In this document: piece by piece, positions 1-64,000 of the stretch | Numbering within the stretch: the first letter of the stretch is position 1 | Layout of the letters: each line of letters opens with the position of its first letter | Assembly (NCBI RefSeq): GCF_026210795.1 | Contig: NC_089431.1 | Coordinates: forward strand, 2,232,001 to 2,296,000 | Reading direction: 5' to 3' | DNA: 64,000 nucleotides | Origin: Rhizophagus irregularis | Taxonomy: Eukaryota > Glomeromycota > Glomeromycetes > Glomerales > Glomeraceae | Notes under the pieces: model-generated | Seen by the model: only the letters and a program-made list of their open reading frames with translations | What the model was told of the DNA's origin: nothing | Databases searched by the model: none | Translations under genes and position numbers: made by a program

Positions 1-2752
1 CTGGAACTTCCTCTCGGTCTACAAAACTTGTTCATGGTGGTGTTCGATATTTAGAGAAAGCCATAAAGGAATTAGATTATGAACAATTCAAGCTTGTAAA
101 AGAGGCACTTCATGAACGTGCCACATTTTTACATATTGCGCCATATATAAGTTATCAATTGCCAATTATGTTGCCTATATACAAGTATGATTTAACGATC
201 TTTTTTGAAAAAATTTTTTAATCGTTTAAACCGGATTGAATTCACAATAATATTACTCATTGATTAAGGTGGTGGCAAGTCCCGTATTTTTGGATTGGTT
301 CGAAATGCTATGATATGCTTGCTGGCAGAGAAGCTGTGGAAAGTTCATACTTTCTGACACGTGGCAAAGCACTTGAAGTTTTTCCATGGTTGAATAAAGA
401 CAAGCTAGTTGCTGCAATGGTTTATTATGACGGTTCGTAAAATAATAGCTCAATTACTCAGAGTAATTGTTCTATGTTCCTAACTTCAATAAGAAATTGA
501 TATTTTTCGCTGCAGTGTCCGCGTAATCGGTAGATCATTGATGTCCATTCAACCTACCTTCATTCAGGTCAACATAACGATGCACGTATGAATGTAGCAA
601 TTGCTTTAACTGCAATTTCACTTGGTGCCGTCGTTGCTAATCATGTGGAAGTGAAAAAGTTGGCGAAAAATGAAGAAGGCAAAGTTAGTGGTGCATATGT
701 AAAAGACACTCTAACCGGAGAAGAATGGCTAATAAGAGCAAAAGGGGTCATAAATGCTACTGGTGCATTTACAGGTAGGTTTATCCTAATTTATCATTTT
801 TATCTTTAATGATTTCTCAGGTTATAATTATAAAATATAATGAATAAGTTTAGTCATTACAATATAATTCACTATGAATTATATTTACGTTAGATTTCAA
901 ATATATGGCAAAAGTTAACATTTAGCGCCAAAGGCGATTGAATAATAAGAAAGTTTAAACGATTCATGATTGACATTTGGAGGTGCGTCAGCTATCAACT
1001 GACGCAAATCGTCTCCTAAGGCAAGACATATACAAACAAAAAAAAATCTGATCAAATTTTTTTTTTAAAAAATTTCAGACAGTATTCGTTCAATGGATGA
1101 CCCCAGAAATGAAAATATTGTTGCACCTTCTTCTGGAGTACATGTTACTTTACCCAATTATTATAGTCCCCGAAAAATGGGCATGATTGATCCATCAACG
1201 TCTGATGGAAGAGTTATTTTTTTTTTGCCTTGGGAAGGAAATACTATTGCTGGTACAACTGATTCACCTACAGAACTAACATATAACCCAATGCCGAAAG
1301 AAGAAGAAATACAATGGATATTGGACGAAATTAAGCGATATCTAAGTCCGGGTATATGTTATTTTAATAGTAATTTAAAAAATTTTCGTTTCTTCTATTT
1401 CATCAAAGTCTTTACATAATTTTATTTCAATTGTAGATATTAAGGTTCGTCGGGGTGATGTTTTAGCTGCATGGTCGGGAATAAGACCTTTAGTACGCGA
1501 TCCTTATGCAAAAAACACTTCAGAGTTAGTACGAAGTCACATGATTTACGTTAGTAATTCTAATTTAATTACTATTGCTGGTGGTAAATGGACAACTTAT
1601 CGCGCCATGGCTAAAGAAACGGTTGACAAAGCTATTGAGATATTGGGTAAGCAAATATATATAATATATGATATTTGTTTGTTTGTTTCCTTTTTTATTT
1701 TTGTAACTATAATACCGAAACTCTCATTTTCATGTGTTGTGAAGGATTAAAGCCTCAAAACGAGTGTCTTACAGAAAAAGCTAGACTTATTGGCTCGCAT
1801 GGGTATTCAAAAACTATGTTTATTAAGCTTATTCAGCAATTTGGATTGGAAACTGAAGTAAGTTTCATGTTACAATGTAAATAAATAATTAAGTTTGAAA
1901 TTATAATATTTCTTGCTTTATATAGACCGCTCAACATTTAGTGAATAGCTATGGGGATCGCGCTTGGGCAGTTGCCGCATTATCTAAACCTACAGGCAAA
2001 CGATGGCCAGTATTTGGTCAACGGATAAGTCCTTTTTATCCATATATTGAAGCTGAAGTACGCTATGCTGTTCGTCGAGAATATGCTTGTACTCTAGTGG
2101 TATGTAATTTTAATTATGTTTAAATTATTGATTTAAATTAGTTTAAGGTTAAATTCTATTATGGCGATACTTTTAGGATGTTATTGCACGTCGTACAAGA
2201 TTATCTTTTCTTAATGCTCAAGCAACTCTTGAATCTCTACCTCGAATTATTGAAATAATGAGTGAAGAACTTGAATGGTCTTCTGAACGACAAACTCAAG
2301 AATTTGATAAAGCTGTTGAATTTTTGTTCACTATGGGATTACCTAAACCAAAAGAAAAATTAACTATAAACAAAGTTCGAATTGAATCCTCAAAACGTTC
2401 AGAAAATGGAGTTCTTTATTCTCGTTCACAATTTCAGCCAGAAGAATTGGCTAGTTTTCAAAAGGTCTTTTCAGATTTGGATATTTCAGGTGATGGACGT
2501 ATAATGACAAGCGATTTAGAAAAAGCTTTAGTATTAGTAGAATATTCTATCCCTAAAAATACGTTAAATTCAATTATTTCTGAAGCAAAATTTGATAGAG
2601 AAGATTCCATTGAATTTGAAGAATTTTTGGAATTTATGAGTGATGTAAAAGAGGCACAACTTAAGCATGCATTTCCCGAGATAGTTGATTATCAAATAGG
2701 CAAGCATGAACAAAAGAGAATTCCAATTGAAAGATCATCTGGCGGTGTATAG
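1..2752 (+). CDS. GUT2: Mitochondrial FAD-dependent glycerol-3-phosphate dehydrogenase (3' part)
   Basis: The enzyme oxidises glycerol 3-phosphate to dihydroxyacetone phosphate on the outer face of the inner mitochondrial membrane and passes electrons to ubiquinone. The start lies before the window. Exons as read: <1-184, 269-432, 568-774, 1079-1351, 1437-1646, 1745-1857, 1926-2099 and 2177-2752; all phases join. Family landmarks seen in order are TKLVHGGVRYLEKA, WWQVPYFWIGSK, QHNDARMN, SIRSMDDPRNENIVAPSSG, FFLPWEGNTIAGTTD, and the substrate-side AGGKWTTYRAMAKETVDKA. The last exon adds a C-terminal EF-hand with the loop DISGDGRIMTSD and a second, degenerate one, as in the calcium-regulated animal enzyme. 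The N-terminal FAD (GxGxxG) region and any targeting peptide are outside the window. Transcribed in the same direction as the next gene. Confidence 0.95.
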
Positions 2753-3181
2753 ATTTAATGACATTATTAATTTCTTCGAAGTTGTTTATGTTGCAGATGA
2801 AAATTAATTTTATTCCATTTATTATTATATATCTTATAAATTACACTATATTTTTTTTATCTATTAAATTGCTATAATTACTATGCTAATAATTAAATGG
2901 TTATCTTTTTTTTTGTGGAATTACAAAAGTAAATATCACTTAATTACTGTGGTCCGAGTTATCGGATTAATTTATGGGAAATTTTGCGATCCACTTAAAA
3001 ATATAACAATAAATTATTTATTAGCTAAAAAATGCTTGTTAATTTCAACTTATTGTAGCATCACAGTATCACAGTATCAATTATAAAAAAAAAATCTTAG
3101 ACGCATCATTGCTGATCAATCTAATTGATAAAAATGATAACCATAGCCGATCAAGAAATTTTTTTTCCCTCGGAAAATTAA
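2753..3181. other. Intergenic spacer
   Basis: AT-rich spacer between two genes read in the same direction. It must hold the 3' end of the first and the promoter of the second. A short direct repeat (catcacagta twice, near 3059-3078) is the only structure seen. The 67-codon open frame here has no family features. Confidence 0.6.
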
Positions 3182-5898
3182 ATGACAACTACAGAAGAAA
3201 AACATTCAATAGCTTCTTTGAATACAAACCAAAACATTTTTGGTTCAAATTCTTCATTATGTAGTAAAACCACATTATTTGTTCGTAGGATACCATATGA
3301 TGCTATAAACAGTGAATTTGAAGAATTCTTTTCAAGTATGGGGCCTCTTAGATCCTGCTTCCTCGTTAAAGATAAGGAAGAAACTAACAATGCTTTAATA
3401 AGCAATTCTATTAGCGACGATTCGATTTTTCCTTCCATTAGTAGTGAAAAAATAACTTTCACTAAAGGAATGATTCCAGTGGTTAAGAATACAGAAAAAA
3501 ATAAAGGTTTTGGTTTTGTTCAATTTGTTTTGGCTCAAGATGCCGAAAAAGCTTTAAAAGAATTAAAAAAAGTTAAGTTTAGAGGTAAAGGTACTTTGAA
3601 AATGGAATATGCTACTAAAAAACATGAAAAACCTCCTGAAGCTATTCAAAAAATTATTAAAAGAAAATCTTCTCCACAAGATGATAATAATAAAAGAAAA
3701 TTAATAAAAATGGAATTCATTGAAAAAGATAGTGATAGAACCATTGTATTACAGGATTTACCTAAAAATTTGACTAGGAAAAAAATTTATAAAAAAATTA
3801 GGAAATTTGGTTACGTTCAAGATATGAAATTTCCTAACGGTGAAAATTCTACTGATATTGGTAAGTCTGCTTATATTTAATATTTAATTTAAAGGAAAAG
3901 ACGTATTAAAGTTAAATTTATTTTCTTTCTTTCTTTTTATATTTATATATAGTACACGTTATTTTTAAATCAGTCAAAGATGCTAATGATGCATTATTGC
4001 ATTTGGATGGTCACACTTTCCATGGATTAACGATGAGCGCAAAATTATTGTCAAAGGCAAATGACAAAAAAGGTCGCTTGATAGTTCGCAACATTCCATG
4101 GCAGGTATGTATGTAACACTGATTTAAAGACTGTAATTTACCTGTAATTTACTCTTTAACTAAAATTTATAATAGTATCGCGAACAAGAACTTTTAAAAA
4201 TTTTTTCCAGATATGGTGAAGTAATAGAAGTAAATTTGCCACGTAAATTCATAGGGGGTCCTTTACGTGGATTTGCGTATATACAATATACTAATCCCAA
4301 ATATGCAGAGAAGGTATCATTTTTTATATATAATGTGAAATCTTTATTACTTTAAAAAAATATATTGATTTATATTTTTTGTAGGCGATTGGTGAACTGA
4401 ATGAAACGAAACATCATGGACGTACTATAGCTGTGGATTGGGCATTACCAAAAGACAAGTATTTGGAAGCTATTGGATCACGGCAAATAGGGAAACTTGA
4501 TGAAGAGAGAATGCAAAATAATGATTCTGAAGAAAAGGGAATGGGTAATGATCAGGAAGAAGACAACGATGTTGAAGATGAAATGGAGCAGGATGAGGAT
4601 GAACAAGAGGAAGATAATATTATAAATGAAGGCGATGATGAGTTGCAGTATGAGAAACAAGAGGTAGATGATGATATGAACTACACAAATGTGTCAGATA
4701 ATGTTAGCTCTGTTACTGAAAATAAAATTCCTGGTGAAGTTAATGATAAGGAAAAATCAAGCGAGGACGAGAGCGATGTTATAGAAACCCATAACGAAGT
4801 ACCAAAGATGATGTATCCGCTTTCTAAAGGAACTGTATTATTCATTCGGAATCTATCTTTCGATGCCACAGATGAAGAACTCTCTAATATGTAATATCAT
4901 ATTTGTTAGCTTGATATTTCTGCAAAATAGATGATATTAATAATATTATTATGTCCTTTTACATCTTTTACATCTTTTACATCTTTTACATTAGATTTAG
5001 ACCATTTGGACCATTACGTTATTGTGTAATAACGATAGATCATCAAACAGGACGTTCACGTGGCACAGGATTTGTTTGTTTCAAACAAAAAGAACACGCG
5101 GAAGCATGTTTAGACGAAGCAAGAAAATCAAATCAAGAAATGTTTAGTGAATGGGAAGTGAATAATAAGAAAAAGAAACGAAAAGAAATAATATTTAAAT
5201 CGATTCTTACAGCAGATCCATCAGATTCATTAGCTAACAAATTTACATTACACGGAAGAGTATTATCAATAGTTAAGGCTGTTGATAGAAACGAAGCGGA
5301 TAAATTAACGAAAATGAATCAACAAAGAAAGCGCAAAGAAGACAAAAGAAATGTTTATTTGATGCAAGAAGGAGTGATCTTTCCAAATACAAAAGCAGCT
5401 AAATTATTAACTCCATCAGAAGTTAACAAATTTGTTGCATCATATTCTATGAGAAAGAATTTATTAGCAAAAAATCCGAATCTTTATATTTCAAAAACTA
5501 GATTATCGATAAGAAATTTACCACTAACAATAGATGAAAATAAATTAAGAATTTTAGGAAAAGAAAGCATTAAAAAGTTTAAAGAGGAGGTTGAAAGTAA
5601 AGAAAGGAAGGATTTGACTGAAAATGAGAAAATAGGATGGAATAAAAAAGTAGTTATTAAGCAGGCTAAAATAGTTAGAGCCAAGGATAGAATAGATACA
5701 GTAACGCAGAAACCACGCAGTAAAGGATATGGATTTTTGGAATTCGCGCAGCATGCACATGCATTAGCAGCGTTAAGATATCTTAATAATAATCCAGAAT
5801 TATTCGGGGAGAAGAAAAGATTAATTGTAGAATTTGCAGTAGAAAATTTTATTATTGTCAAAAAGAGATTAGCAAGATTAGGCAATAATAAAAAATGA
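3182..5898 (+). CDS. Multi-RRM nucleolar RNA-binding protein, Nop4/RBM28 type
   Basis: Probable ribosome-biogenesis factor acting in the nucleolus on the large-subunit rRNA precursor (role from family). Exons 3182-3860, 3953-4104, 4176-4313, 4385-4890 and 4995-5898 give 792 residues. RNA-recognition motifs start at about residue 30 (RNP2 TLFVRRIPY, RNP1 KGFGFVQF), 185 (RTIVLQDLPKN; weak RNP1), 263 (GRLIVRNIPW with RGFAYIQY), 471 (GTVLFIRNLSF with GTGFVCF) and 660 (TRLSIRNLPL with KGYGFLEF). A strongly acidic Asp/Glu linker lies at about 355-450 between the third and fourth RRM, as in Nop4/RBM28. The last intron ends in a short tandem repeat of acatctttt. The C-terminus is basic. Other multi-RRM proteins such as Mrd1 are less likely because the acidic linker falls in the Nop4 position. 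Confidence 0.85.
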
Positions 5899-6209
5899 CG
5901 TTAAATAAGACAATACTAAGAAGAGAAAGGTTAGTGTATAAATATTTTATTAGTAATAAATAATAATGATTTACTACTTAAATATTTATTATCTAATTTT
6001 ATTCTAGACATGATAATAAATTTAGTAAAATTCTGTATTTTCATGAATCAGTGAATATTATACAATATGGCGACATGTATCTTCTCTATTGATTAATAAT
6101 AATCTCATAATAATACTAATACATTAGAAAATCAATGGTAATAGAGGAAAAAAAAAAATTTTTTTTTGTGTCTGAAACTAAAAGTAAAAAAGCCTAATCA
6201 TTTAATTAA
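5899..6209. other. Convergent 3'-3' spacer
   Basis: AT-rich gap between two genes that converge. It should contain both polyadenylation regions. I see no other structure. Confidence 0.6.
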
Positions 6210-7823
6210 TTATGTATCTAAACATTCCCGAATATAATCTTTTGGAATGTGAGAATCGACTAAGGTTAAAAACGCTTTTAGAGTACATAAAGATTTATCT
6301 TTAGGGTGATGTTTATCATCATTTTGACAGGCAGGCAATTCTAAAATTTTATCGTTATATCTTACACGAACATAATGATTATCTTGAGCAGAAGAAAATT
6401 CTTCCTTGGATTCAAATAATTCTAATATAAGATGTGAATTGAATTTTGGCCATCTATGATCAAATGCATTGAATGTTGCTATTAAAGGAGCTAATGTTGA
6501 ATCATGTCCACTGTATATTGCAAATTTTAAATCTTCTGCTTCGGGTATATTGTTTACTTTTGAGAGAATAATATCACGTAAATCAGCAATGAATGGACCT
6601 ATTGCTAATCTTCTCATTTCTAATGTTTCATAAAATCTTTTTATATAAACTAGATATTAGTGCACAGTACTTGCCGGAATTGAGAAATTATTCTTGCCAA
6701 CTTACCCATTAAACCATTCACCAGTGGATATTTCATCGATTTTATCTATAACTTCTTCAGTGAATTCTTTCGGAATAGGAATTTTATTTGCTTTTGCTAG
6801 AAAATTAAAAGGTTGTAATAATAAAAAACTCTAGAGAATTGACGTCCAATATTCTACTTACCTGCAGTTACAGTATCAAATATTTCGTTTAAAGAAGGCT
6901 TAGAATCAAGCTTAACTTCGTTTACAATAGGTTTTAATTGAGTAGTTAAATATTTTAAATCGGATTCATAACGTAATTTTGAAGCCTCCCCAAATTGCTT
7001 AATCAGTGTCATTAAGCGCTTACATTTACTATTTTGATGTAAAGTTTCTTTATAAAAGGCTCTATTTATATAAGAATGTTAGATATTAATATTTTATTAC
7101 TAAGATCATATATTAATATATTAATAAATAAATACCTAGTATGAATTTTTAAAACGTACGAATTGGATCTGTATTGGGATGGATATAATCCGCCAATAAC
7201 TAGCTGCTGCAATGATTCGAATGTTCTTGCATAGTTGGTTGAACGTAAATAAAGTAATTTATCGTTTGATAATTTTTCATCCAAAAATTTTAATTTGTCT
7301 ACATATAATGTTCGAAAGTGAGCACCTAACTCAGTCATTGACCTACGCCCAATATCTGTTAACTACTCGAGCCAAAATTTTATTTAAAAATTTTAAATCT
7401 TAAATACTATTTATATACTCATATTATATATTCTATATTTTTATTATTATTTATTATTACCTGTCCAAACGCGCATGTTCCGGGAGAGGGAAAAGAATGA
7501 GAGTCAATACGTCTATAAGTAAATTGCTCGTACCCTAATTTTAAATTATCTTGATTATTTTTGTCCTCTTGAAATAATAAAATACTCGATTGAAATTCTT
7601 TTGCTTCGTGACATAAATTCCACAATGGGGGTATAACATGTTCTAGGAATGGTTTAACTGGCGTACGTTCACCTAAGTAATAATAAATAAAATAAAAATA
7701 AAATTTTTTACATAAATGTCACTTTTTAATTATACCGTGTCTATGAATCACTTGAACCAATTTCAATTGTAAATGATCTGGATAATAAAATCGGATTTTC
7801 TCATCGTCGTATGACGGAGGCAT
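6210..7823 (-). CDS. Histidine-type (branch 2) acid phosphatase-like protein
   Basis: Member of the histidine phosphatase superfamily, related to lysosomal/prostatic acid phosphatases and 2-phosphoxylose phosphatase. It hydrolyses a phosphomonoester; the substrate cannot be read from sequence. Exons 7823-7736, 7672-7461, 7362-7136, 7061-6862, 6790-6706 and 6612-6210 give 404 residues. The catalytic RHGERTPV motif is at about residues 25-32 and is split by the first intron. The proton donor is the HD of IYSGHDSTLAPLI. YLRSTNYARTFESLQQLVIGGLYP is the family motif between them, broken here after twenty residues only by naming. The start MPPSYDDEKIRF shows no signal peptide, so unlike secreted acid phosphatases this product is probably intracellular. 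The acceptor of the last exon is the least certain boundary. The gene is divergent from SPO11 with a gap of about 260 bp. Confidence 0.85.
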
Positions 7824-8083
7824 TGTTACAATAAAAATTTTTTTTTGATTGCCTTATATAATTTAAATAATAACAATTGAATTTTTTTTCTATTGTCATG
7901 TTTTAAAATGTAATTTACTATCACATAATAATTTAGCTTTTTTTTTAGTGATACATAATTTTCAGGAGTTAAAAAAAGCATCGCAGGTCGTTTTTTATTT
8001 AGGTTTAAAACAAATAATTTTTAATAAATTTCATTGGCGATACTGAGTCGATTACAAATTGTTCACGTTATCATTCTTTCAAC

Positions 8084-10153
8084 ATGGAAATTACAAAAGA
8101 ACGACGTGTAAACAAAGTAAATAATACGTTCAATGATTTCTTGGAAACTACGTACAGACCAAGGCAAATATAAAAATATAAATTAATTTATTTTAAATTA
8201 TGGTCTTTTTACTTAAAAACCGACTTTATAATCTAGAACATGGGTAATTCAAAAAATTGAATCGATGATTGAAAGATTATTGTTTGATATTGCAAAGAAA
8301 CGTCCACCAGTAATTAATTCGGTATCGAATATCAAACGAAAAGAGAATCATTCCAGGTAGTCTAAATATTTGTGCGAAAAAATAATTTCTTCAGCTAAAA
8401 ATTTTCATGATATACCGTAGATATGACGCACAAAATGGCATTATACGAAGAAAAAACAATAATCTTTCTAATAAACAAATACAGTTTTTATCAACAAAAA
8501 ATCCCAAAACATTTGTTATTATGATTCGTATTCTTGATATTTGCCATGAACTTTTAATTCAAAATGTAACTGCTACTAAACGTGACATTTATTATAAAGA
8601 TGTCAAATTATTTGGTAACTCACAAACTGTTGATCTGGTAAGATCAAACAATGCTTAAATTTACAAATCGAAAAAAATTTACATATCTTTTCACTTAGGT
8701 AATAGATGAATTGGCATGTTTTTTTCAAATACCAAGATCCTGTTTAAATGTGGTAAGCAACTTGTAATTTGTTACGTATATGATAATTTATGTGAATTAA
8801 AATTTTTCTATTCATAAGATTGCTTCCGCCAAAGGATTAGTCGCTGGTTCATTAAAAATAATTCAAAAAGATAGGTCTATATTAGATTGCTCAAAAACGA
8901 GTTGTCAGGTAATTCAGTAAAATTACTTTATTTAATTTAACGAAAATTTTTTTTTACGTGTTCTCTTTTTTATAAGGGAACGCTTATACCAACTATGGAT
9001 CTAATTGATAATATCCTTTAAGTGTCATAACATTTTATTAATTAAAATAAAAAATTTCCCTTAATAATTCAAACGAATTGAGACCAATGCTGAATTCGTC
9101 TTGGTCATAGAAAAAGAAGTATAACATACTTTTGTTTATTATACTCATTTTTTTTTCTTTCGATTTTATTCAAAATTTATATCATTTTTAATATAATTAG
9201 GCAACATTTCAATACATTTTATCGAGCAAAATGCACGAGCAATTTGGACCTTGCATCTTAATTACAGTGTGTAAAATTGATCATATGTATATCATTTATT
9301 TTTATTTTTCAAATTAAATTAATCTTGTATTTTTTTATTAAAGGGAAAAGGGTATCCGGTTTGTATCATTTTATGAGTTTGATATATTAAGCATTGTAAC
9401 AATTTTTATCGCAGTAAATTAGGATATAGCCACTCGTCAATTAGTTAAAAATTTAAGTGATTTACGTCGACCAGATGAAACGTATCCATTTCTACAAATA
9501 TTAGGATTCTTTGACAATGATCCATACGGTGAATGACATTCATTTTGATTTTGTGAATTTCTGTTTTTTTTTCTTAAAATTAAAAATGAATTTCGTTTTT
9601 TCGTTATTAGGAATAGAAATTCTTTGCGTTTATAAATTCGGATCATTGGTAATATAAAAATCGGATCTTCTGTAAATTATTAAATGGAAAATAATTCACA
9701 TATAATATACATAATGTAGACCATGTCATTTGACAATGAAAATTTGGCAACGCCTGGTATAAAATGGCTCGGGTTACACTGTTCAGACTGGAAAAAGTAA
9801 AGTACAAAGTTCTTGTCAAACTGGTCAGTTGTAACTATATTGCTAAAACTCTATATATAGGTATAGGATTTCAAAGAGTTCTTTAATAAGGATATCTTCC
9901 GCCGACAGAAAAAAAGCATATCATTTGTTACAACGCAATTATCTTCAAGCCGAATGGAAGTAAGCTATTATCGTTATGTTCATTACGAGATTTACCATTG
10001 TTTAATTACTAAAGTTAATATTGTTTTTTTAGAAAAGAAATTTGCCTAATATTGTATATGGGATATAAAGCTGAAATACAAAGTTTGGACGATTGTGAAA
10101 ATGTGAATTTACTAAATTACCTAATATCCAAAATAAGTCGTAGCCGTTTTTAA
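8084..10153 (+). CDS. SPO11: SPO11, meiotic double-strand-break protein (topoisomerase VI A-like)
   Basis: Spo11 starts meiotic recombination by cutting DNA through a tyrosine ester. Exons as read: 8084-8163, 8237-8356, 8421-8637, 8699-8752, 8819-8908, 8977-9010, 9075-9118, 9201-9266, 9344-9358, 9423-9528, 9611-9648, 9720-9796, 9867-9959 and 10033-10153, giving 384 residues, near the usual ~400. The catalytic tyrosine region TKRDIYYKDVKLFGN is intact. The Toprim metal-binding residues are in FVLVIEKEATF (Glu) and FFDNDPYGIEI (Asp-x-Asp). The C-terminus YKAEIQSL matches the family. Intron 1 uses a GC donor (AAG|GCAAAT). Intron 6 (9011-9074) is an AT-AC intron with U12 signals. Exon 9 is only 15 nt (GKGYP). 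No frame break was found, so the gene looks functional. Exon 1 is the least certain part: it was chosen because only it gives an ATG and the correct phase into exon 2. Confidence 0.9.
9011..9074 (+). other. U12-type AT-AC intron in SPO11
   Basis: The intron begins ATATCCTTT, the exact consensus of U12-type 5' splice sites. It carries TCCCTTAAT at 9057-9065, one mismatch from the U12 branch-site consensus, 10-11 bases before the end. It ends in AC (caaac). Splicing here joins A|GA (Arg) and restores LIDRIETNAEFVLVIEKE, the conserved Toprim strand. No GT-AG alternative keeps the frame: the exon otherwise runs into TAA at 9019. Confidence 0.88.
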
Positions 10154-10886
10154 ATTTAACTGTATATTACGAAATTTCTTTTAAAAATCACTTTGTAAAT
10201 ATCACATTAATCTTATTTTAAATAATCGGAAATTACACAAATTATACCAAACTGGACGATTTAATCTAGACTATAAAAAAAGCTTCTAGACTTGGTATAG
10301 ATAGACAAAATGATATCATAAATACGTTAGTGTTACTTACATAAATAAAAGATTGTCTTATGACTCTTAAATATTTGGCTAATTGTTTTAGTTTAATTTG
10401 TGTGACAACTTCGAAAAACATGCGTTTATGTAATATGTATGTGTAGCAAATAAATTAGATACGGCACCCATCCGAATAAATCATTCATTGTGATGGGAAT
10501 TTATTTGAATTTTTATTATACATGTATCAGATAAAAAAATAACCATTGTAAGAAAAAAAGAAATAGTCAAAAAAAATTTATAAAAAAATTGAATTTACAG
10601 CATAAAAAAAAACAAATTTATACAACTAAAAATTTCATATTCTAAGTAGTTTAAGCTTTTTTTTTGCTAAATAATCTTATAAACTTACAAACCTTCAATC
10701 AAATGGATATTGAATAAATAAAAAATTTAATTAAATAAAATATCATACAATAATGTTTTTGTTGAATTACTCAAAACTTGCACAATGTTATATCTTCGAG
10801 CTTATGGAGCTTATGGTATCCTATATAAACATTTGAATGTGAATGTTAGAATAGAAATGTTACATCTGTTATTGAATGGGAGGCAT
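10154..10886. other. Convergent 3'-3' spacer
   Basis: AT-rich spacer between the convergent SPO11 and histidine kinase genes, with many A/T runs suited to polyadenylation. No gene or repeat recognised. Confidence 0.6.
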
Positions 10887-13800
10887 TCATTTACATACAT
10901 TGCGTCCATCAGGGATAGATATTTCTTCTATAGGATTTTTTACAGGAAATTTATTTATAGTGGCAATGAGATCGTTCATTCCTAATAACATTTTACATAA
11001 ATAAAAAATAAATTTACAGATCAATAAACTTTTACGTTAAATTAATAAAAATATAGATGATGACATACTTAATGGTTTCGTAACATATTCATCCATTCCT
11101 GCAAAAAGACATTTCTCTCGATCTCCTATCATTGCGTGAGCCGTTAAAGCAATTATAGGAACATGACCACCGGTTTCTTGTTCAAATTCTCGTATCTTTT
11201 GTGTGGCTTCAAATCCACCCATTATAGGCATTTGTACATCCATCAATATCTAATTAACAACCAGGGAACGTTAGTAATTTTTTTTTTTAATAACAAATAT
11301 CGATATTATATGTAAGACTCACAAGATCATATCGTTTAGCTTTAAAAGCCTCAACGGCCAATTGTCCATTTGATACTATTTCAACTCTATGGCCAAATTT
11401 CTCTAATATTTTAACCGCTAATTTTTGATTCACAATATTATCTTCGGCCATTAAAATATCTAATGGTTGTTGCCTTGCAAAATCACTTGGAACCGCAGCA
11501 TGAGACTCAAGTGCTGGCAATAAAGCATTCATTAAATCAGGTAAATTCGATGGCGTACTACTATATGATGTGATACCAAGATCAATACAATTTTTCATAT
11601 TTAAGTTAGGTATCTCTGGAGCTAAAAGAACTATGGGGATGTATCTTAAATGTGTAATCTCTCTTAATCTTTCAACAATGCTTAAATCATCAACAATTAC
11701 TGTGTCGAACAAGGGTGTATCTGATTTTCGAGAAGCTGTTATAAGTGCGGCCTCCTCTACAGAACAAGCAATTTTTGGTCTAAGGCTTAATTCTTCAATT
11801 ATACTGACAACACCCGTTTTATCATGCATTGTATCAATAAATAAGACATGCCGACCATGCCAAGGATTCATTTTTTGTTCTATTGTTTCTCGGCTCATTG
11901 TACCCAAAGTTACTTTAACTGTAAAGTAGAATTCAGATCCATGTCCGTATACGCTCTTTACCCATAAATCACCACCCATTAAAGACACAAGACGTTTTGA
12001 TATTGAAAGACCTAAACCAGTACCACCATATTTTCTTGTTGTTGAACCATCAGCCTGACAAAAAGTATCAAATATCATATCAATCTTGTCTTCCTGAATA
12101 CCTATACCAGTATCACTAACGCAAAATTCCAAAATTACTCGATCATCCTCGATTAATTGTGTGTGTACTGAAAGAACAACTTCACCTTCAGTGGTAAACT
12201 TGATGGCATTTCCGATCAGATTTGTTATTACTTGTCTTAAACGTAATGGATCACCGATAAGTTGATCAGGTATTCCATTATCTACATCATAAATTAAATC
12301 TAACTTCTTTTGATTTGCTTTAACCGCAAGTGTTTTAAGTACTCCAAATACGGCTGATCGTAGTGAAAAAGGAATTTGTTCAATAGTCATACGACCGGCT
12401 TCAACTATATTTAATGAATTTAAACATCAAATAAATTTTTAAGTTTCACTATTAAATAAAATAACGATAGATACAAATTGCTCGCTTAACTTACTTTTTG
12501 AGATGTCTAAAATATCATCGATAATTGTCAACAAAGAGTTGGCTAATGTACTTACAATCATCAGATTTTCGCGTTGCTGTCTTGTCAATTCGGTTTCTAG
12601 GGTTAACGTAGTCATTCCAATAATGCCATTCATAGGTGTACGAATCTGTATTCAAAAATTGATCAAATTACAAAATGTGCCTTGTTATTTAAAAAAAGTA
12701 AAAAAAGTAAAACAAATAATAAAATACCTCATGTGACATATTAGCTAGAAATTCACTTTTACTTCTATTAGCTAATTCTGCAGCTTCTCTTGCAGCTGTA
12801 TTCTTTTGAATACTTTCTCTTAAGTTATAAACCATTTGATTGATTTTTGTTTTAAGGGAATCCATTTCACCCGAAGCATCAACAGTAATATACTGTGTGA
12901 AATCGCCATCCGTTGCCGCAGCGGATATTTGAGCAAATGCACGGACCTGCGAAGTTAAGTTGGAAGCCATAGTATTGACGTTAGATGTAATTTCTTTCCA
13001 TGTACCTTTAACATCTTTTACTTGTGCTTGGACTCCAAGTTTTCCCTCTGTACCAACTTCACGAGCTACACGTGTTACTTCAGCAGCAAAGGTAGACAAC
13101 TAATACAGTTTTGTTATAATTTCGATATCAAAAAAAACATTTATATTCAATTTTTTTTTTTAGCTAATAAATTTAATCCATAAAGATAAACATATAATTA
13201 CCTGATCTACCATAGTATTTATAGTATTCTTCAAATCCAAGATTTCTCCTTTGACATTCACTGTAATTTTCTTGCTGAGATCACCACAAGCCACGCTCTT
13301 ACAGACATTTGCAATATCACGTACTTGTGCCGTAAGGTTAGACGCCATGGTGTTGACATTATCCGTTAATTCCTTCCATGTACCACCAACGTCTTTGACA
13401 TGCGCTTGGACTCCAAGTATACCTTCTGTACCTACTTCACGTGCTACACGTGTTACTTCTGCAGCAAACATACGAAGTTGGTCAACCATGGAATTTACTG
13501 TATCTTTTAATTCAAGTATTTCGCCTTTGACATCTACACTGATCTTTTTGCTCAAATCACCGCAAGCTACAGCGGTCGTGACCTCGGCTATAGACCGTAC
13601 TTGCGTGGTTAAATTAGCTGCCATAATATTTACATTATCCGTTAGTACTTTCCACGTGCCTTCCACATCTTTAACAACAGCTTGGCCTCCAAGTTTTCCT
13701 TCGGTTCCCACCTCTAAAGATACTCGTGTTACTTCCGTAGCGAAAGTTTGTAGTTGATCTACCATAGTATTTATTGTATTTTTAAGATCCCATATCTCTC

Positions 13801-16235
13801 CTTTTACGTCAACTGTTATTTTTTTACTTAGGTCACCGCGTGCTACTGCTTTTGATACATTTGCAATATCACGGACCTGAGCCGTGAGATTTGCGGCCAT
13901 AGTATTGACATTGTCTGTTAGTTCTTTCCAAGTACCACCAACATCCTTTACTACGGCTTGTCCTCCTAATTTACCTTCTGTACCTACTTCTCTTGCTACT
14001 CTTGTTACCTCTGCTGCGAATGTTCTTAATTGTTCCACCATAGAATTTACAGTATTTTTTAAATCAAGTATCTCACCCTTAACATCTACAATAATTTTTT
14101 TGCTTAAATCGCCTTTGGCTACAGCGGTAGTGACCTCGGCAATCGATCTTACTTGAGTTGTAAGGTTTGCAGCCATTATATTCACGTTGTCAGTAAGCTC
14201 CTTCCATGTTCCACCTACATCTTTAACTACAGCTTGGCCACCTAATTTCCCTTCAGTTCCTACTTCCAAAGAAACACGAGTAACTTCAATAGCAAATGTC
14301 TGCAATTGATCTACCATAGTATTGATGGTGTTTTTCAGATCTAAAATTTCTCCCTTTACATCCACAGTAATTTTTTTACTTAAATCACCACGAGCTACAG
14401 CTTTTGATACATTTGCAATATCACGGACCTGAGCCGTGAGATTTGCGGCCATAGTATTGACATTGTCCGTAAGAATCTTCCACGTTCCATCGACTCCTTG
14501 AACTTCAGCCTGACCACCAAGCATACCCTCAGTACCGACCTCACGAGCAACACGTGTGACCTCGGCTGCGAACATACGCAATTGTTCAACCTAAGAATAA
14601 GATAGTTAGTAAAATTACAAACCAAACACAATCTACTTATTATAAGTATAAAAATAAGTACCATAGTGTTGATTGTTACTTTAAGTTCCAAGATTTCACC
14701 TTGTACAGGTACGGTAACTTTTCTTGATAAATCGCCACAAGCAACAGCTTTACATACTGTAGCAATATCACGCACTTGATTAGTAAGATTTGATGCCATA
14801 AGATTTACATTGTCGGTCAAATCTTTCCAAATACCGCCAACATCTTTAATATTCGCTTGGCCACCTAATTTCCCTTCTGTACCGACTTCAAGCGATACTC
14901 GGGTAACTTCAGTAGCAAAGGTTTGTAGCTGTTATTGAATGGATGAAAATAAAAAATTAAAAATTAAAAATTAAAAATTACAGTGTGATTAATCTTCAAA
15001 CCCTTTAAAAAGGATCTCAACTAAGTTAGTTAATTTAAAATATCTTACCTGATCCACCATAGTATTTATCGTATTTTTAAGGTCTAAAATTTCTCCTTTG
15101 ACATCAACAGTAATCTTTTTGCTAAGATCACCTCTAGCAACAGATTTAGATACATCAGCAATATCACGGACTTGAGCGGTAAGATTGGCAGCCATTGTAT
15201 TGACATTATCAGTTAATAGTTTCCACGTTCCGCCAACACCTTGGACTTGGGCTTGTACGCCCAATTTACCTTCAGTACCAACTTCATGAGCAACGCGAGT
15301 GACTTCCGAAGCGAATGAATTTAGCTGGTCAACTGCAAAATATATGTATGTATATATGATAAGTATAAGACCAATTCTAAAAATGTATATATTTTTTAGA
15401 AATACTTACCCATAGTATTAATAGTATTTTTCAAAACAAGAGTTTCTCCTTTTACTTCAACAGTAATCTTTTTACTAAGGTCACCGTGAGCGACAGCTGT
15501 ACATACTTCCGCAATATCTCTCACTTGTTTTGAATGGTTACTAGCCATCATGTTCAAATGGACCATCATATCCCTGAAATCACCTTCTAAATTTTCACTT
15601 TTAGATTGTACACCTAGTTTCCCTTCTTCGCCAACCTCGCGAGCAACATGAATAAGTTCAATAGATACTCTGTCAATTTTGTCGACCATGGTATTAATCG
15701 CGTTTCTTAGTGTTAGCATTGGGCCGGATGCAACGGGACAAATAACTCGTTTTTTAAAATCGCCACTAGTAACAGCCAAAGCAACGTTTGTGCATTGATC
15801 CAGACATTCCAGACAAACTCGATCACCATGTTCCAAGGAGGGTGGTGTATTAGGAGAACTGTCTGAATTTGAGTCGTGAATCTGATTATTTATATGATTA
15901 CTATTGATTTGATTGGTTTGACATTTATCAGAAGGTGGAGCTAATATAGCGGTTTCATTAGATTGTTTCACTTGGAGACAATCTTCATTATTAGTAGCGG
16001 GCAAAGAACTGTCTTTAATAATGACTACAGAATCATTTTCATTCAATAGTGATTGGTAACGAGCGACCTCCTCTTCCAGGTAAATATGTTTTTCTAGTAG
16101 TTTTCTTAAAACAGAATCAAATTGTTCAATTTGTTCATTACGTTGTCCTTGATAACGCACTGTCTTGCAATATTCCACATTGCCATCATTAATGTTTTGA
16201 AGGACGTCGGTAACGTATCCGAGAACGTCCGTCAT
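10887..16235 (-). CDS. Group III hybrid histidine kinase with ten HAMP units (Nik1/Os-1 type)
   Basis: Cytosolic osmosensing kinase; in fungi this group feeds the Hog1 pathway through Ypd1 and is the target of phenylpyrrole fungicides (family knowledge). Exons 16235-15410, 15332-15049, 14928-14662, 14590-13202, 13099-12728, 12645-12495, 12404-11323, 11249-11069 and 10981-10887 give 1,548 residues. After a Ser/Asn-rich N-terminus and coiled coil come ten HAMP units, each with a core like VRDIA-VAxGDLSKKI; the first (near residue 155) and last are divergent. Then follow the H-box NMSHEIRTPMNG with the phospho-His at about 1045, N-box [17 protein letters not shown]1 DTGIGI, G2 GGTGLGLS, and a receiver domain with acidic pair AEDN, phospho-Asp in LMDVQMP and Lys in VTKPL. 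No transmembrane segment is seen. The exon of 1,389 nt encodes five HAMP units. Confidence 0.95.
13202..14590 (-). repeat. Tandem HAMP coding repeats inside the histidine kinase
   Basis: This single exon carries five units of about 92 codons. They alternate between two types: [21 protein letters not shown] and [21 protein letters not shown], listed here only by core. Two stretches about 550 bp apart (near 13,851-13,916 and 14,402-14,467) are essentially identical over about 65 bases, pointing to recent duplication or gene conversion of a two-HAMP module. Confidence 0.85.
14950..14981. repeat. Short tandem repeat, unit ttaaaaa
   Basis: About four to five copies of a 7-base unit (aaaaatt) lie inside an intron of the histidine kinase gene. 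Confidence 0.8.
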
Positions 16236-17480
16236 GTATGATTATTGGATAGCGGTTAATGTCTTATCTATTTTATATCTAATTTTGTACTTTCTAATAA
16301 ATAGTTTAACAGCTTGTAGCTGGAAGTTTGAATGAATTAACTATAATTGCACCAAAGAGTACACGAAACGTGAAAAAAAATATTAAAACATATATGTAAA
16401 AAATATAAATAATATATAAAAGTAGATGTATTTTATGACAAATACCTAAATAACAAATTTGAGATGAAAAAGCGAATTTCTCTTAGAGAGTAAATAAGTT
16501 AACCACCCAAGAACTGGAGGGTGAAAGTTTCTTAACGGAACGGGGAAAAAAAAAAATTTTTTTAAAATTCAGTAAGTCAACATGTACAGTATGGTGATAT
16601 ATGTGTAAGGTGTAAAGCTTGCGTTATATATAATCGAAGCAAAATAAGGTTATTTCTAGGTTATTTATCACTATCACATAGAGTATCACGCATGAACCTT
16701 TTAAGTTTCTGAATTATCACAATAATATCAAATATGATCATATAGTTAAGCTTGAACATCTAGAATTCCAAAAAAAGTTTATACAGCCAAAGACACCAGA
16801 TAATTATAGTTAAGGTCATATGCTCTGCTAAAAATTGATTGGGTATATGACTTCCTATTATCTATAGCTATTGTTAAAACAATGCTTAATATTTTTATAT
16901 ATAGAGATGGTGAAAAAGTCGAGATCTATGGTAAAAAGTTACATTTTTCATATGCCGTTTAATTCCCTAATATTTGGCAATTATCCGCAGCCAGTTCACA
17001 GCTCACGTGATATGTAAAATCCACATGACATATAACAAAAGAATTCACATTTCAAAAAGTCCGTTATATTAATATATATATATATATACAAACTATAGTT
17101 GATAATACAAGTAATACATTTAACAAAGTAGAATTTTCACTAATAAAAACAGGGATGTATAATAATAATATAATGAGTAATATGATAATAAGAGAGAGAA
17201 AGGAATAACAACTAGTATCTACAAGTTTACAACAAATATATATACAAATTAAATCATAGCAAGAGAAATATACAAATAAAAGTTGATATCGAAAAAGCAA
17301 TTGTCCAAACATAGAAAAATAGGAAAAGCTAAATGAAGGAGTAATGTAAAATGCAATAAAAACGTGACAAAATCGCGTACGTTATCCTCTAAATAAATAA
17401 TTATTTACAAAAAAAAATGTTCAACAACATTTATTCTTACACTATTAAGCCTGAATAAATAAAATAAAACACCATATAAT
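16236..17480. other. Intergenic region upstream of the histidine kinase gene
   Basis: Contains the promoter of the histidine kinase gene and the 3' flank of the APSES gene, both on the minus strand. A (TA)n run is at 17,073-17,090. The small open frames at 17,064-17,312 and 17,405-17,656 are low-complexity or shadows. No element recognised. Confidence 0.6.
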
Positions 17481-19126
17481 TTACCAATAACGAACGACAC
17501 GGTATCGACATCCAACAAACTGAAATTCACGATTACCCATAATAAAATTTCTGGGCCAAGTGTTGTGAGTTTGATCTTTTTGTAGAGGACGTGTACCATT
17601 ATCTTGCGATAATTGTTGTAAAGCAACAGTAGCACTAATTGCTTCATAAAGGTCATGTTCAGTTAAAGGCGATGGTGTTTGTTGAGGAGATGTAGGATAA
17701 ACAGTTGGAGGAGGATACGGAGCGTAAGAATCTATATGTGAGTGATAGGAACTTTTTTTTTGGATAATAGTGCTACCGGAAGATTTAAACGAATGTAAAA
17801 TTTCGTTGTAATGGTCTTTAAACGTTGATTCGACAGCATTGGTAGGTGAGTATTGATACTTTAGATCATTATGTTGAGATGAACTAGAATAAGCTGAATC
17901 TGAACCACGACGACCGATAGTTAAGGTGTTCGGATCACATTCAGATGATGAATTTTCATCATCACCAAGACTACCATTCTCTGAGGATTGCTGCCTTCTT
18001 CGCTTGGACAATAGCTGATTTTCTATCATATTCTCAGCAAAATGTAGGTCCTCGGCTGTTCTCTTTTGTTTGCGCAAAATAACTAAATGACTATTGTTCT
18101 CTGCATTTTGAAATTTGGAGAATTGTATGGATTGATTAACTGCGGAGAAATCATTATGAATTCCGCACTTTACATCATTAATATTACCACCACTATTCTC
18201 TTCAATTGGTGGTGACATAATTATACTAGCTTTTATACCCTTGTCTTTATTATTATTCGTGACAGAAATATTGTCTACGCGTGTGTCCTTTGGTTTGCGT
18301 CTTTGCCGTTTCTTAGTTGGTACTGAGTCAGTGAGGGTCAAGCGGCCAAATCCAGGCTGTGTCGGATCCAGTGCTTGCGAAGGGAACAAGGGTCCAAACA
18401 AAGGAACGAGTTCTTCGCGAACAGCATAGCATGTCCGACGACAGAGCTCATATGCTTTTTCATATGGCATCCTTAAAATATTAAGAAAATAACAGCATTA
18501 AAAATATATTTATGATGCATTTAACTAATAATCAAGTAAATAATCAAAATGATGTAAAATAACATCCATAAGTTAAAAAAAAATATATTCAACGAACCAA
18601 GTTCCTTGGATTTTAAGAAATCCTCCTCTAACTTTCTTGATAGTTGATGCTAAATCCGGATGAGTATCCACTAATCTAGCAATATCGGCTTTATTATTAC
18701 CGAGGGCTTTCCATATTCCAGTAAAATGAACGTATCCATTCTCTCGATCCCACATAATTGGTTGATCATTAATAGTGAATTCATATACTGATCATATAAA
18801 ATAATAGATTAGTAACTCAGCATTTAAAGAAACTAATGGCATCATTAATGTTAATTACCAGGAATGTAACCTCGAGGATCCAAAGAAGTAGAATATTTTG
18901 TTCTCTTGATTTTGATATTAGTAACAGTATATGGACGGTAAGCCTCCGGTTCATTCTTGATCCCATCGTCGTCGTCGGAGACTTGTTGTTTAATAGTCCT
19001 TTTCTTTATCATAGCAGACTTGTGTCTCTGGCCTAATATAAGCGGTAAATTCTCGGTAACAGTTGTCTTTTGGCCAGTAGCACTTGTTTCGGGGAACGTT
19101 TTTAAAGTCGTAATTAGCTGAGACAT
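17481..19126 (-). CDS. APSES-domain (KilA-N-like) transcription factor
   Basis: Fungal DNA-binding protein with an APSES domain; relatives include StuA, Xbp1, Mbp1 and Swi4, which control the cell cycle, development or stress. Exons 19126-18859, 18787-18598 and 18471-17481 give 482 residues and join in frame. The domain covers about residues 80-175: RGYIPVYEFTINDQPIMW, NGYVHFTGIWKALG, LVDTHPDLASTIKKVRGG and FLKIQGTWMPYEKAYELCRR. The rest is long, polar and probably disordered, with a basic stretch KKRQRRKPK (likely nuclear signal) and Pro/Ser-rich segments. No ankyrin repeats are seen, so an Mbp1/Swi4 identity is unlikely; the RGG-LKIQGTW core fits the Xbp1/StuA side, but the exact orthologue is not settled. 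Confidence 0.85.
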
Positions 19127-20064
19127 AAGATAAATGATTGTTCAAAAAGGTTATATTGTGAAACTAATTATGATAATTGCTCAAAGGGTTGATTCCTTGA
19201 GCAATGAATTTAAGGAGAAGAATTGGACAGAAAGTCTAGCAAATTTAGGTTAGATCAAGAACAGCCAAAGATTTTATGGTTGTAAAATTTAAATAAAAAA
19301 AAAGAATGTCCGAAAACCCGAATTCCGTGTTAGAATACAAGAAGAGTTAAATCGTAAGTGAAGGTAAAGTGGAGAAAAAAATTTTACTAGTATAAAATTA
19401 CAGAATTTTTGAAACGGCTTGTTTAAGGAGGGTGTAGTGGAATAGTTGGCGAATAATCGTACAAGATCGTGAATAGAAGAGAAGCAACAAAGAATGAAGC
19501 TCAAGGTAAGCAGAGGAAAGGATATATGAAAGAAAAGGGTAAAGAAAGGCGCGGACGGACTTAAAACTGAGGACCGAGGACAGTTTCCATAGAAGGAGTA
19601 TTGGTAACCCTGAGAAAATTTTAGCCTCACACGACTATAATGTTCCCGCAGTAGATTACCGTACTACCAAAGTTGTGATGAATACCCTTTCCCCCAGATT
19701 CTCGGACAAACACTTTGAATATACAGTATTATTGTAAATTTAATATAATTTATTTATTTATTTTATTTGTATACGGACCATTATAAAACAATGATGTAAC
19801 GGAAATCGGGAGGGAAAAACAGAACCACAGCGAATTTTAAACTATCTCTTTTAAGGTATAAATTGATATCAAGACATTTTGTAGTACAATAAATAATGAA
19901 TTTGGACACGTCCTCGTGACAATTTTACACCAACCTATTTGGCCAGAATTAAAGAAAATTTTGGCAAGTATTATGTCTGTCTCTTGAACAACGATCCATG
20001 CATATACTTATATACTTGTAATTTTTATTTTGTATTACGCATTATTTGTAAAAAAAAACAAAAA
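19127..20064. other. Intergenic region
   Basis: Between two minus-strand genes; includes the promoter of the APSES gene. The 113-codon frame at 19,289-19,630 has skewed Phe/Ser/Leu composition and no family features, so it is not called. Nothing else recognised. Confidence 0.6.
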
Positions 20065-21764
20065 TTATTTCATTAATTCGATAAGTCCCAGCTCATGTTT
20101 TACTTGATCACCAGCAAAAATAGGCGGATAAAGAGATAGATTCGGTTTAAATGGTTCCAGAGGTTGTAAAATTTTATCACTCGCAACATGAAGAAAGAAA
20201 GTGGATGATATACGCCAGAGAGGACGATCTGGTCTTGTATTTTTGGCATCTTCAATGGCCTAAATTGTAAATCAATTAGAAAGGGTTTATTAAATATAAA
20301 GAATCAATAAGCTATTATTACCTTGATTGTATCTTCTGTTACTACAACTTCATGATATCCAGCTTTTACTTCACCACCCGTAATCCATTCGAATTGTTTT
20401 CCAGCTTGAACTACCGCGAAGTAATAAATTAATCGAAAAAAAAAGTTCAACAAATGAACAGTTTGGAACAAAAAAACATCAAGTTGAAAAAAATACCTAA
20501 GAGGTGACCATCTGGTACGCGGACCTGCATTTTTACGCCTCCATTACGTGGCCAAATGTGTAAGCCAGGAAAACGGGATTTTCCGTGAATAGTCCTACCA
20601 TTTAAATTAATAAACAAATATCCATCAAATTCGTTCAAATATGTGAAAGATTTTCAAATAATGTAATGCTAACAAGAAATTCAGGTCATAATGAAAACCT
20701 ATAAAACGAGGTTTCAGAAATCGTCAGCAAATAATTTTAAATTTGCATCATTAAAAGATTATTTACCGGCAAAAATGTTCCCAAGTTCCCCATACTTGTC
20801 TAAATCACTTCCAGTTGGAGCTAATAAATGTGGTCCATTTTTTGTAAGCTCAGGTAATTCATCGGCACGCATCCCAAATCCAACAGAAGCCATTTCAGCA
20901 ACACCAAGTACAACACGGTGCATTTGACTTCCCCATGCATTCATTATGGCAGGCCAGATATCCTTAAAAGCTATAAAATGCATTCCGTTAGTTCAGTAAA
21001 AAATGATAATTAAACATTCATAGGCAGACCTTCGGGAATTACAGGATCAGCGTTGAGTTGCGGATATTTCGTTTCTTTCGGGATTTCTCCAATTCGCCAA
21101 AAGAATCGCCATTTGGGATCAGGTCCCGATGTAGGCAAGGGTCTATTTTCTACTGGTATCTAATGGTGACCTTAATGAATTCAAAATATAGAAATTATAT
21201 TCAATAGTTATGGAATAACCACATACTTGACTAATTAGCTTTTGACAATCGATATCCTTGTGGCATTTAGGTTCTTCAGTGAATTCTGGAGTAACTCCAA
21301 CTTGAAAACCAACATCTGGACGTGCATCTTTAAGTTTAGCCTTCAATTTTTATTTATAATTATAAATGAAAATATTTTCAAGCGATTTCTTCATCTTTTG
21401 TCAATGCAAAGGCATTTGTTTACCTCTAATGGTTGAGCGAAATAATCTTCAAGTAAATCCTATATGAATCAATAGTAGATGTAATATATAGCAATAATGA
21501 ATTCTTGCACCATTCTAAAATTAATTACAAACCAAAAAACGAGAATTATCATCAGCCTTTACGCCTGAATTATTAATTAATAAAGCTCCATAGTCGCGTA
21601 AAGCATCCGCAGTCTAATAATACTAATATTAATAATATTGAAGCAATAAATTTTGCACCGACATATGAAATCTCCACCTTTTTACATTCATTTATTGCCG
21701 CTAAAGTTGTTTTATCTCTCATATAAAGATCAAAGTCAATTATAGGAAGAACAAAACTATCCAT
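20065..21764 (-). CDS. 2-Oxoglutarate/Fe(II)-dependent dioxygenase (isopenicillin N synthase-like)
   Basis: Soluble oxygenase of the DIOX_N / 2OG-FeII_Oxy type; substrate unknown. Ten exons: 21764-21678, 21613-21533, 21459-21424, 21340-21227, 21159-21030, 20970-20767, 20698-20674, 20594-20497, 20410-20322 and 20259-20065, giving 352 residues. The N-terminal part reads VLPIIDFDLYMR ... LRDYGALLINNSGV, typical of the family. The iron ligands are His and Asp in GFHYDLNFL, carried by a 25-nt exon, and the distal His in KAGYHEVVV. The 2-oxoglutarate Arg-x-Ser is RISS near the C-terminus. Between them LHIWPRNGG replaces the usual GLQV stretch. All splice phases agree and no break is seen. Confidence 0.9.
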
Positions 21765-22126
21765 GTTGGAAATGTTGGAAGTAAAATAAAATAATAAACA
21801 CCCTGCAGACCTGCATTAATAAAAAACACGTGAATTTATTATACATGGCGCAGCTGAAACATATTTCGCGTTTTATTTAAACTATTAATTCAAGTTTCCT
21901 CTGTAAAGAAATCATAATCCTATTACAGTTGAAAACGAAATTTTTTAAAAAAAGTGAATATAAAGGGCCATACTAATACTTGTTATTTACCTTTTAAATA
22001 CAAACTCTATCAGTACCAAATTTTTTGATAATTAAATAAAAAATGTTGCAAAGGATTTAACAAAAACGTTTCGCAACGTTTTTTTTTGAAAATTTGTACA
22101 AAAACGTTTTTTTTTTTGACTAAAAT

Positions 22127-22455
22127 TATGGCTAGACATAAAAATATCAAAATTTTTGATGGAGATATTATTCTAATTATAATATAAATATCGTTACTAT
22201 ATGTAAATTTATGAGTAGAACAAGTTTCCCTTAGTTTATTATAAGTAAAATACAATTTTTGTGATTAGTATCAACTCAGTTGTTTTACACATTTATTATT
22301 TAAATTGAAATTATTGAAAAAAAATTGATGATGTTTTTTAACTTTGGCCAAAATTATAATTTTTGGCATGCTTACTTTTACCTTGAAAAGGAGGAGAGAA
22401 TTCTGAATTAAGTGGTATGGTAATAATCACCACTGGTGATATTTAGCAATACTCC
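22127..22455. mobile_element. Truncated copy of the long-TIR MITE found whole at 52,432-52,862
   Basis: Its right end ATCACCACTGGTGATATT followed by TAGCAATACT, and its interior (agatattattctaattat, aaattataatttttggc), match the complete copy 30 kb away. The left inverted repeat is missing. Confidence 0.75.
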
Positions 22456-22820
22456 TATAAAAATATAGGCCATGTATATGTAATTATAATATTTTATTAT
22501 CAAGTTCATTATATAAAGACAATTTTTGTAAAGTTCTTAAAGAGAGTTTTTAAATATATTTGCTATATACATGTCCTAGTTTTGTAATATATCTGTAAAA
22601 GAAAAACTTCTTATGATGTTGACTACATAGATCTACACCTTTCTAAAGAAGTAAGTTGACTACCTTCTATTTACTAATGCATTTTTCCAATGGTACATAT
22701 TTAGTTAATTTAAAAGGTATAAGTTTCGTTGCGAAGCCTACTGTCTTTTTTTTCATTTTTTTTAACAGTTGTTATTTTTAATAATAGAAAAATTTAGCTA
22801 ATATTTAGTAAACTTTAGTA

Positions 22821-23099
22821 CACTGGTAAAAAAATGGTCTATCCTACACATATCCTACACATATCTTACATATATCGGGTACTCAAAATGTAGAAAATCA
22901 TACACAAATAATACACATATCATATACATATCGGGTACTTATATATATAGTATACCTATCGAGTACCTGATATATGTATGATATATATATTAGTACCCGA
23001 TATGTGTATAATATGTGTATTATTTGTGTATGATTTTCTACATTTTGAGTACCCAATATGTGTAAGATATGTGTAGGATAAATCATTTTTTTACCAGTG
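22821..23099. mobile_element. Foldback (palindromic) element, copy 1
   Basis: Nearly perfect palindrome of about 279 bp starting CACTGGTAAAAAAATG and ending in its complement. Each arm carries repeats of the motif atatcgggtac and acacatat. GTA flanks both ends (22,818-22,820 and 23,100-23,102), a possible 3-bp target duplication. No coding capacity. Confidence 0.85.
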
Positions 23100-23102
23100 G
23101 TA

Positions 23103-23971
23103 TATAGATTATTATAATGTATTTTAATAAAATAATTTGTTGTTTAATAACATTTAGTATTGTTATATTAATATAATTTATATAAATAATAAAATATTGA
23201 TATGATGTTTATTATCTTTAAAATAATGTACATCGTAATATATGGGCAATGAACATTTTGAATTGGTGATGAACATCAAATATTGTGATATCAATAGTAC
23301 ATTGCAGGGTCTAATGTTTAACATTTTTTTATGATATATATCAAGTGACCAATGTACATTTGATTAATATTTTTCCTGTAATTTTCTGATGCATATTACT
23401 TTTAGGAAAAAAATTATTGGAAAAATAGAAATAATACTTGGTATAGCTATAATATGCTCTTATACAATATAGTATTTATAGAAAATTTTATAAAAATAAG
23501 CAAACTAAATAAAGATAATTCCAGTTCTAATGTAAATATTATATCAATTACAAGTGATATTTAAGACTTATTTGATATTGTGTAGGCAGATTTCATTATA
23601 AAACACTCTGAATATACTACTGAACTTCATAAAAATAGGTTATACATATATTTAAAAATAAGTCTTCTTCCATTATTTTATATAATATATCTGAAAAAGA
23701 CTTATTTTAGAATACATTTTTTGTCTAAGTTTACTTTAAGGATGCTTGTCAAAACTATTTTTTTAAAATTTTAATATAATCAAAATTCAATTTGAATATA
23801 TTTTTTATAATAAACATTAGGAAGTTTTAAGCGGCCATATAATGTATTGAACAATGCCATGTGTTACTCAACTTCAAAAAGTATTGAGCAATAAATCCTT
23901 TGTAAACTGATGCCACTTAAAAATGGTGAAAAACATATATTTTAACATGTAAAATAACAGCAATGTGTTAA
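23103..23971. other. AT-rich non-coding stretch
   Basis: Low-complexity AT-rich DNA with no open frame or repeat I can define. Confidence 0.5.
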
Positions 23972-23979
23972 ATAACATG

Positions 23980-24275
23980 AGGACCCCGGATATCTAATAT
24001 AAAGGTCATAATGGACTTTTGGCCAAAAACACCCTTTTTGCTGAAACTCAAAAAATCGTTTTTTGTAAATATCTCAGCATCCAGTAATTCAATTTTAATG
24101 AACTTTTTTTTATTTTGTAGCCCTCATATAGCTCTACAATTTAAAAAAAAGTTCATCAAAATTGGACTACTGGATGCCGAGATATTTACAAAAAACGATT
24201 TTTTGAGCCCCTGAAAAATGGGCCAATCTGCTGAAAGTGTGACTTATGACCTGTTTTGGAGATATCCGGGGTCCT
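23980..24275. mobile_element. hAT-like MITE with perfect TIRs and 8-bp target duplication
   Basis: The ends are the perfect 16-bp inverted repeat AGGACCCCGGATATCT. The sequence ATAACATG directly flanks it on both sides (23,972-23,979 and 24,276-24,283), an 8-bp duplication as made by hAT transposases. The interior is also largely palindromic (tcaaaaaatcgttttttgta against its complement). No transposase is encoded. Confidence 0.88.
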
Positions 24276-24559
24276 ATAACATGTATATTGGCATCAATTA
24301 ATGCATTGATTAACAGTATCAACAATGTAAAAAGCGTATATTAAATAGTGTCAATTAAAATGATATAATGTAAATTCTTTATTAATAAATTATTGACTAT
24401 TACTACTTATTATCTATTAATTATTAAATACAAAGTTTCGTAACTTTTAGTTAATGAAATTTACCATCTATCCACTAATAAATCTAAATTTAAAACATAT
24501 AACAAAGTTTCGTAACTAAAGTTATAAAATTTATCATCTAATCCCAAATTCAAAAGTTT

Positions 24560-25020
24560 CGATTGATGTCTACAAAAGAAAAAAAAAGAAACGTTAAAAA
24601 ACGTTTCTAATAGTAAAAAAATAAAAATAAATACGAAAACTTCCCAAAATTTTGCGAAACTTATCATTTTTATAGACTGAAATTCCAAAGTCCTACAAAC
24701 AAAAGGAAAGAAAATGTTAACTAACATTCTCAATAAAAAAAAATATATGGTAATTTATGAAACTTACTATTTTTACCTGAACTTATAAAAAAAATGAAAA
24801 GAACGGTTAGTAAACCATTCCATTATAATAAAAAAAATAATAATAAAACCAAGATTCATATTTGTATCCTATGAATCTTAGTTCATCCATTTGTCAGAAA
24901 TTTTCTGAACCTATAAAAATCAAAGAAAAGAACGGTTATTAGTAACCATTCATAGTGTTTTTTTTAAAAAAAATAAATAAATAAAACCAAGATTCAGAAT
25001 ACTTACGAATCTTGGTAGGA
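24560..25020. repeat. Hairpin-module array 1
   Basis: Repeated pairs of small palindromes separated by A-rich spacers: one like GAACGGTTAGTAACCATTC and one like AAGATTC...GAATCTT. About four modules here, the clearest near 24,795-24,880 and 24,925-25,015; related modules recur at 36,800-37,250. Confidence 0.7.
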
Positions 25021-25267
25021 TCCTGAATAATACTAATATAACTCACAAGTAAACTTTAAGTACTGAAGTAAAAATACATTTTATAATATAACTCTGTCAA
25101 TATTGAAGCCAGAAATTCGATTTTACTATCATTAGAATCCTCTCATTGAGACGAATCCAATGATATAAATTTTATTAAAATCGAATCACTGGTTGTGTTA
25201 AAAATAGGGGTATGTGGGATAACAAATTTTTAAAAATACTTCTGTAATACGCAACTTTTGAAAAATT

Positions 25268-26371
25268 TTAATATAAACTCTACACAACTCAAATGTGAGT
25301 GTATCACAAATCAAGGATATTTATAACGCCTTTGTTTCCGCAATGCGTTTCAAAAAACTGACCTCTGCACAGTTAGTATATCTACATTCTGCTGTTATTC
25401 TCCCAAAGGTTCACTTTCAATCGCAAGTCACGTATATTCCTAAAATAACACTTGTACGAACCATTGGATCATATTATATTCTACACAAGAAACTCCTTTC
25501 TCTTTCCCGTACTTTTTCTTCTTTGGCTTTGTCATTAAAATTTTTTAATGAAGATACCAATCCATATACATATTTGTGTCAATGACTTATTTTTCGTTTT
25601 ATGGTTTAGGTTTCCCTATATTCCTCTGGTTTCACGTATTCCAACTGGATTATCATCACTTTCTGTACCTTTCAAGCAGCTCTGAAATAGCTTTCTTCTT
25701 TAGACAAAATTTCAAATTTTTCTAAATGGAATTCTGGTCAAAGGTCAATTTACCACAATTGGATTTTTCAGACTTTACGTATCCTTTCTGAAAGTGGTTT
25801 AAATATCAAGCTTCCTGTTGCCCTCTGTCTGGATTTAATGCCTTCTCATTCTATACCACTGGTCACTCTATCATCTGAACTTGCAAATTTTGAGAAAGCT
25901 ATTTGGTTATTTTCTCCACTTTGGTGTCTCATGCAACTTGTTGATCCTTTTCACCAATTTATTTATACTTGGATGGATCTTAAAAAAATGAACTTGGTTT
26001 CTAAAACTGGCAAAACCCCTTTCTGGTTTATTCATCTTATCAACATACCTGATTTATTTTCTTATTTACTGGCTGTTAGTACGTCTGTACAATATCCTTC
26101 CTATTTATTAAAATTACAAGACTCTGCCCTTGCTACTATTGACGAGCACTTTCATCTTGAAGCCCGCAATCAGTATTATTGGATCGTGGAATTAGATGGT
26201 GCTAATTCTATGATTTTTGGACGTGTGTTTTACACTGTTAATATTTATAGCACTCGGATTGTCTATTTCTCGCATTGGATTAACTCTTCTTCTAATTGGC
26301 CCTTTATAACTCCTTGTCAAGATTGTTCCTTGCATGACGAATCGTTAGTAAATGGTCTTCTCCAAGTGTGA
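25268..26371 (+). pseudogene. LINE ORF2 fragment (region after the reverse transcriptase)
   Basis: Two broken frames (25,295-25,585 and 25,838-26,371) resemble the minus-strand LINE at about 30,900-29,950. Shared features are LTSAQLVYLHSAVILPK against LSSKQVVYLHNAVLIPK, and further on WIVELDGANSMIFG against WIVTLDDLGSPIFG. It lacks the endonuclease, the catalytic RT core and RNase H, and is of opposite orientation. It is a decayed remnant, not a gene. Confidence 0.8.
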
Positions 26372-26559
26372 TCTGTTAGATCCAAATTGTCTTATCGATC
26401 CTGTTTAACGTTTCTTCCTTCTTATAGATGTTTACAATTATTTCATATGTCTTCACATATAGATTCTACTTGTAATAATATTAATTTATTTCTTTCTCCT
26501 TTTTTGTTATGTTCCTTTTTTAAAATTTTATTAGAATATTCTTATGTCCATATTAAAGC

Positions 26560-26646
26560 TCTAATCGGGTCAGTTCTAATCTGATAACCTGGACTGAAAA
26601 TTCAGATTGGTCCAGTCTGGATTGATGCTTTAACCCAGACCAAAAT
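26560..26646. repeat. Low-complexity tract (ggtccagtctgg type)
   Basis: Degenerate short-period sequence rich in tctggt and cagacc. The same type of tract lies on the other side of the nested element at 36,412-36,500. Confidence 0.6.
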
Positions 26647-26662
26647 CACTGGTCAAAAACCA

Positions 26663-27914
26663 AGGTAAACATAGCATGAGCTTGAATTTTATTAATTAAT
26701 GCCGAAGTAACTTTAGAGAAACACAGAGTGATCTAAAAAGTATCGCAACAAGTGCAGAACTAATAGAAAAACAAAGAACAAATAATCTTCCGAAATTACA
26801 AATAAGAAAAGCTAAGATTAAAAACCCCACCCTCTCTATATAAATAACTACGGCTACTCCCCCCAAATATATCTCAAAATGAGTAAAGTCGACTATGCTA
26901 TACGTAACCCATCCAGCGCCGTACCCACTCCTAGAATCGGTAAAGAACCTCCGAGCTACCATTAGCACTATCAAAAATGCCTAAAATTCAATTTCCCCTA
27001 TTTGACTACATACTATGGATAACAAACCTATTTCACAAAGACCTCTGGGAACTTTTTAGTGTCATGCAGTCCAGCCGATGGGGAACTTTTTAGTGTCGTG
27101 CAATCCCTGAAGGGACACCCACCTCATTTCGAACGATCCCAAACGGAGGACACCCACCTCATTGCGAACAATCCATCGACCTAAGATCTACCTAGATAAG
27201 TCAATCCAATGATAGTCCATCATGTGACCACCTTGATCGGCATACTACAAAAACTGCGGTACCCAACCTGTCACCCCCTTATCACCCCAATGATGATCGA
27301 TTTTGAAAATTGTAACACCAAGCCACCATGACGATCAAATTTTCCAGTATCCCCCACCCCCAAAGAAAATAAGGTTACACCGAAAAAAGTGACCAAGAAA
27401 AACAAAAAGCAAAAAATAAAGACATAAACCTCAGGAAAACTCGAAGTGCAATGAGAAAAACCTGAGTAAAATTCACCAAACATACACCTCAACTCCGTCT
27501 CCTTATTTTAGAAGACTAACTCCCCAGTTAACAACATCAACTAGCAAGAAATACGTTGGTCAGGAGCTCCTTCCAAGAAATACCAGTCCGGCCTGCGAAC
27601 CACTTGGCCAGTTAGACTTTAAAGGCGTAGGAACCAAGACGCACTACTTTTCAACCTTTCAGAAAGCCCAGGGGAACGTTCGTATGGAACTGCCATCTTA
27701 CAGTATTATTGGTAACTCCAAGCACTACGATAACGGTCCTAACTCAATATAAGCCGTAAGGAGTTCAGGCGAAACTAAAGACCTCAGTAATAACTTTATA
27801 TAACATCGAAAAGTCCTTTTACTATCACTCAAGGCAAAAAATCCTCATATTTTTCATCCATAACTTCATGGGAAAAAATGGGCAGAGCCCAACGGGGGAG
27901 AAAGTACGATCATC
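26663..27914 (-). mobile_element. 1.25-kb retroelement-like insert, non-coding
   Basis: Bounded by ACTGGTCAAAAACCA on both sides (26,648-26,662 and 27,915-27,929). It is GC-richer than its surroundings. Its left 350 bp resembles the 3' end of the neighbouring LINE (both begin aggyaaacrtrgcat), so it is read as a minus-strand element with its 3' end at left. It contains two short tandem duplications (gggaactttttagtgtc near 27,047 and 27,080; gacacccacctcatt near 27,113 and 27,149). No credible open frame. Confidence 0.65.
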
Positions 27915-28269
27915 ACTGGTCAAAAACCAGGCAAACGTGGCATAGTAGCCTTTATCTTTATTAAATTTATTCGAACTTTGACAATTTACAAAAATAAAAA
28001 GAAAGATATAAAAATAAAACTAACTAAAAACAAAGCTATATAGTCTCCTAAGAAAAAATAAAGTAAAAAATTAATCTAAAAAAAGAAAAATCGCATTACA
28101 CTAAATTTCCCCAGATCTTCCCCCTTGATATATTCCAACCAAAGTAGAAGCAACTATGCTAACAAAATAACGAATAGCGCGCCCACTATAAAAATCGACA
28201 CTCCATCCTGCAAAAGCTGTTATTAAGTAGCACCGTTAGACGACCCATAAAACCCGAAAAGTGATTAAA

Positions 28270-31200
28270 CTAAGGCAAACTATATTTCATCGAGTTCTTC
28301 AACCAATCGGTTCCGGAGTCACGTGAATCGTGTAGGGTCGGAGGTGGTAAAGATGAGTAAGGTATGTACATCGACAAAGGCAGATTGGATGGCTTCGGAG
28401 TAGTTTTCAACTTATAGGTAATGTTCATCGCATTTTTCCATCTACTTTTCTCATAAGAACGCGGATTCCAGATTCGTCTTCTGAATTTCTGGACAAAATT
28501 GTTATGAATAGCAGCGATAACTTTAATCGCAGAAGTTCTCGGAATGGATAAATCAACAAATAAGTCGATGAAAAGTTTGGGTAAGCAACCACGGATAAGG
28601 GCGAAGGAGGACCAATTTGTAGAAGAAAAGGACCAGCATGAAAGAGAAGTAAGTTTAGCTATAAATGGAGTAGGATCAGTATCAACCAAATTACTCGCTT
28701 CCAGAAGTTTGGAAATCAAATGATTTTGATAAGATTGGAGAATTTGCTGCATAGGCAGACGTCGTCTTTTGCACATAAAAAGGTGCATCAGGTCTTCCAT
28801 GCGGTCGATACAAGAACGGCAAGTTAATTCGTCCATGTATAAGTCTGGTCGGGTCCGTTTAAGCTTTTCCAGTGTAGGCAAATCATCCAAGAAAAGTTTG
28901 AATTTAAAGGTTAGGTGTCTTGAAGCGTGCTCGGAGTAAAAGATGCATCATGAGAGGGCTTAAAATTTAAGGTGAACCAAGTAAGTTCCCAGTCAACAAT
29001 ATAATCTATATTAATTGATAATAAAGTAATAAAGTGAAATCGCGTTAAATTTAACAAATCGCGCATTAGCTGCGTTTGATAATATTGTTTTAGGAGGTGT
29101 CGTGGATTAAATTCACAAACAACATCATTGTCATAAATTAAGACAAAATCATGGGCAGAGGCCAGGTCCATTCCAGAGATCAAAATACTGGTTGACGCGG
29201 TATGAGCAGTATTGGCCAAAAGGAGTCAGCAAAATCGTTTAAGTAATTGCCAGAATGAGCTTTAACTTTGACGGGAAGGACAGTCAAATTTTTTGAGAGG
29301 ATGGTTCGCTCGATAATAGCCCAAAGTTCAAAATTTGTAGTTTTATAGTACAAACGACTATTTGAATAAATAGAGGAAAAACAACTTCGAGACCATCAAT
29401 GGCAGTTTGCGAGTCAGTATAAATAGTAACTTCTGAGTCACGTGGAGAAATAGTTAAAACTGCATAAATAGCAGCAGCCTCAGCACGAGAAGAAGAGGGA
29501 TTATCACGTATGAGGCCGTGAGCGTAAGTGGCGATAGAGTTAGGAAAACCTGCATCGGGGAGCTATTTGCATCAAGACCAGCCCATAGAGAACGATCGGG
29601 AGTGCTTAAATTAATAAGAGACCCATCAGTGAAAAAGGTATAACGCGAATCCGAGGAAACGACCAGCGGGGAATTTGCAAAGACAGCAGCAGCCGAGGAT
29701 TCAATAGTGACAGGAGTATTAGGGGCTATAGCGGTATCTGCAGAATAAGAATCGGAATCAAAATCCAATCTACTATAATAAAGACGGACACCATCTTCTA
29801 TATCAGCCCAGGTAAAAGGTGAAGTCACTTCAGAGGTAGTACGTCTAATTCGTTCATTGGTAGTGGGCAAAATAAGCGAATGGCGTAGAGAGACCGTAGT
29901 TGTACATAGGGTTAAATCAGCATTCCATTTTTTGGAAGGAGGTAGGGGAATATGGGCAGCGCAGCCAGGGCAAGGAGAAAGTCGAATAAGATCTCCAGGC
30001 GAAGATTCACAATCAGGAGAGACCCAATGGACAATGGAACAAGTACCACGACTTGTTTGGACCAAAAGTTGTTTGCCGAAGATGGGAGAACCAAGATCGT
30101 CTAACGTGACAATCCAATTTTTTGTAGTGGGAGGAGAGGATAGACAAGGTTCCAATTCATAAAATGAAGAAGCATTCGTATGCAGAGTAATAAACTGATC
30201 CAGCAAACGATTATTGGAGTCAGAAACAGTGGTAGCTTGTTGGATATCTTTATACCAATAAGGGATACGGCCAGGGCCACGTCGTCCAACCAAATTATCA
30301 TAGTAAGCCTTCCAGGAAATTAAATGAGTTCCTTGATGGAGTAACAAGCTGAGATAAATAAAACAGTTGTCGTTTACGCAGGATGGGAAAATAGGCTTTA
30401 AAGGCTTTAGGCGTCGTGCATTCAAATAAAGGAACGCATCCATCTATCAAGGACAAATTTGGAAGCTTCGATAATTGAGTGTGAAGCAACCGAAAAGGAG
30501 TAGAAGACAAGAGAGCAATAGTGCATGCGATATAATCTTTTTTGAAAGAAAATAGAGAAGACCATATAGACCAATCTTTAATTAAAAGGGGAGAAATAGG
30601 AATCAAAGAATTATATTGAATTAAACTCAATCTATAAATAAAAAGAGATTGAATAAAAACAGAAGAAGAGTTAGCCATTAAAAATAAATTAGTAATATGA
30701 CATTGTCGTTGATGAGCAAACAAATTAATCAAGCCCAAGGCATGAGACAAAAATAAAATGGAATTAGGTAAAGAACGAGAAAAGTTTGCTTTATGCTTTA
30801 CGACAGATCGTATACTTCTCGTTATTAGGTGACAATCAGATTCAGATAAGTGAGTAACTTGCATCCGATATTCAAGTTTCGGTATAAGGACGGCATTATG
30901 TAAATACACAACTTGTTTGGAAGAGAGCTTTGCAGGTCGGATGGTCGCAGCAAAGGAGCAGCATTCGCGTTTGAGTGCTTTCTTAGACAAAATCACGGGA
31001 GCTCTTAATGTTAAACCAAACACCTAAAAAACGAAAAGAAGTTGTCATGGAAATTGGGGTAATAGTAATGGAAGGAACACTATTTAAAAAGGATAAATCC
31101 AAATTAAAAGTGATAGGGGATAAAGTGGAATTTGGAGTCAAAGGCAACGAATTAGTGATTAACACATATTTGTTATGATTGGCAGAAGTGTTATTGATCT

Positions 31201-33818
31201 GATAAAATTCTTCAGTAATGGATAACATAAATTCCATGCCAGCTTTTGACGAGGAAATAAGAGTAGAGTCATCCATAAATACTAAATTATTAATCTTCAA
31301 ATCAAGAGAAGGACTTGAAGAATCAATTAAAGACGGTGTAGAAAGAACATAAGGGTCCATCATCTCATTCTTCAGAATAGTAAGTAAGGGATCAATATAA
31401 ATGACCCATAAAAGAGGAGAAATAACTTCGCCTTGGTCAATACCAATGCGAACCCTATAGGCAGGCGTAGATCCATGAGCAGTGAAAACGCGATTAGTGC
31501 GTTTCATAAAAAGTGAAAGAATAAACTTAACAGCGGAGGCTGGAAGACGTATACGTTCTAAAGCGAAACGTAACATCATTAAATCAACAGAATCAAAAGC
31601 TTTAGAAATATCTTGGGAAAGAATCCAAAGTGGGTTTTTGTTGATATCAGGCATCATGGATAATAGATTCTAAAGTAATAATAGGGTCGCGGCAAGAACC
31701 TCCAGGAAGACCAGCGAAGTTACCACCTTTAAGAACATCATGTGAAGCCATAATGGTAGAAAGGCGATTATAAAAAAGTTTGACAAGAGATTTCCTAATC
31801 ACTTCAAGTATGGTAATAGGGCGAGTATTTTTTAATTGACACTTCCATTCGTGAGGTTTGGGGATAGGAAAAACCATTGCTTGTCGCCATAAATCAGGAA
31901 TATCAGCTTTGGAAAGACATGCTTGAATCGGAAAATGAGAAGTAAAGCCGAGGTACGAGATCCGAGATGTTTGAGCATTTCATAAGTAATCATGGAAGGA
32001 CAGAGGCTTTACCGTTAGGAGTGGAAGAAACGGTGGATAACCATTCATCAAGGGTAGGGGGATTCATTAAAGAATCATAGATGGAGGAGGACACATCATC
32101 CATAGGTTGATAGGCAGAAGACCATTTATCAGGTAGTGTATCGATAGATACAGGAGGAGTGGACTTTATAGGTACAAAGTTTTGGAAATGGTTAACAACA
32201 GCATCATCTATGTCCTTAGGAGCAGTCAACAACTGAGGTTGAGAAGGATGGTCGATGAAGACACGGTCCAAAGTGATACGGCGACGGAGTGCGAAAGCGC
32301 TGAATCAATAAAGGAGGAAAGGTCAGTTTCAAAATTATTATTCCTATCGTCCAAGTGAGCACGGATGGAGGAGTCTTGGAATTCTTTTTCTTGAAGTAAA
32401 TGAAATCCCCGTAAGGATTTTGAAATATTGGATAAATCATCAAGAAGTGACTTGAAATTATCTTGTCGACATGATGAAAGAGAAAAGGGCAGAGTAGGAA
32501 TGAAAGTAAAAATTTTCTTATATAATTGAAGAATGTTCTGAAGTCGATGCAAATGTATAGACCACTTATGTTCATGAGCAGCAGAATAAGTTAAAGGATA
32601 TTTGCGCAATAGACGTATCGAATGCATTAGGCGATTTAAAAACCGATAATTTTGAGTTAAAATTTCCAGATCTTTAAGGAACCTAGGAGTATAATTATTG
32701 CCAACAGTAGAAGAAGGTAAAGTAGCGTTGGCGGATTTAAGGATTCGCGATTGAAGGTATTCGCACATCTGATTGATATGCCAGGAGGAAAAGGTTGATG
32801 GTGAAACATCACATAAGGCATCAGCTTTGTCAGCAAATTCCGTCCATTGAGTATCAGTTACAGAATCAAATTTGAAAATGCGACGGGTTTGGCGCTTAAG
32901 TTGACGAGCGCGAGCCAATTTGGTAGAGGCAAAAGTAAAGACATATCATAATATGTGATGACAGGGTTGTGATCAGATGTGCAGATGTCTTGAGCATTAA
33001 AAATACAAGCAGTAAGAGCAAATCCTTTGAGAAGATGGCAGGGACCATACATAATCAACACGAGTAATGTGGTCATTGCGTTGAAAGGTACCTAAAGAAT
33101 CGGAAAGATTAATGGGTGTAAAATCTTCATATCCATGGGAAAGGAGATGAAAAAGTAATCGGTGTATATGTTTTGAAGCAATTTGAGGTTGATTAAAATA
33201 AATAGGATAATATTTATCTAAATGCATATTAAAATCGCCACAAACAGCATGATAAAAACCAGCTTGTTTAGTAAGGATAAGTTGTTGAATAAGCAAATCA
33301 ATAGTGTCAGTGCGCAGAACACTTTCAGCAGGGGGAGGGATATAAATAACAAATATACGCAATTTAACATTGCCTTTGAAATATAAATCAACAGAAAGCA
33401 GTCGTGAAGAATGGGATTTAAAGTCTTGTACATGTGATGCAAGAGAATTTTCTATAAATAGGGAAACACCACCAGAAGAGAGAATTTGTTTAGAAGTATC
33501 CAAATTCGAAGAAAACACAGTATAATTAGAAAGTCGTTTGGATAAAAACTTCATTTGTTTAGGGTGGATATGAGTATCAACAATACCACCAAAGGAAATA
33601 TGTTTTAGAGAAAAGAAGGTAGAAATCTCTTCTAATTTAGTCTGACCATGCATTTTAAGGCCATTGACATTAAAAGAGGAGATATTAAATGAATTGGGGA
33701 TAGGAGAAGTGTTACTAGGAGAAGAAAATAATGATTCATGTGAAAAAAGTTCAGTAACATTATTGGGGTTGGGAGGGTTTCGTACAAAGGTGTCATAATT
33801 AAAATTATTGTCCGACAT
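28270..33818 (-). pseudogene. LINE ORF2 remnant (endonuclease, reverse transcriptase, RNase H)
   Basis: Domains in order on the minus strand: APE-type endonuclease (FNISSFNVNGLKMHG, catalytic CGDFNMHLD) at 33,818-33,050; a linker; reverse transcriptase at about 31,880-31,100 with QDISKAFDSVD and the catalytic FMDDSTL (FMDD in place of the usual FADD); RNase H at about 29,660-29,210 with FFTDGSL, SRAEAAAIYA, IYTDSQ and KAHSGNYLNDFAD; then a C-terminal cysteine/histidine motif (CRSCIDRMEDLMHLFMC). At least seven frame changes or stops separate the pieces, so it is a pseudogene. Confidence 0.85.
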
Positions 33819-33887
33819 TAAAACACAATGATAAAAACAGTCGGGGAGATAAGATTTGAAGAAGAAAATTAAATAGAAGAAGCTGAA

Positions 33888-35964
33888 TCAGCTTGTTCTA
33901 GGGGAAGCACCACCAATGGAGCTAATGAATTGTTTGATATGACCAGTAAGTTGGTCCAATTTACTTTCAATAACGACTCTACTATTTTTGAGATCATTAA
34001 TTTCTTCTTGCGTGGAGGAGATAGGGGTAAAAGGAGGAGCATTTGGAGAAAGGTGAGAAGAAGGAAGTGATGTGTCGGGAATAATAGTGAATGTAGGCGA
34101 AGGTCGCGTTAAAATGCTTTTGGGGGGCAGTGAAGATTTAGCGGAAGACTGAATATTAAGCGGAAGCATGAGTTACGGGGGATCTTCTTGCATGAGGTCG
34201 GTTCGGGTTCGTTGGGCGCAGGAAGTGGATCGAGGCCAAGGTGTGATTCAATACGAGTCATCCGTTGGTCAGCAAGTTCAAGAGCGGAGATGCGTTTGTG
34301 AAAGTTGGCAACTTCACATTGTAATTCTCGCAAAAGGTTTAAAATGTTATTAGCATCATCAGGAGATAATGCAGAGTTAGGAGTTTGTTGAGGTAAGGGA
34401 CGTGCTTTAGAACGAGAGGAGGAAGAAAAGGAGACCGATCGTTCTTTGCTATTATGGCGGGCACGATGAGAGGTACTGGGAGGGGGTTTGTTATGATTAT
34501 TATCATTATTAGTGCGGTCGTGGGAAACGTTATTGGCTCGTCCAGAATTGGAAGCGGATCGATCTTTAGATTTGGAGCGAGATCGAGAGCGAACGTGCAT
34601 TGGCAGCATTAGAATTGGAGCGATGAGGTTGATTAACATTAAATCGTTCTTTAAGTTTTGCAACAGGGTCGCGAGTGCGACTTCTACCTCTGGTTTGTTT
34701 GAGTGGGCAAAAATTTGGAGCACAACCTAATTTGCCACATCTGTGACAAAGTTTGTTAGTATTATCTGGGAGGACCAGAAAAGCACTTTGCCTTGGAAGC
34801 TGACAGTCTGTTCCATAGCAGCATCCATGGTTTCTTGGGAATTGAAGGTGACGTAAGCCCATCTTTTGGGCTTGTAAGATTTAGAGAAAGCGGCACATTG
34901 ACAGCTTTGCGCCGAAGTACAGTAAGGGGAGCCAAATTGATATCCTTAACATTGGGGGGAAGTTGGGTGAGGGTGGCAACGTATTGACGGCGCGCAGCCT
35001 TTTGATCACAGAATAAGAACGTGGAGTAATTCGAGGCAGGTGGAGAAACATGCGCAGCCCATTGGTCGGTAAAACGAGCAATAGAATCGGCGTGATCATA
35101 AACAATGCGGGCTTGCTGAACTTTGGCATTAGGCCTGGAGAAAAGGCGGCAAGAGGTGATATTACCAAATTTCTTAAAATAAGCCATGAGGTTGTCTTTT
35201 TTAATGAAGAAAGGGATATCGGTAACTTGGATAGCCCGGAGATCTTCGTGGATCGGAGTTGGCGAGGGTCATGTGCATGAAAGATTAAGTCAGGGAACTC
35301 AGGATGGGTGGAACCAACGCACAGATCGCGTGCTTCAGCTGTATGGAAGTGGATAACGAGGCGTTTGGCTTCACCAGAACCAGTCATACGTGCTTTTCCA
35401 GTAAACGACTCGTAAGTTTCTAAAAAAAGATTATTAACAGCCTCAGCAATGGGCTTTAATTAAGGTAGGAATTTCTTAAGAGATTCAGGGGCAGGCATTC
35501 GGTGCAGCCGCAGCCTGAAAATCTTCTCTGGTTATGGCGAGGTCGCACTGGATCTGGAGTATGATCGTCATCGGAGCGCCGTTGGTATCCAAATTGGGCG
35601 ACGCGTTAGGGGGTTGTTGCAAGTCTTTGTTTAAAGGTGCGTACGTGGACGCGTCCACATTTCCAGAAGACGCGACGTGACTGGGCGCAGTTGGCGCAGC
35701 AGATTTTTTCGGGGAGGAGGTCAAAGTATTTTCGCCAGAGATATTTTGTTGAGGAGAAGAGGAAAATCCATCTACTCCAACGTCAGCCGTCTGGTCATCG
35801 GCAACGTAAGTCTTCTTCCATAGAATTTTCGGTAATCGTACGATTACGTTTCTGCTGGACAGTGTTTTCACCATCGGAGCTTGAGTTATCGGAGTTATTA
35901 TTTTTTCGTTCTTGACGGGAAGCTTTCCTACTGTTAGGGTTATGACACGCCAGGCTCTCGGCAT
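33888..35964 (-). pseudogene. LINE ORF1 remnant (nucleic-acid-binding protein)
   Basis: Successive broken frames show an RRM-like segment (AYFKKFGNITSCRLF), a cysteine knuckle CHRCGKLGCAPNFC, an Arg/Ser-rich stretch (RSRSRSKSKDRS) and a coiled-coil-like tail with NFHKRISALELADQRM. The frame changes at about 35,200, 34,870, 34,600 and 34,130. Such proteins bind the LINE RNA. Confidence 0.75.
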
Positions 35965-36411
35965 AGTTACCAGACGTAGTAGAGGGCTCGAGTTGGGAAT
36001 ATATAAAATATAAAATTTTATTAGTAGTTTGTATTATTTTTTAAAAATAATAAAAAATATTTTTCGTCGAAAATTTCGTTTTTGAAAAATTCAGGAGAGA
36101 GTTCACTAGTCACTACTGGTCAAAAACCAATATATCGGGTAGCAGATATGTATTAGATATGTACCCAATATGTGTAGTATTAATGCAGAAAATCGGGTAC
36201 CCAATATGTGTAAGATATGTGTAAATATATATATCGTCTACATATCATTTACATATCATATACATATCGGTACCTAATATGTATATGATATATATATTTA
36301 CATATATCTTACACATATCAGGTACCCGATTTTCTGCATTAATACTACACATATCGGGTACATATCTGATACATATCTGCTACCCGATATATTGGTTTTT
36401 GACCAGTGAAT

Positions 36412-36500
36412 ATTCGGTCTGGTCTGGTCCGGTTTCGGATTATAAATCTAACCCAGATTGAATTAAACAGGTTGGAACCAACCCGGACTGATAAATATTT
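36412..36500. repeat. Low-complexity tract (ggtctggtctggtccgg type)
   Basis: Degenerate short-period sequence matching in style the tract at 26,560-26,646, which abutted it before the insertions (inference). Confidence 0.55.
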
Positions 36501-36584
36501 TTGCAATGGTTTATATTAAAACCGTTGCGATTATTTAATTATTAAATAAAAAAATGTTGCGTAATGTTTTTTTAACATATTATT

Positions 36585-36761
36585 TATACATGCCACCCAA
36601 ATTATTTTGGACTGCCGTAATTATAAGTAAAATCCCAAATTCAATTATGGCATCCCAAATTATTTTGGCACTTTACATAGTAAATTATATATAAACTGAA
36701 TGAATTATGGCATCCCAAATTATAATTATGGCATCCCAAAATAATTTGGGCAGCATGTATA
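36585..36761. mobile_element. TA-ended MITE, copy 1
   Basis: About 177 bp. Ends are the inverted repeat tatacatgc followed by a variable base or two and cccaaattattttgg. The interior repeats ggcatcccaaatta. TA at each end suggests a Tc1/mariner-type family. Copies 2 and 3 lie at 37,693 and 38,922. Confidence 0.85.
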
Positions 36762-36799
36762 GTACTTCAGATGCCCACTTAAGAGCTGAACCTAAAAAA

Positions 36800-37250
36800 A
36801 AAGTAAAAAAAGAACAGTTAATAAATTATTTTATAATAATAATAAAAATAAATAAATAAAAATAAAGATTTGTATTTACAAATCTTTAAAGTTTCTGTAT
36901 TTAAAAAGCCCACCCGAAAGCTGAACCTAAAAAAAGTAAAAAAAGAACGGTTAGTAACCATTCATATAATAAAAAAATAAAAAAAGAAAGATTTGTACTT
37001 CGTACTTATAAATCTTAAAAATACTTTTTTTTCTATCCTTTAGAAGTCCATTTCCTTTTGTTTTCCTTTTTCGTTTTCATTTTACCTTTTCCTTTTATTT
37101 TACCATCTCCCTTTTGTTTTCTTTTTTCCTTTTATTTTTTACCCTTTTTCTTTCCCTTTCATTTTCTAAAATCTATAATAGAAAATATAAGAACAGTTAG
37201 TTAACTGTTCCATAAAATTAAAAAAACTAAGATTACAAATCTTAGTTTTT
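36800..37250. repeat. Hairpin-module array 2 with a polypyrimidine tract
   Basis: Three modules of the same GAACGGTTAGTAACCATTC / AAGATTTGTA hairpin type as at 24,560-25,020. A long T/C-rich tract of cctttt repeats runs through about 37,022-37,172. Confidence 0.7.
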
Positions 37251-37692
37251 TTATTACTGTTTAATTTGTAGTTTTGACCAGCATTCCAGTTTCTATACAA
37301 TAATCATAAAATTATCGAAAAGGGTAAGTAGGAAAGGAATATTAAAATCAATAAAAAATTTTTTTTGTGTTTATGACAATGAATAAATGAATAAAAGTTT
37401 AAAAAAAGAAAAAAAAAAGAATACATAAGATTCTTTTAATATATGTAATGTGTAATGTGACTATTCAACCAATGTATAATTGTAGATTATGAGGATCCTG
37501 CTTACTTATAAGATAGGTCACCCTCAAGTTTAAGGTAAAAATTATATATAAAATTCTTTGCAGATCCTACTATAAAAGGAAATTTTATGTTACATTGTTA
37601 TAATTTTTTTATTATAAATAAGCGGATCCTAGATTATGGTCGAACTTTTTAATTTTGAATATTCTTTTTTGACTAGTATTCTATAAATATTA

Positions 37693-37867
37693 TATATGCC
37701 ACCCAAATTATTTTAAACTGCCGTAATTATAAGTAAAATCCCAAATTCAATTATGGCATCCCAAATTATTTTGGCTCTTTACATAGTAAATTATATATAA
37801 ACCGAATGAATTATGGCATCCCAAATTATAATTATGGCATCCCAAAATAATTTGGGTAGCATGTATA
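37693..37867. mobile_element. TA-ended MITE, copy 2
   Basis: Same element as at 36,585 with few differences (gtagc in place of gcagc at the right end). Confidence 0.85.
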
Positions 37868-38289
37868 ATAAATATAAACTATAATTATTTATAATTAAAA
37901 AAAAAAAATTTGATAGCTCAATTGTTAGGTCATAAAACATAATAACTGAGTTATCAGTTGTTTAATATCATATATTAATGGTAATATTGATAGCTTTGAG
38001 TAACAATATATAATGTGTTAAACTATACATTAAAGTTGAACAACGCATATATTAATATTATGTATTGGTATACTCAATATACGGGTGTTAATAATTATAT
38101 TGAACAACTAGTTAGTATTGATCAACATGTACAGTATACTGGTGTGAATCAACACTTACTAAACTTCCTGATAAAATTAATTGTCTAAACTGTTTTTTTT
38201 TTAAAAAAAAAGATTTTCTAAACAAATAATGATTAGCCAATAAAATTTAATTAATCATGTGATAAGGGGTAACGATGACATTACACGTT

Positions 38290-38660
38290 TAATGAATAAA
38301 TTCTCTCTTAATAAAAAATGTTGCAAAACATTTTTTATTATTAATTTATCAAAAAAAACATTTTGCAACATTTTTTTTTAACGATTTTAATAAAAAATGT
38401 TGCGAAACATTTTTTATTTTTAATTTAAAATAAAAAATACTGTTTCGCAACAGTTTTTTTACTATTTTAATAAAAAACGTTGCAAAATGTTTTTATTATT
38501 AATTTATTGAAAAAAATGTTTTGCAATGTTTTTTTAACGATTTTAATAAAAAATGTTGTGAAACGTTTTTATTATTAATTTATTGAAAAAAAATGTTTCG
38601 TAACGTTTTTTAATGATTTTAATAAAAATGTTGTAAAACGTTTTTTATTTACCATTTTGC
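38290..38660. repeat. Tandem palindromic array (aaaatgttgcgaaacatttt units)
   Basis: At least six units that alternate the sequence and its complement around rtttcgcaaca, with A/T spacers such as ttattattaatttat. A shorter relative is at 22,060-22,120. Confidence 0.8.
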
Positions 38661-38669
38661 AATAGTTTG

Positions 38670-38860
38670 AACTGGATTTGAACTGGATCTGTTCGAATTA
38701 ATCCGATCTGATCTGATTTTAATGAATTGTTGATCGGATTTGATTCGATCTGAAATGGATCAAATTTTTTTAATTCGGATCGGATCACAGATCATAAAAT
38801 ATATGGTCTAATCTGATTCATCACGGATCAGATCTGCAGATACGAATCAGATCAGTTTTT
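38670..38860. repeat. GATC-rich degenerate short repeat
   Basis: Runs of gatctgat, ggatcgga and gattcgat in both orientations over about 190 bp; otherwise non-coding. Confidence 0.7.
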
Positions 38861-38921
38861 TTTTCAGAATACTAGGTATAGAAAATTAGCATTATTAATA
38901 TAAAATTTAATACATAAATAG

Positions 38922-39097
38922 TATACATGATGCTCAAATTATTTTGGACTGCCGTAATTATAAGTAAAATTCCAAATTCAATTACAGCATCCCAAATTAT
39001 TTTGGTACTTACATAGTAAATTATATATAAACTAAATGAATTATGCCATTCCAAATTATAATTATGCTATCCCAAAATAATTTGGGCAGCATATATA
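38922..39097. mobile_element. TA-ended MITE, copy 3 (diverged)
   Basis: Same ends and interior as copies 1 and 2 with more substitutions (gatgctcaaatt at the left end). Confidence 0.8.
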
Positions 39098-39099
39098 AT

Positions 39100-40479
39100 A
39101 AATAGAATAGAAACAAAAAGAAATAGGTGATATTTAGATCATATAATGGTAGTTAAATACTTAGATTAAATAATGGTAATTAGATTATATATTAATAAAA
39201 ATTATAAATAATAGAAAAGATTAAAGGAATATTTAAAGCATAAAATAGATACCTAATACAAAAAAAAATATAGGTTATATAGTGGTATTTAGATTATATT
39301 ATTTAGATTATATGGTGATACTATAATTTAGAATAAATAGAATACTGCTATATAATATAATTATATTACATAATGGTATCCCACTCCTATATAGCTACTA
39401 TAATTATTTGATAGATAACAGTATACAAATAGAATTCTACTTAAGAATAATGAATAGTTATAAATTACTAATATTAGAGTAATATATAAGTGTAGTATTT
39501 TGTATATTTTTTATTATTTACTTTAATAAATTTATAAATGTACTATGATTTGTAAAAAAAAAAATATATAATTTTCAATATATAACTATAAAGAGAATTG
39601 GTTGTACAACCTATATTATTTAAAATTGGCAAAGTTTTATAAAATTTTGGTTTTATTTGTATAAAAATTGGTAAAAACAATTACTTTTATTTAAAAATAA
39701 CTATTAAAATTAGTATGTCTAACTGAAATATCAGAATTTAATAATAATCAATAAATATTATACTAGAATTGTTGGCAAGGCTAGTTTGAAAGAATTAAAA
39801 TCTGATTTTTCATTAAACTTGTAATATAAAAAGTAGTAAATACTAAATAAAGATAATATTTGATAATATTTTAAATTAAATATTAGGTTTGTTAATTATT
39901 ACTAAAATATGCAAAAATCAACAAGGCTATATTGAAATTAGCAAAACTATTTTAAAAGGGTTAAAATCTGAATTTTTTTATTTGACCTGTAATTGGTACT
40001 GATTATCAATGATAATAAATAGCAAACTTCTTTTCTAAATAAATTGATAAATGCAAAAAGAATAAAATAAAATATAGCATCTTATTAATAAGTTAACAAA
40101 TCTAATTGTATTAGTTTCCAGTAATCAGATTTAATGAATTTTATACCATTTGATTCATCTCACTAAGACAAATCTAATGGTGATAAAATCATTTTACAGA
40201 ACAGCATGTCTAAAAATTATTTTAAGCCAAATTTGGACTAATTTGCCAAAATCAAAATGACTAGACAGGTCAGAATAGTTATCCAAGGTACATCGTATTG
40301 TCATGTATCTCTGTCTTGCGAAATCGTGGAAAACACCACGTCGAACCACTTGAAAGAGATTACATTATACACTAATTATATAATAAATATATTGTATATG
40401 TATAATTATGTGTCTTTGTTAAGCAGAAATTTATAGTAAATCAATTTTGAAATTATTTTTATTATTTAGCATGTAAATA
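39100..40479. other. AT-rich non-coding stretch
   Basis: Very AT-rich, with no gene. The segment near 40,130-40,200 (gattcatctcactaagac, aatctaatggtgataaaat) resembles pieces at 25,110-25,185 and 51,050-51,220, so it is probably repeat-derived. Confidence 0.5.
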
Positions 40480-41905
40480 TTATTTATTCAAAATAAGAAA
40501 AGTATTCCATCGGCCGCATAAACAGTCTACAATTTGTTTATCTCTGAATTCCGTCGAATCCACTTGCACAAACAAATAGTTATCATTCAGTCTATCAGCA
40601 CCTAAGCCTAATTGTCCATATTTTCCTATAGAAAATTCACATTCTTTAAGTTTTAAGTCGAGAAATAAACCCGTAGCAAATAATTCACATACCCCATCCA
40701 CAACTCCACAATCTGTAATCATCTATGTCGGATTATAATGAATAAGTATTGTAAGTTTTATATTACGTAAAATTTTAAATTCTCTTTTATCTTTACCTGT
40801 AATAGCAACAGTATGCGCGCTCCCGCATGCCACCTTCAATACATTTAATTCAATGTCATTTTCACCACCAAACTCAATCAGTGAGGGTTCAGCACAATTC
40901 ACCATTGAATCTTTACCCGAAGAGATCCCCAATCTCCCAAAGTGATTCCATCCAAAAGTATATAAATCACCCGAGTCTTTACAATTGTCAAGAAAAGTCG
41001 ATGTCTCGCACAAGATATTTAAAAAGTAAAGTATTTTGATTATAATATGTACGTACCAGTAATTACTGCGGAATGAAATCCTCCGCAAGCGATTTCTTTA
41101 ACTCTTAATCCCTGAAAAAATTCAATAGATGTAGGTTTTTCTAATGAGTTTGTAAATTCCCCATGTCCAAGCTGACCAAATCTTCCTGATCCCCAGCTAA
41201 AAACTTCACCGTCTCTTGTTAACGCCAAGGAATGATTCTCTCCACAAACAACGTTTGTGAAAAATGGATTTAAACTTCCGCTCTCATCAAAAGCAGTTAT
41301 TTTCTTTGGTTTCTCATTATTTTTTAAATTAAATTGCCATAACTTTCCATCCACTTTTTTTTAACGATAAGTAAACGATATTTTTACTTATAGCAGTTAG
41401 TAATTAAAGTTTAAAAATTAAGAAACTGCCATATATTACGTACTTGTTACAGCAATTACATTACTTCCGGTCCACATTTGCGCAACATCAACGCACTTTG
41501 CAGGCAGGTTAAAAATCTTTTTGGAATGGCCATAAAGGTTTCCATTAATATCTAAATATCCCTGGATCCCATTGTCATCTCCGAAATATTTCATTATATT
41601 TTGTGCAGGAAAATGGGTAGGAGATATAATTTTATTTCTTGTATCATCAAACCCCCAAAACATCAACTTTCTTTCACTATTAGATAGAATAAATTTCGTT
41701 AAGCAATCATCAAGTATTGATTACAAAAACATTATGATTTTACCAACATGTTGTTTATGCCCAAAGTTGAGCTAATATTGGCCCAGATGATATCATCACA
41801 CTGTGTGAACCCTGTAATATCACTTGGAACACTTATAATATCATCATTATTTGCCGGATTAGTTTGTTGAAAGGAATTATAACCGAACGAATAAATTTGC
41901 CGCAT
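40480..41905 (-). CDS. RCC1-repeat (beta-propeller) protein
   Basis: Regulator-of-chromosome-condensation type propeller of about 346 residues. The partner is unknown; a small-GTPase exchange role cannot be claimed. Exons: 41905 to about 41748, about 41676-41444, 41353-41057, 40976-40797, 40722-40693 and 40625-40480. The blades show the RCC1 pattern: MFWGFDD, VFSWGSGRFGQLGHG with IACGGFHSAVIT, LYTFGWNHFGRLG with VACGSAHTVAIT, and LWSCGWGKYGQLGLG with CLCGRWNTFLIL. The 30-nt exon supplies DDYRLWSCGW. The first intron is uncertain: a weak donor AT|GTTGGT joined to 41,676, or TTG|GTAAAA (exon end 41,744) joined to 41,666. Both keep the frame. The ATG may instead follow an upstream exon, since it is preceded by catag. 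Confidence 0.85.
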
Positions 41906-42228
41906 CTATGATTAATTCGTTAAATTTGTTAATATTATTAGAATTGAAAATATTCCCTTACAACAAGACGAGATGTTCTTATTACTCAGACTAAGAATTC
42001 ATATCAGCATTTGTTAAACAAGCCCATCAGGTAATACATGCTAATTTTTATTAAACATCATAGAAACTAAAACACGGTAATCATTGTCAAGAAAAATTTA
42101 TAATACCTAAAAATTTGGTTCAGAGATACCGAGCATCCAAAAAAAATTCGCTATTATGACATCTAACGTTAAACTAGCCGAATTCGGTTGGGGACCGTGT
42201 TCGGTCACGTGATTTTGCAATATTCATC

Positions 42229-42448
42229 AGGGTTGTGGTAGTACACCTGTACTAGCAAAATTCTAGTACGTACTGTACTAACAAAAAATTTCGTACAAGT
42301 ACTAAGTACACTGTACTAATACAATTATTACTCTTTAGGATATAATTTAACCATTTTATGTATTTGTACTAAATTTTCAAGTACAAGTACAGTACTTAGT
42401 ACTGTACTATACTGTACTAGTACTGTACTAGTACAATTCCCAACCCTG
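42229..42448. mobile_element. GTAC-rich palindromic MITE with CAGGGTTG ends
   Basis: About 220 bp beginning CAGGGTTGTGG and ending ccCAACCCTG. The arms are built of degenerate agtact / gtactagtac units in both orientations. CAGGGTTG ends are common in hAT MITEs, but no 8-bp target duplication is visible. Confidence 0.7.
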
Positions 42449-42690
42449 CCCTACATCACACCCATCAGTGTTTTCCCATTTATATGTCATGCCGCTATTT
42501 GTCACGTTTTGAAAACTTAAGGAACATTCCCTTTGCACCAGGTGTTCAAATGCAACGTAAGTATTCAAAAATTATCTAATGAAAAAAAATCAATTAATAT
42601 ATTTAATCGAATCGGCTTTAGACCCTCATATAGGCTATAGAGAATTAGAGATCGATCTTTGTATGCATTTATAAAATAAACAGTAGTAAC

Positions 42691-43010
42691 AGGCCTGTTC
42701 ATTTCCGGTCGGTTGGGTTTTTCGGTCGGGTTTCATTTGTTTTGGTTGGCCTGATCTTCGACAAAAATCAGAACAAAAAAAACTAAAAAATTGGGGTTTT
42801 TTTTGGTTCGAAAAATAAATAAAGCACCGCGGCGACCAATAAAAGTCATTTTGCTAATTATTACAAATTTTTATTTGTTTTCACGTGTAAGTCGAACTTA
42901 ACTAACTTAACTGCAAACTTTCAACTCAATTTACAAAATAATTTTATTCGTAAATTTTGAGTAGTACAAAGTCGACCAAAAAATCAGCCGACCAGAAATG
43001 AACAGGGCTA
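42691..43010. mobile_element. MITE with GCCTGTTCATTTC ends
   Basis: Inverted ends gcctgttcatttccggtcgg and its complement (ccgaccagaaatgaacaggg). TAA occurs just outside both ends, so a PIF/Harbinger-type origin is possible. No open frame. Confidence 0.7.
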
Positions 43011-43268
43011 ACATTTACGGATTTTGAAACGGCTTTTATACCAATTTTTTTGTAGTTTGAGTTTCTATTTTCTAACTTTCTTTTCTATAGGACGGATTAT
43101 TTAACTACAATAATAAAGTTTCGTAATATGAAATAATTAGACATACTGTAAATAAATTATTTTTTTAATTTAACTTCTTTATTTCTTCCTTTACTTTTAA
43201 TAACTAAAAAATGAATGTACATTAATTTGACGTTTTAAGTTTCGAATATAGACAAGAATGTTTAACAA

Positions 43269-44789
43269 TTACCGATAATGTTCAGGTTTAAATGGACCAT
43301 CAACATTAACACCGAGGTATTTAGCTTGAACTGGAGTAAGTTTTGTGAGTTTAACCCCTAATTGTTCAAGATGAGCAGTAGCGACTTCTTCATCAAGTTT
43401 TTTTGGTAACATATGAATACCAAGTGGATAAGAAGCATTATCAGTCCATAGAGCAATTTGTGCTAACGCTTGATTTGTAAAGGAGTTACTCATTACGAAA
43501 CTTGGATGCCCTGTGGCGCATCCTAAATTAACTAATCTACCTTCGGCAAGAATTATTATACGTCGGCCATTTTTCAAAGTATAACGATCAACTTGAGGTT
43601 TAATATTAACATGAGATACAGCATTTTGTTTTAACCAATTAACATCAATTTCAACATCGAAATGTCCAATACTTTAATCAAAAAAAAATAGTATGAACTC
43701 TTTTTTTTTAATAAAAACAAATTTACGGTCGGTAAATTACTTACTTGCATACAATAGCATCATCTTTCATTTGTTCAAAATGCTTGCCCACAATAATATC
43801 ACGATTAGCTGTTGTAGTAACGAAAATATCGGCTTGGGCACATATATCTTCCATAGTTGTAACTTTATAACCTTCCACCGCCGCTTGTAAAGCATTAATC
43901 GGATCAATTTCAGTAATAACAACACGAGCACCAATTCCTCGAAGTGCTGCTGAACAGCCCTTACCGACATCACCATAACCTGCAACAACAGCTAATTTTC
44001 CAGCAATATGCACATCAGTGGCACGTTTAATACCATCAATTAAGGACTCTCGACATCCATAAAGATTGTCAAATTTCGTTTTTGTGACAGAATCATTTAC
44101 ACTGATAGCAGTAATTTTTAATTTTCCTTCCTTGAGCATCTTATATAATTGATGAGCACCAGTTGTTGTTTCTTCGGAAATGCCTTTAATATCTGATAAT
44201 AATTGATTAAACATAAGCCTCACTTACTTTAATTTAGTACCATTTGAAAATAAATTTCCTATACCTTTTAAAAGTTCTGGATGCTTTTCATGGACCATCT
44301 TAGTTAATTCACTACCATCATCAAGTATCATATTAAGAGGTTTTCCATCCTTAAAAGCAAAAAGAGTTTTTTCAATACACCAATAAAATTCTTCTAGAGT
44401 TTCTCCTTTCCATGCGAAAACAGGTATACCCGTATCTGCAATGGCAGCTGCGGCTTGATCCTGTGTAGAAAATATATCACAAGAACTCCAAGCGACTTCG
44501 GCACCTAAATGAGTTAAAGTCTCTATCAAAACCGCGGTTTGAATAGTCATATGTAAACAACCGGCAATACGTGCCCCCATTAAAGGTTTGGTAGGTCCAT
44601 ATTTTTTTCTTAAAGTCATTAATCCTGGCATTTCATTTTCTGCGAGTTCAATTTCTTGTCGACCCCAAGCAGCAAAAGACATATCGGCTATACAAGACAA
44701 ATTAATCAATTTTAATAATGAATTTTTTAATGCGCAAATATAAAATATTTAATCATGTCAATTACACCACCAATTTTGTAGTTAGCCAT
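43269..44789 (-). CDS. SAH1: S-adenosylhomocysteinase (adenosylhomocysteine hydrolase)
   Basis: Splits S-adenosylhomocysteine into adenosine and homocysteine, with bound NAD, relieving product inhibition of methyltransferases. Exons 44789-44771, 44697-44265, 44192-43743 and 43671-43269 give 434 residues, the normal size. Motifs: [20 protein letters not shown] at the N-terminus, [44 protein letters not shown], the NAD-binding [11 protein letters not shown], and C-terminal FKPEHYR. The first coding exon is only 19 nt. The second intron begins G|gtatag inside LLKD; reading through it would meet a stop. The gene appears intact. Confidence 0.96.
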
Positions 44790-45576
44790 TTTTTTTTTCT
44801 TTTTTTTAAAAAAAAATTTCTTGATAACTTTTCTCTTGAGTCTAAGAGTGATATTTGTATATGCAATTTAACGTAATTTTATAAATATGAAGGTGTATCG
44901 TGGTATGCCTAAATAAGATATGGAAAGGATGTTCGAAATAAGCTACAGAGTAACATTTCCATTGGTGGAAAATAAGATAGTTTTTAGCTCAAGTTTAGGA
45001 CAGTTTTACTAAATTTTTATTGTTTTTTTATAGAATGGCTTTCTCTTTTTCATCATGACACAGAAATTTTTAAATAGGTATATGAAGTATTTACCGCGCT
45101 AGTTACAGCTTTTTCATAAGTTACGGACATTCAGAATAAGGTAAACATTATATCGTTAGATTCGGACTTCGGAGCACTTGATCCGAGTACAGCGGAATGG
45201 TTTTAATCTCTACCGAGTTTTACCGAGTTACTTTCGGCGAGACAAGCCGAATAAAAGTGTCAGAGATTGTCAAAGTGACTATAAGTTTACAACGGGTCAT
45301 AGCAACTATGTAAAACCCATAAATAAAAAGAGTTATCTATGTCCTTGCTGTATAAGGTTGTACAAAGTCTTGAATTTAAGACTTTTTTAACAATCACCGA
45401 CCTGGTTTTTATAAGGAATTTATTTTTAAATTAATAATAACAACGATAACAACAATAATAAATTTTTATATTTCATGCTTATTTAATATTTCATGCTTAT
45501 TTAATGAAATATGATTATACAATATTCTATTTAGGAAAAAAATGAAATAAAAAATAATGTAATAATTATTTGATTC
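44790..45576. other. Intergenic region
   Basis: Promoter of the S-adenosylhomocysteinase gene and 3' flank of the next minus-strand gene. A small open frame at 45,178-45,390 (+) has no recognisable feature. Nothing else seen. Confidence 0.55.
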
Positions 45577-47105
45577 TTAAGACAAAACTTTAACTATGTC
45601 CCTAGCAAGATTAATTGTTTCACAGATCGTATTACTAATTTCTTGTTCATCATAATGTAAACTTAAATTTTGGTCTATGTTTTCTACAGATCTCCAACGT
45701 TTATTTTTAAGGCTCGTTGTTTGTTGGGTAATTAATTTTCCATTTGAATCTTGCTTAATAGTAGCAATGGAAATTTGGAAAGACCCGTTGCTAATAAATA
45801 TATAATAAAATTTTGGATATTTAAATCAAGATTTTGTACGATAAAGAAAAAAAAATAATTTTTTTTACTTACAAAAATCTTCTTTTTGACATAGTTTGTC
45901 TTACTTCAACCTTATCTAGTTTTCCATCAAAATCCTCAACACGAAACCACATTTCATCTCTCATTTTGAAAGAACGATTATATTGTATTTCATCAATAAC
46001 TTTTGTGAGTTTACTCCCAACTTTCAGATCATAACAAGTTTTCAACAAAAATCTACAGTCTGGAGCTTCATTTCCAGAAATCAAATCCAAAATAGCTTAA
46101 AATAAAAATTAATTATTAAATACCAATTTTTAAAAAATTTCGTATTATAATAATGAACTTACCCATTCGATTGATGCTACGCACACATTTTGTTATTTTC
46201 CATGAACGATCATCTTCATTCCAATGCAACTTAAGTTTTCTTCTTGATGAATCTTGATCAAAATATATAGCAATACTCCCTTTGTCTTTGTTTTTAGAAG
46301 TTATTTCGCTTCTTTTATCTTCTTTAAAATTGAATCCTTTTTCAAGTAAAGACATTTTTTCCAAGATTTGAGGTGCGCTTTGTTGGAACGATGTACAATA
46401 TTTTTTCCCCCATCTACGGAACTTAATCCATTCGCTGACATCAAAGTATTGCTTATCGACATTAGAGAATAGTTCCCGACCGAAAAAAAGATTTAAACGG
46501 ACCTCTCTTCTTTCGGAATCAGTTGGATCAGCTTTTGAAAGTTGTGAATAGATATCATTTAAGCAACTATCCAATTTTTCAGATGTTGTGAATCCACCTC
46601 CTGAAGGAGAAATTTCAAGTTTTTGATCGAACGAATCTGCAAGGTCAAATTCAGAGTCATCTTTTGTCTCTTTCATTAATTGGACAGAATAATGTTCCTT
46701 ATTTTTTGAAAAAACATCGATATCAACCCCCTCAAATTTAATAAATTGAAATTTAGCTTTATTAACATCAGCTATACTGTCCACTTCTAGGAGAGTATAT
46801 CCAATTGTTGGTATAACTAGTGATTTTTCAATGAATGCTTTAATTAGGGTTTTAGCAGCTTCACATTGTTTCTTGTCACCATTAATAATTGCCAAGGGTC
46901 GTTCGCCTTTTTTAATACGGATTTTAGCACCAGATTCAGATCTAAAGTGTAAATTTATTTTTTTTAAAAAAAAATTTCAATAAATTTTTACAATTAATTT
47001 TTAATTAATTAATATTACTTACTCTATTTTACGAGTATTCATATATTTCACTTTTTCCGGAGGGATTGGTATAACAGTATTAGGATTTTTGGTAAAATGA
47101 CTCAT
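45577..47105 (-). CDS. Protein of unknown function with KH-like N-terminus
   Basis: Exons 47105-47023, 46941-46163, 46095-45873 and 45790-45577 join in frame to 432 residues. The first 60 residues look like a KH fold: VIPIPPEKVKYM, then IESESGAKIRIKKGE, then LAIINGDKKQCEAAKTLIKAFI. The GxxG loop of RNA-binding KH domains is missing (MNTRK in its place), so RNA binding is doubtful. The middle is acidic and Ser/Lys-rich; the C-terminal part (SFQISIATIKQDSNGKLIT, NTICETINLARDIVKVL) has alternating strand/helix character but no family I can name. It lies downstream of DAD1 on the same strand, about 370 bp away. No break seen. Confidence 0.75.
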
Positions 47106-47342
47106 CTTTAGAAATGATTTAGAATTATTTAGAATTTTAAAAATTTTGAATCTCTTATCATCATCCCTTTAAATAAAGTTTTGAATCATTTAACACATGT
47201 ATTTGAAAACCTGTTTTGGAATATGGTGATATGATAATTTTATAATAAATCAATATAAATAAACGCCCACGGAAAAGACGTTTTGTTTCTTAATATGGTA
47301 AAAAATTTTTATAAATCATTTCCAAGTTTACAATAACAAAAA

Positions 47343-47410
47343 AGCAACAAAAGCAGAAAACAAAAAGCAGAAAACAAAAAGCAGAAAACAAAAAGCAGAA
47401 AACAAAAGCA
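47343..47410. repeat. Minisatellite, unit gcagaaaacaaaaa
   Basis: About four and a half copies of a 14-base unit between DAD1 and the KH-like gene, in the promoter side of the latter. Confidence 0.9.
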
Positions 47411-47473
47411 AGTTCGCAGCAGTGAAAATCTGAACAAATTTAGAAATATCTGCGTCATGATCATCGCATCGTA

Positions 47474-47775
47474 TCATTGTTGATTGTCATCCTTTAGATC
47501 AGCATCTAATGCACCAGCTTCAATAGTATCATTAAAATTTTTCCAAAGTGAAGCAACATTTTCAAAATCTTTTCCAACTGCAACTATACTTTCCAAATTT
47601 TTATTAAGTATAGCCATATTAATGATAATTTGTTCTAGTCCCTGAAATTCGGCATAATAAAAAGTTATATTCAATTTAAAAATGAAAAATAAAATAAAAT
47701 AATATTTACTTGCGCAATATCATTTATTAAGTTATCACGTTGTTTTTGGAAAGTTATTCTATCACCTGATTCCAT
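47474..47775 (-). CDS. DAD1: DASH complex subunit Dad1
   Basis: The DASH/Dam1 complex links kinetochores to spindle microtubules in fungi. Exons 47775-47710 and 47641-47474 give 77 residues, the normal small size. Family features are FQKQRDNLINDIAQGLEQII, NLESIVAVGKDFENVASLW and the following Phe; the first two are separated by NMAILNKN. Almost the whole protein is predicted helix. The start is the first ATG, and the intron donor CAA|gtaaat gives phase 0. Confidence 0.9.
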
Positions 47776-49578
47776 ATTCGAAATAGTGAGTCCCTTTTTT
47801 TAAGTCTTAAGTTTTATGAAAATACAATTTAGAAAGAAGTATAGGGAACAAGCGTGTCAGAAAAAGCGTGTTGAAAGCGCGTCAGTCAAAAATTATGGAA
47901 ACTGATTTTAGGGGTTACGTGTCCTCATCAACCTTATATTTTATAGCTTCGGATCTTTCGGATCTTGTGTAACAAACAAGTGTTCAAAATTTTTTTATAC
48001 TATCGGAGCAGATCGGAACGCTAATTAAGTTCTCTACATACCGCGAAGCAAATATTATCTTTTTGACCCTGCACGACATCCTTTTTTGACCCTACAATAT
48101 AAAATAACACTAAGAGAGTCAAAAAGGTAATTTTTGCTACCGCGAAAGGGAGGATGGAATAATTGGGACATGTCATCAAGCGTACACTTCGGACTAATTA
48201 CACTTTAGACTAATAAAAAAACTAAATTTCATATTTTCGAAGGAAATGACGAAGGAAATGTAGGTAAACATTTTAATACGCGTTTTTATATGTAGGTTTT
48301 GACATTATTTATAATAAAACAAAATATAAAACAAGATTGATTCTATTTTGCCAAGTAATCTATCTTCTATATATTAAAAAACACTGCAATCACGTGGGCG
48401 TTATGTTTAGATTAACCATATAAATAAGTCATTTGAATTGTGTAACCATACTCCTATTCGTCACTAATGTTACACAAGACCAAAAAAGGCAATTTTATTT
48501 CTGGCGAAAAACTGAAATTTTGGGTTACACCGGATTCCATAAAAGGAAATTGTCGGTTACGCAAATTTACAAAAAAGGAAATTCTTTGCAGATCTTTTAA
48601 TTCTGGCCGGAATTACATATTAACTGTTGTCGTAGACAACAGGTGAACACTAGTATATTTAAAAATTAAACTAGCCGCTATTGTACTTTATTTGGGTACC
48701 CAATAACAATCCATTAGGAATACAATTAATTATCCCATCGGTATTATGTATACACCGATGGATTTTTTTGTAAATTATTCCACTGGTATAAAAAGTATAA
48801 AATCCATCAGTGTATATGCCATACACAATGAGATATACCTGTTATTCCCCAAGACATCGGTGAATATTTCAGTTATTCATTGATACCCATGGAATAACAA
48901 GTATATATTTCAATTATCTTTTTCTCAATACCAAAAATTGCTACAAGAAAATTTTCCAAAATAGTTAATCTACAACGTCTCAAATTTTCAAATACTCAGA
49001 TAAATATTGCATCATACTATATAGTATAACAAATAATTTATTGAAGTGAAATATCCGGGAACTCCAGTATTATTTCCAAAAATACCCTTTTTTTAACTCA
49101 AAAAAACAATTAAAATGGAAAATTTCTTTGTGATATGGGTGCTTTGCAATAGAAAGGGACGAAACTACTAAAAAAAATAAAAAATGAGTTAATATAAAGT
49201 CTGAACAAATTATAGCATTTAGAATATTTTTGGCATATAAAAGAAAATTTGAATTTTTTCAGTAGTTTTGTCCTTTTTTACTGCAAAGCATCCATATGAC
49301 AAATTTTCTTTGCAATATAACAAATTTTATAAATATAATAAAAATTTTTAATATTTCTTTAACATTTGCTTTCTTTCATTTATTTATTTTTAATTTGAAA
49401 TATTTATATTACATAATTTTAAGTATCTATTGCTAAACAATTATCAAAGCTTTTGTAAAAGGTAAATAGATCGTTCTAATTGCCTATTTTAAAAAAAATA
49501 AGTATATCTAATCTAATACCAAATAAGAAATTTATTTTTTTAACTATTTATCATGTCTAAAAAAACCTATTCTGTAAC
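47776..49578. other. Non-coding region with degenerate inverted repeats
   Basis: A small foldback lies at about 48,043-48,147 (agcaaatattatctttttga against its near complement). At 48,690-48,900 the motif ccatcggtgtatayrcc recurs in both orientations. The promoter of DAD1 is at the left end. No gene. Confidence 0.5.
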
Positions 49579-49677
49579 TCATAATTCTTGCTTTAATTTA
49601 AGAATTTCCAACCTATCCTTCTCAAGTTTCAGCTCTTTCTCTTCTAGTTCTAATTTTTTCTCTCTCAAATAAATCAT
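49579..49677 (-). pseudogene. Coiled-coil coding remnant
   Basis: A 32-codon frame with strict charge repeats (REKKLELEEKELKLEKDR) ending in a stop. It looks like the C-terminal coiled coil of a longer protein, as often found in transposon-associated ORFs, but the rest is missing. Origin is inference. Confidence 0.35.
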
Positions 49678-50993
49678 TTGTTTTTCTTTTTAAGATCATC
49701 ATTTACAATTGATAATGTTAAAGTTTGGGTGACTTTCTTCAATTTATTTATTTTTTTTTCAATGCAGATGGTTCAACCTTATTAGAATAATTTCTTTTTA
49801 CTATAAAAATAAAATAAAGTTAAAAATATAGTAAATAAAAATTTTTGCCAGCTTTTAAAATAATATTAACTGGATCTTGTATTGCTTGCTTTTCTCACGT
49901 TACAACTTTAAGATCTTTTCCAGCTTTTCTAATACCATATTAATCTTAAGTTTGACATGTAATAAAATTTCTATTATTATATTTTTTTAGTTTTAAATAA
50001 TAATGATAAAATATTAATTAAATATAAATAAATAAATAAATAGTTAATATTTTACCTTAAAATTGTGATAACAATTTACCATCTTGATTTTCATTTGTAT
50101 AGTATGATTCAGTCACATTGGTATTATCTGAAGTTTTGTACCAGATATCTTCACTGATAAAGGAATGTAAAATATTTACCGATACTTATATCCAAAGAAT
50201 AATATAAAATGAAATTCAATTTAAAAAAATGCATAATTCAATCATTAACTTCAGTTATAAATAACTTTAAAAGGTTACAAGTCAAAATTTTTTTTCTGCT
50301 AGAAATTTTCTTTTTAACTGAACCAATAATTTTATTTTCTTAATCAGTTTCTCATTCAAAATGCAATCTGATGATTTTTGTGATTTATTTAAAGAAAGAT
50401 ATTTAAGTGATAATGGAGATAATAATATCTTAATTAATCTTATTTATTAATTATTATTAATTAATAAAAAATTTTATGTAAGCTTTCTTACTACTTCATG
50501 TTATTTATTCATATATACATTTTATTTTTTTACTTTCATTCTGTCACAATATACAGTATGTAGGTATGTACAATATAAATAAACATGTTTCTGATTCTTA
50601 TTAAAGTGTATATAATATAATAGTAATACATTGCAAATCATTTATGTAAATACAACTATTGCTTGTGTGACAAATTAATTTTTATATATAATAAGAAATC
50701 AATTTTTCAAAATATTTTGAATTTTTTCCTTACAATATTTAGCAAAATAAAATTTAGCAGAATAGTATTTACTGATATAAATATTTGCTTCAGAAGGATG
50801 GAATATTTTTATTAGTATATTTTAACTTCTAAGTAGAATAATATTTATATAATGAATGTACAGGTTGAAAAGTAAAAAATCAGGCATTAATCAGTCACCA
50901 ATCGGTCATCAATCAGGTAGCTGATTGGTAACTGATTGGTAACTAATTGGTGACTAATTGGTATTTTCGCCAAATACTGTCTCCAATCAGGTA
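49678..50993. other. AT-rich non-coding stretch
   Basis: No gene. At 50,880-50,995 short inverted and direct copies of aatcaggtagctgattggta and actaattggt form a small stem-rich tract. Confidence 0.5.
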
Positions 50994-51281
50994 GTTTGCT
51001 AACTTTTGATTCAGTGATCAGAAAAGGACAAAATATAGCTCATTGGAATCGTTCCAACAAGACGAATCTAATGGTAGTAAAATTGCATTTCTAGATTAAT
51101 AATTAATAAAAAATTAAATAAAATATAAATGATATATTTTTATTTTTATATTCTACTTAATTTCTCATCAAGTATTAATTCTAGAAATGCAATTTTACTA
51201 CTATTAAATTTATCTTGTTAAGACGATTCCAATAAGCTATATTTAATCCTTTTCTGATCACTGAATCAAAAGTTAGCAAAC
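50994..51281. mobile_element. Palindromic MITE with GTTTGCTAACTTTTGATTC ends
   Basis: Two arms of about 130 bp are inverted copies: gtttgctaacttttgattc, agtgatcagaaaagga, tagtaaaattgcatttctag at left have close complements at right. The target duplication is not clear. No coding capacity. Confidence 0.85.
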
Positions 51282-52431
51282 ACGAACTTTTTTCTCAAAC
51301 CAAAACTGTCTATATTAAATTTTATCACTATATACTGATTTTATTATAAATTTCACGATATTATATATAACGAAGTCTGATCATAAACCAGTCATATGTA
51401 TTTATTTGCGATAAGCCGATTACCACCAATTTTTCACTTTTCGTTTACCAAATCTTTATATGATTGAGTGAAAAAAAACTATATGTATTATTCTTAATAT
51501 CTTTATAAATATTAAAATCTTTAATATACATTCAGACATTCCACATGCCTTTATTTAATGTTCTGCACAAATTAAATTTTTTCTTTAAAAATTGATTTGA
51601 TTTAAACTTAATTTGAATTTAATTCAACCTTCAAAAAATATTATTTTGAATTTAGTAATCCAATTTTAATGATCTTTTTTTTAATTGATAGCTTTTATTA
51701 CTTTGATCAAAATAAAAAAAAAATCTTCAAAATTGGATTGTTAGATTAAAAGTTATTTATAAAATACATTTTTACCTTTTGGAATCAATAAGAGTTATAC
51801 TGTATCATAAATTAATTTGTACAAAACACTATCCTTATTATTCTCAAACATAAAATTTTGGTGTAAAAATTTATTATATATTTTTCTACTTTGACTTCAA
51901 CATAAATTCAAGCTTAAAGAAGATGTAAATAAAAAAATTGCAATACATTTAAAGTGAAATTGTTATGCTTTAACTTTTACTTAACCATTGTATAAACTGA
52001 TTAAAGTTTTATTTCTTGTCTTGTACTTCCCTAAGAATATTTTTGATAATTTTATGAATTGAATATATGTTATTGAATTCCATTGCTTCTTTCATAATTT
52101 TTTTTCTAATATATTTAAAATGCTAAAAATTACCACTGAATTAAATTCCTATAGTAAAAAATTTGTCTGGTATAAAGTTTACTTTTTTTTTATAAGCAAC
52201 TCTGAAGTATTTTTTCTTTTTACAGAAACAGACAGGAAATAATATTTCTTTATATACTTACCATCTTAAGACGAGATATACTACTTTTTATTTTAAGATA
52301 GAAATTGATTTAATTATATAATTTCTTCATTACATTCATAATTATCTTAACCATTTCAGTTCAGTATACTTTTTTTAAAAGTTTGAGACTATATCATATG
52401 TTTCATAATATTTAAAAATATAAAGAATTAA
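51282..52431. other. AT-rich non-coding stretch
   Basis: No gene or defined repeat. Near 51,650-51,770 the piece ttaatgatcttttttttaat ... aaatcttcaaaattggatt is weakly palindromic and recalls the interior of the 23,980 MITE. Confidence 0.45.
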
Positions 52432-52862
52432 AGGTATTGCTAAATATTACCAGTGGTGATCGTCACCACATGTAAAATATTTTTTGAATTTTCAAAAATT
52501 TTTGACTGAGATATTATTCTAATTATAATATAAATATCATTACTATATTAAATTTATGGGTAGAACAAGTTTGCCTTAGATTATAAAGGCTGTTGTTTAG
52601 ATAGTTTTTGAGAAAAATAGGAAAGTTTGATTTTATAAGCAAAATACAATTTTTTGTTTTAAAAAAGATTTTTTTTAGTCAAATTTTTAAAATTTTAGTG
52701 TGATTAGTATCTACTCAGGTTTGTTTTACACATTTATTATTTAAATTGAAATTTTTGAAAAAAAATTTACGATGTGTTTTTTAACTCTGGCCAAAATTAT
52801 AATTTTTGGCCAGAATTAAGTGGTGTGGTGACGATCACCACTGGTGATATTTAGCAATACCC
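52432..52862. mobile_element. Long-TIR MITE with 9-bp target duplication (Mutator-like)
   Basis: Inverted ends of about 40 bp begin GGTATTGCTAAATATYACC and continue agtggtgatcgtcaccaca. AAGAATTAA flanks both sides (52,423-52,431 and 52,863-52,871), a 9-bp duplication as produced by Mutator-like transposases. A truncated relative is at 22,127-22,455. Confidence 0.85.
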
Positions 52863-52957
52863 AAGAATTAATATCCTTATATTTTATTTTAAAGCCTTTT
52901 TTTTTTCATATACTTTGTGATAAAGTTAATATAGTATTTACTAGTTGAAGTTATTTT

Positions 52958-53254
52958 TCAGGTTAATTCATAAAGAAAAATTGGAAATTGTGAATTTTCA
53001 GCCTTTTTATAGAAAGTATTTATATATATTTTTAGAGCTTTCTGCTTCAAATTTAGATAATTATAATCAAAGCAAAAAGATTTATATTTTAAATTTAATT
53101 TTTTAGGAATTATTTTATCCTTTTCTTTTGCTGAACTTATTATCTTTTTAAATTGATCCCTTTTTTTTTCTATAGAGGTGAAATGTGTTTTAAGCTCTAC
53201 TTTCTTATTAAATAAATTCTCTAATATAGTAGGATATAAATCCTTTTTTTTCAA
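52958..53254 (-). pseudogene. Fragment of a family-B DNA polymerase
   Basis: A 98-codon piece reads KDLYPTILENLFNKKVELK ... SAKEKDK ... LNLKQKALKIYINTFYKKAE. The spacing fits the finger helices of family-B polymerases: an I-L-x-x-L helix, then motif B (K-x3-N-x-x-Y-G), whose Gly is Lys here. Neither the exonuclease nor the palm catalytic motif is nearby. It is a relic; whether it came from a cellular gene, a self-replicating transposon or an integrated virus cannot be told. Confidence 0.6.
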
Positions 53255-55090
53255 TTAATTATTATGTCTTATATACTAAGTATAGATGTCACACTTATTG
53301 AATAAAAAACTAATTAAATGTAAGCTATTTTTATTTTTTTTTTACAGTATTAGTTTCATCTAGATTTAATATAATTTTTTCTGGTAAAAGGTTATAGATT
53401 ACAAGATCTTTTCATTATTGACTATAGCATTTAGTTTTAATCTAAATTATTATTATATTAATATATAAAAATTATTACTAGTATTATAAATATTTTTTTT
53501 AGTAAAATTCTGCATATATTTTTAATGACTAAAAATTTGCTAAGATTTACTTAATAAATTTTTACGTATAATTTTAATGCTGAAAATTTGCTAAAATTTA
53601 CTCTAATATTCTGCGCATAATTTTAATAATTTAAAATTCTGTGCAGAAATCATAAATTTTTTTCTTCAAAGTTTGATAAGATTTGTATAGAAAAATCAAT
53701 CTACAGACTTTGTAATCTAAAAAATTTGCTGATATTATTTAATAAGGCTATGAATAGAATGATAGATTTAGGTTATTTATCTAAATCTTTCCAAAATTCT
53801 CTGATTAGTTTCTCTAAGATTTTACTATAATTTTATTATAATTTTATTATAATTTTAACAAGATTTTGGCAGTTTCAGCATTTATAATATATTTCATCAG
53901 GTTTTGCTTTTCTTTAGAATTTTACTAATTTTTTAATAAAACTTTCATATAGTTTTGGCAAAGTTTCACTATTTCAGCATTTCACCAACTTGCTAAAACC
54001 CTTTAGTTTCTCCAACAACCTTAGGTAGATTATAATTATAGAGTAAAATTTTTCTTTTATTTTGCAATGTAATGGATTTTGTAGTTACCTTTATATAGAA
54101 ATTAAGGCATTTTTGCTAAAAATAACTCATTCTACACATGACTTACCTATTGAGCAAAATTGATCATTTAACAGTACACATATAATGTGTGGTTTATTAT
54201 GGATTAATTATATTAGAATAGTTAAAGTAGTTAATAATTACATTTTTATAAAATTCCTATTTGTTTTTACTTTAATAAATTTATAAATGCACTGCAAAAT
54301 AGGATTATTGAATTTTTCTCTAATGTTTGATTATACTATTAGTTTAGTTTTGAATTTAGTTTACAATTTTCTTTTTCTTTTAAATTTGTTACCCTTTTTG
54401 CCCTATAATTATGTATTTACATTTACATTGTACAGTACTTATATCAGATAATTAGAATTTATATATGTTAATTCCCGGCAAGCCAAAATTGTGTATTATT
54501 ATAAATATTTTCAAAATTTCTTATTCTCTATAATATCATTCTTTATTTATTTACAATTTAATTTTATGATTATTATAATTTTTAATAGGATTTGTTGAAC
54601 TTATCCTCGCAAATCTAAGTTTGATATGATTCAAAACTTGTAGAATTCTAAAAAATGCCACCAAAAGAAATTATTTGCAGTATAGACTGATACAAAGCGT
54701 GAAGGATACGCCCCAATGTAATAAACGCGTAGCCTGACACGTATTATATAATTTTGTAGGTTTTTGACAAAAATGGATAAAAACTTCTATTTTTTCCATA
54801 TAAAGTCAGTTAGAGTGTCACGTTAACATCTTGACTTGTACTCCTCATTCCCCTAATTATATGTTCCGGTTTAAGCCCCCGACCAAATTGTTTTAGCCAC
54901 AGGAATTATAATTATTACTTCTCACCGTTTCTCAAAAATATATATCAAAAAGATTTTCTTTATCACGCTGAACAATTCTTTCGGCTTTATACTGTAAAGT
55001 CCGAAAAGCACTCATTTTTCTATTAAAAAATAACAATTATTAAAGAACTATCAAAAAAAACTTTATGATTTCTGAAACCTATCAGGTATA
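53255..55090. other. AT-rich non-coding region and promoter of the PHD gene
   Basis: No gene recognised. The repeated phrase aaaatttgctaaratttac near 53,530-53,600 is a minor direct repeat. The last few hundred bases are less AT-rich and should hold the promoter of the following gene. Confidence 0.5.
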
Positions 55091-57771
55091 ATGACATCTC
55101 AACCCACTTCACAAGTTACAAACTCAGACAGTAAAGTTATTTCTACAGCATCCTCTTCTAAACAAGTCAGCAATATTAAAGGAAATTCTCAAATACAAGA
55201 AGAATGGGTAAAATCCCCTGTTTTTTTTAATTTGGATCTATTGTTTTACAAAAGCTGCAAAGTCCCAAGTGTAGTAATAAATATGATAATTTAATGTTCC
55301 TTTTTTTAAAAAAACACTTTTTTCCGCCAACTAATATCTATTCTTGTTATATTCCCAAAGGGCGATGAGGACGGGGAGTTCGAGCTTGAAGAGGATGTTA
55401 TTACTCCAACCGAACAGTCCATGGGTGAAAAACAAGAATCTTCAGAACCCGTAGAAAATAACGCTGATGATCAGAAAGATGAGGATGCTAATTTTTTGAA
55501 TCGACAACAGTCTTCTATAAACTATAATAATTCACATAAAACAGACGACGATAAACCGTCGAGTAAGCAAGCTAGTTCATCATCATCTCCTATATCACAA
55601 AATGCTGATGGTATATTTCTTTATACAGTTAGTGTTAATAATTAGGTTTTATAATTATGACATTCATTATTCAAAGTTTTTTTTTTATAAATGTAATAGC
55701 ACAGGAAGATGATAGTTCGCCGAAAACTAAATCTGGCCGTAAAGTTCAAAAGCCAGTTTTATTTATTCCAGAGGCTAAGAAATCGCAATCTGATAAAAGA
55801 AGTAAAACATCCGGTAAGTTATTTATACCTTACATTAGTTTATTTTTATATAATTTGTTTGTTCACTATTTTGCTAAATTTTAGGTAAACGACAACGAAG
55901 ATTTTCTAACGTATCGCACAATGTAGCATCACAAAATTCACAACAAAATACTTTGTCATCTGCGTCGTCTCCCGAAGAATCTCCAAATATGGAGGTCTCA
56001 ATAAAGATTGAGCAAGAGCCGGAACAAGTTGTTGCTGATGATACTGTTTGCATTATATGCCATGATGGTAATTCCCCTAAGCATAATAGGATAGTTTTGT
56101 GTGACAAATGCGATACTCCTTATCATCAGCGGTGCCATAAACCATCTATTGAAAACCGTGTAGTAGAAATACCTGATGCTGAATGGATATGTTCAAAATG
56201 TGATGATTTACGCGGACGCAAGCGTAGAAAAGTTGAGATCAGTGCTACAACTGTCAGCACCGTTGGCAGCAGTTCTCGCAGTTATTCAAGTGAAATTTCT
56301 GGTGATGGGTTAACAGAAGATCAGGTGTGAATAATTAATCATGCAATGTTAACAGACTATATTACCATATTTTAATTTTCAAATATTGTTTACGTTAGAA
56401 AATAGCATATTTATCGTCTTTACCGCAACGAGTATTGATTGATTTGATACTTATTGCTGAAAAGTTACATCCGGATCTTCCACTTTACCCTGCAGATGTT
56501 AAAGAAAAAATTGCAAATAATGCTTATGCGAGTGATCGTGGTAGTGACCCTCGCGTTTTAACTAATTCTACCGCTTTACCTCATCAATCTTTTATGTCAC
56601 AAATGTCCATTCCTTCACAACCAACACAAAGTTATTCACCGTCTTCTATTAATAATAATCTATCACGGGCTCATTTACCAGCTGTTGGTATTGACCTACC
56701 TTCATATGAAGAAATGATAGTGCAAGCACTTGCATCAATAGCAGATCCAGCTGGAAGTGCTCCTCGTAACATTTTTGAATGGATGAACAGGTAATCAATA
56801 AATTAATCGACGGAACATTATTAACTTTTCAAACAAAAAAAAATGATAATAATTTTCATTTATAGTTCGTATCCTCTTCATAAAAATTTTCGCGCCTCGG
56901 CTTCTCAAGCTTTGCAAAAAGCTGTGAAGAAAGGTCGCGTGTTTAGAATCGGAACAGTATACAAAATTAATCCCAACTATCGACCTGCTAAGGTATTTTA
57001 CAATAGTTGATACAGAAAGGGATATTAATATATTTTATAAAATAATTCATCATATTTTATTATTAATATTATTTTAAATTAAAATAATTTAAATAATCTT
57101 ATAAGAGAACTCGTCGATTTTTTAAAAGACCGAGCTCTAATGAACCATCAGCATATAAAGAAGATGATGATGACGATGACGATGACGATGATATTCTAGA
57201 GACAGATAGTCACGGTGGTCATGATGGTATATACGAGATAGCTGTAAGATTAGATGATAATGATAATTTTACTTCTGTTCATAGTTTAGATATGGAAGAA
57301 CATCCAAGTCTTACATCATCGGCTGTATCTAGTCCACTACCAAATGCTATTTCTAGTGGCCACACAGCTGTGACTTCTCCTGAAGCAAATTCTCCATTGG
57401 ATGATATGCCAAATAAGATCGTTTCTGTTATGATCAATGAACCTTCGGCATCAATAGGTTCAATTATGTCCAATCAATCTATATTATCACCAGTTATGGG
57501 TAGAAATATAGCCACAATAAATAATTCAACCGATTTATCTTCAACATTATTACATCCTCCTGTGCAGCAAACATTACCTCCTTTAAGCTCAGTTAATTTT
57601 TTTGGTTCGGGTTATGTTGGAAATAAACAAAATTCAACATTTTATTCCCCATCACAAACGGGAAATTATAATATTGGGCTTCCATCTATATATAACATCT
57701 CTTTATCACGAGACCGTGAAAGCGTTCAAAGGTCCGGAAACTCTAGTGCAGGAGCTATGCATCTTCAATAA
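55091..57771 (+). CDS. PHD-finger protein with linker-histone-like winged helix
   Basis: Probable chromatin reader in the nucleus. Exons 55091-55207, 55361-55610, 55700-55813, 55885-56324, 56399-56790, 56866-56992 and 57106-57771 give 701 residues. The N-terminal 200 residues are acidic and Ser/Gln-rich. A canonical C4HC3 PHD finger lies at about 215-265 (CIICHDG, VLCDKCDTPYHQRCH, WICSKC). Residues about 405-480 resemble an H1/H5 globular domain: SYEEMIVQALASI, NIFEWMNSSYP, ASQALQKAVKKGRVFRIG, YKINP. An acidic run of Asp codons (57,165-57,190) follows, then a Ser/Pro/Asn-rich tail. All splice phases join. Bromo- or SET domains are not seen, so the role beyond histone/DNA contact is unknown. 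Confidence 0.88.
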
Positions 57772-58178
57772 GCGGGGCGTTTTTGTTTGTGAATTGGTTA
57801 GACAGAACTTTGTACAAATTTATGATTGTCTTTAGCACAATTGGTTTATTTTTTATTCTTAACAAAAATTACAAATTATATTGACGCCATCCGTCTACTT
57901 GTTAATAATTTAGTATTTTAAGTATATAATATCTAGGTTTAAGGAATTAAGATTTATCCATCTTAATTCTTGTAAAATAAAACGCAAATATCCATATATT
58001 ATTTTGTTATGTACTACATTTGATGATAAAATTTGATTATCAAATCGTTATAAATTAATCAAAGATCTATTAAAAAAAGCATGTATTACGATAATGGCGG
58101 ATCAAGATTAAACTGGCGTATTTTCTTTTATTAACCCTCATTTTTTCGTTTACCCTTCTCTGTGAATAATAATTCAAA
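57772..58178. other. Intergenic spacer
   Basis: AT-rich gap between two plus-strand genes, holding the 3' end of one and the promoter of the other. Nothing else seen. Confidence 0.6.
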
Positions 58179-59348
58179 ATGGCGCATAATACCCGTGCTC
58201 TTAACGACGATGAAGTGCTTAATGAAATGAAAAAAATGGTAAATCTATATATTTATGTACATATATAGCAATACTTGTGCGTTAAATTAGATGTTTTTTT
58301 ACGGTTTAGGTTGCTTTTATCAACCAAGAAGCAATTGAGAAAGCTCGTGAGATAAAAGTCAAGGTATGTATCAACTTGGTTTTTTTAATAAAAATAAAAA
58401 TAGGATACTTTTTGATTTTTTTTTTTTTAGGCTGACGAAGAATTCAATATCGAAAAGGTTAGCATTTTTTCAAGCTACTGGTAAATTGTTTTATTTTGTT
58501 TAAGAAAAAGAGATATTTAATAGTATAACATATATTAGGCTAAGCTTGTTCGTCAAGAATCAAATAATATTGAGGCGACATTTCAACGAAAGATCAAACA
58601 AGCCGAAATCCAAAAGAAAATGTAATGTATTTCAGTTATCCAACTCCTAACTTTATTATGAAAACTTACCTCTTCGTTAAATATATTTGTAGTACTCAAT
58701 CAAATATGATAAATAAAACTCGTCTTAAAGTATTGCAAGTACGTCAACAAATGCTTGAAGAAGTATTTAATGAGACAGTAAGTCAACTTAATAAAGTATC
58801 ACAAGATGAAGTTAAATACCGTGATCTTTTAAAAAATTTGATCTTACAAGGATTATATCAACTTATGGATGATCAAGTTAAAGCTATTGTTAGAAAATGT
58901 GATAAAGAATTAGCTAATAATGCTATTCAAGCTGCTGCTAAAATTTATAAAGAATCTACTAAAAGAAATATTAACGTTGAACTTGATAAAGAAAATAATT
59001 TACCTGATGATTGGTAAGTATATTTTAATCTAATTTTATTTTATTTTAAAATTTATATAAATCTGATATTTATATTTAAAATTTTGACGATATTTAGTGC
59101 CGGTGGTGTTATTTTGACATCTCATTTTGGTCGTATAAGAATTAATAATACTCTTGAAGAAAGATTAACATTGGCTCAAGAGGAGGTAAACATTATTAAC
59201 ATTATTATTTCATATCATTACTGAATATTTTGATGACGACTTAAATATCATATAAACTAATTTTTCCAAATAAATAAATTTATAGTTGCTTCCTGAAATT
59301 CGTGTTTTACTTTTTGGTCCTTCACCAAATAAAAAACACAACCATTAA
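58179..59348 (+). CDS. VMA4: V-type ATPase subunit E (frame broken by one base)
   Basis: Peripheral-stalk subunit of the vacuolar proton pump. Exons 58179-58238, 58310-58363, 58431-58457, 58539-58621, 58693-59013, 59098-59186 and 59286-59348. Features: RALNDDEVLNEMKKMVAFI, the Lys/Glu-rich coiled coil, LRVRQ-type core KVLQVRQQMLEEVFNE, and C-terminal AGGVILTSHFGRIRINNTLEE then LPEIRVLLFG. In the sixth exon an A-run (59,160-59,163) has one base more than the family frame allows; after NTLEE the given frame gives KINIGSRG, while the next frame gives the expected family ending and splices correctly. With one A fewer the product would be 231 residues, the normal size. A sequencing error in a homopolymer is the simplest cause; a real mutation is possible. 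Confidence 0.9.
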
Positions 59349-59609
59349 CTTAACAATTATTTAAATTAAAGTATTCTCTCTCTCTCTCTTTTTTTTATAT
59401 TATTTAAGCTTTTCTTTATATCGTAATTATATTAATTATATTAAGTATAATTGAGTTTGGTATCAGATTTTTATTATAAACATAATTATAAAGTAATTAC
59501 AGTAAAAATAAAAAAAAAATGAAATGAAATGAAAAAAGAACAGCTATATAAAAGTAATGGTTGTACTCGTTGTTCATTTTGTTCATTTTAAATGCTATAA
59601 AATAAATAT

Positions 59610-61028
59610 TTATAATTTCTCACTAGGTAAATCAGTAATATCGACAACTTGGTCAGTACCGGGATAAAGTGGAAGATTTAATTCATATTTTTCTTTCAAT
59701 CCTCTATAAGTTTATAATTTTATGTTAATTCAAAAAAAAAAAGTCGTATAAATTTAAATTACTTACGGAGGAATAAATCTACCACCAAGAAAATGTTTAC
59801 CGTTAAAATAATTTGCACATAATTTTGGTGCCGTTAAAGAAATTAACATTGATGGTTTTAAACCGTGATTATTAACGTTGCCTATAAAATAAGTCGATAC
59901 AAAATAAAACGGGAAGTAATTCAAGTAATTCAAGTAATTCACAAAAATGAAATCTTCATATCTATAATAACTAAAATAATTACAAAATAATTACCTTTCT
60001 CTACATCCCAACCTGATGGAATATCAACTATATTAAAAAAGTAAGTTCGCGTAAATTAGAGGTATAAGAAAATATCATAAGATAATTATTTATTTTTATT
60101 TTTATTTTTTTTAAAAAAAAACTCTATAAACCTGATACAATAGGAGGAATATTCGTTACTTTCAATTTCTATTAAATCAAATAAACTTAAGTTTAAATCT
60201 CTCATTTCAATTTGACTAATTCACGACCAGTATATATTTACCTGAATAACTTCGTCAAAAGGAGGTCTGATTTCACCAGTAAAACTAAATCCAAATAAAG
60301 CATCAACAATTAAGTCATTATCATTTGTTAATGAAGAATTTGACAATTCAGTTACAATAGGAATTTCAAGACTTTGACATTGAATAACTAATCTCTGGGA
60401 AATTAATAGTTATTATAAATTAATCTTTCTTTTGAGTAAAAAAAGAATGACTTTACAATCAAATTATATATTTACTTCATATAATTCTTTTTTGCTCTGT
60501 TTAGGATAAAATATGTTTGGCTTATAACCAAAATGAAATAAATGACGTGCCGCTACAAGACCTATCCAAACCATAATGTTTGAAATATTTACATAATTAC
60601 TTCACGTAAGATAAAGAAAATAATTACCATCACCACCATTATTTCCTGGTCCACAACAAATCAATACACGAGAATATTTAGAATTATCATAAACTTTTGT
60701 GATGGCTTGTGCAACACTTAATCCTGCTAATTCCATAAGCTGTAATTATATTAACCGAACAGTTAATTTTATGATAGTATACATGATTTAAGAATTTAAA
60801 AACGAAATTATAATTACCTGATCCACCGAGAATCCACCCGAAGAAAATAATTCTTCGTCGATCGCTTGTGCAATTTTTTGAGTAAGAAACTTAATTCATT
60901 ATTATAATTTATGATAATAATAAAATATTAAATTGAACTTATTTAAATATATGAAAAACAAAAAATAAAAGTTCAACGCGTTTTGCAATAAAAAGCTTTC
61001 TTAAAGTTTTTTTTACCTTCAAAGCCAT
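59610..61028 (-). CDS. NAXE: NAD(P)H-hydrate epimerase
   Basis: Repairs hydrated NAD(P)H by epimerising the R form so the dehydratase can use it (YjeF N-terminal family). Exons 61028-61017, 60889-60818, 60739-60628, 60561-60476, 60394-60242, 60168-60132, 60027-59995, 59881-59767 and 59703-59610 give 237 residues. Motifs: [40 protein letters not shown], the nucleotide loop [21 protein letters not shown], and [13 protein letters not shown]-terminal YPGTDQVV. The first coding exon has only 12 nt. No N-terminal mitochondrial extension is seen. It faces away from the next gene across about 280 bp, a likely shared promoter. Confidence 0.93.
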
Positions 61029-61310
61029 TATTCGTTTACACAAATTCTTGCATCATTCGGATTTACAAATTGCCTTGCATGATTTTTTTATAAAAAATTA
61101 TGCGTCACCCGAGAATTCGGTTGAAAGTTGTGTACCAATAGCTTATTTTTTAAATAATGGTATTACAAAAGTTTCAGTTTTTTTTTTATTGTGAAAAAAA
61201 TGTCGAGTGTGACGGAACATTCACTCTTTTATACCATTTTTCAAAATCTAGTTTCCATTTCTCGTTTCAAATAAAATCTTAAGTCTCTCAATCGCTTCTA
61301 TAAAAAAAAA

Positions 61311-61868
61311 ATGGCAACAAATAAAATTTCCGATCAACAATTACAAGCATTCTTTAGTCGCATAGACGTTGACAATAGTGGTACCTTAACTCCACTAGAA
61401 CTTCAACGCGTACTATTAAATGGAGATTGGTCACCGTTTAATCTAGACACAATAGAATTACTTTTTTCTTTATTTGATCACGATAGAAATGGTACTATAA
61501 ATTTTAATGAATTTATAGGTTTATGGCGTTATATCGAAGAATGGAAACGTTTATTTACAACTTTTGATAAAGACAATAGTGGTGCTATTGAAATTCCCGA
61601 GTTAGTTAATGCTATGACAAGTTTTGGTTTTAATATTAGTGAACAAATGTTAAAAAAATTTGTTAGAAAATATAAAATAACTTATAATGTTGGAAGTAGA
61701 AAATCTATGTTAAATAATTTAGATGAATCTGTTTCTTTTGATAATTTTGTTCAATTATGTGTTACAGTTAAAACTTCTGCCGACATTTTTCGTGCTTTTG
61801 ATCAAGCTGGTACCGGTTGGGTTAAAATGAATTATGAACAGTTCATGGAAGTCATCCTTAAAAATTAA
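61311..61868 (+). CDS. Penta-EF-hand-like calcium-binding protein (ALG-2/peflin type)
   Basis: Intronless gene of 185 residues, the usual length for the PEF core. Complete EF loops are at residues 19-30 (DVDNSGTLTPLE), 56-67 (DHDRNGTINFNE) and 86-97 (DKDNSGAIEIPE). The fourth and fifth hands are degenerate: the fourth near 118-145 carries an insertion, the fifth is AFDQAGTGWVKM. The phrase LFSLFDHDRNGTINFNEFIGL and the five-hand order fit ALG-2 homologues, which bridge ESCRT and COPII proteins in a calcium-dependent way. The Gly/Pro-rich N-terminal tail of some members is absent. Confidence 0.88.
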   Translation: MATNKISDQQLQAFFSRIDVDNSGTLTPLELQRVLLNGDWSPFNLDTIELLFSLFDHDRNGTINFNEFIGLWRYIEEWKRLFTTFDKDNSGAIEIPELVNAMTSFGFNISEQMLKKFVRKYKITYNVGSRKSMLNNLDESVSFDNFVQLCVTVKTSADIFRAFDQAGTGWVKMNYEQFMEVILKN

Positions 61869-62508
61869 TAAATAAAAGATCAAAAAGTAAACTTTTTAAG
61901 GTATCACGGAAAGATCGCAAAGATCGCAAATTACATATACGATCCTTGTATTATTTACTTATTATAATAAATTTCAAATAAAATCAATTTGGATTCTTTT
62001 ATTTCAAAGATATAAACGTCCTAAAACAATTATTATTCACTATATATATATAATAGCGTAAAAAATAGAAAAAGAAAGTTATATTTATTTTATATTTATA
62101 TTTATTTTTATTTTTTTTTCTTTTTTTCTAAAAAAAAAATTATCCTGCAAAAAAAAGAAACCAAGAAGAAAATATTTTCTTGCAAATTTTCTTGAATATA
62201 CACTCCTTGTGTTTCTGATCTTTTAAAAAAAAAGATTTATACTTTTCTTTTTCAAATTTCTACCGTCTTTTAAGTAAATGAAAAGAGAAATTGGCAGGTA
62301 TAATTGAAAAAAAAACAGTAACACAAATATTATAACTCAAGAAAATTTTGCCTTAAGAATAGCGAGTTATTTGGTTTGAAAGTCAAGATTATAACATATA
62401 CATATGATATAAATTTAATTATCAAATTTATACAAAATATGTATACATCTTGACTTTACTATTTACAATAAAAAACGATAACAAAATAGAATAAATATCT
62501 CATTATAC
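61869..62508. other. Convergent 3'-3' spacer
   Basis: AT-rich gap between convergent genes, with long A and T runs near 62,080-62,260. No gene seen. Confidence 0.55.
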
Positions 62509-63265
62509 TTACCGTCCAGCATAAGAATATCTAGAACTCCAGCTTTCAATACTTGATTCACACAGACTATTTTTAAGTGCAGTTATGTCTTGTTGTGAAT
62601 AACTTCCCATTAATATTTTTGCTACCACAATGTAAGCCTCATCAGTTTTGAGGCATAAAGGCGCATTCACTTGTAGTGGAAGACGGTCTGTGGTGAGCGT
62701 CTTTAAAAATAATCGTGATTCTAAATAAAAAATATAAAATATATAAAAGAAAAATGTATATATATGTATATATATGAGAATTAGACAATTAAACGATGTA
62801 GAATCTTATATTATATTACATACCAAGATTATCCACAAATACAATTAAATTGTCATTTTTGCCCAAATCCACTTTTCTTATCAATGTGGGAGGACTTAGC
62901 CGACCAAGTTCAGGACTTAAAAGTAATACTCTACCAAGACTCTCTTTATCAAGTGCAGGTTGTAATTCTTGTCTTACAACTTTCTTTACGTCGGCAATGT
63001 CGGCATTATATGATACGTAAACTTTAACAGGGTCGGCATGTTGAGAATGTTTTACCCATATAACAAGTTGTTTCTCTTGTATACTACCTCCAGAGTTACC
63101 ACCACCTCTTCCACAACCAGTTATCATAAAATAATGCCACCCAATAAATATAATTAAAAACCAAAATACATAAAACATAATATTGGTTGGATAAGGTGGT
63201 GGTCTCATTTTTCCAGAATTATTTGTCACTCTGGATTGAAATTCTCCACTACTTAACGATACCAT
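62509..63265 (-). CDS. Small single-pass membrane protein of unknown function
   Basis: Exons 63265-62824 and 62720-62509 give 217 residues and end at GGA CGG TAA. One hydrophobic segment lies at about residues 29-48 (IMFYVFWFLIIFIGWHYFMI), preceded by a short basic/Pro-rich head, so the C-terminal domain may face either side. That domain (about 62-160) reads QLVIWVKHSQHADPVKVYVS then DVKKVVRQEL and VLLLSPELGRL, suggestive of a ubiquitin-like beta-grasp fold; this is a guess from pattern only. No catalytic motif is visible and I do not recognise the family. Confidence 0.7.
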
Positions 63266-64000
63266 TTCGTTTATCTCGTAATTGTTTTGTTGTTGAATTT
63301 GAGAGACGAAGTATTAAGAACTCTCCTTTATACGTTTACTTTCAAATCGTCATTTTATATTATCTGTTTCATACTGCGCCGGAATCTTGTATTAGATGCT
63401 GCTATTCCGTAATGATAGCGGATTTACAATGAAAAATTTGATTTATAAGATAAGAACACTATTTGGAGTTACTCGAACTTAATCACATTGTTACTCAGAC
63501 TTCTGAATTAAAAAATTATATGTTTGTGGCGCAGATTCATCCGAGGACTTACGCAATGGCCAGCAGGGACAGGCCTAATTTTACCTAATATAGAAATCCG
63601 CAGTACTGATCATTTATAATCACGCCCAAAGTTGCCGGCGAAATGATAATGTCGGTCAGGCAGCCAAAATTGTTGAATTTTTTTTTTGGATCTTAATATT
63701 TTTAATGAGGTTCTTTAACGTACAGTGAGGGTGTAAAAATATTAACGTACAAACTGGCCCGAGTTTAGGAGTTATGCCCTTGCACGTGATAGCGTTAACG
63801 TTAACTTCGGCCAGTTCGTACATTAATATCGTACGCCCCCACTGTACATTAAGGAATCCCACTTTTAATAACTTGTCTAATGGAACATGGATTTATAATG
63901 ATATTTTGTATTTTGTATTTGCCATAAATTTAAAATTTAACAAATCATATTATTTTAATTAATTTTATAATTATTTATATTAAATTCATTATTTTTTATC
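63266..64000. other. Intergenic region with one small MITE
   Basis: Promoter side of the membrane protein gene, then the element at 63,723. Small open frames at 63,187-63,432, 63,656-63,862 and 63,774-63,962 fall on the promoter or the palindrome and are not called. Confidence 0.55.
63723..63844. mobile_element. 122-bp MITE with TA target sites (Tc1/mariner-like)
   Basis: Ends CAGTGAGGGTGTA and its near complement (tacgcccccACTG), with TA immediately outside each end (63,721-63,722 and 63,845-63,846). The arms repeat ttaacgtacaaactggcc against its complement. Non-coding. Confidence 0.75.

Follow-up and report, generated by a model that had tools for sequence, protein, structure and literature searches.

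The segment 9011-9074 of the analysed window, a stretch of 64,000 nt from Rhizophagus irregularis, is very probably a genuine intron of the U12 type with AT-AC ends; of the 13 introns in this fungus's SPO11 gene, it is the sixth. This reading is based on its splice signals, on the reading frame that its removal would restore and on the alignment of the spliced product with archaeal Topo VI-A.

The SPO11 gene and its sixth intron

A complete SPO11/Topo VI-A gene was modelled by hand at window positions 8084-10153 on the + strand, with exon limits chosen according to splice sites, frame and SPO11 likeness. The model comprises 14 coding exons and encodes 386 amino acids followed by a stop; its least certain parts are the start codon and exon 1. 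The coding exons are:

8084-8163, + strand: exon 1 (hand model; among the least certain parts)
8237-8356, + strand: exon 2 (hand model)
8421-8637, + strand: exon 3 (hand model)
8699-8752, + strand: exon 4 (hand model)
8819-8908, + strand: exon 5 (hand model)
8977-9010, + strand: exon 6, ending with ...LID and base 1 of the R199 codon
9075-9118, + strand: exon 7, with the remainder of the R199 codon and the Toprim strand IETNAEFVLVIEKE, which includes the Toprim Glu E211
9201-9266, + strand: exon 8 (hand model)
9344-9358, + strand: exon 9 (hand model)
9423-9528, + strand: exon 10 (hand model)
9611-9648, + strand: exon 11 (hand model)
9720-9796, + strand: exon 12 (hand model)
9861-9959, + strand: exon 13 (hand model)
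10033-10153, + strand: exon 14 (hand model)

The model protein was matched by the Pfam families TOP6A-Spo11_Toprim (2.9e-46) and TP6A_N (1.1e-20), and by the structures of archaeal Topo VI-A (PDB 2zbk, 3.6e-32) and yeast Spo11 (PDB 8urq, 4.3e-14), in agreement with the earlier note on this DNA, which had named the gene a fungal SPO11. The TP6A_N match is the only one genome-wide (32 contigs, 146,748,485 bases). By motif position, the catalytic Tyr is Y125, the Toprim Glu is E211 and the DxD pair is D271/D273. The spacing from Tyr to Glu is 86, equal to that given by the segment and residue numbers of human SPO11. By homology, the product would be expected to make meiotic double-strand breaks.

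Twelve of the 13 introns have GT-AG (n = 11) or GC-AG (n = 1) ends, the latter being intron 1 (window 8164-8236, GCAAAT...TAG). Two neighbouring open frames lie beside SPO11, both on the - strand: one at window 6854-7853, which we take by eye to be histidine acid phosphatase-like from its RHG motif, and one at window 11037-12426, which by eye presumably resembles a hybrid histidine kinase / response regulator.

The features assigned to intron 6 are:

9011-9074, + strand: SPO11 intron 6, predicted AT-AC intron of the U12 type, 64 nt long, interrupting codon 199 in phase 1
9011-9019, + strand: putative U12-type 5' splice site ATATCCTTT, 8/8 after the first base
9056-9065, + strand: putative U12-type branch site TTCCCTTAAT, whose second A (9064) is 10 nt from the end of the intron
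9073-9074, + strand: 3' splice site AC, read from the sequence

The consensus for a U12-type branch site is TTCCTTRAY, and in minor introns the distance from the branch site to the 3' splice site is short, about 8-15 nt. The branch 9-mer of intron 6, TCCCTTAAT, matches this consensus at 8/9 positions with one mismatch, and its distance of 10 nt, counted from the second A, lies within that range and fits the 10-11 bases given in the earlier note; the intron ends in AC. The 5' site, at 9011, agrees with the AT-AC minor-intron consensus ATATCCTT at 8/8 positions after the first base, RTATCCTT being the published U12-type 5' site consensus (PMC2846911). Scored in the same way, the 12 other SPO11 introns reach 1-5 of 8 at the 5' site and at most 7/9 at the branch site. 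The phase of intron 6, phase 1, is in keeping with the phase order 1 > 2 > 0 given for R. irregularis minor introns in the main text of Larue & Roy 2023 (PMC10639083).

The splice 9010/9075 joins LID to RIETNAEFVLVIEKE, and the spliced protein aligns across the junction with archaeal Topo VI-A without a gap (PTMDLIDRIETNAEFVLVIEK versus PTPDLIDFIDVDAEFVLVVEK; PT.DLID.I...AEFVLV.EK), which is strong evidence for the exact intron bases. If the intron is retained, the frame reads LIDNIL and then a stop, that is, after residue 201; the loss of the Toprim strand and the ensuing stop had both been anticipated in the earlier note. Possible junctions were enumerated with the start of exon 6 and the end of exon 7 fixed, for introns of at least 30 nt, combining GT, GC or AT donors at 8978-9029 with AG or AC acceptors up to 9109. 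Eight junctions keep the frame (four AT-AG, three AT-AC and one GC-AC), and 9011-9074 is the sole junction among them to carry U12 marks at its 5' as well as its 3' end. A GT-AG or GC-AG alternative was rejected, as none within the enumerated range of donors and acceptors keeps the frame.

Removal of this AT-AC intron by the major (U2-type) spliceosome is highly improbable: the 5' sites of major AT-AC introns resemble those of the major class, whereas ATATCCTTT follows the U12 consensus in full and fits U11 over 9 bp, with a U12-type branch site 10 nt from the end of the intron. Such major AT-AC introns do occur in human genes, for example SYCP2 and TAF2 (PMC8280824). It is scarcely credible that the AT-AC splice stems from a sequencing error, or that the gene is a pseudogene in which this intron is not required. 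The assembly is nanopore-based and Illumina-polished (PMC10234402), but all 14 exons of the hand model are open and in frame, Tyr125, Glu211 and Asp271/Asp273 are all in place with a strong family match, and the two U12 motifs could not both arise from a single-base error.

For a U12-type intron 6, known minor-splicing biology would place U11 on ATATCCTTT and U12 on TCCCTTAAT, bound as a di-snRNP, after which U4atac/U6atac.U5 would join the complex and U6atac would take over the 5' site from U11. Excision would link the winged-helix half, which holds the catalytic Tyr, to the first Toprim strand; with the intron left in, the product would end after residue 201 and lack the Toprim domain. The gene, its frame, the motifs, the snRNA genes and further such introns in the genome have been shown in this analysis; the splicing of intron 6 itself and its efficiency are inferred.

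Minor spliceosome and other candidate introns in the genome

The earlier note had held that the gene implies a working minor spliceosome, and had proposed a search for the four minor snRNAs; all of them were found in the genome by Rfam above their gathering scores, namely U12 (68.9 bits), U6atac (79.9 bits), two U11 loci (71.9 and 55.5 bits) and U4atac (55.0 bits versus a cut-off of 53). The predicted duplex of U4atac with U6atac is 18 bp long with one internal mismatch (-32.2 kcal/mol). Together with the other candidate AT-AC introns described below and the published account of this fungus (Larue & Roy 2023, PMC10639083), these genes support the proposed spliceosome. The two U11 copies are:

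L003:1501-1641, - strand: U11 copy (Rfam)
L004:1501-1627, + strand: U11 copy (Rfam)

Both copies have a common 5' end, UAAAAGGGUGU, which pairs with all nine bases of ATATCCTTT, including the first three intron bases; human U11 differs in the part that faces these three bases. The 9-bp duplex of the U11 5' end with the intron 6 5' site (-9.1 kcal/mol) is convincing, as it is reached by 0.05% of 2000 shuffles. That of U6atac with the same site (-6.4 kcal/mol, reached by 4.5% of shuffles) is marginal. The duplex of U12 with the branch site (-5.3 kcal/mol) is not better than shuffles, of which 26.8% of 2000 reach it, and the branch-site pairing of intron 6 is therefore weak as computed; its mismatch places an intron C opposite an A of U12.

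In profile searches for minor-spliceosome proteins, an exon for a U11-48K-type zinc finger was found, and one prokaryote control also matched; this zinc finger family occurs in other proteins too. PDCD7 scored 21.1 bits in the genome, below the 27-bit cut-off. The Pfam model of CENATAC had no match in the genome despite the presence of AT-AC minor introns, and it was likewise silent on the controls, so absence of the protein from the genome cannot be concluded. In human cells, CENATAC favours A-type minor introns (PMC8280824). Orthologues of ZMAT5, RNPC3, SNRNP35 and SNRNP25 in R. irregularis are given by Larue & Roy 2023 (PMC10639083).

The frequency of such introns was estimated with the pattern ATATCCTTN{22,52}YYCCTTRAYN{4,10}AC, which gave 44 rows in the 146.7-Mb genome versus 7 for the reversed-pattern control. 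The control rate corresponds to ~5e-5 per 2.07-kb gene strand, before a frame fit is demanded at both ends. On our count, 25 rows out of these 44 are copies from three repeat families: one with 11 rows at 11 places, one with 12 rows at 10 places and one with 2 rows. The remaining 19 rows, SPO11 among them, are single places. For this reason the equation of 44 rows with 44 introns was rejected; the raw enrichment of 44 versus 7, with the control left uncollapsed, overstates the number of real introns. The case for intron 6 is made by the frame, the alignment and both motifs, not by enrichment.

A second pattern, RTATCCTTN{22,52}TTCCTTRAY, gave 52 rows versus 17 for its control in the genome; SPO11 is absent from these rows because of its one branch-site mismatch. 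Within the window, RTATCCTT has 13 matches versus 6.9 expected, a count reached by 4 of 100 shuffles, and is weak evidence by itself. TTYCCTTRAY has a single match in the window, at intron 6, versus 2.7 expected.

From these patterns, 20 AT-AC loci were fetched (16 of the 18 single places besides SPO11, and four repeat copies), along with 6 GT- loci out of the 11 GT- rows of the second pattern. Eleven joined frames were chosen by eye from the 26 loci, for their length or likeness, and ten of them, all but L017, were scanned with Pfam (six AT-AC, selected among the 16 single places, and four GT-AG), which left 16 of the 26 loci unscanned. A Pfam domain spans the junction in four of the six AT-AC candidates scanned and in two of the four GT-AG candidates:

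L015, AT-AC: PAXNEB/ELP4-type domain across the junction (Pfam)
L020, AT-AC: ubiquitin-conjugating domain across the junction (Pfam)
L025, AT-AC: TBC domain across the junction (Pfam)
L012, AT-AC: DHHC domain across the junction (Pfam)
L030, GT-AG: protein kinase domain across the junction (Pfam)
L028, GT-AG: HEAT repeat across the junction (Pfam)

These junction-spanning domains show further introns of the same class in conserved genes of this genome. The joined frames of the AT-AC loci L023 and L024 had no Pfam match; in the GT-AG locus L031 the domain stops one residue short of the junction, and in L032 (GT-AG) the Pfam matches are below the cut-off. Many of the fetched loci give only short joined frames, indicating that many pattern matches are not introns. 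The repeat family of 11 rows (L009, L027 and nine more) has what looks like a perfect AT-AC minor intron of 52-53 nt, ATATCCTTTATTTC...TTTCCTTAATAACTTATCAAC; it was rejected as an intron, as the copies L009 and L027 share no long joined frame.

Minor-intron marks in other meiosis genes

Two other meiosis genes, HOP2 and MND1, were inspected for minor-intron marks. HOP2 has a GT-AG intron of 70 nt in phase 1 (L034:1432-1501; C9 near 2942333) that starts with GTATCCTTCC, a full U12-type 5' site, and once it is spliced out the frame reads through without a break and resembles HOP2, NRPYSATDVSNNL... No U12-type branch site was found in this intron, the best match being 6/9 at 24-25 nt from the end; it is possibly a drifted minor intron or one converting to the major type. 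On the gene strand of the MND1 locus (3,099 bases), neither RTATCCTT nor YCCTTRAY occurs, and there are three looser RTATCYT matches. With respect to minor-intron marks, the meiosis genes thus comprise one clear case (SPO11), one ambiguous case (HOP2) and one empty case (MND1).

These results bear on a question that the earlier note had raised, whether meiotic gene output depends on minor splicing, and on the idea that the SPO11 intron (and that of HOP2) has been kept because its splicing controls this output. Such a role is a claim separate from, and compatible with, the U12-type identity of intron 6. Retention of intron 6 would cut the protein after residue 201, and the phase-1 HOP2 intron with its U12-type 5' site points in the same direction; against this stand the lack of a U12-type branch site in the HOP2 intron and the empty MND1 locus. 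According to the main text of Larue & Roy 2023, the minor-intron genes of R. irregularis show limited functional enrichment, and minor splicing is not raised in proliferating cells (PMC10639083). Given these published observations and the mixed picture across the three genes, we consider a regulatory role quite unlikely, and we regard intron 6 as an ordinary element that has been retained and plays no particular part in meiosis.

Relation to published minor introns

The minor spliceosome of R. irregularis is already published, and most of what makes intron 6 significant is known: Larue & Roy 2023 predicted 205 minor introns and reported all four minor snRNAs, with minor-intron motifs resembling those of animals and plants (PMC10639083). 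The main text of that paper contains no occurrence of SPO11, and intron 6 may already be among the 205 introns. Among the papers listed in a literature search of main texts, none was found to name a SPO11 minor intron in a fungus. A Spo11 record from R. irregularis SL1 has been deposited under the number MH974800 (PMC6281316). SPO11 intron 6 is a new, or at least unnamed, example of a known intron class in R. irregularis.

AT-AC minor introns with minor snRNAs have been described in Rhizopus and Phycomyces, which are early-diverging fungi like the one studied here, although their minor introns are far fewer than those of R. irregularis; we met no mention of SPO11 in this connection (Bartschat & Samuelsson 2010, PMC2846911). 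Human SPO11 has been shortlisted among the human genes containing U12-type introns (PMC7612377), a likeness at the level of the gene. Plant and animal SPO11 genes share six intron positions, 3, 5, 7, 8, 10 and 12 of Arabidopsis SPO11-1; from a table with two Dikarya, the authors suppose that fungi have lost positions 8 and 12 (Sprink & Hartung 2014, PMC4071758). In moss, retention of SPO11 intron 8 gives a product of 181 of 361 amino acids; U12 and AT-AC do not occur in the main text of that paper (PMC4071758). By rough spacing from known residue numbers, the length of the moss product is compatible with the R. irregularis site, and it could suit the intron 5 site as well.

A broader scenario would make intron 6 an ancient minor intron that is still present in human SPO11 and disappeared from Dikarya when these lost the minor spliceosome, with slowly spliced minor introns in at least two meiosis genes of R. 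irregularis, SPO11 and HOP2, limiting entry into a hidden meiotic programme; we regard this combination as very unlikely. If human SPO11 turns out to carry its minor intron at the position of intron 6, this would be a clear instance of a minor intron that was in place before fungi and animals diverged, has been retained since and was lost in Dikarya.

For R. irregularis, a fungus of debated sexuality, recognition of intron 6 gives the right SPO11 gene model. A gene finder that allows GT-AG introns only would be expected to truncate SPO11 or to break its Toprim domain. Through this intron, a well-defined meiotic gene joins those known to have minor introns in Glomeromycotina.
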